Of a DNA stretch of 39,422 nt, positions 1 through 39,422 are shown in pieces. The DNA lies in IMG/VR virus record IMGVR_UViG_3300023223_000124, positions 1 to 39,422 of that record, one strand, 5' to 3'. Position 1 is the stretch's first letter. The number at the start of each line of letters is the position of its first letter. A program made the translations under genes and the position numbers. Under the pieces are notes generated by a model. That model was not told where the DNA came from and ran no database searches. It saw only the letters and a list, made by a program, of their open reading frames with translations. This DNA is from a virus.

Positions 1-144
1 ATCCCATGCTTTATTGCTGCCATTACCCCTGAACTCGACTAACCCTTGTAGCTCGATATCCCCGTCCGCGGTCAAATCCCTAAAACATGAATCAGGGCCA
101 GTGTATGTCCATGCTGAACGATTAACAGTAGTCCAAGTAGCTCG
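1..144. repeat. Terminal overlap, copy 1
   Basis: These 144 bases are identical to the last 144 bases of the window. With a P22-type headful terminase the simplest reading is that a circularly permuted genome was assembled as a circle and the overlap was left on both ends. A true terminal repeat cannot be excluded from sequence alone. The tail gene frame stays open across the joined ends, which confirms continuity. Confidence 0.95.
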
Positions 145-723
145 TTTGCCTGAACCCGGAAATGCCAATGGATTTGGGCTTGATAGATCATTGATTAAGT
201 CGTACTGCTTATCTTCCAAAACAATAGTTAATACGCCATCTTTAAGAACTGGAGTTGGCAAATCTGCTAGGGTTTTGATTTCAACAACGTTAGCAGCAAT
301 AGCAACAGCTTGTATTTGAATTGTGCCGTTAACAGCATTAGGCACTAATGTGATACCTGATCCAGCTAGTAGATTTGCAATAAATGGTTGTTGATTCGTT
401 GGATTGATTAATATTGGTGAACCAGCAACCCCTTGTTTGAAATCATGCTCAATCTTCACCCCAAGCTGAGCAGATACGGAAGCCTTTACACCAGCCCCGT
501 CTTCAATATTGCGAATATTATTTGTTATGCCGACTTTATTCAGTATCGGAGTGCCTGATCCCTGCTGAACCAACGTCCCAGTAGTGCCAAAAGCCGTAAG
601 CATATTGGCGAATGTAACAGTCCTATTAGATTGACCAGATATAAACGTGAACTTATCAGATGCTGATATCGTTGTCTGTTCGATAAAGTCGCTTATCTTA
701 CGACCTCTGGAATCAATACTCAT
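1..723 (-). CDS. Tail fibre/spike-like protein, N-terminal part (split by window edge)
   Basis: The frame opens with ATG at 723, overlapping the stop of the gp4-like gene (ATGA), and runs without a stop to base 1, giving 241 codons that begin MSIDSRGRKISDFIEQ. On the circle it continues into 38394..39278, making one protein of 535 residues. The N-terminal part is rich in Gly, Thr, Asn and Val with repeated short beta-type segments, as in phage tail fibres and spikes. P22 has no gene at this place between gp4 and gp10, so a virion tail appendage is an inference from position and composition. I recognise no enzymatic motif. Confidence 0.85.
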   Translation of the reverse strand, partial: MSIDSRGRKISDFIEQTTISASDKFTFISGQSNRTVTFANMLTAFGTTGTLVQQGSGTPILNKVGITNNIRNIEDGAGVKASVSAQLGVKIEHDFKQGVAGSPILINPTNQQPFIANLLAGSGITLVPNAVNGTIQIQAVAIAANVVEIKTLADLPTPVLKDGVLTIVLEDKQYDLINDLSSPNPLAFPGSGKRATWTTVNRSAWTYTGPDSCFRDLTADGDIELQGLVEFRGNGSNKAWD

Positions 724-1217
724 GTTGTTTCATCCGCTGTAGCTGTCTCAAGCCCGATAGAGCCTGTGGCTTCTGCCAATATTTCATCTTGTAGATCAGG
801 ATAGAAATGATTATCTCTGTGTCCGTGTTGCTCGTTACCACTACCGATCGGCAATGTGCTTGGAAATTGTGTAGGTCCGACTCGTACTGCCAGAGCGAGC
901 ATTGATTGAACAGCTTCTCTTGCCTTCTGAACCAAATCTCCAGGGATAGGAGCGCCATCAGCGTATTGAGTCCATAGCCTGGTAGCCAATAGAAAGATCA
1001 TGCCTTCTACAGCGCCTAGAGGTACGGTTATAGGAGATGCAAGGTTAGTGACATCCGTGAACCCTAGATCGATCCCTTTAGCGTCTAGGGAGGCCATCAT
1101 GCGATTCAGGTAACGAATACCTACACGCGCATCGACATCTTCCAAAGGGACTTCAGCGCCCTGCACGACTATCTCAGTTAACGCGTCTCTAATGACTGTA
1201 TCAGCAGTATCAAGCAT
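720..1217 (-). CDS. P22 gp4-like head completion / adaptor protein
   Basis: This 165-residue protein has almost the length of P22 gp4 (166 residues), the tail accessory factor that binds under the portal and lets gp10 and gp26 attach after packaging. It sits in the P22 position after the coat gene. The sequence is mostly helical, with a motif around residues 33-50 (VGIRYLNRMMASLDAKGIDL) typical of head-tail adaptor proteins. P22 gp4 also has reported muramidase activity; I cannot judge that here. The start is ATG at 1217, overlapping an upstream TAA, and the end overlaps the next ATG, so translation is probably coupled. Confidence 0.8.
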   Translation of the reverse strand: MLDTADTVIRDALTEIVVQGAEVPLEDVDARVGIRYLNRMMASLDAKGIDLGFTDVTNLASPITVPLGAVEGMIFLLATRLWTQYADGAPIPGDLVQKAREAVQSMLALAVRVGPTQFPSTLPIGSGNEQHGHRDNHFYPDLQDEILAEATGSIGLETATADETT

Positions 1218-1309
1218 TATTTCGCCTTATCAGCTTTGGGCTTGGCTTGTTCTTCTTGCGCTTCCAGCCCAGCGACTCGCAATATTCAAGAGTCGCCGGG
1301 AACTGGCTA
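1217..1309 (-). pseudogene. Degenerate small gene, probable remnant paralogue of the 45-aa gene at 1894..2031
   Basis: No intact start-to-stop frame exists here, but two frames carry coding-like pieces. One reads LEYCESLGWKRKKNKPSP and the other ends EEQAKPKADKAK with a TAA that overlaps the ATG of the gp4-like gene. Spliced in thought, the two resemble the nearby 45-residue protein, which contains AKAQGWEKKKVKPGPKPKAD. A duplicated small gene that has lost its start and shifted frame explains this best. It may still serve as a translational lead-in for the adaptor gene. Confidence 0.4.
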
Positions 1310-1846
1310 TTAAGCGATAGCCGGTAATGTAGCGGAAAGCCCTCCAAAACCGATTACCGCCCATCCTCCTGCCAGGAACATCAGCTCAACAGCTTCGCCA
1401 GCAGTCGTGAAGGTGATAGTCGAATATCCGAGTCCATTCGCCGGGGTTAATACGCCACTTCCTCCATCAACCACATGAACGACAATCTTTCGTTGGCCAA
1501 TATACCCATCCGCAATAGTCAAAGCCTGTGCCGCACCGTCAGATGTGAACTGAGTAACATCGGTAATAACATCAACAGCGCCCGCACCCGTGATCGCTTG
1601 AATGTTTGTGTCCGTGGTAAGTATCAGCCCGGTAGAGTCTCGCGTTAGCGCTAAAAAGCTCACACCGTCAGATGCTTTCACGGCAACAAAATACTCAGGA
1701 TCCAGGTCTGATGAGACATCATCGAAATACCCAGAGGCTCTAACCGTTGCCATTGAGTCGGAAGTTGTATAAGCAAACATCTTGCCCTTATCAAAGGCTT
1801 TCCCTTTGCCACCCATTGATTTTAAACCTGTTGAATCAAACGCCAT
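1310..1846 (-). CDS. Virion-associated protein of unknown function, between coat and adaptor genes
   Basis: The gene encodes 178 residues and starts at ATG 1846 with GAGGATAAG upstream. The product is rich in Ala, Thr, Gly and Val, with alternating short hydrophobic segments that predict beta structure, and it has no cysteine. P22 has no gene at this place. Position and composition suggest a capsid decoration or head-stabilising protein, but that is an inference. The C-terminal 60 residues look like a compact beta domain (GQRKIVVHVVDGGSG and following). Confidence 0.7.
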   Translation of the reverse strand: MAFDSTGLKSMGGKGKAFDKGKMFAYTTSDSMATVRASGYFDDVSSDLDPEYFVAVKASDGVSFLALTRDSTGLILTTDTNIQAITGAGAVDVITDVTQFTSDGAAQALTIADGYIGQRKIVVHVVDGGSGVLTPANGLGYSTITFTTAGEAVELMFLAGGWAVIGFGGLSATLPAIA

Positions 1847-1893
1847 TTTCTTATCCTCATGAGGGTAACCCCGCCGAAACGGGTCTTATTAGT

Positions 1894-2031
1894 CTATGCC
1901 TTGTCAGCTTTAGGCTTAGGCCCTGGCTTAACTTTCTTCTTCTCCCATCCTTGAGCCTTCGCAAAAGCTTCATGATTGTCTGTGTCTTGCAGTTCGATCT
2001 CCGACCCGCTAGGGCGAATGTAAATTGTCAT
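1894..2031 (-). CDS. Small virion-region protein, 45 aa
   Basis: ATG at 2031, preceded by GGTGA, opens a 45-codon frame ending TAG at 1894. The product starts MTIYIRPSGSEIELQDTD and ends in a Lys/Pro-rich tail, KPGPKPKADKA. Small genes with this layout (short beta start, GW motif, basic tail) are often found beside coat genes of podoviruses, but the function is unknown to me. The remnant at 1217..1309 looks like a second, broken copy. Confidence 0.7.
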   Translation of the reverse strand: MTIYIRPSGSEIELQDTDNHEAFAKAQGWEKKKVKPGPKPKADKA

Positions 2032-2078
2032 GATTAATCACCATAAGAAGGAAGGGGCCATTACAGCCCCTTGGTGGT

Positions 2079-3371
2079 TTAGGTCAGGCCGAACAACTGA
2101 CCAGCGAAGAATGGATTCAAAGCTCCGTATGCAGGTCGGAAGTCGATCCGAACCTTCTGCTCATTTTCAAGGAATCCAACGCCCTTGGATACACGCAACT
2201 GAAGCCCATCTTTAGTGGTGAAGATGGTATCAGTGCTATGCAAGCGCTTGATGGGTACTGAGGTTACAGTGAAGGCGTCACGATGCCAGAACAAGGCAGG
2301 CTGAATGAGCGTGGAAGCAGCTCCTTCCAGGGTGATCACGTCACCGTTCGCAATGGCCTGGGATACAGTGTTGAACTGTCCTGCTGATTCAGAGATAGCC
2401 GGACCAGTCACCACCAAAGTACCTTCACCAGACGCGCCCAGTGTAACAGTGGCGGTTACTGTTCCTGTCCAAAGAATAGCAGCACCGTCTCCATCTACAA
2501 TCGCTTCCCGAGTAGAGAGGTTGAGGCGATTAACTGCGCCTGATGCTGCAGTTACCGTGACGACCTCACCGGCAGCAACTACCAAGTTCGCCTGGAAAGC
2601 CGTTACCGCTAGTGATTGGGTCATTGTATCCTTTGCGCCAACATATGTAGCGGTAGGCGCGGCGGTGAGTGTACCAGCTCGGTCTGCACCAGTCCCAGTA
2701 GTATGGGTAGCGAGCGTATTAGCACTCATTACCCGCATACCTGCAAAGTCATCAGTGATAACACCGCGAGTATGCGCAGACCGGACAAGACCGCCTGCTG
2801 AGCCACCAGCCCCTAGAGATCGCTGAACGTCTGCAAGAACAGTCTGCGTAAACGGATTGATAACCGCGTTCCAGCGACCGTCTTTTGGTACGCCAGTAGT
2901 CTCTAATACCGCTCCTGCGTTAGCGATATCCCCCCATGCGTCGATCTTGGTACCGACAACCCCAGACAATAGCCCTGAATTCCTTTTCATGAACTTTGCG
3001 TAATCAAGCTCAAAGTCTGTGACCATACGAGTAGCCATCGGGGCCAGCAACTCAACGATGTTCCCCATTTTAATAGCTTCGTCAGCTTCGTCGTAATCAA
3101 CGAAAGACGTAAAGTAGTCCTGAACTACTGCGCTTGCTTTGCCTGTGATGATATCGGACTTAGTTTCACCAGAAACGTCACCTGTTGCTGTTCTCACGGT
3201 TACGAAGTCAGTTGGGCGGCTTACGTCGATTGTGTCTCCAGTATCCCCTTTAAACTTGCCTTGAAAAAGTTGAGTATTGACATTAGCAGACAACACACGC
3301 TCAGACTCGAATGATGGGATAAACGCATCCATCAGCTTCCGAGTAAAATTACTGTCAAAATTATTAGCCAT
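2079..3371 (-). CDS. Major coat protein, P22 gp5-like
   Basis: The product is 430 residues, exactly the length of P22 coat gp5, and lies directly after the scaffold gene as in P22. P22-type coat proteins adopt the HK97 fold with an inserted I-domain. Here residues about 225-345 form a Thr/Val/Ala-rich beta stretch that fits such an insertion. The C-terminal part (GVGFLENEQKVRIDFRPAYG) resembles the conserved end of this family. The start is ATG at 3371 with AAAGG upstream. I am confident of the role from synteny and length; the family assignment rests on recognition, not on an alignment. Confidence 0.9.
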   Translation of the reverse strand: MANNFDSNFTRKLMDAFIPSFESERVLSANVNTQLFQGKFKGDTGDTIDVSRPTDFVTVRTATGDVSGETKSDIITGKASAVVQDYFTSFVDYDEADEAIKMGNIVELLAPMATRMVTDFELDYAKFMKRNSGLLSGVVGTKIDAWGDIANAGAVLETTGVPKDGRWNAVINPFTQTVLADVQRSLGAGGSAGGLVRSAHTRGVITDDFAGMRVMSANTLATHTTGTGADRAGTLTAAPTATYVGAKDTMTQSLAVTAFQANLVVAAGEVVTVTAASGAVNRLNLSTREAIVDGDGAAILWTGTVTATVTLGASGEGTLVVTGPAISESAGQFNTVSQAIANGDVITLEGAASTLIQPALFWHRDAFTVTSVPIKRLHSTDTIFTTKDGLQLRVSKGVGFLENEQKVRIDFRPAYGALNPFFAGQLFGLT

Positions 3372-3383
3372 TATTAGCTACCT

Positions 3384-4160
3384 TTAGCTATATGTCCCGT
3401 CCTGCAACCAAGAGCTTTTGCTCTCTGGTATTACGCCACCTTGCAGCGTTTCTGCAGGAGCTGGAGTGTTAGTTTGTTGAGGCTTAAGCTTCTGAGATGC
3501 TTCCCTTACTGTGCTGTTCAGGGTGATAGCAGCCTGCATTGGTGTCATGTTACGCAAAGCATCAAGTTCCAATGGGTTATCTGCCAGATGCTTGGTCATC
3601 AATGGACCATCAGGATCTGATAGTAAAAACATCGCAACATCTTGGCTCACATAACCGGCAACAATATTACCTGCTGCATCGATCTCTTCTTGCTTTAAAC
3701 CTAGTTCCGTTGTCTTGGACTGATATACAGCAACAGCATCATTAATACTTTTAGCCTGGGCATCTACTTGCGCCTGCTTAGCGCTTTCTTGCTGTTGAGC
3801 AAATACACCTTGCTGAGCGTCAAACTGAGCCTTCGAAATAATGGCTTGATCTCGTGTCGCCATCTTCGTATCGAAATCCTCATCAAAGCTGTCGGGCATT
3901 GGCGGAATTTCAGGCTTTGGTTTGTTCGCTTCAATCTCCTGAAGCTTCGCGTTTGCAGCAGTGAGTTGTCCTTCAACATCTAACCGCTTACGCTCTTCAT
4001 CACGAAATTTACGATGCTGTTTGTTGATGGCTTGCTGAGCCTTATCAACTTCAGTCTCTTGGTTTTGTTCCTGTGTTCCTTCAGGTGCAGTTGCTAAAGC
4101 TGCAACCTCTGCCGGTTCGTTCTGTGTGGCTTCGGTTTCAATAGGTAGCTGGTCTGACAT
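3384..4160 (-). CDS. Scaffolding protein, P22 gp8-like
   Basis: The gene encodes 258 residues that are highly charged and rich in Gln, Glu and Ala, with a long predicted coiled coil (about residues 40-95 and 115-150) and an acidic N-terminus. It lies between portal and coat, the place of P22 scaffold gp8 (303 residues), which guides procapsid assembly and then exits. There is no obvious protease, so scaffold exit rather than cleavage is likely. The gene has its own candidate promoter at 4209..4237, consistent with the high demand for scaffold and coat. Confidence 0.85.
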   Translation of the reverse strand: MSDQLPIETEATQNEPAEVAALATAPEGTQEQNQETEVDKAQQAINKQHRKFRDEERKRLDVEGQLTAANAKLQEIEANKPKPEIPPMPDSFDEDFDTKMATRDQAIISKAQFDAQQGVFAQQQESAKQAQVDAQAKSINDAVAVYQSKTTELGLKQEEIDAAGNIVAGYVSQDVAMFLLSDPDGPLMTKHLADNPLELDALRNMTPMQAAITLNSTVREASQKLKPQQTNTPAPAETLQGGVIPESKSSWLQDGTYS

Positions 4161-4208
4161 AATAAGTTCTCTGTTTATCGCCGCGAAGCTGTCGCGTACA
4201 GTAATCTG

Positions 4209-4237
4209 ATTATAAATCTAAACTATTGGTTATACAA
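4209..4237 (-). promoter_or_regulatory. Candidate sigma70 promoter for scaffold and coat genes
   Basis: On the minus strand TTGTAT (4232..4237) and TATAAT (4209..4214) are separated by 17 bases. The pair lies in the only sizeable intergenic space (93 bp) of the packaging-head block, directly upstream of the scaffold gene. It could raise scaffold and coat output above that of the single-copy portal and terminase. Confidence 0.6.
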
Positions 4238-4253
4238 ACATGATAGATTTTGA

Positions 4254-6491
4254 CTATCGCTCTGTGAGTTGATTAGTTACTTCTTGGGTTTCTGGCGTTG
4301 GGCTTATCCTGTCCTGCGATTCCGTGACTAGCTCAGCCTGTTGAATAAATGCTTCTTGTGTATGAGGTCCAACAATCACATCAACTCCTTGCGCCTCTCT
4401 CAGAGTCTTCAATGTCTCTGCCTGAATCTTCAACTCATTGGCTATTGCAAGATTATCTTCTCGCTGCTGCTTCATAGCGTCCAATAGAGTCTTGGTTTCG
4501 TCGGCACCCGTCTTCTGCTCCAACTTCAGCTTCTCAAGATCAAGCTTCTCTCGATCAAGATCAATGCGTTCTAGTTCAAGTCTTGCCTGAGTCTCCCTGG
4601 AGTTGGCCTCTAATTGAATATCAGCTGCCTTAGCTTGCGCCTGTGCTGCTTGTGCTTCAGCCTTACCTATCTCTGCCTGTGCGATCAATAGTGCTGGATC
4701 CGGCTGTGGTGGATTCGCCGCGGCTGCTTCTTGTGCTGCTTGAATCTGCTGCTTCTCTTCGTCGGTTAGCTGGTCTTCTGGGATTATGCCAGCCTGTAGC
4801 ATCTGCGCTCTTGCTCTATCTGCAATGTCATCCATACCAGGTGCATTAACATTACGAAGATAGATATCTGTGCTCATCTGCATCACAGCAGGATTAACTG
4901 CGGCTAATTCATTCAATGCCGCTATTGTTTCACCCTGCCTGCTTGAGAATGCAGGCCCTACTTCACAAATGACATCGTAAATGCCTTTCGACAGATCCAG
5001 GAGATCAACCATCTTCTGTGATTCATCATCGAATACGGAATCATTAACGGTCTTAACTTCTTGGGTGCCATCAGGGTTAATCAATCTAACTTGTCGAGTT
5101 GTGTCATAGACCTTCGGGATAGCCTTAACCAAGATACATGCCGTGTGCTGGATAGCGATCTTGCGGGCGTTAAACCATTTGATTGTTGAGTTATCGCCTC
5201 TGTCCTGAAGGCGTTCTATTGCTACTCCACTTTGAAGACCTGGATTATCTCCCAAGTTCGGCGCGAACAACCCTGATGCTTTCCCAATATCAACAGAAGC
5301 ATCGGCAGCAGTTTGTTGCAAGCCTGCGTTAATCTGAGGCCCCATCATTGGGAATGGCTGTGGCTGGCCAGTAACATGCTCATATCCTTGAACAGGGTCT
5401 GCATTGGTGTTCATTGTTTGGAGCGTATCAGTATGGCCCATCATCTGCTCTCGGGTCATCATGACCTTTTGACGAGGGGCTAATGCGCCTTCTTCTATCT
5501 GTCGAGACTTGGCGTAGTTATAGACACGCTGGGCATCCATTAGCGCTTCAACAGCCCCTGAATAGATCGGCTTCCCTTCGCTGATCTTATAATTACCATA
5601 GATAGGAATCAGAGGGATGAAGTCAAATACTGTCTCGGAGCCCTCATTTAACCAATCATCAGCGCTTAACAACCTGGAGAATACAACATGCTTCTTACGC
5701 TTCCTGCGCTTTGTCTCTGTAATCCCTTGCTGTTTTAATTCCTTCTCAACCTTCTTAAATTTGTCATCAACCTCATAGACGGCATTGTTGCTCATCATGA
5801 CAAGCTCACGGGTTATCTCTTTCTTCCACCAGAATTCACCAATGACAATGATATCAGTTGGCTTGAATGTGTAGACTTCTGAGCGTCGATCTTCCTGGAG
5901 GCTGGATGGCGTTACATTAGGGTATTTATCCTCGAACTCTTTGACGCTGATGGGAGATAGGAAGAATCCCCACATAGCATCCTTCTTTGACTGTTCCTTA
6001 GCGGTTGGATCAAGCCACATCGTATCTATGGCGTTGAATACAGGCTTAACAAGCAAGTCCTGCTCGAATGCGTCATCATCAACAAACTCTTGGACTACTC
6101 GCCAGCCATCCATTCCTGATGTGATCATTGACCGGCTGGCAGCGTTATAGATATCTACTGCGTTTGAATTGGCTTCGATGTTTCGGATGATGCCATCGTA
6201 GGTGTCAGCTGTTTCCTGATCGGCTTCGCCATTAGCTGGTTTAGTCTTGATGTCAAATGAGCTGCTTTCCATGCCACCGGCTATCTGATCTATCACAGGC
6301 CCCACTTGATCAAACGTATATCTGGGTCGTCTTGCGCTTTTCAGCCGGTTTAGAATATCAGGCTCCCACTGTCCATCTTTCTTATTGACGAAGTGATCAG
6401 CCTCACGAGCGTTCTCACGCATGTCATGGTCTGCGTCCTGAGCCTCTGTGAGCAGATTAACAACTGTTGTGATGTCATCGAAATCAATCAT
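4254..6491 (-). CDS. Portal protein, P22 gp1-like
   Basis: The gene encodes 745 residues (P22 portal is 725). Twelve copies form the ring through which DNA enters and leaves the head. The N-terminal half matches the P22-type portal pattern (MIDFDDITTVVNLLTEAQDA, then an Arg/Tyr-rich region). The C-terminal ~150 residues are a long Ala/Gln/Glu/Lys-rich helix (about 590-700), corresponding to the helical barrel of P22-type portals. The ATG overlaps the terminase stop (TAATG), so the two are co-translated. Confidence comes from length, position and overall pattern. Confidence 0.9.
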   Translation of the reverse strand: MIDFDDITTVVNLLTEAQDADHDMRENAREADHFVNKKDGQWEPDILNRLKSARRPRYTFDQVGPVIDQIAGGMESSSFDIKTKPANGEADQETADTYDGIIRNIEANSNAVDIYNAASRSMITSGMDGWRVVQEFVDDDAFEQDLLVKPVFNAIDTMWLDPTAKEQSKKDAMWGFFLSPISVKEFEDKYPNVTPSSLQEDRRSEVYTFKPTDIIVIGEFWWKKEITRELVMMSNNAVYEVDDKFKKVEKELKQQGITETKRRKRKKHVVFSRLLSADDWLNEGSETVFDFIPLIPIYGNYKISEGKPIYSGAVEALMDAQRVYNYAKSRQIEEGALAPRQKVMMTREQMMGHTDTLQTMNTNADPVQGYEHVTGQPQPFPMMGPQINAGLQQTAADASVDIGKASGLFAPNLGDNPGLQSGVAIERLQDRGDNSTIKWFNARKIAIQHTACILVKAIPKVYDTTRQVRLINPDGTQEVKTVNDSVFDDESQKMVDLLDLSKGIYDVICEVGPAFSSRQGETIAALNELAAVNPAVMQMSTDIYLRNVNAPGMDDIADRARAQMLQAGIIPEDQLTDEEKQQIQAAQEAAAANPPQPDPALLIAQAEIGKAEAQAAQAQAKAADIQLEANSRETQARLELERIDLDREKLDLEKLKLEQKTGADETKTLLDAMKQQREDNLAIANELKIQAETLKTLREAQGVDVIVGPHTQEAFIQQAELVTESQDRISPTPETQEVTNQLTER

Positions 6492-8113
6492 TAAAAGATA
6501 CTCTCAAACTTTAGAGGTTTAAATTCTTTGATAGTCTTTGGAGCAAATAGGCTCATCATAATACTGTCTGATTCGTTAGGTGAATCTATCCCTAGCTTCT
6601 TCATTTCGTCCTTACTCATGATCTGCTGTAATCCGTTAGGGTTGTCTTTGCTAGGTATGCGGCATAACTGACTTCTTAGGCCAGGCAGATTGTCTATTCC
6701 ATCAGAGTCAAAGCTAATCATTTCATCAGGGTCTACATAGGCACCTTTCACTACGCATCGATAGGTATTATAACAGCGTGTTGCCAAATCGATATAATAC
6801 TGCGCTCGGTTGTTCTTAAAGCTCTCAGCGTAGGTTTTAGAGTTATTGGCTGTATCACCTTCCTGTTTCATATAAACCTTATCAGCGTTGTCCTGCCCCT
6901 TCCCTGATAGCGATCCTCTGAACATATGATATTCAGTCTTTGTTCCGTCGAATGCGATTGATACCTGGCGCTTTAATCCCGTCCCCATTCCGTCACCATC
7001 CCACACGAAGCAATCAGCGCCATCTTGAATAGCCAAGCCTGTTGCCCAATCACAAACCTCATCAATCTCGCCTTTGGTCTTTGTCTTGACTTTCTGAATG
7101 ATTGAGCCATGTCTTAGTGAATAACCACCGGCATCATTACCATCATCAAAAGGATCATGAGATGCAACCTTAGCACCATGAGGCTTAAACATGGCTTTCA
7201 GCCTGTCTAACTTATGCGCATCAACACAGGCGTCAAACCACTCTGCCTTAATGATAGAATCTTCCACCTCATCATTGAAGTCGCCGTTCCATACGTGGTC
7301 ATATTTTGCCGTTGACCAAACGCCCTTGTTCTTTAATCGTTTGCTGTTCAGGTTGTCAGGAAACCAAGGGTTATCGTCATGATTCATTATAATAACCATA
7401 ATGTTGGCATCTTCGTAATAACCGTTTTTCTCGAGCTCGGCTTTGTAAGGGTTCAGATGCTCTTGACTGATAGGGTCGCCTGTTGACCCTCGGTTAAGTG
7501 TGTACCAGATTTCTGATCCTTCTTCGCGTAGTGTTGGCTCTATGAGCTCTAATGATCGAGAGCTAATAGTCTGTGCTTCCTCTACCCAGAAATCCTTAAA
7601 CCCGTCCATAGACTTAACACCTTCAGGATTACGGGCCAATCCTCGGTATCTTATTGAGCCTCCATTTTCATGCGTAACCTTTGACTCTTGTATGTCGAAG
7701 CCATGAAATCCCAGAGCTTGGATCTTCTTTGAAATAATCGAGTGAACTGAATCGGTGATTGAATTTTGAAATTCTCGGAAGCATCCTATCTTGCGTCCGT
7801 AGTCTTTAACCCTGGCGGTTAGAATGGCTGACACGTTCTCTGATTTTCCGCTACCACGACCACCATCAATAACCTTTATTGGCTTCGGGATTATAATCGC
7901 ACGCTCTAACTTTGCGGGTACTGAAACAGTAGGCTCTTTATCAACAATCTGATAAGTGCCGTTTATATCCTGCCAACAACGCAAAAGACCGTCATTAGGG
8001 CAAACAATCCCGTAGACGGTCATCTCTTTGCTCGCTGCTAATGCTTTCCTGTGTCTGAGCTCCAGAATAGCTGCGGCTTTTTGTTCCAGGTTATCCCTGC
8101 TCGATAATGGCAA
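6491..8113 (-). CDS. terL: Terminase large subunit, P22 gp2-like
   Basis: This is the ATPase-nuclease that drives headful DNA packaging into the procapsid. A Walker A motif GGRGSGKS lies at about residue 84 and a Walker B-type FWVEEA at about 174. Nuclease-domain acidic residues are visible at SHDPFDDGNDAGG and in WDGDGMG. I chose TTG at 8113 because GGAGG lies nine bases upstream inside the small-subunit gene; the open frame extends further to a TTG at 8146 without a ribosome site. This gives 540 residues and an overlap of 23 bases with terS. The stop overlaps the portal ATG. Confidence 0.92.
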   Translation of the reverse strand: MPLSSRDNLEQKAAAILELRHRKALAASKEMTVYGIVCPNDGLLRCWQDINGTYQIVDKEPTVSVPAKLERAIIIPKPIKVIDGGRGSGKSENVSAILTARVKDYGRKIGCFREFQNSITDSVHSIISKKIQALGFHGFDIQESKVTHENGGSIRYRGLARNPEGVKSMDGFKDFWVEEAQTISSRSLELIEPTLREEGSEIWYTLNRGSTGDPISQEHLNPYKAELEKNGYYEDANIMVIIMNHDDNPWFPDNLNSKRLKNKGVWSTAKYDHVWNGDFNDEVEDSIIKAEWFDACVDAHKLDRLKAMFKPHGAKVASHDPFDDGNDAGGYSLRHGSIIQKVKTKTKGEIDEVCDWATGLAIQDGADCFVWDGDGMGTGLKRQVSIAFDGTKTEYHMFRGSLSGKGQDNADKVYMKQEGDTANNSKTYAESFKNNRAQYYIDLATRCYNTYRCVVKGAYVDPDEMISFDSDGIDNLPGLRSQLCRIPSKDNPNGLQQIMSKDEMKKLGIDSPNESDSIMMSLFAPKTIKEFKPLKFESIF

Positions 8114-8510
8114 GTAACTCAGCCTCCGTTTTACCGGACAAATCAATAGCTCCTGAATGGGCTACTTTCTTGGTGTTCGCATCAAAACTGCCTGTGTAGT
8201 CTGTTAGAGCCTTCCACGCTGCAACTCTAGCGCTCTGCGTAGTGCCGTCCCCTTTGTTTTTGGCCTCATCGAGAAGCCCTTGTACGACATCTGAGACAGT
8301 TACAAGCACCTTTTCTGCTGCCTCTTTGCGTTTACTTTCTATTTCGGGGGTTATTCGGGGGTCTTGCTCAAGCTTTGTTGCTTCCTTGCTTACTGCATTA
8401 TCACTCATGGTCGAACAATCGTAAGCTAACCGATATGATTCTGAGCATCCTATTCCAGCAATGCGATTGTTTTTGTACGCTTCCTGCTTATCGGTTAGCT
8501 TCCTACACAT
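8091..8510 (-). CDS. terS: Terminase small subunit
   Basis: The product is 139 residues with the terminase_2-type N-terminal DNA-binding pattern: LTDKQEAY, then an HTH-like segment and a CSTMSDNAVSKEATKL helix. The C-terminal part (SGAIDLSGKTEAELLAIIEQG) is the usual short tail that contacts the large subunit. It recognises the packaging start site and loads the large subunit. It starts at ATG 8510, overlapping the TAA of a small basic protein gene, and is the second gene of the late operon. Confidence 0.85.
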   Translation of the reverse strand: MCRKLTDKQEAYKNNRIAGIGCSESYRLAYDCSTMSDNAVSKEATKLEQDPRITPEIESKRKEAAEKVLVTVSDVVQGLLDEAKNKGDGTTQSARVAAWKALTDYTGSFDANTKKVAHSGAIDLSGKTEAELLAIIEQG

Positions 8511-8668
8511 TATTTCTTAGCCTTGCGCTTCTTAGGCTTCCGAACCTTGCTAGGCGTTACCGTTGCAATGGCTCTGGCGACCGCAACTTTCTGAGGCTTA
8601 CCTTCTGCTTTGAGTTTCTTGATTTTCTTTGCTAGCTTCTTTCGCTTTGCTGGTGTATGAACTGGCAC
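8510..8668 (-). CDS. Small strongly basic protein upstream of terS, 52 aa
   Basis: A GTG start at 8668 with GAGGAA six bases upstream opens a 52-codon frame that ends TAA, overlapping the terS ATG. About four in ten residues are Lys or Arg (for example KRKKLAKKIKKLKAEGKP, then PKKRKAKK at the end), like short histone-like or nucleic-acid-condensing proteins. A role next to terminase in DNA handling is an inference. An upstream ATG at about 8681 is in another frame and stops early. The gene is the first in the late operon, about 20 bases from the predicted transcription start. Confidence 0.7.
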   Translation of the reverse strand: MPVHTPAKRKKLAKKIKKLKAEGKPQKVAVARAIATVTPSKVRKPKKRKAKK

Positions 8669-8694
8669 GGTAGCTTCCTCATGTGATTTTATAA

Positions 8695-8703
8695 ATTATA
8701 TCA
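8695..8703 (-). promoter_or_regulatory. Extended -10 promoter, probable late promoter
   Basis: On the minus strand TGATATAAT is a perfect extended -10 element (TGnTATAAT). There is no clear -35, which is common for extended -10 or activator-dependent promoters. It lies between the left-operon terminator and the first late gene, so it probably starts the ~20-kb late transcript through terminase, head, tail and lysis genes. Confidence 0.6.
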
Positions 8704-8718
8704 CATCAAATCTCAGGC

Positions 8719-8746
8719 ATAAAAAAAGGCCGGTGTATTGGCCTTT
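8719..8746 (-). terminator. Intrinsic terminator of the left early operon
   Basis: Read on the minus strand, a 7-bp stem AAAGGCC/GGCCTTT (8740..8746 with 8725..8731, 8-base loop) is followed at once by a run of seven T (8721..8727). It lies after the last small early gene and before the late promoter, so it separates early from late transcription. Confidence 0.8.
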
Positions 8747-8774
8747 GGGAGATAGAGAGAGATTCAATTATACA

Positions 8775-8993
8775 TCATACTTCAATGTTAAGCCCATCAT
8801 TGATGGCGTTCATTTCACGCTTCATAACAGCACAGCAGCAACTACACAGGTTTACTTGGTTGCCGCAATAGTTACAACTCGTTCTGCCCTCGATAACAAG
8901 AACTATTGTGTCGTCACCGCAAATACTGCATAGTTCATCATTACCATGATCGACAGGCAGCCTTGCAATAGGTTTTTGGTTTTTACTCATCAT
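8775..8993 (-). CDS. Small zinc-ribbon-like protein
   Basis: The gene encodes 72 residues and is the last of the left early operon. It carries several cysteine pairs (CSICGDD, CNYCGN, CSCCC) that fit one or two zinc-binding knuckles. Two ATG codons stand side by side (8993 and 8990); the second has the better spacing from GGGAAC. The function is unknown. Small zinc proteins of early operons often act as host-interaction factors, which is only an inference here. Confidence 0.65.
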   Translation of the reverse strand: MMSKNQKPIARLPVDHGNDELCSICGDDTIVLVIEGRTSCNYCGNQVNLCSCCCAVMKREMNAINDGLNIEV

Positions 8994-9010
8994 CGTTCCC
9001 TCTTTGTTAC

Positions 9011-9181
9011 TTATACATCATTCCGAACGTATTGAAACTTCGCTGCGCCATACCAGCGGCTTTCTTCGTTATCGTTCTCGATTAAGTATCCGTTTAATCC
9101 TACCTCCTTGACCTTGTATTTCGCACAAGCAGTAAGTTGATCTTCAAACCCGTTGTCGTCAATGCATTCAATGGTGATCAT
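9011..9181 (-). CDS. Small early protein, 56 aa, unknown
   Basis: I start this at ATG 9181, which has GAGAGGAAG six bases upstream. The open frame extends further upstream, but that part only reads antisense through the GC-rich Acb2 gene region. The product (MITIECIDDNGFEDQLT, then a KVKEVGLNGYLI segment) looks like a small beta domain. No function is recognised. Confidence 0.6.
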   Translation of the reverse strand: MITIECIDDNGFEDQLTACAKYKVKEVGLNGYLIENDNEESRWYGAAKFQYVRNDV

Positions 9182-9203
9182 CACGGCTTCCTCTCTGTTA
9201 TCG

Positions 9204-9467
9204 TTAAAAAGAATTAGGCAATGCAACCGCCCGCACAAACCACATCTGCCCGGTCTGCAGGTTGGTTTTGGCCAGCGCCAAGCACCGCATGGACTCCCCA
9301 AACTGGCCCGGTTCCAAATCGGGCTCCTCTGTCCCACTCCGCAAAACAACGACATCGGCCAGTAGGTCGGCGGTCTTCTCCGCGTGCGCCTTGATCCGGT
9401 TCATCAGATCAATCTCCTCTTGAGACAGATCCCGGTACCCGGTAATTTTCGTGTGTTGGTCTTTCAT
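9204..9467 (-). CDS. acb2: Acb2/Tad1 hairpin-domain protein, probable anti-CBASS cyclic-nucleotide sponge
   Basis: The 87-residue protein carries the family's signature at both ends: ITGYRDLSQEEIDLMNRIK near the N-terminus and AKTNLQTGQMWFVRAVALP at the C-terminus. Acb2 proteins are small hexameric phage proteins that bind cyclic di- and trinucleotides made by CBASS defence and so prevent effector activation. The start at ATG 9467 overlaps the upstream stop (ATGA) and has GGAG seven bases upstream; an in-frame ATG at 9473 is too close to that site. The gene is about 60% G+C, clearly above its neighbours, which suggests recent acquisition. Assignment is by recognition of the motif pattern, not by a search. 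Confidence 0.8.
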   Translation of the reverse strand: MKDQHTKITGYRDLSQEEIDLMNRIKAHAEKTADLLADVVVLRSGTEEPDLEPGQFGESMRCLALAKTNLQTGQMWFVRAVALPNSF

Positions 9468-9652
9468 TTCCATACTCCGGTTGTCATAAATTCAATCATC
9501 TTCTTCTGCTGCCCTTCCATCAGTGTCTTAGCAATGCCCATCTGCCATGTCATACCCATCATGAATGGGTTAGCTCCCATAAGTGGATGAGACCAGTCTA
9601 CCTCTACATCAGCCGAGACTGTTTTCTTGACCAGCTTTAAACAGTTATTCAT
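9464..9652 (-). CDS. Small early protein, 62 aa, unknown
   Basis: ATG at 9652 is preceded by GGGGAAATAGAG, the start cassette seen before many genes of this operon. The product is rich in Met and Trp with a central hydrophobic stretch (MGANPFMMGMTWQMGIA) that is amphipathic rather than a clear membrane helix. It overlaps the Acb2 start. No function is recognised. Confidence 0.6.
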   Translation of the reverse strand: MNNCLKLVKKTVSADVEVDWSHPLMGANPFMMGMTWQMGIAKTLMEGQQKKMIEFMTTGVWK

Positions 9653-9654
9653 CT

Positions 9655-9990
9655 CTATTTCCCCGTGGTGGATTGTCCGCTCGGTTCAAACATTCGTTCA
9701 AGTTCCTCAACCGCGTCATCTGCAATTATTATGTCTGCATAATGGTCTTTACCAATACCCACCAGCACGCTTGAATAAGGGGCGACTAAGACCATCTTCT
9801 TTGGCGCTTCTTGAATCTTACCCCGGCGGATAAGTTCCCGAAGCATCTGGATCTCTGAAAAATCTTTAATTGTATTTTTCCATTCTTCCTGCGCTACCTC
9901 ATTAGCAACCTGTTTAAGCGCCAATAGCAATGATCTGCTATTTGGCATTCCGACTTGTTCCATTAATTGTTTATATCGGTCATCATTCAT
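9655..9990 (-). CDS. Hypothetical early phage protein, 111 aa
   Basis: The gene starts at ATG 9990 behind CTAGGAGATAGAT. The N-terminal third has the pattern of a common phage family (LMEQVGMPNSRSLLLALKQV and then NEVAQE), small helical proteins of unknown role in early regions of enterobacterial and other gammaproteobacterial phages. The middle and C-terminal parts are a predicted alpha/beta region. No catalytic motif is seen. Confidence 0.7.
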   Translation of the reverse strand: MNDDRYKQLMEQVGMPNSRSLLLALKQVANEVAQEEWKNTIKDFSEIQMLRELIRRGKIQEAPKKMVLVAPYSSVLVGIGKDHYADIIIADDAVEELERMFEPSGQSTTGK

Positions 9991-9999
9991 ATCTATCTC

Positions 10000-10230
10000 C
10001 TAGTTAAAACCGTAGTCTTGTTTATCGCCTTTCCTCTCTCTCATCGCGATCTCTTTTTTCGCATAATCATGCATTTCGTGTATCTCTTCTCTATGGGTGT
10101 CATCAGGGATCGTGTCAGCCATCAATTTAACAAGCCAATACGGTTCATTCCTCAGGTAGAACCATCTCCCCGTTACGACTGCCCATGAAACACGAAGGAT
10201 AAATAGAAGTTTTCTTATCGATCTGATCAT
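10000..10230 (-). CDS. Hypothetical early protein, 76 aa, possible N-terminal membrane segment
   Basis: ATG at 10230 has GATAGGAGATAGAG upstream. A moderately hydrophobic basic stretch near the N-terminus (RKLLFILRVSWAVVTG) could be a membrane anchor or an amphipathic helix. The rest is hydrophilic and charged. It lies next to another small membrane protein gene at 10233..10430, two bases away. Confidence 0.65.
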   Translation of the reverse strand: MIRSIRKLLFILRVSWAVVTGRWFYLRNEPYWLVKLMADTIPDDTHREEIHEMHDYAKKEIAMRERKGDKQDYGFN

Positions 10231-10232
10231 CT

Positions 10233-10430
10233 CTATCTCCTATCATTAACGTTAACAGCCATCATCAGTATCGATGTGACCCACCAGAGACCTAACGCCA
10301 CTATAAAAAAGCATACCTCTGCCTTTTTTTGTGTATTGATCTTACCTCCATCCGCTACCAGTGCTAGGTAGGTAGGATACATTCCCAGCAGATATAGAAA
10401 CCAGAATCCGAACTGATAGTATTTATCCAT
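10233..10430 (-). CDS. Small membrane protein, 65 aa, two transmembrane segments
   Basis: Two hydrophobic helices are visible: about residues 8-26 (GFWFLYLLGMYPTYLALV) and 40-57 (CFFIVALGLWWVTSILMM). They are joined by a short polar loop. The start ATG 10430 has AGAGGA seven bases upstream. It could be an early inner-membrane protein such as an exclusion or host-takeover factor; nothing more specific can be said. Confidence 0.65.
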   Translation of the reverse strand: MDKYYQFGFWFLYLLGMYPTYLALVADGGKINTQKKAEVCFFIVALGLWWVTSILMMAVNVNDRR

Positions 10431-10444
10431 TGCTGAATCCTCTT

Positions 10445-10603
10445 TTAAATATCCATCGCTCTTTCATGTACACAATCAGAACATAAGGTACATGCTATTT
10501 CCTCGTTGTAGATGTCACTGGCATAGGGGCAAGTGGTTTTTTTAACATCATTTCCACTTTTCCCACAATCATCACAGGTTAAAATCTCTTCTGTATCTGT
10601 CAT
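10445..10603 (-). CDS. Small zinc-finger-like protein, 52 aa
   Basis: ATG at 10603 is preceded by CTAGGAGAATAGAG, the operon's standard start cassette. The 52-residue product has two CxxC-type pairs, CDDCGKSG and CTLCSDC, spaced like a zinc knuckle. The function is unknown. Confidence 0.7.
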   Translation of the reverse strand: MTDTEEILTCDDCGKSGNDVKKTTCPYASDIYNEEIACTLCSDCVHERAMDI

Positions 10604-10643
10604 CTCTATTCTCCTAGCCCCATAGAGGGGCGTTTAGTGGCTT

Positions 10644-10814
10644 CTATTTGCCTAAGTTAATTCCTTGATCCTTGAAATATTCAACTATTTCTTCATAATC
10701 TTCATAGGCCAATCCCCAATATTCTAGGAACTCAACGAATGAATCTCGCCTAGCCTCTTTCATAAAGCCGTAGAACAACTTGTCAATTTTTGCCTTCAGT
10801 TCTTTATCGGTCAT
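10644..10814 (-). CDS. Small helical acidic protein, 56 aa
   Basis: I chose ATG 10814 (MTDKELKAKIDKLF) because GGAGAG lies at proper spacing; the in-frame ATG at 10829 has no ribosome site. The product is acidic and almost wholly helical, with many aromatic residues in the second half. No function is recognised. Confidence 0.65.
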   Translation of the reverse strand: MTDKELKAKIDKLFYGFMKEARRDSFVEFLEYWGLAYEDYEEIVEYFKDQGINLGK

Positions 10815-10837
10815 CTCTCTACTCTCCATTAGTGTTA

Positions 10838-11014
10838 TTAGCCAATACGGATGAATGGGGTGTTTATCCCTTGCAGGTCATCCCTAGATCCGAGATATTC
10901 TGATCCCGCTACCTGGTACGTCTTGATATTGTTCCATGATTCTCTGATTTCCCACCAGGCAAAGTTACGGCCTTGTGCTTTACGCTCGCGTTTCGTTATC
11001 TTTACTTTTTGCAT
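10838..11014 (-). CDS. Small basic protein, 58 aa
   Basis: ATG at 11014 with AGGTGA upstream opens a 58-codon frame ending TAA at 10838. The N-terminus is basic (MQKVKITKRERKAQGR), followed by a Trp-rich helix (FAWWEIRESWNN) and a short beta-type end. It lies 11 bases downstream of the SSB-like gene stop and may be coupled with it. The role is unknown; DNA binding is possible from charge only. Confidence 0.65.
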   Translation of the reverse strand: MQKVKITKRERKAQGRNFAWWEIRESWNNIKTYQVAGSEYLGSRDDLQGINTPFIRIG

Positions 11015-11025
11015 GTTATCACCTG

Positions 11026-11382
11026 TTAAAAATTAGGCTGATTAGGGTCGTATGCTCCACTACCCATCTGTTGAGCTTGCTGCTGTTGTTGAGGCGCTCT
11101 TTGCTGTGGCTGCTGCACGGCTGTTTGTTGTGCTGGATTACCCTGCATAGGCTGTTGCACACCTTGTTGTTGAGCCTGCTGGTTACGATCCTCCTTGGCA
11201 TAGATGTTAAACTTAACGGCTCCCCCTGGTCCCCATAAGCGACCAAACTGATACGTTGAGCCATCATCGCCTTGCATTGTGATTATCTCGCCAATGGTCC
11301 GATATTCCTGCTTGGTCTGACCGTCCTTCTGGTACTCGCCAATTGAGATTGTGATGTTTTCGCGGTTTAGTACTTGTGACAT
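11026..11382 (-). CDS. Putative single-stranded DNA-binding protein with Gln-rich tail
   Basis: Residues 1-65 (ENITISIGEYQKDGQTKQEY, then a VKFNIYA strand) look like a small OB-type beta barrel. Residues 68-110 are almost only Gln, Ala and Pro, and the protein ends YDPNQPNF. That layout, a barrel followed by a low-complexity linker and a short terminal peptide ending in Phe, is that of phage and bacterial SSB proteins, whose C-terminal tip docks partner enzymes. The last residues are less acidic than the bacterial DDDIPF tip. An early-operon place near Erf fits a recombination or replication role. Confidence 0.6.
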   Translation of the reverse strand: MSQVLNRENITISIGEYQKDGQTKQEYRTIGEIITMQGDDGSTYQFGRLWGPGGAVKFNIYAKEDRNQQAQQQGVQQPMQGNPAQQTAVQQPQQRAPQQQQQAQQMGSGAYDPNQPNF

Positions 11383-11394
11383 GTTGTTTAGCCT

Positions 11395-11661
11395 TTAGTC
11401 TGTAGTGATTGAAACGGGAACATGGAGGGTTTCTAGCACGGATTTAACCATCTCAAGAGATGATTCCTCTGTGCAGCCGTCGAACACCGTATCAGCATTA
11501 TCCCATGCGGTATCTTCGTCACTGTCTTTAAAGTTAACAGCCACTGAGCAAACTCCTAGGCCTTCGGGCTGAAAGAAATAACGAACTTCTGGTCCGTCGT
11601 CGCCGTCATCCAATTTTACCAATATCTGCCCGACTTCGGTTTCATATAATTTTGCAAACAT
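11395..11661 (-). CDS. Hypothetical acidic early protein, 88 aa
   Basis: The product is acidic, with a beta-rich N-terminal half (VGQILVKLDDGDDGPEVRYF) and a helical C-terminal half. It starts at ATG 11661 behind a weak purine stretch and lies upstream of the SSB-like gene. No domain is recognised. A phage DNA-mimic role is conceivable from charge alone but has no other support. Confidence 0.6.
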   Translation of the reverse strand: MFAKLYETEVGQILVKLDDGDDGPEVRYFFQPEGLGVCSVAVNFKDSDEDTAWDNADTVFDGCTEESSLEMVKSVLETLHVPVSITTD

Positions 11662-11685
11662 GTTTCTATCTCTCTATTTAGTGGG

Positions 11686-11946
11686 TTATTGATCGCAGCC
11701 GCAAGGGCCAGAGAGGTACATAGGAGAACCGCTAGTACTGCAGTCTGACGAATGAACGTCTTTACCGCTTAGGATTATCTGGTGCTTCGCTACGCACTCA
11801 TAGCTAATATTACGGTTCTTAGCAAGGTGCTCGAATGCCTTCTCTAGCATATCGTAAGAATGCGGATCAAGACTATGTGATGCCATATTCCAAACGCGCG
11901 CCAATGCTTCTGCTTCTTGCTCTTTGCTGATCGGTAATTTACTCAT
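11686..11946 (-). CDS. Hypothetical early protein, 86 aa
   Basis: The N-terminal half is helical (SKEQEAEALARVWNMASHSL). The C-terminal part carries several cysteines and histidines (CVAKH, then DCSTSGSP and CGCDQ at the end) that might bind metal. The start is ATG 11946. The function is unknown. Confidence 0.6.
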   Translation of the reverse strand: MSKLPISKEQEAEALARVWNMASHSLDPHSYDMLEKAFEHLAKNRNISYECVAKHQIILSGKDVHSSDCSTSGSPMYLSGPCGCDQ

Positions 11947-11971
11947 AATGTCTCTATGCTCCTGTGGTGAG

Positions 11972-12133
11972 TTAGGCTTCTTCTATGTGATGCAGGGTCT
12001 TATCCAATCCATCTCTAATTCTTCGCGCTTGAGCTAGGATCAGCGCATCATTTTGATTGAATGCCGTTACTCTCACTGACTCAGGTTCATAGTTGCAATT
12101 TGCAAACCATACTAGATATTTTGTTTTCTTCAT
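11972..12133 (-). CDS. Small hypothetical protein, 53 aa
   Basis: ATG 12133, with GGTGGAAGAG upstream, opens a 53-codon frame ending TAA at 11972. The product begins MKKTKYLVWFANCNYEPESV and continues into a helix rich in Ala, Arg and Asp. This beta-strand-then-helix layout resembles small phage proteins whose function is not known. Confidence 0.65.
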   Translation of the reverse strand: MKKTKYLVWFANCNYEPESVRVTAFNQNDALILAQARRIRDGLDKTLHHIEEA

Positions 12134-12149
12134 CTCTTCCACCTTTTAG

Positions 12150-12344
12150 TTATAGCTTGAAGATCTCACCGTCTGAAGCATCACATCTGAACCACTTTCC
12201 TGTTCCAATCAGCGTCATTTCAACCGTGTCATCACGCATGCAAATTGCAAATTGATTTCCTTCAGCAGTCTCAAGAACAATGCTGTTGTAAACTTCCTTA
12301 AGGATGATTGTACCGCCATCCATTTCGCTTACTTCAATCTTCAT
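12150..12344 (-). CDS. Small hypothetical protein, 64 aa, beta-rich
   Basis: ATG 12344 is preceded by AGAGGAATAGAG. The product has a regular alternation of hydrophobic and polar residues (KIEVSEMDGGTIILKEVYN and so on), predicting a small all-beta fold. No family is recognised. Confidence 0.65.
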   Translation of the reverse strand: MKIEVSEMDGGTIILKEVYNSIVLETAEGNQFAICMRDDTVEMTLIGTGKWFRCDASDGEIFKL

Positions 12345-12378
12345 CTCTCTATTCCTCTTATATGTGCTGTATGGGTGG

Positions 12379-12606
12379 TTAACGGCTGTAATAGTGATTG
12401 TCTACATTAGATTCAACGGCTGTTTTGCAGTTAAACAGATGCTTCATCATCAATTCTATAGCCGTCTGGATATCCTCATTGTCCTCGTTGTGGAAATTTA
12501 TCGTTACCAGCTCAACACCATCCTTTTCTATAACAGCTACTAGGTCTTCAGGTGATGCAGGATCGCCGTCTTCATAGTTTTGTATAAGTCTCATGTAATA
12601 ACTCAT
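12379..12606 (-). CDS. Hypothetical acidic protein, 75 aa
   Basis: I chose ATG 12606 (MSYYMRLIQNYEDGD) behind AAGGGTGAGAG; the frame extends three codons upstream to a GTG without advantage. The product mixes short beta strands (LVAVIEKDGVELVTINF) with a C-terminal helix. The function is unknown. Confidence 0.65.
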   Translation of the reverse strand: MSYYMRLIQNYEDGDPASPEDLVAVIEKDGVELVTINFHNEDNEDIQTAIELMMKHLFNCKTAVESNVDNHYYSR

Positions 12607-12623
12607 CTCTCTCACCCTTATGG

Positions 12624-12872
12624 TTATAGATAGTTATCCTCACTCGGATCTACAGTCTTCGCGATGGTCGGGTTGCTAGATGGAAGATCCACTTGTGCTT
12701 TTTCAAACATCCTGCAGCCTTCGTAAGGCTCTGCATTTCGCCACTGAGGACACTTCCTAGGCCCGTTTGCATGATGGCAATAGCAAGCGTGTCCAACGAC
12801 TATATTCCCATGCTGGCACGGTGATAGCTCTTGGCCTTCATCTTCTGCGCATAACTCTACTAAATTAATCAT
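12624..12872 (-). CDS. Cysteine-rich early protein, 82 aa
   Basis: ATG 12872 (MINLVELCAEDEG) is preceded by CTATAGGAGAATAGAG, so I prefer it to the ATG at 12896. The middle has CQHGNI, CYCHH, CPQW and CRMF, five cysteines and three histidines in about 35 residues, which suggests a zinc-binding fold. The sequence around GPRKCPQWRNAEPYEGC resembles small phage proteins of unknown function. Confidence 0.65.
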   Translation of the reverse strand: MINLVELCAEDEGQELSPCQHGNIVVGHACYCHHANGPRKCPQWRNAEPYEGCRMFEKAQVDLPSSNPTIAKTVDPSEDNYL

Positions 12873-12945
12873 CTCTATTCTCCTATAGTTAATCATTAGA
12901 CCTTAAGGGACATCCTGTATAAATGCCCTGTCTGTTAGTTACCTG

Positions 12946-13149
12946 TTATGCTCCGATATCATCAGATGTATCTGTGAAAAACATTGTCTTCTCAACAATC
13001 TCAGCTTCACCATCACCATCCACATTCGCAATTCTACAGAATCTTTCGGCGTCTTTTTCGCTGTCGAAGATGCAGAGCATTCCAGACTGATCCTTTTTGA
13101 TCACTCTCAACTCCTTATCACGGATTACATATACTGGACTATTCGTCAT
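12946..13149 (-). CDS. Small hypothetical protein, 67 aa, first gene after the structured RNA
   Basis: ATG 13149 has ACAGGTGTAGAG upstream. The product (SPVYVIRDKELRVIKKDQSG, then a DSEKDAERFCRIAN helix) looks like a small alpha/beta protein. It is the first open frame downstream of the large structured non-coding region, so it may share that transcript or be read from its own start. Confidence 0.65.
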   Translation of the reverse strand: MTNSPVYVIRDKELRVIKKDQSGMLCIFDSEKDAERFCRIANVDGDGEAEIVEKTMFFTDTSDDIGA

Positions 13150-14008
13150 CTCTACACCTGTTCTCGCTAGTTAAAGTCAATACTCCCCTTTTCCCCCGTG
13201 AAGTTATTCCAGTAACTACACAGCCTCTAAAGGTCGCCTTACAGCTTGGTACTAAGTCTTCCCCCTGGCTAATGCCACATCCAATCTAGGATGAATCAGT
13301 CCTCAGATACACTGAGTTTCACGGGCTAGGTTGTCAGGGTAGGACAGAGCCTAGATTTTGTATTCGGTATTCTGATCTGGCTGCGTTCTTTTAACTCTTA
13401 TCAGCATGAGGTACGGATGAAAGAGCCAGTCTTTATATGAAGGGATGCTAGGCCAGGTCGCCAACCTGGACTTTGATTTCTAGATTGTTTTTCGAGTATT
13501 TGCTTCAACGCTTCGATGGCTACCACCAAAGTGGTCAACGCCTCCACTCCACAAATCTTTCGTATCGCGCTAAACGATCTCAATCAGCTAGGCAAATCTA
13601 ACATCACCACATATAAAGACTGTTGCTCTTGATCGATTGTAATTTGCTTAGAAGAGAGTGCGGGCCGAGAGGCATCAAATCCCTACTTAGGTCCGGTTGA
13701 CCACCAGCAAGCTAGTCAGTGTTTAACTCACCCGAACCCTGCCGGGGTAATCTTAACTTGGCTCTTTACTCTCATCTAAACAAACTACACGATCATAGGG
13801 AGGGAGGAGGGATGTGCGCTAATCGGAGCATTGAACCTATGCATGTCATCCGAACCCATAGGAGGCGCGCACAAAAAAGGGCTTAAGATACGACCCCTGG
13901 TAGTGGGAGATTAACGGCATACGTGGAAGTATTACCCATGCATACCAGAAATCGTAACTTAAACCCTCTACCGTTTCTCTTTCGCCCCTTCCACAGAGCG
14001 TTACTACA
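13150..14008 (-). ncRNA. Candidate large structured non-coding RNA (about 860 nt)
   Basis: This stretch has no convincing gene. It holds many complementary segments. 13427..13439 pairs perfectly with 13610..13622 (13 bp). 13644..13659 pairs with 13768..13783 (16 positions, one G-U and one mismatch on the minus strand). 13879..13887 pairs with 13958..13966 (9 bp, one G-U). 13916..13926 pairs with 13936..13946. 13899..13903 pairs with 13968..13972 across the 9-bp helix, giving a pseudoknot. A long hairpin closes with TGTGCGC/GCGCACA (13813..13819, 13867..13873), and small hairpins occur at 13453..13469, 13522..13535, 13326..13354 and 13266..13293. In three helices the imperfect pairs become G-U only on the minus strand, so the RNA is probably read in the operon direction from the promoter at 14015..14042. 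Size and phage context recall the GOLLD and ROOL classes; I cannot assign either. A replication origin is the main alternative. Confidence 0.6.
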
Positions 14009-14014
14009 TCTCTA

Positions 14015-14042
14015 ATACTACCAAACCTGGCGGCTATTTCAA
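14015..14042 (-). promoter_or_regulatory. Candidate promoter of the structured RNA
   Basis: On the minus strand TTGAAA (14037..14042) and TAGTAT (14015..14020) are 16 bases apart. The -35 overlaps the stop codon of the upstream gene. Transcription would start near 14008, just where coding ends and the helices begin, which suggests a dedicated promoter for the RNA. Confidence 0.5.
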
Positions 14043-14251
14043 CTAATTGCTATCAAATCACCCAATATGGATTCCGCTTGGCTGAGTCCTTCGCTGCCAA
14101 AGGACTCAAGCAGGTATCTAGCTTCTTTCAGACTATATACTGGCACTGCTACAAGGCCGCGCTCTGATAGATAGGCCTGAATGTCTGATAGCGTTGCTGC
14201 CCGATGAAGCTGCCCGTCTACATCGTTAAACTGCATTACAAGCTTCATCAT
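14039..14251 (-). CDS. Hypothetical early protein, 70 aa
   Basis: ATG 14251 (a second ATG follows at once) lies behind TTTAGGAGAGAG. The product is helical, with a SLKEARYLLESFGSEGLSQA segment. It ends directly before the structured RNA region and its stop overlaps that RNA's predicted -35 element. No function is recognised. Confidence 0.65.
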   Translation of the reverse strand: MMKLVMQFNDVDGQLHRAATLSDIQAYLSERGLVAVPVYSLKEARYLLESFGSEGLSQAESILGDLIAIS

Positions 14252-14307
14252 CTCTCTCCTAAATATCTCTACACGTTATTTCCATCGGTATTACAGTTAC
14301 AAAGCCT

Positions 14308-14424
14308 TCACCGTCGATGTCTTGAGCTACTACCCTTCTGCAGATATTTTTGTATCATATGAACTATTACTGGAACTGCTATGCAGACTGTTAAAAATAT
14401 ACCTAGGATTAATAAATACTCCAT
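14308..14424 (-). CDS. Tiny single-span membrane peptide, 38 aa
   Basis: ATG 14424 lies two bases after the stop of the HTH gene and has GGAG and AACC upstream. The 38-residue product is a single hydrophobic helix (LLILGIFLTVCIAVPVIVHM) followed by a basic tail (KYLQKGSSSRHRR), which predicts an N-out or hairpin-free single-pass inner-membrane peptide. Such peptides are common in early regions; the role is unknown. Confidence 0.5.
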   Translation of the reverse strand: MEYLLILGIFLTVCIAVPVIVHMIQKYLQKGSSSRHRR

Positions 14425-14426
14425 GG

Positions 14427-14609
14427 TTACTCCTTAGCTGTGAGCGCCTTACAGCCTTCTAGCACGACTTTAAACAGCTTAGGCTTGTCACGGTGCCAGT
14501 CGTTGAGCGTTGACCGTGATACGCCTGTGAGAGCGGACACTGCAGCAAGGCTCTTAAGCCCTGCTGCCTTTGCTTGTTGAGAGGGGCTATCACTGGGTCT
14601 GGTCACCAT
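14427..14609 (-). CDS. Small helix-turn-helix protein, Cro/YdaS-like
   Basis: The 60-residue product has a clear HTH: SLAAVSALTGVSRSTLNDWH followed by a helix KLFKVVLEGCKAL. This is the layout of small phage Cro- or YdaS-type DNA-binding proteins. It may regulate the early promoters at 15.1 or 19.6 kb. The start ATG 14609 has GGGAAG nine bases upstream, inside the preceding gene. A CI-type repressor with a C-terminal dimer domain is not seen anywhere, so lytic control is more likely than lysogeny. Confidence 0.65.
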   Translation of the reverse strand: MVTRPSDSPSQQAKAAGLKSLAAVSALTGVSRSTLNDWHRDKPKLFKVVLEGCKALTAKE

Positions 14610-14755
14610 TTTTTAAGCTTCCCTTTACCACGCTTAATTACAGGGCCATGCTGTGTTGGTATCTTTACGCAGAAATATTCCACTGTTCGCATAAAACCAA
14701 ATGAACTTATAGATTTGATAGCAATTACAGTCTTTGCTTGTTGAGAGTGTGTCAT
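14603..14755 (-). CDS. Small basic protein, 50 aa
   Basis: ATG 14755 with AAGGTG upstream opens a 50-codon frame that ends overlapping the HTH gene start. The product is basic at its end (KRGKGKLKKW). The middle (FGFMRTVEYFCVKI) predicts beta strands. It belongs to a row of four very short, overlapping frames (14603..15053) read in series. Confidence 0.6.
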   Translation of the reverse strand: MTHSQQAKTVIAIKSISSFGFMRTVEYFCVKIPTQHGPVIKRGKGKLKKW

Positions 14756-14907
14756 TTAATCACCTTGAATTGTTCGGTTTTTACGAACCCAGCGCCTAGA
14801 GTGAACCCCTTTTCTGAAATCCGATCAGTTCTCACTTTGAACGTGTCGCCCTTGTTCATGTTGAACCGTGGAAGATAGACGGTCTGTGTGAATTCGACCG
14901 TCACCAT
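14752..14907 (-). CDS. Small beta-rich protein, 51 aa
   Basis: ATG 14907 with AGGA upstream opens a 51-codon frame ending in an ATGA overlap with the next gene. The sequence (VTVEFTQTVYLPRFNMNKGD and further) shows strict strand-type alternation, as in a small SH3-like or OB-like barrel. The function is unknown. Confidence 0.6.
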   Translation of the reverse strand: MVTVEFTQTVYLPRFNMNKGDTFKVRTDRISEKGFTLGAGFVKTEQFKVIK

Positions 14908-14918
14908 GTTAATCCTAC

Positions 14919-15053
14919 TCACTTAACCGATCCGTTAACCATCAACCATGTCATTGCGTCATTTTTGAAAAGAAGGTCTGCGATCTGTTGCTTAGTCATT
15001 CCTTTGATACTTGCGACTACTTCGATTGCTGCGTTCAATTGTTGCTTAGTCAT
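14919..15053 (-). CDS. Small protein with an internal repeat, 44 aa
   Basis: ATG 15053, with CGGAG upstream, is the first gene after the promoter at 15085..15113. The 44-residue product contains MTKQQ twice (residues 1-5 and 19-23), each followed by a short helix, suggesting an internal duplication. The second half (QQIADLLFKNDAMTWLM) resembles one helix-turn-helix half. A DNA-binding or regulatory role is only a guess. Confidence 0.55.
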   Translation of the reverse strand: MTKQQLNAAIEVVASIKGMTKQQIADLLFKNDAMTWLMVNGSVK

Positions 15054-15084
15054 TTCCGTATCTCCGTTGTTTGTGTATGTATCT

Positions 15085-15113
15085 ATAGTATACGACTACC
15101 GTACGCTACGCAA
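15085..15113 (-). promoter_or_regulatory. Candidate internal promoter with operator-like dyad
   Basis: On the minus strand TTGCGT (15108..15113) and TACTAT (15085..15090) are 17 bases apart. The spacer carries an imperfect dyad, TAGCGTAC and GTATACTA, centred between the elements. This looks like a repressible promoter for the genes at 15053 and below, and a site for one of the nearby HTH proteins. Confidence 0.5.
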
Positions 15114-15150
15114 GCATTAATACAAACTATTTTCCTATCTCGAAAACACG

Positions 15151-15420
15151 TTAATAATCACACCCGATACATTCTCCTGAAGGCCTGAATCGTTCTTCAC
15201 TATCAAGAAACAATGCCAACAACCATGCGAATTCTGCAAGGGCCTTCCTGTCGTATACGTGAGATCCATCAGGAGTGATAAGGGCAAAGTTGTCATCGTT
15301 CAGCCTTCTGACTTCGATCCCCTTGTCTAGAGTCCCAATCCCTAGATCACCCTCATAGTCTGTATAGCTGCAGTGTTCAAACTCTTTTTCTTGTCCTGGA
15401 AACTTAATTACTGTCATCAT
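15151..15420 (-). CDS. Hypothetical early protein, 89 aa
   Basis: ATG 15420 (a second ATG follows) has TTGGGAGATAG upstream. The product mixes beta strands (MMTVIKFPGQEKEFEHCSY) with one helix (DRKALAEFAWLLALFLDSE) and ends in two cysteines (CIGCDY). Its stop lies about 40 bases before the next promoter. No function is recognised. Confidence 0.65.
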   Translation of the reverse strand: MMTVIKFPGQEKEFEHCSYTDYEGDLGIGTLDKGIEVRRLNDDNFALITPDGSHVYDRKALAEFAWLLALFLDSEERFRPSGECIGCDY

Positions 15421-15795
15421 CTATCTCCCAAACACAGGAACGTATTGAACCAACGGCCCAGGCTTCCAGATGAAATCAGCCTTAACCTTGATCTTGACCG
15501 TAACTGACGCTTCCTTCCCGTATAATTTTCTATATCTGTTTCTTACGCTAACTCGTAGAATATCCATGTCTATTGCAATCTCGTCGAACGACGCCCCGTT
15601 TTCTCTCAGTTCTAGGAGCCGGTTATCCTGAGTCGCTGTCCATATTCGAGGGGTGTTGGCTGGTATATGACCTCCTATTACGTTCCTAGCCTTCCTTACG
15701 GTCCATTCGCCTATTCCTAGATGCTTTGCCAGCTTGCTAGTTGACCAGGATGGATCTGCTTTAAGTGCTGCTGTGGCTTGTTCGATCTTGTTCAT
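15421..15795 (-). CDS. DNA-binding protein with two helix-turn-helix segments, 124 aa
   Basis: Two HTH-type segments are visible. The first is WSTSKLAKHLGIGEWTVRKA near residues 17-36. The second is Myb/SANT-like, WTATQDNRLLELRENGASFD and DILRVSVRNRYRKL near residues 52-90. A short beta tail follows. This suggests a sequence-specific transcription factor of the early region. The start has an excellent AAGGAGGTGG site, which implies high expression. It could be the regulator of the 15.1-kb or 19.6-kb promoters; that is an inference from neighbourhood. Confidence 0.7.
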   Translation of the reverse strand: MNKIEQATAALKADPSWSTSKLAKHLGIGEWTVRKARNVIGGHIPANTPRIWTATQDNRLLELRENGASFDEIAIDMDILRVSVRNRYRKLYGKEASVTVKIKVKADFIWKPGPLVQYVPVFGR

Positions 15796-15946
15796 TTTCC
15801 ACCTCCTTCAATAGCATCAGACTCTTTGTCAACGTCTTTCCTGTAGCTATCACTCGGACCTTTGCGAATGTTGTCCACTTCTCTACGATTACTACAGGGG
15901 TTTGTTCTCCGTTCTCACAGAGTATTACGGTATCGCCGGCTTTCAT
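15761..15946 (-). CDS. Small beta-rich protein, 61 aa
   Basis: The product (MKAGDTVILCENGEQTPVVI and so on) is a strand-rich small domain of the kind seen in SH3- or KOW-like proteins, with a Thr/Ser-rich tail that overlaps the next gene by 35 bases. ATG 15946 has AGGTGACAAC upstream. The function is unknown. Confidence 0.6.
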   Translation of the reverse strand: MKAGDTVILCENGEQTPVVIVEKWTTFAKVRVIATGKTLTKSLMLLKEVENEQDRTSHSST

Positions 15947-15961
15947 GTTGTCACCTGTAAT

Positions 15962-16123
15962 TCAACTGAACGATATCTTCTGCCAGCCATCAGCAGCGGT
16001 GTAGCGCTCCATCTTTTCAAAGTCAATGATATCCATAACGCCGATATTCGCTTCTTCGATATCTTCCTCGGTTATTTCTTCTGTTCTAAGCACATCGCCG
16101 TCTTCGTGAATCAATAAATACAT
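15962..16123 (-). CDS. Small acidic protein, 53 aa
   Basis: I chose ATG 16123 (MYLLIHEDGDVLRTEEITEE) because GGGGAATAGAG lies at the right distance; the longer frame to 16150 has no site. The product has a beta start and an acidic helical middle. It is one of several small acidic proteins of this operon; the function is unknown. Confidence 0.6.
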   Translation of the reverse strand: MYLLIHEDGDVLRTEEITEEDIEEANIGVMDIIDFEKMERYTAADGWQKISFS

Positions 16124-16140
16124 CTCTATTCCCCTATCCG

Positions 16141-16341
16141 CTATAACCATTCAACAAAACGTTCCAGTTTCCCGCACTTACTGCATGTGCAAATAGCTAT
16201 GTGTTTACGATTCCCTGAATCAGCGTGTGAATTCATTTTCCCTGAACGATCACGAAGAGTTTCTAACACCGCTTCTAGATCACTTTTGGTAACAGTCTCA
16301 GAAAGCAGTTTCCATTCATGTTTGCAGAATATACTTAACAT
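16141..16341 (-). CDS. Small zinc-binding-like protein, 66 aa
   Basis: ATG 16341 is preceded by AGGAGGCG. The ends carry CKHEWK at the N-terminus and CTCSKCGKLERFVEWL at the C-terminus, the pattern of small phage zinc ribbons in which two distant cysteine/histidine pairs bind one zinc. The middle is a charged helix. The protein at 21946..22107 has the same layout and may be a distant paralogue. Confidence 0.65.
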   Translation of the reverse strand: MLSIFCKHEWKLLSETVTKSDLEAVLETLRDRSGKMNSHADSGNRKHIAICTCSKCGKLERFVEWL

Positions 16342-16360
16342 ATCGCCTCCTATGCGTTAT

Positions 16361-17047
16361 TTAATAGCTGATAGTTACGTTGGCGATGTTGCCCCTGTGG
16401 ATAGCCATGACAATGCTTTTTGCCACCATCTCAGTTGCTCCGACAGCCATCAATGATTCTTTGGTAGCTTTGCGCACTTCGCCAACATGCGCTTTGTCTG
16501 CCTCGCGCTTTATCTTCGCGATCTCTCCGTCTCTGGCTTCGTTGTCGACACGCTCTTTCTCTTGCTGTACGGCCTTCTCAGCTGATTCCGCCTCTATACG
16601 GGCGATGTTGTCGACACGCTCCTGCTCACGTTCTGCCTTCTCAATGGTCTGGACCTTATCCATCATTAAGGAGTGCTCGTGATCAGCTTCGATCTGTATA
16701 GCCAGTGCCGCCGCATCGACTTTCGCCTTCTCTTCTGCCAGGATCTTTGCTCGCTTCTCTTTATGCTGATCAATCAGTAATGAGAATGGCAGGTTAGCGG
16801 CTTCTAATCGCTCCCGTACAGCTTTAGCCTCGGCCTCGATAGATATCTTGTGAAACTTCGCCATGTCGATACGTGAACGGTCTAACTTCTTGAGAGTTTC
16901 ATTGATGAACTGAGCTCCGTCCTTTACATATTTACGTTGTTTTTTGTCCTCCATATCCACGTAAAGACCATCATACTTCTTGCCGTCAGCCTCAAGTTTA
17001 CAAAGGGCTTCTTCGGTTGTTATCTCTTTGAATAATACGATGTCCAT
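16361..17047 (-). CDS. Coiled-coil protein next to Erf, DUF1351-like
   Basis: The product has 228 residues. The N-terminal ~70 are alpha/beta (FKEITTEEALCKLEADGKKY and onwards). Residues about 75-190 form a long, strongly charged coiled coil rich in Glu, Lys and Ala, and the last 35 residues form a small C-terminal region. Proteins of this shape are usual partners beside phage single-strand annealing genes, and the DUF1351 family is the nearest I can name. It lies three bases downstream of erf, so it probably works in the same recombination step. No nuclease motif is seen. Confidence 0.6.
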   Translation of the reverse strand: MDIVLFKEITTEEALCKLEADGKKYDGLYVDMEDKKQRKYVKDGAQFINETLKKLDRSRIDMAKFHKISIEAEAKAVRERLEAANLPFSLLIDQHKEKRAKILAEEKAKVDAAALAIQIEADHEHSLMMDKVQTIEKAEREQERVDNIARIEAESAEKAVQQEKERVDNEARDGEIAKIKREADKAHVGEVRKATKESLMAVGATEMVAKSIVMAIHRGNIANVTISY

Positions 17048-17050
17048 GCT

Positions 17051-17581
17051 CTACCCCTTAAATGCGTTATTGATTGCTGTTTGCTGTTCTGATGTCAGCG
17101 TCGGCCATAGCTTGTCACATGCCGCTTGATCTGGAAGGCTGTTCCATTTGTTGATGATTGCGGTGTGGTCGATAGGCTTCTGCTTTGCTGCTGGCTTGCT
17201 TGCATGGTTGCCGTCATCATCCTCTGAAGGGATTCCTGCAATGGCCTGGAGCGCATATCTCCGGCAATACGTGATTGCAGATCCGGCCCCTTGTGCGTCT
17301 TGCTTAGTCAGGTTTACAGTGAAGCTATTAGACATCCACTCACCAGACGTATGCATGAGCATGGTTTCAACGCCTATCCGTCCGTTATCCTCAACAGGAA
17401 ATTGCGAATAACTAAGACCGTTATCAGCGAATGGCTCCTTGATAGCCTTCACGACCGCGCCCAGGTCAGCGTATGAGCTTTTAAAGAAGGGATTCTTGCT
17501 ATCCTTCACCGCTCCACACATCTGCTCTTGAGCCTTACACAGAGCAGCCGCCAAGTTTTTGATTGAGTCTGATTTATTCAT
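17051..17581 (-). CDS. erf: Erf-family single-strand annealing protein
   Basis: The 176-residue product has the Erf signature GSAITYCRRYALQAIAGIPS with the acidic EDDDG just behind it (about residues 106-132). Its N-terminal LAAALCKAQEQMCGAVKDSK and NPFFKSSYADLGAV also match the family. Erf proteins of P22-type phages form rings that anneal complementary strands during recombination and circularisation of the injected DNA, which a headful-packaged genome needs. The C-terminal ~45 residues hold a Lys/Pro linker and a short helical region. ATG 17581 has TAGGAGAATCG upstream and overlaps the previous stop; the in-frame start at 17599 has none. Confidence 0.85.
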   Translation of the reverse strand: MNKSDSIKNLAAALCKAQEQMCGAVKDSKNPFFKSSYADLGAVVKAIKEPFADNGLSYSQFPVEDNGRIGVETMLMHTSGEWMSNSFTVNLTKQDAQGAGSAITYCRRYALQAIAGIPSEDDDGNHASKPAAKQKPIDHTAIINKWNSLPDQAACDKLWPTLTSEQQTAINNAFKG

Positions 17582-17760
17582 TTCGATTCTCCTAACCACT
17601 GATATATTCTTAGCCGATTCATCTCTTCGCTATAATGCCTGTGATTATCTGAGTCTTCGGTGTAGGGATTGTTCTCTCCATCTCTCCCGTTTATATAGTC
17701 TGCCCATGCCTGCCCTTCAGGAGTGATCAGAGCCGCTACAGCTTTATCAAAATCGCTCAT
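17578..17760 (-). CDS. Small hypothetical protein upstream of erf, 60 aa
   Basis: ATG 17760 overlaps the end of the frameshifted gene (ATGA), and its own stop overlaps the erf start in the same way. The product is acidic, with a helix (FDKAVAALITPEGQAWADYI) and a His/Asn-rich turn. No function is recognised. Confidence 0.65.
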   Translation of the reverse strand: MSDFDKAVAALITPEGQAWADYINGRDGENNPYTEDSDNHRHYSEEMNRLRIYQWLGESK

Positions 17761-17994
17761 CCCTCTTCTCCATACTCAATGCCCGCAACTTTAAGCGCGG
17801 CTTTGACCTCTTCGGTTAGCTCGATGCACGGAATGAAAGCTTTTTCAAATACAAAATTACCGAGTCCCATATGTCCTGTTCTTGGCTGTTCTGGCTTTAC
17901 TAGATATTCAACTTCCGGTTCCAATATTATCAACATACTGAATCTGTGCCCCGTCTGCCCATGCCTTGATAATTTCGCAATGCTTATGTTTCAT
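17757..17994 (-). pseudogene. Frameshifted small phage gene (or gene needing a +1 shift)
   Basis: ATG 17994 opens MKHKHCEIIKAWADGAQIQY, the start of a widespread small phage protein, but the frame stops at TGA 17908..17910. The next frame, one base on, continues with LEPEVEYLVKPEQP, the expected middle of that family, and runs to TGA at 17757, overlapping the next ATG. The region is 238 bases long, one more than a multiple of three. A one-base indel in the phage or in the assembly is likeliest; programmed frameshifting lacks a known slippery motif here. Confidence 0.65.
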
Positions 17995-17995
17995 C

Positions 17996-18079
17996 TCACC
18001 ACCCCGCCCACAATAGAAAACCCAGCCCGATCAGCAAACAAAGAATCTCTTCCTGCTCAATTGTTAGCTTCATCATCAT
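17996..18079 (-). CDS. Tiny membrane peptide, 27 aa
   Basis: Three ATG codons in a row (18079, 18076, 18073) open a short frame whose product is KLTIEQEEI followed by LCLLIGLGFLLWAGW, a single hydrophobic span. It ends TGA one base before the ATG at 17994, and it overlaps the end of the upstream gene. Size and overlap make it uncertain, but the spacing fits a coupled mini-gene. Confidence 0.4.
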   Translation of the reverse strand: MMMKLTIEQEEILCLLIGLGFLLWAGW

Positions 18080-18422
18080 TCATCTCAAAAATAATCTGAT
18101 CAATTTCATCCTGTCGAACCCAGGCAGCAGCTTCACACAATCCCCGCACGTAAAGATCGATATCGTTAGTCAGGTCCATGTTGTATTCGTTTTTTACCGC
18201 TGCTTCATTGTGGAGTTTTTCATATTCCCGATGGGCAAATCGGCAGCTACCACCATCGTTCACCTTGTTCAGGATGGATAGGCCGATATTCGATATTAAG
18301 CGGTTAGGCTCTATATGATATTTCCTGGCTCCTTCCAGATCGTTAAGAATCCCTTCTTTAAATTTAGGCCAGTATTTCCGTTGCTGTTCAAGTGTCGCTA
18401 TGATCGCTTCTGTGAGTCTCAT
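18057..18422 (-). CDS. Hypothetical early protein, 121 aa, helical
   Basis: I chose ATG 18422 because CCTAGGAGAAG lies upstream and it overlaps the previous stop (ATGA). The product is all-helical, with a middle motif CRFAHREYEKLHNEAAVKN and an acidic end (EMNDDEANN). No domain is recognised. Confidence 0.65.
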   Translation of the reverse strand: MRLTEAIIATLEQQRKYWPKFKEGILNDLEGARKYHIEPNRLISNIGLSILNKVNDGGSCRFAHREYEKLHNEAAVKNEYNMDLTNDIDLYVRGLCEAAAWVRQDEIDQIIFEMNDDEANN

Positions 18423-18577
18423 GTCTCTTCTCCTAGGTATTCGCATTCGCATTCATCAAGCAACTCATCACAACGTTCACAGAAGTCCTCTTCTTCTGGA
18501 CCATCATAGAAAGGGCTTCGAGGATCGTGGTCATACATTCGGATATCATCTGGATAGTTGCTCATATCTTCAGCCAT
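18419..18577 (-). CDS. Small acidic cysteine-containing protein, 52 aa
   Basis: ATG 18577 with ACGGAGATAG upstream opens a 52-codon frame. The product is strongly acidic, has Tyr, Pro and Asp in its first half (SNYPDDIRMYDHDPRSP), and ends with CERCDELLDECECEYLGEE, four cysteines that may bind a metal. It lies 35 bases downstream of one copy of the repeated hairpin. Confidence 0.65.
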   Translation of the reverse strand: MAEDMSNYPDDIRMYDHDPRSPFYDGPEEEDFCERCDELLDECECEYLGEET

Positions 18578-18611
18578 TTCTATCTCCGTTGCGTTGCTTG
18601 TGTTACCCAGA

Positions 18612-18631
18612 AAGCCCCGGTTAAAGGGCTT
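18612..18631 (-). repeat. Repeated terminator-like hairpin, copy A
   Basis: Minus strand: AAGCCC (18626..18631), loop, GGGCTT (18612..18617), then TCTGGGTAACA. It sits between the stop of the gene at 18637 and the start at 18577. Copies B and C share both the stem and the flanking CTGGGTAAC. Confidence 0.7.
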
Positions 18632-18636
18632 GTCGG

Positions 18637-18912
18637 TTAGAATAATCTCTCGTTTATTTCCGATATCAGAGAGTGCGCGTTTCCAATTTTTTCCCGGATT
18701 TCATCAGGACCACCATTAAGCAATTCTGCAAGTGTTGGCTCTTGGTGCTTTACTTTTTCACACCCTACATCCTGAGGTACAGGGCCTTGAATTCTTGCTA
18801 ACAGGCTGTCCAGCGACTGAACAACAGAGTTAATTTCTTGTATCGCCTGGTGGACAAATAAGTGCTTATCCATTTGGGCAGGTTGTACTTTACATGCGGT
18901 TGCTTCGCTCAT
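18637..18912 (-). CDS. Hypothetical early protein, 91 aa
   Basis: I chose ATG 18912 (MSEATACKVQPAQMDKHLFV) because TAGGAATAG lies upstream and because hairpin copy B stands 35 bases before it, as copies A and C stand before their genes. The frame stays open upstream to ATG 19068. The product is helical, with LFVHQAIQEINSVVQSLDSL in the middle and a Gly/Pro-rich turn. The function is unknown. Confidence 0.65.
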   Translation of the reverse strand: MSEATACKVQPAQMDKHLFVHQAIQEINSVVQSLDSLLARIQGPVPQDVGCEKVKHQEPTLAELLNGGPDEIREKIGNAHSLISEINERLF

Positions 18913-19068
18913 GTTTCTATTCCTAATTACGTTTAGTGTTACCAGCAAAGCCCCAATCAAGGGGCTTGCCGGAGTCCAGTTAACGCTCGCCCCATCAGAA
19001 ACGATGGCTTCCATAATGGACGATGGCTTACGTTTGTTGTCTCTAGGGGCGTTACCCCTGCGGTGCAT
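18913..19068 (-). other. In-frame upstream open frame, possible separate small gene or N-terminal extension
   Basis: ATG 19068 with GAGGA seven bases upstream opens MHRRGNAPRDNKRKPSSIME and reads through hairpin copy B into the 91-residue gene without a stop. The part up to the hairpin looks like a short basic protein of about 35 residues. Either its stop codon was lost, fusing two genes, or translation starts only at 18912. The hairpin-encoded stretch (SPLIGALLVTLNVIRNRN) does not look like conserved protein. Confidence 0.4.
18948..18967 (-). repeat. Repeated terminator-like hairpin, copy B
   Basis: Minus strand: a 7-bp stem AAGCCCC/GGGGCTT (18961..18967 with 18948..18954), 6-base loop, followed by TGCTGGTAACAC. 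This is the most perfect of the three copies and lies inside the long open frame upstream of 18912. Confidence 0.7.
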
Positions 19069-19107
19069 CGTCTTGTCCTCTGTAGGTATCGTTATCTGGT
19101 ACCCAGA

Positions 19108-19127
19108 AAACCCCGGTTAAGGGGCTT
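19108..19127 (-). repeat. Repeated terminator-like hairpin, copy C
   Basis: Minus strand: AAGCCCC (19121..19127) pairs with GGGGTTT (19108..19114), with one G-U that exists only on this strand, followed by TCTGGGTACC. Of the three copies it has the longest T run (four) after the stem, so it is the best candidate for real partial termination. Confidence 0.7.
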
Positions 19128-19141
19128 GTAATGAATAGCTA

Positions 19142-19576
19142 TCAGATGTTGCTGTCTAGATAATCCTTGACTGCTGACACAATCCTGCACAAATATTCAT
19201 ATTCATGATTGATTGTTGTCGGCAAATCCATGTACCAGTCACAACCATAATGCTTTTCAAGATCTTCGTTGCAAAAGGCCAGAGTGTCTCTATCAACCTC
19301 AGTGCCAATTTTTGCAGATATGGCATCGTAATCAATAACGTTCTTATCTATGACCGTAAGCTTATTGGCTATGTAATCTACATTTGCCGTATGGATAAAT
19401 TTGACAATACCCTCGTCGCCCATTCCTCCCCAATAGGCAGTCCATGCTTTGCCATAACAATCGATTGTCAACTTTCCTTGCCCTGGCCCAAAGTCTTCCA
19501 TTATTAAAGTTACAGGATCAAGACGGTCTAGCTCTGCAAGCACAATCTTAGTAACTTCTGACTTCCTGATTAGCAT
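19142..19576 (-). CDS. Hypothetical protein, first gene of the left early operon, 144 aa
   Basis: I chose ATG 19576 (MLIRKSEVTKIVLAELDRLD) behind GGAAAGAGAG; the longer frame to 19612 lacks a site and would include the promoter. The product is alpha/beta, acidic, with WTAYWGGMGDEGIVKFIHTA near the middle. As first gene after the strong divergent promoter it would be made first in infection, so a host-takeover role is plausible; I recognise no family. Confidence 0.7.
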   Translation of the reverse strand: MLIRKSEVTKIVLAELDRLDPVTLIMEDFGPGQGKLTIDCYGKAWTAYWGGMGDEGIVKFIHTANVDYIANKLTVIDKNVIDYDAISAKIGTEVDRDTLAFCNEDLEKHYGCDWYMDLPTTINHEYEYLCRIVSAVKDYLDSNI

Positions 19577-19608
19577 CTCTCTTTCCTCGTTCGTTGTTTG
19601 ATGACTCA

Positions 19609-19637
19609 ACAATAGCGCTCTGTTGTGGCTGTGTCAA
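19609..19637 (-). promoter_or_regulatory. Leftward early promoter
   Basis: On the minus strand a consensus TTGACA (19632..19637) and TATTGT (19609..19614) are 17 bases apart. It drives the left early operon and is the best sigma70 -35 in the window. Its -35 overlaps one arm of the shared inverted repeat. Confidence 0.8.
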
Positions 19638-19662
19638 TATAAAGTTTGGTTGTGTTTATATT
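19636..19662. promoter_or_regulatory. Operator-like inverted repeat between the divergent promoters
   Basis: AATATAAA (19636..19643) and TTTATATT (19655..19662) form a perfect 8-bp inverted repeat with an 11-bp centre. One arm touches the leftward -35 and the other the rightward spacer, so one dimer could control both promoters. A Cro-like protein such as the product of 19699..19899 or 14427..14609 is a candidate ligand. Confidence 0.55.
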
Positions 19663-19677
19663 ATTGCATGTTACTAT
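19650..19677 (+). promoter_or_regulatory. Rightward early promoter
   Basis: TTGTGT (19650..19655) and TACTAT (19672..19677) are 16 bases apart, with a TG one base before the -10 (extended -10). It lies 22 bases before the start of the first right-operon gene. The -35 elements of the two early promoters are 12 bases apart. Confidence 0.7.
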
Positions 19678-19698
19678 ATGCAAAACAAAGGAGGCTAT

Positions 19699-19899
19699 AT
19701 GAAGACAAAAGACATGCTAACCGAGATCCAAAAGTACCTGCCAGGCGATCTAGGAGACATCGCAGAGATGGTTCCATGCCACGTTCAGACGCTATACAAC
19801 ATCAATGCGGAGAAAGGCTCTCCCCGCCCCATTATCGTTAATAAGCTTAAGGAGCTGCATCTGAAGGCTATGGAGATCAAAGCGATTACGGAGTCATGA
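19699..19899 (+). CDS. Small putative HTH (Cro-like) protein, first gene of the right operon
   Basis: The 66-residue product has a segment GDIAEMVPCHVQTLYNINAE that fits a helix-turn-helix, followed by a helix IIVNKLKELHLKAMEIKAI. Its place directly behind the rightward promoter is that of cro in lambdoid phages. ATG 19699 has AAAGGAGG upstream; the open frame extends to 19594 but passes through the promoter. Binding to the inverted repeat at 19636..19662 is an inference. Confidence 0.65.
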   Translation: MKTKDMLTEIQKYLPGDLGDIAEMVPCHVQTLYNINAEKGSPRPIIVNKLKELHLKAMEIKAITES

Positions 19900-20639
19900 G
19901 CATGCACTATTACCAATTCAATATTGGTGATTATGCAAGCCATACAGGCTACCTGTCACCTATGGAGGACTTGGCATATAGACGCCTACTTGATCACTAT
20001 TATCTCCATGAAAAGCCACTCATAGACGATGTGTCGCATGTGTGTAGGTTGATAGGATTAAGAGATTTTGAGGCGGAAGTTACCCAGGTGCTCAACGATT
20101 TCTTCAGATTAACGGACGGTTACTGGCTGAATAAGCGAATTGAGCAAGAATTAGCTTCGTATCGCTCTAAGGCTGATACAGCAAGGGCTAACGGGAAAAA
20201 GGGAGGAAGACCTATAGGATCAACTAAACCCAAAATAACCCAGCCGGTTAAATCTGATAACCCAACCCTAACCCAGCAAGAACCCAGCCCTAACCCAGAA
20301 ATAACCGGATCGAAAGCTAACCATAAACCATTAACCAATAACCAAGAACCATTAACCAACGGTAAAGAGATTGTTCAGCGCAAGCGCTTCATCCATCCGT
20401 TACAAAATGAAATTTATGGATACATGGTTGAAAGAGAGATAGACATCGAAACCGCCAAAACGCAATCAGAGAAGATGCATGATTACTATTCAGCGAATGG
20501 ATGGAAAGTAGGACGAAACCCAATGAAGGATTGGAAGGCGGCAACTCGCAACTGGATCAAAGGTATAAACAATGGAACATATCAACAACCTGTTAGGCAA
20601 GGCACAGCAGCCATCGACTTCGACTCAACCGACTGGTGA
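19896..20639 (+). CDS. DUF1376 replication-region protein
   Basis: The 247-residue product begins with the DUF1376 pattern HYYQFNIGDYASHTGYLSPM and AYRRLLDHYYLHEKPL (residues 3-45), a winged-helix-type domain found at the start of phage replication proteins. An Asn/Pro/Thr-rich linker follows (about 100-150), then a C-terminal helical domain with a KDWKAATRNWIKG motif. It is likely the origin-binding or initiator partner of the lambda P-like protein that overlaps its end. An in-frame ATG follows at 19902. The Asn/Pro linker region is where lambda O carries its origin, but I see no clear iterons. Confidence 0.8.
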   Translation: MSMHYYQFNIGDYASHTGYLSPMEDLAYRRLLDHYYLHEKPLIDDVSHVCRLIGLRDFEAEVTQVLNDFFRLTDGYWLNKRIEQELASYRSKADTARANGKKGGRPIGSTKPKITQPVKSDNPTLTQQEPSPNPEITGSKANHKPLTNNQEPLTNGKEIVQRKRFIHPLQNEIYGYMVEREIDIETAKTQSEKMHDYYSANGWKVGRNPMKDWKAATRNWIKGINNGTYQQPVRQGTAAIDFDSTDW

Positions 20640-21246
20640 GCTAGACGTTGAAACTAAGCTTCTGTTCAACAAGATCTTTAAAAGGCTTGTTGTGATATAC
20701 CCGGCCTGGAAACAAGCGTTCTCAGATCAAGACGCTATCGATGAATCCAAACGCCTATGGGCTAAAGAGATCAAGCGTCACAACATCAACCAATGGGAGG
20801 TTATCGAAGATGCCCTATCTGCCTGTGTTGACGCAGGAGGGGCTTTCATACCCGAGGTAGGCAAGTTTATAGGGTATTGCCGTGACGCCGCTCTGACGCG
20901 CTCTGGCGGCCTGGAAACCATGAAAGCATACAAGCAACTACAAGGACATTACGCCAAACCTATCGAACACAGAGAACCTTGTGATCTTAACCGGCTTGTC
21001 TACCACACAATATCACAGGTAGATTTTGACGTTATGGCGTTCAAGGTGATGAGAACCAAGGATGCTGTTGAATACTTCTCTGATCACTACCAGGAGACTC
21101 TTAAACACGCTCTGGCCGGTGGAGAGATCAAAGAACCTATCAAGCGTGCACATCGCATTGAGAATCCTTCTGGAATTACACCGATGAAAAGGAACAAGAA
21201 GATAGCCAGGGAAGCTCTGGATGGATTGAAAGGATTGTTTAAATAA
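20572..21246 (+). CDS. Lambda P-like helicase loader
   Basis: The 224-residue product carries the replication protein P pattern: LLFNKIFKRLVVIYPAWKQA, RLWAKEIKRHNINQW and, most typical, GGAFIPEVGKFIGYCRDAA (residues about 90-108, compare lambda P PFMPTPGQFVAWC). Such proteins take DnaB helicase from the host and place it at the phage origin together with the initiator. The start at 20572 lies 68 bases inside the DUF1376 gene, with AAAGG eight bases upstream, so both are translated from one message. Confidence 0.8.
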   Translation: MEHINNLLGKAQQPSTSTQPTGELDVETKLLFNKIFKRLVVIYPAWKQAFSDQDAIDESKRLWAKEIKRHNINQWEVIEDALSACVDAGGAFIPEVGKFIGYCRDAALTRSGGLETMKAYKQLQGHYAKPIEHREPCDLNRLVYHTISQVDFDVMAFKVMRTKDAVEYFSDHYQETLKHALAGGEIKEPIKRAHRIENPSGITPMKRNKKIAREALDGLKGLFK

Positions 21247-21259
21247 CGAGGATTTAGAG

Positions 21260-21487
21260 ATGAGTGAAGAAAGGCAACAAGTATCAATTAGAGCAAAGTC
21301 TGTATTGAAGTTGGATACAGGCCAGAGCGATCTTGATTACACATATGTAAAAGGAGCTTCGATTGACGGGATGGCTAAGAACATTATGCATGCCGTTGTA
21401 TTCAACAAAGGGGTAACAGAAGCAAGGGAGTTCTTTAAAGATTTCCTTAGTGGATACGAGTATGGGTTCCGAGATCCAGATGATTAA
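21260..21487 (+). CDS. Hypothetical early protein, 75 aa
   Basis: ATG 21260 has GAGGATTTAGAG upstream. The product is alpha/beta and acidic at its end (SGYEYGFRDPDD). No family is recognised. Confidence 0.65.
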   Translation: MSEERQQVSIRAKSVLKLDTGQSDLDYTYVKGASIDGMAKNIMHAVVFNKGVTEAREFFKDFLSGYEYGFRDPDD

Positions 21488-21524
21488 CCACCAACACAAG
21501 GCGCATATGCGTGGGAGAGATGAG

Positions 21525-21710
21525 ATGAAGTGTGAAGATTGCAAAAACATGGTTGGCGAAGGCGTGTCAATGGAATCCCCATATCCTTCGGTGTGGTGCC
21601 GTAAGGGTCACTGGGAAGGATTGGGAGAAGAACCATTGGAGGATGACGAGGGTTATGAAGATGATGACCCGTGGCAGGAATGCGAGGATTTTGCACCATC
21701 TAACCACTAA
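21525..21710 (+). CDS. Small zinc-binding-like acidic protein, 61 aa
   Basis: I chose ATG 21525 (MKCEDCKNMVGEGVSMESPY) behind GGGAGAG; upstream in-frame codons overlap the previous gene. It has CEDC, then WCRKGHWEG, a strongly acidic run (EEPLEDDEGYEDDD) and CEDF. This pattern, two distant cysteine pairs and an acidic loop, is common in small phage proteins of unknown function. Confidence 0.7.
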   Translation: MKCEDCKNMVGEGVSMESPYPSVWCRKGHWEGLGEEPLEDDEGYEDDDPWQECEDFAPSNH

Positions 21711-21730
21711 TACCGTAAGAGGATAGAGAG

Positions 21731-21943
21731 ATGTTTGAATTCCGATGGATAAAATCAGGAATTAATGATTTTCCGCCTGAATACGCGATTCCTGTTGAGG
21801 CGCAATGTGGTTGGAATTACAGGGTTTTACAGTGCAGGCAGGTAAGAAATCCATTTGAAGTGAACAATGAGCTTCAGCCTCCTATTTGGGGAGAATGGGA
21901 AGATATCCCAATGGAGTCATCAGCCAAGACAAAGGGAGAATAG
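21731..21943 (+). CDS. Hypothetical early protein, 70 aa
   Basis: ATG 21731 follows GGATAGAGAG, a plus-strand version of the repeated start cassette. The product is Trp- and Pro-rich (MFEFRWIKSGINDFPPEYAI, then WGEWEDIPMES). It resembles small phage proteins that precede zinc-ribbon genes. The function is unknown. Confidence 0.6.
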   Translation: MFEFRWIKSGINDFPPEYAIPVEAQCGWNYRVLQCRQVRNPFEVNNELQPPIWGEWEDIPMESSAKTKGE

Positions 21944-21945
21944 CC

Positions 21946-22107
21946 ATGAAGTTTCTATGTAAAATGCTCGGATATCACAAGTGGAAATACTCGCCAATAG
22001 TAAAACAGGTGCGAACCAGGAAGTGCACCCGTTGCTCCATGGTTCAAATCAAGCACATAAGTACCACGAAGGCATGGTCATTAGAGGAGTGGTGGTGCGA
22101 TGAGTGA
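21946..22107 (+). CDS. Small zinc-ribbon protein, 53 aa
   Basis: ATG 21946 with GGGAG upstream opens MKFLCKMLGYHKWKYSPIVK, then TRKCTRCSMVQIK and a C-terminal EEWWCDE. The layout, Cys and His at the N-terminus and CxxC in the middle, is that of the small phage CLxGxHxW family. It shares that layout with the protein at 16141..16341. The function is unknown. Confidence 0.7.
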   Translation: MKFLCKMLGYHKWKYSPIVKQVRTRKCTRCSMVQIKHISTTKAWSLEEWWCDE

Positions 22108-22360
22108 ACTTAAATCCAAGATCCAAGCCATCACCCCTGCTGAACCTGAAGTCAGCGATGCGCTGATAGCCATGCTGGAACTCGCGTTGACTCGTGCAAA
22201 ATCGGGAGAGTACGCCGGATTAGCGTACGTAGCGACGGACCGCCAAGGGAACACATACAGCGACTTCATCATCAACCAGCCTGTAGTGGTTATTGGAGAG
22301 ATGCGGGTACTGGAGCGTGACATCATTGATGAATGCGTTAAATTGAGGGCAGACACATGA
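22100..22360 (+). CDS. Hypothetical early protein, 86 aa
   Basis: ATG 22100 overlaps the previous gene end. The product is alpha/beta (SDALIAMLELALTRAKSGEY, then strands GLAYVATDRQGNTYSDFIIN). It ends in an ATGA overlap with the truncated gene at 22357. No function is recognised. Confidence 0.6.
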   Translation: MSELKSKIQAITPAEPEVSDALIAMLELALTRAKSGEYAGLAYVATDRQGNTYSDFIINQPVVVIGEMRVLERDIIDECVKLRADT

Positions 22361-22398
22361 GTGAAGAACTAAAGCCATCAGCATGGATTGTGATATAA
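22357..22398 (+). pseudogene. Truncated 13-codon gene stump directly before the HNH unit
   Basis: ATG 22357 overlaps the previous stop (ATGA), as normal for this operon, but the frame MSEELKPSAWIVI ends after 13 codons at TAA 22396..22398. A well-coupled start with such a short product suggests that a longer gene was interrupted when the HNH endonuclease gene and its leader were inserted. I see no matching 3' part downstream, so the rest was probably lost. Confidence 0.5.
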
Positions 22399-22404
22399 TA
22401 TTAA

Positions 22405-22484
22405 GGCGCTCTAGGCTTAGCGGCTGAAGAACTGGAACTCTGACCAGTTGAGCGCGACACTTCATCAGAGCAGCTGCGCAGAGG
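22405..22484 (+). ncRNA. Structured, pseudoknot-capable leader of the HNH gene
   Basis: Four helices can be drawn. P1 is GCGCTC/GAGCGC (22406..22411, 22450..22455). P3 is AACTGG/CCAGTT (22430..22435, 22444..22449), whose loop CTCTGA (22438..22443) pairs with TCAGAG (22465..22470). P2 is GCGGCTG/CAGCTGC (22420..22426, 22471..22477, one G-U). P1 plus P3 and the other pair cross, so the RNA is either a pseudoknot or a two-state switch. The 3' strand ends three bases before the Shine-Dalgarno AGAGG (22480..22484) of the HNH gene. Control of translation, or a small ribozyme, are the main readings. No known class is assigned. Confidence 0.5.
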
Positions 22485-22490
22485 TAGCTT

Positions 22491-23003
22491 ATGATCACTC
22501 AAGAAAGACTCAAAGAATTACTTCATTACGATCCCGATACCGGTATTTTTACGTGGCGCGTAGGTCGAGGTGGAATGCGCGTCGGTGATAAGGCTGGTGG
22601 CATTACCACGACCGCAACAGGCAAATCTTACATAGTGATCGGGATAGACGGCAAGGACTACAAGGCCCATCGATTATCTTGGTTATTCATCCACGGAAAA
22701 TTCCCTTCTGGTCAGATCGATCACGAGAACGGTAATGGACTCGACAACAGGCTGGTCAATCTCCGTGACGTAACCCCCTCGGAAAACCAGAAGAATGCTC
22801 GATTGCGTTCTAATAACACCTCTGGAACATGCGGAGTTTACTGGTACAAACCCTATCGTAAATGGAAGGCACTGATACAAGTAAATTCAAAATCCAAACA
22901 CCTCGGATATTTCGAAGATATCCAAGACGCTATCGCCACCCGTAAAGAAGCTGAAAATGAGCATGGTTATCACCAAAATCACGGCGCAAACCGGCCGCTA
23001 TAA
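22491..23003 (+). CDS. HNH homing endonuclease with AP2 domain
   Basis: The 170-residue product has an N-terminal YDPDTGIFTWR beta region. An HNH core follows: KAHRLSWLFIHGKFPSGQID, then HENGNGLDNRLVNLR and TPSENQKNA. The C-terminal AP2-type DNA-binding domain reads TSGTCGVYWYKPYRKWKALI and HLGYFEDIQDAIA. Such free-standing phage endonucleases cut alleles that lack them and spread by repair. The catalytic His-Asn-His residues are all present. ATG 22491 has AGAGG six bases upstream, at the end of a folded leader. A gene stump lies just before it, as expected for an inserted element. Confidence 0.9.
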   Translation: MITQERLKELLHYDPDTGIFTWRVGRGGMRVGDKAGGITTTATGKSYIVIGIDGKDYKAHRLSWLFIHGKFPSGQIDHENGNGLDNRLVNLRDVTPSENQKNARLRSNNTSGTCGVYWYKPYRKWKALIQVNSKSKHLGYFEDIQDAIATRKEAENEHGYHQNHGANRPL

Positions 23004-23025
23004 ATCCTGATGAGTAGGAGGAGTT

Positions 23026-23331
23026 ATGAGTAATAGAAAGAATCCAAAATGTGAATTCTGCGGCGATCCTGCATACATGAGTGACAACGGGGTATGGAAG
23101 TGTAAAAAAAGGATCGAATCACAAATAGCAAAGAAGGGCGCTGAAGCCTATTGCAAAGCTAATGGTCTGGTGATGGTGCCGGAAGAGCCTACACATGCGA
23201 TGGAAATCGCTGGGATTAAATCAGGTTACATTGATAAAGCCATCAAAGAAGGCCCGGCGCACTGGCAGATCTCATACCCTGCTGGAATTTATGAAGCCAT
23301 GATAGCAGCATACAAGGAGCAAGCATGGTGA
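23026..23331 (+). CDS. Hypothetical protein with N-terminal zinc knuckle, 101 aa
   Basis: ATG 23026 has AGGAGGAG upstream. The N-terminus has CEFCGDPAYMSDNGVWKC, a likely zinc knuckle. The rest is helical (ESQIAKKGAEAYCKANGLVM and onwards) with a WQISYPAGIYEAMIAAYK end. No function is recognised. It follows the HNH unit by 22 bases. Confidence 0.7.
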   Translation: MSNRKNPKCEFCGDPAYMSDNGVWKCKKRIESQIAKKGAEAYCKANGLVMVPEEPTHAMEIAGIKSGYIDKAIKEGPAHWQISYPAGIYEAMIAAYKEQAW

Positions 23332-23513
23332 ACGAGGTAACAGAGGCACGAGTAGCACGGTTGAAGCATAAAGCACATCTACGAAAAGCACGAGAGCGAT
23401 ATAAAAAACATAAAGGTAAAGGTCTGGTTAAGGCGTTTATATGGATTCATGAAGATGACAGGAAGTCTTTAATGGATTATGCGTCCTGGCTGATAGAGAG
23501 GAGAGAGTTATGA
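23325..23513 (+). CDS. Small basic helical protein, 62 aa
   Basis: ATG 23325 overlaps the previous gene, and the stop overlaps the next start (ATGA). The first 35 residues are rich in Lys, Arg and His (ARLKHKAHLRKARERYKKHK), and the second half has a Trp-containing helix. Nucleic-acid binding is likely from composition. The layout resembles small phage repressor-like peptides with no firm family. Confidence 0.6.
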   Translation: MVNEVTEARVARLKHKAHLRKARERYKKHKGKGLVKAFIWIHEDDRKSLMDYASWLIERREL

Positions 23514-23869
23514 ATTTGAATCAATGGATGGCTACCTTCCAAAGCCCTATGCAACTGGCTAAGACAGCGCATAAGCAGATTGCGGATCAGCACTGCGAGA
23601 TCCAGGCGCTTAAGGCTCAGATAGAACGGTTGCGTGAGTTCGCCATAGAGGTGCGTGACGAGTTCCCTTGCGATTCTGGTACAGTAAACGCGCTAATAAA
23701 AGAAAACCCTGCCCAATCACTGAACATAATTAAAGCCGATTTCCTTGATTGGATAAGACAAGAAGTCGTCCTAAGTGATGACGTTGACAATGTAGGAGAC
23801 TGGATGCTTGGCAAGGCATTTGGCCTTCGACAAGAGGAAGAGGAGAACGACGATGAGCGGATGGATTGA
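23510..23869 (+). CDS. Hypothetical early protein with coiled coil, 119 aa
   Basis: The product has a helical N-terminal half with a coiled-coil-like stretch (KQIADQHCEIQALKAQIERL). It has an acidic C-terminus (RQEEEENDDERMD). The middle contains WIRQEVVLSDDVDNVGDWML. It starts in an ATGA overlap. No family is recognised. Confidence 0.6.
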   Translation: MNLNQWMATFQSPMQLAKTAHKQIADQHCEIQALKAQIERLREFAIEVRDEFPCDSGTVNALIKENPAQSLNIIKADFLDWIRQEVVLSDDVDNVGDWMLGKAFGLRQEEEENDDERMD

Positions 23870-24011
23870 TGAGCAACCATGGGAGCGGGGCTGTCTGATG
23901 GCTCTGATACACGCAGAGCCTGAGCCTATGAAGCGCTTCGTAGTAACGGCGGTAGACATCGCTATTGATAAGATGATGGAGAGTGTGTATCTGAAGCCGA
24001 AGAAGAGGTAA
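23853..24011 (+). CDS. Small helical protein, 52 aa
   Basis: ATG 23853 (MSGWIDEQPWERGCLMALIH) lies behind a GAGGAAGAGGAG stretch in the acidic end of the previous gene, which therefore also serves as ribosome site. The product is helical with a basic end (YLKPKKR). After it, 73 bases without a gene lead to the next start and show nothing clear. The function is unknown. Confidence 0.6.
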   Translation: MSGWIDEQPWERGCLMALIHAEPEPMKRFVVTAVDIAIDKMMESVYLKPKKR

Positions 24012-24084
24012 ATCGAGACGAAAGTAGCATACCAAACCCCAGCGGATAGTTGATAATCAAGACTCAACAACTGGAGATAGAGAG

Positions 24085-24348
24085 ATGAAATCGTATTCGA
24101 TGGAAGATTACAAAAAAGCAGGATGCAAGGAGTTTGAAAACCCTTCTATGATAGCCGTTCATGCCATCGTTGGCGGAAAGGTATGTGATACGGGTTGCTA
24201 TGCATATCATTCTGGAAGGTGCGGCGCTTATAAAAATCTTGTTAATGACCGTGTAGTTCCTGAGACACCAACAGAGACGGTACGGGAAGAAGCAAAGCGT
24301 CGAGGGATTTCAATATCAGAAGTGCGCCGCCAAAGAAAAGCATCTTAG
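24085..24348 (+). CDS. Cysteine-containing early protein, 87 aa
   Basis: ATG 24085 follows CTGGAGATAGAGAG, a start cassette that recurs at 24369. The product has C-x(n)-C pairs (CKEF, VCDTGCYAYHSGRCGAY) and a basic helical end (REEAKRRGISISEVRRQRK). Zinc or nucleic-acid binding is possible. No function is recognised. Confidence 0.65.
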   Translation: MKSYSMEDYKKAGCKEFENPSMIAVHAIVGGKVCDTGCYAYHSGRCGAYKNLVNDRVVPETPTETVREEAKRRGISISEVRRQRKAS

Positions 24349-24368
24349 CAACAACTGGAGATAGACAG

Positions 24369-24785
24369 ATGAGCGACATGTTTGCAATAAGAGAATCAGC
24401 TAAGCGATGCTGGAAGGAAGGAGGGAAATCTACAGACAATCCCTGGCCGATGTACGGGGCCAGATGGTGTGTCTGGTCTGAACAGTGGGGCCTATGCTCA
24501 GATTCTTACATGGACTCACCGAATAGGGAGCTGGATGCAGTGGAAACTGCAGGAGAAGACAATAAGTTATGTTTTCAAGGCGCGTTAGCTATGGCCGAAG
24601 GGTGTCATGATTATGGTGGTGGATATCATGACCATGAATACGAAATTTTTCACCATGGGATTCAGACTGTAATTAATGTGTTGACTGCTGCTAAAAAGAA
24701 AGGAATTAGCAATTTTCAGTTAAAAGTATTGCATTCAATCGGAAGTAAGCAACTGAAAACTGCCGGAGATAGTGAAAATGAGTGA
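24369..24785 (+). CDS. Hypothetical early protein, 138 aa
   Basis: ATG 24369 follows CTGGAGATAGACAG. The first half is Trp- and Cys-rich (RCWKEGGKSTDNPWPMYGAR, WCVWSEQWGLC). The middle has a His/Tyr/Gly-rich metal-binding-like stretch (HDYGGGYHDHEYEIFHHG). The end is helical. No family is recognised, although the HDYGGGYHDHE cluster is striking. Confidence 0.65.
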   Translation: MSDMFAIRESAKRCWKEGGKSTDNPWPMYGARWCVWSEQWGLCSDSYMDSPNRELDAVETAGEDNKLCFQGALAMAEGCHDYGGGYHDHEYEIFHHGIQTVINVLTAAKKKGISNFQLKVLHSIGSKQLKTAGDSENE

Positions 24786-25098
24786 ATTCTATGACACCTA
24801 CAACGATGACGAAGTTGAATGCCCGTATTGTCACTATAAGTACCAGCCCGAGGCTGAAGACTATAGCGAAGACCGGCGCGCCGAGGAATGCGGCGAGTGC
24901 GGGAAGTCGTTCTATCTGAATCAGAGCTTTAGCGTATCGCATCATACGAAACCTGACTGCGAGCTAAACAAAGAGAATCACGACTACCAACCCTTTAGTA
25001 TCAGTGATGGCCAGACACACCCGTTTTGCACGGTATGTGAAAAATGCCAACCACACAGTGAGATTTACGCCAAGAAGGATACTGCCGGAGATGAGTAA
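24778..25098 (+). CDS. Zinc-ribbon protein, 106 aa
   Basis: Three cysteine pairs are visible: CPYCHYKY, CGECGKSFY and CTVCEKCQPH. The first two fit one zinc ribbon and the last a second site. I chose ATG 24778; a GTG lies six bases upstream. The end overlaps the next start (TAATG). A role in transcription or DNA metabolism is possible; none is known to me. Confidence 0.7.
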   Translation: MSEFYDTYNDDEVECPYCHYKYQPEAEDYSEDRRAEECGECGKSFYLNQSFSVSHHTKPDCELNKENHDYQPFSISDGQTHPFCTVCEKCQPHSEIYAKKDTAGDE

Positions 25099-25427
25099 TG
25101 AGTGAATTACCTAGCTGCACATCTGAGAAGTATCGCAAGGCACGTAAAATTCATAAATGTTGCGAATGCCAAGGCCCCATAGATATTGGCGAGAAATACC
25201 ACTATCTGAGCGGTGTATGGGAAGGGCGCGGGAAGTCATACAAAACATGTCTATCCTGCGAAACTATCCGGGGATACGCTTATAGCTTTGCGCTAGATAT
25301 GGAATACAGCGACGAGGGATACCCGCCCTTGGGTGAATTGTATTGTTGGATAGTGGATTGTGAGACTACGCCAGGGGCGCTAGCTGAGATGTTCGCGCCT
25401 GCTCAGGGTTATGACGATGCGCTCTAG
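25098..25427 (+). CDS. Zinc-binding-like protein, 109 aa
   Basis: ATG 25098 overlaps the previous stop. The product has KARKIHKCCECQGPIDIGEK and KTCLSCETIRGY, two cysteine pairs about 40 residues apart, typical of a small HNH-like or zinc-ribbon fold but without the catalytic histidines. The rest is acidic. It ends inside the ninB start region. The function is unknown. Confidence 0.65.
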   Translation: MSELPSCTSEKYRKARKIHKCCECQGPIDIGEKYHYLSGVWEGRGKSYKTCLSCETIRGYAYSFALDMEYSDEGYPPLGELYCWIVDCETTPGALAEMFAPAQGYDDAL

Positions 25428-25908
25428 GCTCTTCACCATCAAGAGCAATGAATCCAAGCGATCGATCATGACCGCCTTATGGGACTTTGTAAGCGAGTCA
25501 ATACATTCAGGCGGCATTGATATAACCGTCGCCAAAGAATCCAAGACACGCGCTCAGGAGCAGCGCTACCACGCCATGATGGGTGACATCTCCAGGCAGA
25601 TTGAGCTAGACGGGAAGAAGTTCAGCAGCAAGGTTTGGAAGGTTAAGCTGAAGGACCAGTTCGAACATGAACTAATAGTATTAGGGACTCCGCTATCTAA
25701 GCCTGGAAGTGTGACGATGAGCGTAGACGGGCTGCGTGTTGTTCAGATACCACCAGAGTCAAAGGAGTTTAGGAAAAACGAGGCATCTGATTTTATCGAA
25801 TACCTCTTTTCGTTCGGAGCAGAGAATAATATCGAATGGTCTGATCCTGAGACACAAAGTTTATATAAGGAATATTGGGAGAGAACTTATGAGCAACCTA
25901 GCGACTGA
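25411..25908 (+). CDS. ninB: NinB-family recombination protein
   Basis: The 165-residue product matches lambda NinB (Orf, 146 residues) in overall layout: a beta start, SKTRAQEQRYHAMMGDISRQ in the middle (lambda has RSLDQNRKLWACLGDVSRQV) and a final EYLFSFGAENNIEWSDPETQ (lambda AFGTERGVKWSD). Orf works with single-strand-binding protein to help load the annealing recombinase, so here it likely assists Erf. It starts at ATG 25411 inside the previous gene; an in-frame ATG at 25417 is possible too. Confidence 0.85.
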   Translation: MTMRSRLFTIKSNESKRSIMTALWDFVSESIHSGGIDITVAKESKTRAQEQRYHAMMGDISRQIELDGKKFSSKVWKVKLKDQFEHELIVLGTPLSKPGSVTMSVDGLRVVQIPPESKEFRKNEASDFIEYLFSFGAENNIEWSDPETQSLYKEYWERTYEQPSD

Positions 25909-26131
25909 TATGTATGCAGATTACAGAGCAAAGGTCGCCTTTAAGCTCGATGAGGGTGACGCTTATTGCTGGGCAGATCTGGTTTCTTTTATGGCCGATG
26001 GAGACAAGGAAATGATTGACCCGACCAGTGGCAATCGTTGCAGGAATGAATCGAAAACGCATGCTGATAAAGCCTGTTGGTGTGGAAAGTTTATCGATGG
26101 AAAAGACGCCCAAAAAGCACTGGATAATTGA
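25889..26131 (+). CDS. Hypothetical protein, 80 aa
   Basis: I chose ATG 25889 (MSNLATDMYADYRAKVAFKL), preceded by GGGAGAG and overlapping the NinB end; upstream codons in this frame read antisense-like sequence. The C-terminal part has CRNESKTHADKACWCGKF, a possible zinc site. The function is unknown. Confidence 0.65.
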   Translation: MSNLATDMYADYRAKVAFKLDEGDAYCWADLVSFMADGDKEMIDPTSGNRCRNESKTHADKACWCGKFIDGKDAQKALDN

Positions 26132-26146
26132 TAGCGGAGAGAACTT

Positions 26147-26413
26147 ATGAGCAACAATAACGGCGATATGCCAGCCAGCCCGATACTTAATGATTGGGAG
26201 GGGTTTACGGCATTTATTGATGGGACCAAGGGCGGTCGAAACTACGGACTAACCAAGCGTGAGCACTTCGCAGCTATGGCTTTAACAGTTGCCGGTGAAG
26301 AGTATGTTAAAGGCTTAGGCGTTGATTATGGTCCCACAGAAGGTTGGCAGCTTCATGTTGCTATAAACGCTGTATCGATTGCAGATGCTCTACTTGCCGA
26401 ATTGGAGAAATAA
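26147..26413 (+). CDS. Hypothetical phage protein, 88 aa
   Basis: ATG 26147 has GGAGAGAAC upstream. The product contains GLTKREHFAAMALTVAGEEY, a pattern found in many small phage proteins (LTKREYFAAMALQGL type) with unknown role. The C-terminal helix reads AINAVSIADALLAELEK. It lies between ninB and ninG in the place of other nin-region genes. Confidence 0.75.
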   Translation: MSNNNGDMPASPILNDWEGFTAFIDGTKGGRNYGLTKREHFAAMALTVAGEEYVKGLGVDYGPTEGWQLHVAINAVSIADALLAELEK

Positions 26414-26415
26414 TC

Positions 26416-26604
26416 ATGATGAATCCACAAGAAGTCCGATCCGCAGCAGAGGCTATCTGTGAACTCAGAAATCCAACCCGGCAAAAGCGTTCTGAAGATG
26501 ATATCCACTATGGCCAATCCATATTCGCCAGGCGGAGTGAGATAGCGTCAAAGGAGGCTGATATAGCTGATGAGAAGGAACTGAAAGAGGTTTATGCGTT
26601 ATGA
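26416..26604 (+). CDS. Small helical protein, 62 aa
   Basis: ATG 26416 (a second ATG follows) has GGAG upstream. The product is helical and charged (PQEVRSAAEAICELRNPTRQ and so on). Its stop overlaps the next start (ATGA). No function is recognised. Confidence 0.65.
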   Translation: MMNPQEVRSAAEAICELRNPTRQKRSEDDIHYGQSIFARRSEIASKEADIADEKELKEVYAL

Positions 26605-26786
26605 GCTGGAATGATGCAAACGAAATAGCTATCAAAGCTGGCGATATTCTATCAAATCCATTTAATCAGCCAAGAGAACTAGAGGTCTTGGAAGATAGCG
26701 ATGGAAATTTATATCTTGGAGACATGGACACTCCATTCGACGATAAGTATCAATTTGATTGTTACTGGACGATAGTTCACAAATAA
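26601..26786 (+). CDS. Small acidic protein, 61 aa
   Basis: The product is acidic and beta-rich (ELEVLEDSDGNLYLGDMDTP), with aromatic residues at its end. It is coupled to the gene before by an ATGA overlap. The function is unknown. Confidence 0.6.
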   Translation: MSWNDANEIAIKAGDILSNPFNQPRELEVLEDSDGNLYLGDMDTPFDDKYQFDCYWTIVHK

Positions 26787-26795
26787 GGACTAAGC

Positions 26796-27413
26796 ATGCA
26801 GACCAAGAAATGCAAAGGCTGTGGCTATCCATACTTGAAACAGTCTGAGCACCCACCATTCCGTAACTGGTGCTCTATCGAATGCGCTCTATCCATAGCT
26901 AGGACAGCACAGGAGAAGGCTAGGGAGAATCAACAGGCTAAGGCTAAGCGAGAGCATAAGGAGAAGGAGAAGGCTGTTAGAAAGGATACTAAGCAGCGTA
27001 AAGAGGCGTTAAAGACAAAAGGGCAATGGATAAAAGAAGCTCAAACAGCTTTCAATAAATTCATCCGAACCAGGGACCACGGTAAGCCATGTATTAGTTG
27101 TGGAGCTTTAAGCCCCATAGGATGGGATGCTGGTCACTTCATGACTGTCGGAGGTCATCCAGAATTACGATTCACAGAGATTAATTGTCACCGTCAATGT
27201 AGTTCGTGTAATCGGGGCGGCGAGAAATATTTTCGTAAAGCACCTACTGTCGCTAAGCAATATGAGAAGCAGTTGCGAGAGCGGATAGGGAATGAAAAGG
27301 TGGTTTGGCTTAAAGGGCCGCATGAACCGTTACATCTAAGTATCGATGATATCAAGCTTATAAAATCCAAATACAACAAATTAGCAAGAGAATTAGAGCA
27401 GGAGATAGGATAA
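26796..27413 (+). CDS. ninG: NinG (Rap) recombination nuclease
   Basis: The 205-residue product has the NinG layout. An N-terminal zinc knuckle (CKGCGYPYLK, WCSIECAL) is followed by a long Lys/Glu/Ala helix (about 35-75). The C-terminal HNH-like core reads CISCGALSPIGWDAGHFMTV, then INCHRQCSSCN. Lambda Rap cuts branched recombination intermediates such as Holliday junctions and D-loops, so it completes exchanges that Erf starts. Its stop overlaps the next ATG. Confidence 0.9.
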   Translation: MQTKKCKGCGYPYLKQSEHPPFRNWCSIECALSIARTAQEKARENQQAKAKREHKEKEKAVRKDTKQRKEALKTKGQWIKEAQTAFNKFIRTRDHGKPCISCGALSPIGWDAGHFMTVGGHPELRFTEINCHRQCSSCNRGGEKYFRKAPTVAKQYEKQLRERIGNEKVVWLKGPHEPLHLSIDDIKLIKSKYNKLARELEQEIG

Positions 27414-27574
27414 TGCCACCTATGCTGATAACAATTAGCGGTGAAAAATACAGGCTCTTATATGAGGAGAGAGACGGTTCTTTCTGGTATGTTCCTGATG
27501 GATCAGAGCACGGTGACGAAGTGAGAGCGTTTAGATTTACTCGTGAAGAAATCAAAGAGAAATTTGATCAATGA
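27413..27574 (+). CDS. Small protein after ninG, 53 aa
   Basis: ATG 27413 overlaps the ninG stop (TAATG). The 53-codon frame (MPPMLITISGEKYRLLYEER, then DGSFWYVPDG) ends TGA 27572..27574, overlapping the following ATG. The overlaps on both sides and a clean beta-strand pattern argue for a real gene. The function is unknown. Confidence 0.7.
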   Translation: MPPMLITISGEKYRLLYEERDGSFWYVPDGSEHGDEVRAFRFTREEIKEKFDQ

Positions 27575-27756
27575 ATATTGATGAACGCCTAGCTCCTGGA
27601 GAACCAGAGCCCCGGGTATTAATCGAGAAGAGATTCCATAACGGCTGTAAATGGTGGGACTCTGTAACTATCTCAGGAGTAGACGAGGCCGAAAAGCTGA
27701 TTAATACCCTCAACAAGATAAACTCTCTGTATGTTTATCGTATCAAGGCTAATTAA
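27571..27756 (+). CDS. Last gene of the right early operon, 61 aa
   Basis: The product is alpha/beta (RVLIEKRFHNGCKWWDSVTI, then DEAEKLINTLNKINSLYVYR). It starts in an ATGA overlap. About 80 bases remain to the end of the converging late operon, and I see no clear terminator there, only an imperfect TCCTG/CAGGA stem. Confidence 0.65.
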   Translation: MNIDERLAPGEPEPRVLIEKRFHNGCKWWDSVTISGVDEAEKLINTLNKINSLYVYRIKAN

Positions 27757-27836
27757 TGGAATTCTGTATTCCTGGATAGCAATTAAGTTGTTCAGGAGTT
27801 ATCAGGAGACTGGATATAGAACAGGATTCGAATGGG

Positions 27837-28079
27837 TTATTTCTGCTGCTTCTGTTTTGATCTGCGGTCTTCTTTAGCTAATTTGATATTGTTTAATTTA
27901 ATCTCTTGGTATGTCTTATAGAACATCGCACAAGACGCCAATAATGCCATTATCCCGCATGCAAGACCAAGCCATTCAGGAGCCACAATCACAGCTGTCG
28001 ATCCCACAACCGCATTGCCGACATGCTTCACCGGCATCTGAGAAACGCTCTGGCTTGCTACGCTGACTAGGCTTTCCAT
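27837..28079 (-). CDS. Holin-like membrane protein, 80 aa
   Basis: The product has a Gly/Val/Ala-rich first segment (HVGNAVVGSTAVIVA), a strong membrane helix (WLGLACGIMALLASCAMFY) and a charged, Lys/Gln-rich C-terminal tail ending KQKQQK. This is the usual shape of a small class II holin that opens the inner membrane to the endolysin. ATG 28079 overlaps the stop of the 157-aa membrane protein gene. It is the last gene of the late operon, beside the M15 peptidase. Confidence 0.7.
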   Translation of the reverse strand: MESLVSVASQSVSQMPVKHVGNAVVGSTAVIVAPEWLGLACGIMALLASCAMFYKTYQEIKLNNIKLAKEDRRSKQKQQK

Positions 28080-28167
28080 TACGAATCCTTGCTGCTAAAA
28101 GTTTTAAGGCTATTGTTAGCACCGTTATGAAAAACGCCCCAGCCTGTAAGATATCTGTAACATCCAT
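27976..28167 (-). CDS. Nested small membrane protein in another frame, possible lysis partner
   Basis: ATG 28167 has AAGGGA six bases upstream and opens 63 codons that overlap the end of one gene and the start of the holin in a different frame. The product is one membrane helix (AGAFFITVLTIALKLLAARI), a basic stretch and a Cys-rich tail (CRQCGCGIDSCDCGS). Nested lysis genes (antiholin, Rz1) are well known in phages. The lipobox expected of Rz1 is absent, so the role is open. Confidence 0.45.
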   Translation of the reverse strand: MDVTDILQAGAFFITVLTIALKLLAARIRNGKPSQRSKPERFSDAGEACRQCGCGIDSCDCGS

Positions 28168-28552
28168 CAACGATCCCTTTTGACATAAGCAACACTATCT
28201 CTACGGCATAAAGAGCCAGGATTGACCACCAGTGAACAGATTGTATGTTATAGCCAACATCCATCCAATATCCAAACATGTGTATGAATATGCTTAGAGT
28301 ATACAGATACATTAGCAATACGGATATTTTACTGAACCTCAGCGATAAGAGGATAACGATAATCAGGCTATAAACAGATTGCACAATGTAAAAATATTCC
28401 TCCTCTATAAACTGCCCGAACTCTGTCTCCGATATCGCTAGATTGGCCGCGTATACCCACAATAGAACATGCCCAGCATAGAACGCGTCCGAACCTACCT
28501 TTGTGCTAGATACACAGACAATCAGGATGGCGAGACAGATTATCTCTATCAT
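28079..28552 (-). CDS. Multi-span membrane protein of the lysis region, 157 aa
   Basis: At least four hydrophobic helices are visible: IEIICLAILIVCVS, AGHVLLWVYAANLAI, VQSVYSLIIVILLSL, VLLMYLYTLSIFIHMFGYW and a later WWSILALYAVEIVLLM. The last ~25 residues are polar and overlap the nested frame at 27976..28167. It starts in an ATGA overlap with a tiny basic-protein gene. It may be a holin or antiholin partner; no family is recognised. Confidence 0.65.
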   Translation of the reverse strand: MIEIICLAILIVCVSSTKVGSDAFYAGHVLLWVYAANLAISETEFGQFIEEEYFYIVQSVYSLIIVILLSLRFSKISVLLMYLYTLSIFIHMFGYWMDVGYNIQSVHWWSILALYAVEIVLLMSKGIVDGCYRYLTGWGVFHNGANNSLKTFSSKDS

Positions 28553-28638
28553 CGATTGCGTGGTTTCTTGTGGCCCGGGTTAGATTTCTTAACGCGTTTC
28601 GATTTGGTAGACTTCTTACGTGTTCGTGGCATCGCCAT
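28549..28638 (-). CDS. Tiny strongly basic peptide, 29 aa
   Basis: ATG 28638 with AAAGG upstream opens 30 codons; the product (MAMPRTRKKSTKSKRVKKSN and more) is about 45% Lys and Arg. It ends in an ATGA overlap with the 157-aa membrane protein gene. The same type, a short basic protein coupled to a late gene, occurs before terS (8510..8668). A role in binding nucleic acid or in tuning translation of the next gene is possible. Confidence 0.55.
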   Translation of the reverse strand: MAMPRTRKKSTKSKRVKKSNPGHKKPRNR

Positions 28639-28642
28639 ATCA

Positions 28643-29047
28643 TTAACCTTTTAATTTGTTTGTGTGGTGATTATAACTGACCCAACCGCCTAAACGAACT
28701 GCTCGATAGATTGCTTGACGCTTCCACCAGGCTACGCCTAAATCCTCCATACCCCACAATAGATGAAGGTCGGCTAGATCCCTGGATATGAATTCTCTCT
28801 TAATCTTCTGCTCTACATACAAGTAGTCATGAATCGCCGCGGCTTCTCGATACTTGCCGAAAGGAGGAAATAGCCACCACATCACACGGGGAACGCTCGC
28901 TCCGTCGAATTCAAAGCCCACAGGGACGGTTACAACATCATCGTTACGGTTCATATAGCTGAAAGGTGAAATCAGCCTGTAGCACTTCTCACCGGCTTTA
29001 CGGCCGGGTATCGATTCTTGCCGAAGTGGGGTAAGAAATCTGCTCAT
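28643..29047 (-). CDS. DUF1353 protein
   Basis: The 134-residue product has the DUF1353 signature: VVTVPVGFEFDGASVPRVMW, then FPPFGKYREAAAIHDYLYVE. Members occur near lysis and tail genes of many phages; their role is unsettled. The conserved Asp, His and Asp residues suggest a metal- or substrate-binding site. I chose ATG 29047, overlapping the M15 peptidase stop (TAATG), over a GTG at 29056. Confidence 0.85.
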   Translation of the reverse strand: MSRFLTPLRQESIPGRKAGEKCYRLISPFSYMNRNDDVVTVPVGFEFDGASVPRVMWWLFPPFGKYREAAAIHDYLYVEQKIKREFISRDLADLHLLWGMEDLGVAWWKRQAIYRAVRLGGWVSYNHHTNKLKG

Positions 29048-29442
29048 TATCCCCACCTTGCCGGGCCATTAGACCGACTGTCTGCGTGAGTGAAATTATG
29101 ATATTTCCCAAATCCATGTTCATTCGGATATTTAGACACAAGATAGGCATAAACATCTGAAGGGCTTACCCCGTTGATTCTGAAATCAATCGCCCGGGCT
29201 TGAGGGTGCTGGGACTTATCATTGCTTCCAGGTCCATCATCACCAACAGGTTTTCTGTTGTATTCAAAACAACGATGAGCGCTGGTTATGCCTAAAATCA
29301 CCTTGTCTAGACTCAACTCTTTGGCAAAGTGATCGCAGCAATCCTGCACGATCTCTATTGTTTTGAAATCCATGGAATCAGAACCGCAACCACAATTGCA
29401 TGCTAGTTCAGACCGACTAATATTCTTGGTTAAATCACCCAT
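29047..29442 (-). CDS. M15A-family peptidase, probable endolysin
   Basis: The 131-residue product has the peptidase M15A layout. Zinc ligands are visible as H79 and D86 in SQHPQARAIDF and H119 in FTHADSR. An N-terminal domain carries the pattern ISRSELACNCGCG. These enzymes cleave peptide bonds in peptidoglycan cross-links and serve as endolysins in many phages of gram-negative bacteria. It has no signal peptide, so a holin must release it. Holin-like proteins lie just downstream. Confidence 0.88.
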   Translation of the reverse strand: MGDLTKNISRSELACNCGCGSDSMDFKTIEIVQDCCDHFAKELSLDKVILGITSAHRCFEYNRKPVGDDGPGSNDKSQHPQARAIDFRINGVSPSDVYAYLVSKYPNEHGFGKYHNFTHADSRSNGPARWG

Positions 29443-29446
29443 ATGA

Positions 29447-30085
29447 TCACCAGTTGATAGCGTTGATTAGATCGATTGCACCTGCAAGATTCACATCTAC
29501 CGCGTAAAGATCATCTGACAGCTTTTGCTTCTTGCCCAAAATAGAACCGTAAACAGGCTTGTATGCCCGCGACATGGTCCTGATTCGGTCTACGACTTGT
29601 GATTTTGGCGCCCCTCTACCAACAGCTAAAGCATCTAGCAGGAGCGTTTCCGATAAGGGGTCATCATCGTAATCTCTGAGTTCTGCCCTCTGCTCTGGGA
29701 AACTGTCAATTTCCTCCTGGGCATATGCCGATCGGGATGTCCTTACAGCCGCCTTGAATGCGTCAGTGATCTCAGTTTGTTTATTGTTATAAGCAATTGT
29801 ATTATCAGCTAAAAGCTCAGCATTGGTTTTGTTCAGAACGTGTTTGGAGACAGATACCGTCTTGTCTCCAGAATTAACTACAAAAATCTCATCACCGAAC
29901 TTTTGATCATTCGTAATAGTCTGACTTACTGCTATCTCAGGCCAATATTCTATATCTACAAAGTCTGCTGGTACTGGATGCAACTCAGTTTGCAAATTAC
30001 GAAGCGTGTCATCAGAAAGCCCAAGCAAAGCTTTAGGAATAGACTCTCTTACTGCAGACCAGTCCAGCAAATTAACTTTAATCAT
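29447..30085 (-). CDS. Tail-region protein, DUF4376-like C-terminus, 212 aa
   Basis: The C-terminal half (EEIDSFPEQRAELRDYDDDP, then LLLDALAVGRGAPKSQVVDR and LGKKQKLSDDLYAVD) matches a recurrent phage module of the DUF4376 type found at the end of tail-fibre assembly or tail-associated proteins. The N-terminal ~80 residues are alpha/beta and different. ATG 30085 has AAGGAC upstream. It lies after the tail adhesion genes, so it is probably a tail fibre chaperone or a virion component. Confidence 0.6.
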   Translation of the reverse strand: MIKVNLLDWSAVRESIPKALLGLSDDTLRNLQTELHPVPADFVDIEYWPEIAVSQTITNDQKFGDEIFVVNSGDKTVSVSKHVLNKTNAELLADNTIAYNNKQTEITDAFKAAVRTSRSAYAQEEIDSFPEQRAELRDYDDDPLSETLLLDALAVGRGAPKSQVVDRIRTMSRAYKPVYGSILGKKQKLSDDLYAVDVNLAGAIDLINAINW

Positions 30086-30124
30086 TGATATGTCCTTATT
30101 CGAATTCCACTAGATTATTTCAGA

Positions 30125-30868
30125 TTACGCCAATCGTTCCGCCACTTGCAATATATTACAGAATGAGTCATCTACACTGCTTGTGGCATTACTCCAAGTT
30201 AGTGACGTAGAACTATTAAGTCTGACACACATAGCATCTTCAGCAGTTGTAACGGTCGTTATGTTCATTAAGTGCATATATGTACTAGAGAATTCAAACG
30301 GTACAACAGACGATGCGGTATTAAGATTGGTAGCACTGGACGCTGTATTATTTGGGATTAGACTCATGATCGTCTTAGCAGGGTCTAGCACTTCATTGGA
30401 CAGAACGGTGCTAACCCCTTGCACATTCTCAGATGAGAGCACAGTAAGGTCGTATTCTATTACTACTATATCAATCAGGGTAGGATTAGATAATTCGGTA
30501 AAGTTTAAATTATCTGCATCCTTAATAGTAAATACCATGCGGAGATTATTATTAGCCCCGCCGTAGTTTATAAAAACTGCTTTAGCAAATTCACCTATGA
30601 AAAAGTTAGTGCAATTAGGAGGTACTTTATCCCAACTAGAACCAGCGTTTACCGTTCTTGCTTTTATGGATATAGCCACCCTACGAACATCTTCTATAGG
30701 AAATGGAATAGCCAAGTCTCCAGTCCCTGATGGACTAAGAACTGCCCTGTTTTTTACTATAAGTCCTTGAGCAGCACCAGCACCAGCAACATCGGCCCTT
30801 CGTGGCAAACCGCCAAGCCCTCCCCCAACTTCAGGGTTAAGCCTGCCTATGTATGGAGTTGTAGTCAT
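30125..30868 (-). CDS. Tail-associated protein, unknown, 247 aa
   Basis: The product starts TTTPYIGRLNPEVGGGLGGL and is rich in Asn, Ser, Thr and Val with strand-type alternation, consistent with a beta-structured tail or receptor-binding component. The C-terminal 60 residues carry a Ser/Thr/Asn-rich stretch. It starts in a TAATG overlap with the previous tail gene. No family is recognised; the variable place in the tail cluster suggests host-range function. Confidence 0.6.
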   Translation of the reverse strand: MTTTPYIGRLNPEVGGGLGGLPRRADVAGAGAAQGLIVKNRAVLSPSGTGDLAIPFPIEDVRRVAISIKARTVNAGSSWDKVPPNCTNFFIGEFAKAVFINYGGANNNLRMVFTIKDADNLNFTELSNPTLIDIVVIEYDLTVLSSENVQGVSTVLSNEVLDPAKTIMSLIPNNTASSATNLNTASSVVPFEFSSTYMHLMNITTVTTAEDAMCVRLNSSTSLTWSNATSSVDDSFCNILQVAERLA

Positions 30869-31281
30869 TAGAAATCAGTCCATTCGGCTGTAAATTGAAT
30901 ACCACCAGCAAGTGCTACACCAGAGCCAACATACAATTCGTCACCGGCTTCCAATCGTATAGGAACAGTCTCTGTGATATTAGCAAAGGCTGTCTCTGGC
31001 ACTTCAGCAGTAGCTACCACTGTAAAAGCTGCCATAGTTTCACTATCAAGAAGCTTTTTTGTAGTGCCGCTGTCTTTGCTGATAAACAAATCCAGCCTGC
31101 TAGCCGTTACTGTCGCTCTGGGGATAGCTGTTAGCTTAGTCACCATCGCCCCATTTGTAGCATCTGCAGTAACGATTAACACCGTATTAGCAGGAGCATC
31201 TGTCAGATCATCTGCCGCGGTGACTGTTGCAACTCCCGTTTTAGGAAACTGCGCGAATGGTGCTGTATTTGTTAAGGCCAT
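30868..31281 (-). CDS. Conserved phage tail-region protein, 137 aa
   Basis: The sequence follows a pattern I recognise from many phages, with a TAIPRATVTASRLDLFISKD core, then VPIRLEAGDELYVGSGVALA and a GGIQFTAEWTDF end. It is a small all-beta protein, usually encoded next to tail fibre or spike genes. The function is not established. It lies between the head-binding protein and the 247-aa protein. Confidence 0.7.
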   Translation of the reverse strand: MALTNTAPFAQFPKTGVATVTAADDLTDAPANTVLIVTADATNGAMVTKLTAIPRATVTASRLDLFISKDSGTTKKLLDSETMAAFTVVATAEVPETAFANITETVPIRLEAGDELYVGSGVALAGGIQFTAEWTDF

Positions 31282-31290
31282 AATGTTTTC

Positions 31291-32064
31291 CTAAAAGTAA
31301 AGTCCGATTGCTGTTGCCAGTGCCAAGGTTACGAATGGTACTTCCCATTGTGTGGGGCTGCTAACTGGATCATTGTTTAAATTCGAATTAACCAACGATC
31401 TGTATAACAATCCATCACTACCAAATACATCATCATTTATGCTGTATGTTTGAACTGGCGACCAGACAACAGAACCAAGAGGCTTCCATTGTGTTGGGCT
31501 GACTGATGGCTCGTTGTTTAGGTTCGATGCAACTGCCGATACAAATGTTCGTCCATCAGCAATCCGAACTTTATCATTGATTTCATACGTTCGATTAGCA
31601 TTGTAGAAATAGACAAACTCTATCTCTTCCCAATTGACAGCATCTGTTGTTGGATCATTGCCTTGGTTGTTGTTAATAAGAGAACGATAATAAAGATTAT
31701 CTGAACCTTTTACTTCATCTGTCTCATTATATATTGAACCAGCATTCCAATCATCAAGCGGACCTGTTCCAAACGTACCGCCTACAGGATCAAACTGCTG
31801 TATCTGCTGACCAGGCGTTCCTGGAGTGATAACGCTATCTGCAAACGATGTTACACGGTACGAACCGGGCCCAAACACATTAGGGCAGCGTCCTTCGCCA
31901 TCTAATTGAACTGGATTAGTGTTGTCAATAGTCTCGCTTACATCTGCAAACGTGTCTTTATCCGTGTTGTTTGTGCCAGAAACAGTAAATTTCAGGAATC
32001 CATCAATCAGCGGATCACCAGCTCCATCAAAGAATTGGGCAAAGGCTTCTATAACTCGTGGCAT
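31291..32064 (-). CDS. Tailspike-type head-binding protein with three carbohydrate-binding-like repeats
   Basis: Residues 1-85 (EAFAQFFDGAGDPLIDGFLK, NPVQLDGEGRCPNVFGPGSY) resemble the head-binding domain of P22-like tailspikes, which attach to the gp10/gp4 tail hub. After a short linker come three ~48-residue repeats with the pattern Y-x(4)-[DE]-x-V-x-G-x-[DN]-G-x-x-Y-x-S and a final W, as in chitin-binding type 5/12 modules (about 100-150, 150-200, 200-248). The protein ends without a beta-helix enzyme domain, so it is an adaptor or a lectin-like adhesin rather than a full spike. It starts in a TAATG overlap. Confidence 0.75.
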   Translation of the reverse strand: MPRVIEAFAQFFDGAGDPLIDGFLKFTVSGTNNTDKDTFADVSETIDNTNPVQLDGEGRCPNVFGPGSYRVTSFADSVITPGTPGQQIQQFDPVGGTFGTGPLDDWNAGSIYNETDEVKGSDNLYYRSLINNNQGNDPTTDAVNWEEIEFVYFYNANRTYEINDKVRIADGRTFVSAVASNLNNEPSVSPTQWKPLGSVVWSPVQTYSINDDVFGSDGLLYRSLVNSNLNNDPVSSPTQWEVPFVTLALATAIGLYF

Positions 32065-34079
32065 TACTGTTGCTCCTGTGCGGCTATTGCAGCTGGTATT
32101 GCTGGCAACGCTAAAGGTATAGCTCTTGCTGCTTGTGTGGGCTGCAAAGGGGCCTGAAGCGATGGAGGACGCAATGCAATACGACCATCAGCAGCCACTC
32201 CTATTCCTTCAAATACGTTGCCGATTAAAGGAATTCTCTTTAGAACTTCTTCAAGCCGCCCAATTGCCTGTGCTGATGGGCCGCGGCCTAACGCTGTCCC
32301 TCTCTTTGGCTCTCTGATCTTCGAGACTTTCAGCATGTCGCTTAAGAATTTCAATTCTTTAGGCTCGAACAACACCTTTAGTTTCTGCGTACCTATTTTA
32401 TCAAGCGCGGATTGCAGGCCGGCACGACTTAACGCAGCTTCTCCTGCAACTTCTTTGAACGCCTTGTTTTTAATGTCGTTCAATGCCTCTGCCCTAAGAT
32501 CATTCCAGGCATCAAGGCCAGGACCAGGCCCGTCAAGATTGAGGAATGTTTTCAGATCATTAAGGTCTGCTCCCCTAACGCTTCTGCTTAGAACTGCTTC
32601 ATCTAAAAACCTGTCTGGGTTGACTTTGTTTTCTAAGATATCCCTTACAAGGTCTTTCTTGCGTCGATCAAACTTATTGACTTTTGCTCTGCGCAAATCC
32701 TTTTCGAATTTCGCCTTAGCTGCCCTCGCTCCTTGAAATACATCTTCTCCAACTGCTTCAGCCACATCATCATCCAAAGCATTTTTTAACGATCTAATCT
32801 TCTGCCTTCCTAACGGATTGGTAGAATCAAACAACCCATTGATATCAATCCTGATCTGCTCCGCTGTGTTCGCGTCGATACGTCCAGTGGCTTTGAATTT
32901 CTTATCAAGAACTCCTCTCTGTTGAAGAATCCCTTTTACAGAGCTTGCTAGACCTCCTGTTTGCTCATTAAACGGGGCTAGATTTCTTAATTCTTTTGCC
33001 AGGTTGTTAGCCTTAATGACTTTCTGATCACTCGCCACCTCTCTCGCTGTTTTGTATGCTTGAGAGATGGCCGCATCGAGATCAATGGACCTGTCTGCTA
33101 TATGGTCGAAGGCAGTGCTATTAGATCGATTAGCAGAACCTCCTGTTGCAGATATAGCATTCTCAAACCTACCAGCTAATACTTGCTCCTGAGCCTCCAG
33201 AGCGGTTCTAACGCGCCCTGAAGTCTTAGCAAGTTCTTGCTGAGCCTGAAACTCTGCAGCTTCTCCTGTGATCTGTGCTCGCGTTCCTGTTAATCCTTGC
33301 TCTTCTAGGAATAACTGTCTTGCTCTTGCTGCTGGATCTACTACATCTTCAGCAGATAAAAGACGCTGAGCCTCTGCGCTTAAATCCTCAAAGCCTATTC
33401 CAGCTTTATTTAATGCCTCAGTAAGTTCGGCAGATGGATTTCCAGCTGCGTCAAGAATAGTAGTAGTTGGCTCTTTGCCTAAGACCCTACGTATAAGCCT
33501 ACCGCCAATGCGACCAATGACAGGCAAAGCCAGTTCAGCAGTACTCGCGACAGCGCCTCCGATGCCTGCTGCCCCAACGACTGTTTCTTTTCCTGCACCT
33601 TTCCCCCTCGCCAATACTCCGGCTTCTGTGGCTCCTAATAATCCAGATAATACCGCTCTACCGCCTAGAGTAGTTGCCGCTCCTATTCCGGTTCCAGGGA
33701 CAAGAAACGGCGCAGCTTCTCCAGCGATTTCACCAACAGTTGTTGTGATCGGCCGGCGTTCTTGTAATGCTTCGAATGCCCTTGTTGCTGCAGGCGCTTC
33801 AGGTTCTGCTAATCCAAGCCCCCTGCCAACAGTCGTTAACCCTCTTCCTGCTCCAACAGCCAGCGCTTCTAGTGATCCTGTCTCTTCTGCCTGCCTTGCC
33901 GCTAATTGTTGACGCTGAAACTCTGGTGCTCTTGCAAGAATATTCGGGTCAATAGTCGGCTCTTGTTGGACTTCGAACTGACTAAATATCTGTTCTAATT
34001 CTTGCTGCGTAGGTGGGCTGTCTCCAGTTAACCGGATAGTCCTACCTGAATTTGGTTCGGTAACTCGGAAAGTCGGCAT
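32064..34079 (-). CDS. DNA ejection protein, P22 gp16-like
   Basis: The 671-residue product lies in the place of P22 gp16 (609 residues), the largest ejection protein, released with the DNA into the cell. A central Gly/Ala-rich hydrophobic region (about 100-175, for example GTGIGAATTLGGRAVLSGLL) could insert in a membrane, and the rest is helical and charged. The N-terminal 40 residues (FRVTEPNSGRTIRLTGDSPP) form a small beta domain common to such proteins. It starts in a TAATG overlap. Assignment rests on position, length and composition. Confidence 0.75.
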   Translation of the reverse strand: MPTFRVTEPNSGRTIRLTGDSPPTQQELEQIFSQFEVQQEPTIDPNILARAPEFQRQQLAARQAEETGSLEALAVGAGRGLTTVGRGLGLAEPEAPAATRAFEALQERRPITTTVGEIAGEAAPFLVPGTGIGAATTLGGRAVLSGLLGATEAGVLARGKGAGKETVVGAAGIGGAVASTAELALPVIGRIGGRLIRRVLGKEPTTTILDAAGNPSAELTEALNKAGIGFEDLSAEAQRLLSAEDVVDPAARARQLFLEEQGLTGTRAQITGEAAEFQAQQELAKTSGRVRTALEAQEQVLAGRFENAISATGGSANRSNSTAFDHIADRSIDLDAAISQAYKTAREVASDQKVIKANNLAKELRNLAPFNEQTGGLASSVKGILQQRGVLDKKFKATGRIDANTAEQIRIDINGLFDSTNPLGRQKIRSLKNALDDDVAEAVGEDVFQGARAAKAKFEKDLRRAKVNKFDRRKKDLVRDILENKVNPDRFLDEAVLSRSVRGADLNDLKTFLNLDGPGPGLDAWNDLRAEALNDIKNKAFKEVAGEAALSRAGLQSALDKIGTQKLKVLFEPKELKFLSDMLKVSKIREPKRGTALGRGPSAQAIGRLEEVLKRIPLIGNVFEGIGVAADGRIALRPPSLQAPLQPTQAARAIPLALPAIPAAIAAQEQQ

Positions 34080-35236
34080 TATTCAACCTCTACGACAAAT
34101 CGTCCAATCTGTTGCGCTTGGCCTGGCGTTCCTGCGCCTAACGGTCCAGGTGGCTGTTGCAATCCTGCTTCCACGTTAAACTTCTTCTCAAGCTTTAATT
34201 TTGCCTTTGCTAAAGTTTCAGATATCCGTTTAAGCGAAGCCCTTAAAGCTTTGTCACTCTGACTTAAATCAAGAGCGCCAATAGCCGCACCAAGCTTTTT
34301 GCCTTCGTTCTCAGACAAGGCACCCAAGCCTTTCATCTTCTCTACTTGAGTTAGAAAAGCTTGGCTTTTAAGGGTTTCAAGCTGTGCTTCAAAGTCTGCC
34401 GCTTGTGTTCCTGGTAATGTAGGAAATGCAGCAGAGATACCAGCAGCTGATTCGAGACCTTCTCCAACTGTTAATCTTTCAATAAGCTCAATGCTTGTTT
34501 GAACTGTATCTACTGCGTTTGTTGCCTCAAATTGAATATCCCGTTTCTTCTGATCTGACTTTGCTTTCAGTTCTTGTCGCTTCAGTTCGTTTGTCTCTCT
34601 CTTTAGATCTGAATCAAGCTTATTGATTTCTGCTTGGTCTTTCTTCAGTTGAAGACTCGCTCTCCTATCCAATCTCCGCTGTTCGATTTCCTCACGCCGA
34701 ACCTGTAAGGTTTCTTGTTTGATATCTAATTCGCGTGCTTTAAACGAAGGAACAACAGGATTCAGAGCTGTATTAAGTTGGTTAATCTCGCCTATTGTCC
34801 CTTGAGGGTCGTTAGCAAGATCTTGTTTTACCTGTATCAATGTAGACGAATCAATCCCTTGTGCCTGATTCCGTTGAATAATACTATCAAGCTGAGATGA
34901 AAGTAATTGAGGGTTGGTGGATAAGCGAGACAATACACCAATATCTGATTTGAATTGATCCTGTCTTGCTTTACCAACAACCCCGATCTTATCAAACACT
35001 TTTAAAGCCACATCTGGATCGGCCTGAGCAAGCTCTTGCAGATTCTCAGGCAACTGTTGACCTAAAGCAACTCCAGCCAAACCCCGAACCTGTTGCTGCC
35101 TTGCTCGCTCCTCTTGCTGCTGTCCAAACAATACATTGCGTTGAGCCGTCTGCTGACCTCTCGCTACTGCTCCAGGTATATCCGCAACCTGTGGTCTAGC
35201 TATTAATTGTGCGATTCCGCCGATAGTATGAGTCAT
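34079..35236 (-). CDS. DNA ejection protein, P22 gp20-like
   Basis: The 385-residue product (P22 gp20 is 471) is Gln-, Leu- and Ala-rich and almost wholly helical, with a strong charged coiled coil at about 170-225 (RREEIEQRRLDRRASLQLKK). The C-terminus is Pro/Gly/Gln-rich. Such proteins are packaged in the head and ejected ahead of the genome. It sits between the two other ejection genes, as in P22. Confidence 0.75.
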   Translation of the reverse strand: MTHTIGGIAQLIARPQVADIPGAVARGQQTAQRNVLFGQQQEERARQQQVRGLAGVALGQQLPENLQELAQADPDVALKVFDKIGVVGKARQDQFKSDIGVLSRLSTNPQLLSSQLDSIIQRNQAQGIDSSTLIQVKQDLANDPQGTIGEINQLNTALNPVVPSFKARELDIKQETLQVRREEIEQRRLDRRASLQLKKDQAEINKLDSDLKRETNELKRQELKAKSDQKKRDIQFEATNAVDTVQTSIELIERLTVGEGLESAAGISAAFPTLPGTQAADFEAQLETLKSQAFLTQVEKMKGLGALSENEGKKLGAAIGALDLSQSDKALRASLKRISETLAKAKLKLEKKFNVEAGLQQPPGPLGAGTPGQAQQIGRFVVEVE

Positions 35237-35237
35237 G

Positions 35238-36680
35238 CTAAAGCCCTAATGATCCTAAATCATCCTCTCCGCCAAACGCTCCACCGAAACCAAAGCCTCC
35301 GCTGAAATCATCCTGAGTAGTTTCGTCTCCTCCTCCGAAGAAACCTCCGCCTATTCCTCCAACAACTGCTCCTGGTAATCCTGCTATTCCAAATCCTCTA
35401 AGTGCTCCACTGAGTGCCGCCTGGCCAGAAAAATCCACCCCGCTAAGACTAGGTGTAGTGTTTATGCCCGTACCTTGTCCCGCTCCTGATAGCACACCTT
35501 CTGGAACACCTCCTGTCCCTGTTCCTATACCAAAGATTCCTTCGATTCCTGCTTGTGTTGCACCTGCTCCTCCTAAAGTTCCTGCGGCCCCTATAGTGCC
35601 TATACTTGAAGCTAATTCAGCCAATGATATGCCAGTCATGGAGCTTATTTGTGCAAGATTTAATCCTTGTTGCCTTAGCGCTGCAGCTTGCTGTAACGAT
35701 GACCGTTCTGCTAAGCCTGCTTGCTGCGCTCCTAGTTGCGCTTGTAATTGTGATCTACTCAATCCGGTTTGTTGCTGCAATTGAGCTAGTAACTGCGCTT
35801 CCTGTGTTGATAACTCAGCTTGACCGAATCCGAATTGTCCAGCTAGCCCACCTAAAGCTTCTCCTGCTCTTTGCTGAGATGCTGCCAAAGCTCCACCAAT
35901 ACCGGTTTCTACGCCAGAGATACCTCCAGCAGCCCGCAACCCTAATCCTGCTTGCTGTCCAAGCTGAGAAATACGTTGGTTGATTTGCTGCTGCTGCCTT
36001 CCTGCTGCTCTACGTCCCAATTCTTCTAGAACATTTCCTCCCCCGAGCTGGCCTGTCGCTGCTGCATTCCTAAGAATAGCTCTCTCTTCAGTTTCTTGAG
36101 CAAACGTGCCTTCAATATTTCTAAATTGCTGCAATGCTTGTTGTTGTGCTTCCGGCCCCCGCGCTCCCGTTAAAGCGGCTTGTTGCTCGAATGCTGCTTG
36201 TCCTGGCTGGGCAAACCCGGTTAGAGGAGCAATGCCGCCTGCTCTGGCTTGTTGTAAAGCCTGTGCAGCTTGTTGTGCTCCTTCTCCAATATCGCCTCTA
36301 GCTAAAGCTTCAGCGCCTGTAAGCGCTCCTCGTGCTCCTCCGAATCCGCCTGCTAATGCTCGCTGCGCCTCCTCTTGGGCAATATCCTGCGCTTGGAGAG
36401 CTTTGAATCCACCTTCTTCAAATCGTGTTTCTGCTAATAGCCTTCCAGATTCAATAGCTTCTTGAGATTGCGAGAAAAATTGAGTAATTTCACTTTTAGC
36501 TTGTTCGGCTTGCTCTGCTGTAATCTGCCGAGCTTGAACAAGTCCTTGGATTTGTTGCTGTGCTGCATCTTGGGACGCGCCGCGACCTATAAGACTCGAT
36601 GCAACTTGTCCTAATAATTGCCCCCCTGCGCCACCTAGAAAGCCTGTAACACTGCCTAACACATCATCTAAGATGCCCAT
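35238..36680 (-). CDS. DNA ejection protein, P22 gp7-like
   Basis: The 480-residue product is extremely rich in Gln, Ala and Gly. Its N-terminal region reads MGILDDVLGSVTGFLGGAGG. A helical body of Gln/Ala heptads follows (about 45-340), and the C-terminal part is Gly/Phe-rich (GFGFGGAFGGEDDLGSLGL). P22 gp7 (229 residues) holds this place and is ejected too; the present protein is twice as long. Tandem Ala-Gln stretches may come from repeat growth. Confidence 0.7.
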   Translation of the reverse strand: MGILDDVLGSVTGFLGGAGGQLLGQVASSLIGRGASQDAAQQQIQGLVQARQITAEQAEQAKSEITQFFSQSQEAIESGRLLAETRFEEGGFKALQAQDIAQEEAQRALAGGFGGARGALTGAEALARGDIGEGAQQAAQALQQARAGGIAPLTGFAQPGQAAFEQQAALTGARGPEAQQQALQQFRNIEGTFAQETEERAILRNAAATGQLGGGNVLEELGRRAAGRQQQQINQRISQLGQQAGLGLRAAGGISGVETGIGGALAASQQRAGEALGGLAGQFGFGQAELSTQEAQLLAQLQQQTGLSRSQLQAQLGAQQAGLAERSSLQQAAALRQQGLNLAQISSMTGISLAELASSIGTIGAAGTLGGAGATQAGIEGIFGIGTGTGGVPEGVLSGAGQGTGINTTPSLSGVDFSGQAALSGALRGFGIAGLPGAVVGGIGGGFFGGGDETTQDDFSGGFGFGGAFGGEDDLGSLGL

Positions 36681-36690
36681 AAATTTAACC

Positions 36691-36954
36691 TCATTCTAAA
36701 AGCCAACCTTTAGATCTATCGCCAGCTATATCTGAATCACGTTTTCTATACATCATCGTATTCGTTGAGCCTGATTCATCCATATACTGCTGACCTTGCT
36801 CTGCCTCAACAACCCCTTCAGGTGAACCAGTGCCAATAATCGTTATTGCGTTGTTCGCTTCACGAGTCCATCTCTGAAACTGGTCGTGCATCATCCCGTC
36901 TTCTTTCACTATCTCGAAGGCAGGATTAGGCTGAATGATCCGTTTATCTGTCAT
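36691..36954 (-). CDS. Small tail protein in the place of the P22 needle, 87 aa
   Basis: ATG 36954 overlaps the gp10-like stop (ATGA). P22 has the gp26 needle (233 residues) here. The present product is much shorter and has a C-terminal pattern of small virion proteins, GSPEGVVEAEQGQQYMDESG followed by TMMYRKR and a final KGWLLE. The N-terminal half has a helical trigger (HDQFQRWTREANNAI). It may be a reduced needle or a tail plug component, or the needle may be encoded elsewhere, for example in the 535-aa protein. Confidence 0.6.
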   Translation of the reverse strand: MTDKRIIQPNPAFEIVKEDGMMHDQFQRWTREANNAITIIGTGSPEGVVEAEQGQQYMDESGSTNTMMYRKRDSDIAGDRSKGWLLE

Positions 36955-38393
36955 GATATTTTGGCTTCGAGCTTAATAATTACTGGCTTAACAGCATCGG
37001 ACAATCTGAACCTAAATACCCTAAATCGTGGAATACGTCCGTTTTTGTACCAAATACACCTGCGGAAGAATTCGCCAATCTTACCTATCGCCCTGTTCCG
37101 TTCAAATTTAAATACTTTGCCATCGTCGGAATAAGACATGCTTATCTGTGGATTAGGAACATCAGCATTACCAACTCCTGATTCCATAGTTAATTCGATC
37201 ATCGGAACTCGGACACTATTACCTTGGTTTGCGAATGGCTGCGTAGCAATTGTCCTGATGATGTTTGAGCCGTACTCAGTAAACGTTTCAGTCTCCAATG
37301 ACCCTATACGTCCATCAACTGAATCAGCCACTATAATGCGATTATACGCCGTTACAAGGCTATTAACACGCCAGCGCTCCTGTACATCCTGTATTACTGA
37401 TTTACGCTCATGCCAACGCTTAGAGATAACATCGTAAACAAATGTCCGGTCTGAAACTGTGAATCCTACAAAATAAGCGCCTTTCTGTGCATATGAGAAA
37501 GCAAAGGCATCTTCTATATCTGTGCGTGAGAACTTCTGTAATTGCGCGTCAATTGCAGTTGTAGAAACTTTGGCAAATCCATTTCCTGTAAACTGCCATA
37601 CTGCGGGAGATTCGTTAATACCTCCTCCAATCATCATCCATGTGTTATTAGCTGATATCAGAGAGAATGGAGCAAAACAACCTTTATCTAAAAACAAGCC
37701 AGTCCGAACAAATGTAAATCCAGAACCACCTATATTCTGAAATCCTTCCGTCGTTTCTGATCCTGTCTGAAATATTTGATTCTTGAATACATGCGGAGCA
37801 ACGATCTTATCAGGATCTGATTCTGCTGTCCCGAAGTCCAATGCATTCCAAGACAAGCCATCATTTAGACCAGATTCTATCCATTTCTTGCTATCAGTAT
37901 TAGCAGCAAAGAATCCATCCACAAACACGACAATTTGTGGAGCTCCATTTGCTGTAAAATCAGGATCAGTAATCTGCTGAAAAGGAGTCCCTGCATCTTC
38001 GTTAAATATGAAGCCATCACCACCAGGCACAAGGATCATCAACTGTGTGCCGTTATCCGCCATCGATACGCGGCCGGTGCCTGTAATAGAGCCTAATGAA
38101 GTTGTTGTGAATGATTCGTTACCGTCAACATCAACTATTAGATTAACTCTATATAGAGCGTTTCCATTCACTACATAAGCTATTCCATTCTTTACATGTG
38201 AGCCTCTGTTAGCCTGTTGTTTCGTACCTGTAGTGGCTAGCTGCGTAATACCTGGAGTACCGAACAAAGTCTCCTGAGACAATGCTGGAGCCTGAACAAT
38301 GTTTGGATACCAGTTAACACACTCTTGCGCTGATATAGGTAGAGAATCAGACTCATAGAATCCATTGGCTATAGGGAGTGGGATTTTAGGCAT
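36951..38393 (-). CDS. Tail hub protein, P22 gp10-like
   Basis: The 480-residue product (P22 gp10 is 472) begins MPKIPLPIANGFYESDSLPI and AQECVNWYPNI, the usual start of this family. It then has repeated beta blades (for example TGTGRVSMADNGTQLMILVP), consistent with a propeller-like hub. gp10 binds beneath gp4 and carries the needle and spikes. The ATG follows the stop of the 535-aa gene directly (TAAATG). Confidence 0.85.
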   Translation of the reverse strand: MPKIPLPIANGFYESDSLPISAQECVNWYPNIVQAPALSQETLFGTPGITQLATTGTKQQANRGSHVKNGIAYVVNGNALYRVNLIVDVDGNESFTTTSLGSITGTGRVSMADNGTQLMILVPGGDGFIFNEDAGTPFQQITDPDFTANGAPQIVVFVDGFFAANTDSKKWIESGLNDGLSWNALDFGTAESDPDKIVAPHVFKNQIFQTGSETTEGFQNIGGSGFTFVRTGLFLDKGCFAPFSLISANNTWMMIGGGINESPAVWQFTGNGFAKVSTTAIDAQLQKFSRTDIEDAFAFSYAQKGAYFVGFTVSDRTFVYDVISKRWHERKSVIQDVQERWRVNSLVTAYNRIIVADSVDGRIGSLETETFTEYGSNIIRTIATQPFANQGNSVRVPMIELTMESGVGNADVPNPQISMSYSDDGKVFKFERNRAIGKIGEFFRRCIWYKNGRIPRFRVFRFRLSDAVKPVIIKLEAKIS

Positions 38394-39422
38394 TTAGTTT
38401 GCCCGCCCAATGGCGCTGGAAACCAATATGTCTACTGTAGAATCTTCATTTGTAACGAAGACCTCAACAAAATCTGTTGTCGATAACCCTTCCTGCCACG
38501 GTATAGTGATCGACGATGGGTTTCCTGCGGATGCTGATGATGTCCTTTTTGAATTCGGGATTACCGAACCATTTTTTGCTACTTCGGCTGATATATCTAT
38601 TGCTCCACCGGAAACAGGAACAACAGTCAGGGAATAGGTTAGAGGGAGCCTTTCGTCGCGTAGAGCGTCTAAAGTTAGCCTGCCCGCTGTTGTTCCTGTC
38701 ATTAAGCTGGTGGACTCTACAACCCATGTTCCTGCTACCAGCACTGGTGTTCCTGCCACTGCAATTACAGTGTTGACAGCATTGCCTTGCATAGATAACA
38801 ACCCATCTGTCATTGAATCAGGGATTATAGAATTACCAAAAGCAAAAACACGAGGCTCATCTACATCGAGACTACCTGCCTTAAATACCGTGCCATTTAA
38901 GCCACCTTCTTCCTGATTCCCTCTGAAATTTATACTGTCAGCACCTGGGAGAATATTAGGGTTGATATCAAAGAATGTTTCATTGGTTCCACTTGATCCT
39001 GTGATTGTCAGGAAGTTGACTGAACCAGTTGTAGATGTGCCTTGCACTGTGAAAAACACGCATCCTACCGCATTATTACCAAATACAAACATTGTATTGA
39101 TTTCAAAGAATGACAGATTTTCTGCGACAAGACCTTGATTGAAATTAGTAATCGATCCGAAATGAAGATTAAAACCTCCATTTCCATTTGCAGCTTTTAC
39201 AGTGCCCAGCGTGTCGAAATTAGTGAATCTCGGCACATCTGATCCTTGAAAGCTCCAAGATCCGGTGGTCGTATTAATATCCCATGCTTTATTGCTGCCA
39301 TTACCCCTGAACTCGACTAACCCTTGTAGCTCGATATCCCCGTCCGCGGTCAAATCCCTAAAACATGAATCAGGGCCAGTGTATGTCCATGCTGAACGAT
39401 TAACAGTAGTCCAAGTAGCTCG
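38394..39422 (-). CDS. Tail fibre/spike-like protein, C-terminal part (split by window edge)
   Basis: This is the rest of the gene that starts at 723; bases 39279..39422 are the duplicated overlap. The frame has no proper start of its own; the first possible codon is a TTG at 39353. The part is strand-rich, with FRGNGSNKAWDINTTTGSWS, then many G/N/T/S segments, as in beta-helical or beta-sandwich tail appendages. The C-terminal ~110 residues (SLTVVPVSGGAIDISAEVAK, then WQEGLSTTDFVEVFVTNEDS) look like a compact beta-sandwich tip. It ends TAA directly before the gp10-like ATG. Confidence 0.85.
   Translation of the reverse strand, partial: RATWTTVNRSAWTYTGPDSCFRDLTADGDIELQGLVEFRGNGSNKAWDINTTTGSWSFQGSDVPRFTNFDTLGTVKAANGNGGFNLHFGSITNFNQGLVAENLSFFEINTMFVFGNNAVGCVFFTVQGTSTTGSVNFLTITGSSGTNETFFDINPNILPGADSINFRGNQEEGGLNGTVFKAGSLDVDEPRVFAFGNSIIPDSMTDGLLSMQGNAVNTVIAVAGTPVLVAGTWVVESTSLMTGTTAGRLTLDALRDERLPLTYSLTVVPVSGGAIDISAEVAKNGSVIPNSKRTSSASAGNPSSITIPWQEGLSTTDFVEVFVTNEDSTVDILVSSAIGRAN
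39279..39422. repeat. Terminal overlap, copy 2
   Basis: Identical to 1..144. It shows that the contig closes on itself; the unique genome length is 39,278 bp. Confidence 0.95.

Follow-up and report, generated by a model that had tools for sequence, protein, structure and literature searches.

To our knowledge, the giant phage RNAs GOLLD and ROOL are abundant, strikingly structured and without a known function; GOLLD assembles into a homo-oligomeric nanocage. GOLLD is a large RNA of phages and prophages that often lies beside tRNAs, which are sometimes located in the linker between its 5' and 3' domains (PMC12286853). In both RNAs, the kissing loops were found to join separate molecules, and the variable linker points towards the inside of the cage (PMC12286853). 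Theta ribozymes, which are HDV-like, are found 3' of phage tRNAs and have their cleavage site at the tRNA 3' end (PMC10879173). The Vibrio phage ICP1 makes an ORF-less RNA of ~800 nt that is its most abundant transcript (PMC7567579). Here, we describe an element that most likely represents a new class within the large structured phage RNAs, being by model neither GOLLD nor ROOL.

The window, i.e. the whole stretch of DNA that was analysed, is a single virus record of 39,422 bases. The genome around the element carries P22-like portal, head and tail-closure genes; an Erf-type recombinase belongs to the minus-strand operon, and the replication genes are on the plus strand. Between the minus-strand ORFs at 14039-14251 and 12946-13149 lies a gap of ~890 bases, in which the initial annotation had recognised no credible gene. 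Indeed, the longest minus-strand ORF inside 13150-14042 has 60 aa, starts with TTG and matches no PHROG. A coding gene is further rejected by the lack of a conserved ORF: the homologues described below are non-coding and are nearly always found in unannotated gaps. The immediate neighbours of the RNA are small genes without known identity, and no tRNA was found in the window. An Rfam search of 12900-14300, GOLLD and ROOL included, gave no family match up to E 10; the lone listing is a microRNA model that scores well under its cut-off and is attributed to chance.

The predicted fold of the minus strand has an energy of -298.8 kcal/mol, as compared to -264.6 +/- 7.9 for shuffled sequences (z -4.35), and is below all 200 of 200 shuffles; the plus strand has a z of only -2.99. 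This asymmetry agrees with the earlier observation that imperfect positions become G-U pairs solely on the minus strand. The strongest helices are those named in the initial annotation, each longer than was stated there. We regard the element, its structure and its strand as demonstrated, and the reading of these ~830 bases (~0.83 kb) as a large folded non-coding RNA is strongly supported. The minus-strand RNA is presumably transcribed. All features detailed below are on the minus strand.

Relatives sought through the flanking proteins included none that were close, and blastn of the element against phages, plasmids and E. coli returned nothing useful; a 45-base match in a Rhizobium plasmid falls within a LacI gene and is probably fortuitous. 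The portal, Hc3 and other phage relatives had nothing that matched the RNA at the nucleotide level, and a 24-mer search in genome contigs was also negative. The first homologue was reached by way of a 228-aa protein (16361-17047), which led to contig L051; a gap at the corresponding place of its operon aligns with the window RNA (E 1e-19). Exact patterns from the blocks conserved between these two sequences gave L089/L091 and then further IMG/VR contigs, and blastn with the new members gave named phages. The carriers are the Vibrio phages 1.110.O, 1.240.O, 1.242.O, 1.275.O, 1.122.A/B, vB_VaM_H2, Seahorse, BT-1011, NF and phiV208 and the Pseudoalteromonas phage H105/1. In the named phages inspected, the element occupies an unannotated gap, often with annotated tRNAs adjoining. 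In L051 and L089, the genes immediately next to the RNA share no homology with the ones that adjoin it in the window; thus, the RNA behaves as a module. Because members were found partly by exact motifs, the collection is enriched for the GGGTTTA/TAAGCCC form, and L156 demonstrates that other forms exist. Two exact matches to the pyrimidine tract (L088 and L092) were discarded as chance, the rest of the element being missing; ~20 matches to TAAGCCCTTTTTTGTG that lacked the 5' arm or were short tRNA-linked terminators were not counted as members. An RNA class of marine gammaproteobacterial phages with no earlier catalogue entry is well supported by these results, and the open-access literature (subscription journals being outside the scope) contained no description of it.

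Common to all members is a 5' domain of ~125 nt (13872..14001 in the window), which comprises a hairpin (H0), crossing helices, a GGGTTTA...TAAGCCC helix and then a U6 tract. H0 (13983..14000), which figures in the subgroup pairing counts, has the stem CGCTC/GGGCG and the loop TGTGGAAG. Within this loop, GTGGAAG (13988..13994) pairs with the downstream strand CTTCCAC (13923..13929) to form K1, and two further helices cross. In P1, AACGGTA (13969..13975) pairs with TGCCGTT (13913..13919). In helix b, the 5' arm GGGTTTAAGTTACGATTTCTGGTA (13943..13966) pairs with a 3' arm (13879..13902) that ends in ...TAAGCCC; 23 of the 24 positions pair, nine of them with double-sided changes, and the sole exception is a T.T mismatch. 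The terminator-like U6 tract (13873..13878; U5-U7 in members) comes right after helix b. The initial annotation had correctly placed a pseudoknot at 13879..13972 but drew it too small, as a 9-bp helix crossed by a 5-bp pairing; it is the 24-position helix b crossed by the 7-bp P1. Its description also lacked the 7-bp loop pairing K1 (13994..13988/13929..13923). The domain is therefore better described as a larger multi-helix pseudoknot that ends in a terminator-like helix with U6.

The conservation of this structure is demonstrated by covariation in two subgroups. In the window subgroup (the window, L051, L089 and L128), 98.8% of the cells in H0, K1, P1 and b are paired, and 17 of 41 pairs have changed on both sides; slid controls give 37-49% and zero to two such pairs. 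The nine sequences of the second subgroup are 98.6% paired, with double-sided change in 12/40 pairs, against 33-52% and one to three pairs in the slid controls. Taken singly, K1 is 100% kept in the window subgroup (6/7 pairs counted, double-sided changes in 4/6) and 100% kept in the second (three double-sided pairs), and P1 is 100% kept in the window subgroup (double-sided in 4/7). In each subgroup, the helices K1, P1 and b are mutually crossing. Further, a covariance model (R1) of H0 and b only, built from the nine second-subgroup sequences with the window excluded, matches the window solely at 13872-14001 on the minus strand (62.3 bits, E 5.9e-12). Shuffle counts should not be read as probabilities, and within the subgroups the trees have little depth; we place the weight on the slid controls and on this independent model match. 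A third arrangement (L093, L113, L133 and others), outside the counts, has the same pairings by eye in partly permuted order. In H105/1 (L062), R1 matches one place on both strands (2951-3085 plus, 2985-3114 minus), probably because the domain consists of long self-complementary helices. Decaying intergenic DNA with chance hairpins might be imagined from the small adjoining genes without known identity and the few close relatives. This notion is refuted, because dozens of pairs show compensatory changes between distant phages, and we give it practically no credence.

Another pairing in the 5' domain, helix a, joins GGTAGAGGG (13964..13972) to CCCACTACC (13899..13907). It is 100% kept, with two double-sided pairs, and some of its bases also belong to P1 or to the GGG at the foot of helix b; it is an alternative to these pairings, possibly an antiterminator. 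Helix b has the hallmark of an intrinsic terminator, a GGG/CCC stem followed by U6, and this is kept in relatives. The chief rival to the explanation that we favor below arises from these facts. In it, the functional unit would be a 5' regulatory RNA of ~135 nt, in which helix b and U6 terminate transcription unless helix a, by taking up the GGG of the terminator stem, or a phage antitermination factor allows transcription to proceed into the tRNA or the genes beyond. Members do have U5-U7 directly after the stem even though the inner sequence varies, the mutually exclusive helices (P1/a and a/b) are both kept, and the downstream tRNAs would be the regulated output. Yet this reading leaves the conserved P3, the pyrimidine tract, helix C and the 3' parts unexplained, and the window has no tRNA downstream to regulate. 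We consider a conditional terminator controlled by helix a possible, though doubtful.

What follows U6 differs among members. In 19/26, a helix begins with the tract's last U, and a pyrimidine tract, e.g. (A)CCCTTTC or TCCCTCC, comes after the 3' arm in most of those 19. The helices in this slot have many distinct arms. The window has one of these, the P3 stem TGTGCGC/GCGCACA (13813..13873), whose seven base pairs start at the last U of U6; a long hairpin at this place had already been noted. In other members a tRNA occupies the slot directly after the U tract, which supplements the earlier anatomy. The slot tRNAs confirmed by ARAGORN or Rfam are Val (L113), Met and Arg (L131) and Trp-Arg-Gly (L133), and second tRNAs lie further downstream in L093, L094, L101 and L130. 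In L119, a tRNA match of 42 bits is closed by a helix resembling helix C (sequence inspection). The tRNA slot is, in our view, demonstrated. The P3 stem and helix C of the window are at places comparable to the tRNAs of relatives, and may functionally replace them. In BT-1011 (L134, ~2112-2761), a tRNA-Met-like start directly behind U6 passes into ORFs, among them an annotated homing endonuclease, and the slot looks as though it had been invaded.

The 5' domain ends 0-2 nt from tRNA 5' ends in L113, L131, L133, L141 and L156. This proximity would suit a tRNA-processing element, in which the pseudoknotted leader recruits RNase P or cleaves itself and thereby frees the tRNA 5' ends, in a role like that of theta ribozymes. 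Against this, many members, including the window, have no recognisable tRNA while everything else is kept. Theta ribozymes, also pseudoknotted phage RNAs that abut tRNAs, act at the tRNA 3' end (PMC10879173), whereas the present domain is 5' of the tRNA. Moreover, Rfam models of self-cleaving ribozymes had no match in the window or in the relatives searched. Such a processing role is unlikely.

Downstream of the slot, the window has the pyrimidine tract TCCCTCCTCCCTCCCT (13797..13812), which has the same letters in L051 and L089 and appears as (A)CCCTTTC in others. Hairpin domain B (13638..13789) follows. The 16-position helix reported for it (13644..13659/13768..13783) is present and reaches 22 positions (13789..13768/13659..13638). 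In L051, 21/21 pairs are kept, with three double changes and a retained T.T mismatch; this evidence is modest, coming from two sequences only, and the shuffle control is weak (57/500). The 13-bp helix of hairpin domain C (13427..13622), earlier placed at 13427..13439/13610..13622, likewise exists and extends to 23 positions (13622..13600/13449..13427). Here, 63/63 cells in three sequences are paired, with five double changes. Covariation is thus strong in the two subgroups and in helix C, far exceeding that in the shuffled and slid controls. Hairpins B and C resemble each other in their 5' arms (13768-13789 and 13600-13622 in the window; GTAGTCTGTAT... in L051), which suggests that the two arose by duplication of a hairpin.

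The 3' part (13170..13420) shares motifs, in the same order, with H105/1, L138 and L145; it holds a GCTCTGT..ACAAC hairpin (13326-13354) and GGGGGAAAAGGGG (13185-13197). A long-range pairing of U6 with the 3' GGGAAAAGGG is suggestive but lacks covariation, and we do not claim it. The 3' part varies among members. That of phage NF is common to ~20 further Vibrio phages, mostly from Vibrio breoganii. A shared 3' segment of ~300 nt (L135, 2246-2546) is unannotated, and the phages that carry it differ in their 5' parts and tRNAs. The element is modular, since L089 lacks hairpin B; the L089 form of ~430 nt is the smallest seen. Directly 3' of this short form is an ORF (L089, 6841-7371) that by eye resembles an HNH-type endonuclease. 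Together, the conserved elements beyond U6 suggest that the functional RNA extends past that tract.

Upstream of the 5' domain is a sigma70-type promoter, TTGAAA-16-TAGTAT with an extended TG (14015..14042), from which the RNA would start near 14008. The initial annotation had listed this promoter, and its sequence is as described; by consensus alone, however, it is not significant (one found, 2.4 expected in shuffles), and its -10 has 4/6 matches, with a good -35. A -10-like site matching TATAAT in at least 5/6 positions is present no more than 32 nt upstream of the domain in 20/26 members, compared to 19% in shuffles. The promoter in the window gains weight from these sites upstream of the same domain.

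How, then, does this RNA compare with the described systems? It resembles GOLLD in its size, phage setting, order of parts and covarying loop pairings. Like GOLLD, the relatives are phage-borne and are near or contain tRNAs, although the window itself has none. The two differ in that GOLLD conserves its 3' region and varies its 5' region, whereas in the new class every member has the 5' domain and the variation is in the 3' part; in addition, its U6-ended helix leads straight into a tRNA or P3. In 12900-14300 of the window, the GOLLD model (RF02032) gave nothing up to E 10, nor did it match at E<=1 in the records of seven relatives, with the control genomes equally silent; the Rfam searches of other relatives also lacked it at the thresholds applied. 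ROOL, at 0.6-0.7 kb, is likewise a structured phage RNA with pseudoknots near tRNA islands. The element has other helices and modular insertions, and the ROOL model (RF03087) did not match in the window in a search for which no positive control registered. As neither model's search had a positive control that responded, very distant kinship to GOLLD or ROOL is conceivable. The element might be a very divergent GOLLD branch, invisible to Rfam's model of 416 positions. The shared size, phage setting and order of parts (5' domain, tRNA-bearing linker, 3' domain) would fit, but the silence of RF02032 and the placement of the conserved part at the 5' rather than the 3' end make this quite improbable. 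The ICP1 transcript is similar as a large ORF-less RNA of a Vibrio phage. Its ~1-kb ORF-less gap (L157, 2590-3620), which ends in a clear terminator, was rejected as a member, as a motif search showed no U6-ended core in it and the model did not match. Overall, the initial reading of a large structured minus-strand RNA, possibly new and assignable by Rfam to neither GOLLD nor ROOL, is supported.

The explanation that we favor, and to which we would give about an even chance, is that the element is a single ~0.83 kb minus-strand RNA of an uncatalogued phage class, which works as a GOLLD/ROOL-like scaffold and either carries tRNA or imitates it. The RNA would start at its own promoter near 14008. 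As it emerges, the 5' domain would fold: H0, then the K1 loop pairing, the P1 pseudoknot and the long helix b ending in U6. Because tRNAs and conserved elements follow U6 directly, polymerase would pass this tract at least part of the time. Next would come the slot, occupied by a tRNA, by a helix that has decayed or resembles tRNA or, in the window, by the 7-bp P3, and after it the pyrimidine tract, hairpins B and C and the 3' part; helix C would stand where relatives may have a second tRNA. The covarying kissing and pseudoknot pairings may hold monomers or multimers together as a stable RNA like GOLLD or ROOL, and the variable linker may display or protect tRNAs or their mimics. Oligomerisation and the handling of tRNAs are proposed by analogy only. 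In size, link to tRNAs, phage setting and covarying loops, the RNA resembles GOLLD and ROOL, and we therefore favor a structural scaffold with moderate confidence. Several facts weigh against it: most transcripts could stop at a perfect-looking terminator (helix b and U6) ~130 nt after the start, the 3' parts vary between members, and the L089 form has only ~430 nt. Also, helix a competes with P1, so that the 5' domain may act as a switch and not as a rigid scaffold. More tentatively, we propose that this is a widespread, self-promoted giant RNA that forms a homo-oligomeric scaffold with slots for tRNAs or their mimics, in which case the theme of the tRNA-associated giant RNA would have arisen at least a third time.

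This class accounts for blank gaps in many phage annotations. A further class that is unrelated by model to GOLLD and ROOL, and yet has a link to tRNAs in the slot after U6, offers a comparative clue to what these RNAs do. Finally, its presence in cultured Vibrio and Pseudoalteromonas phages provides tractable new systems.
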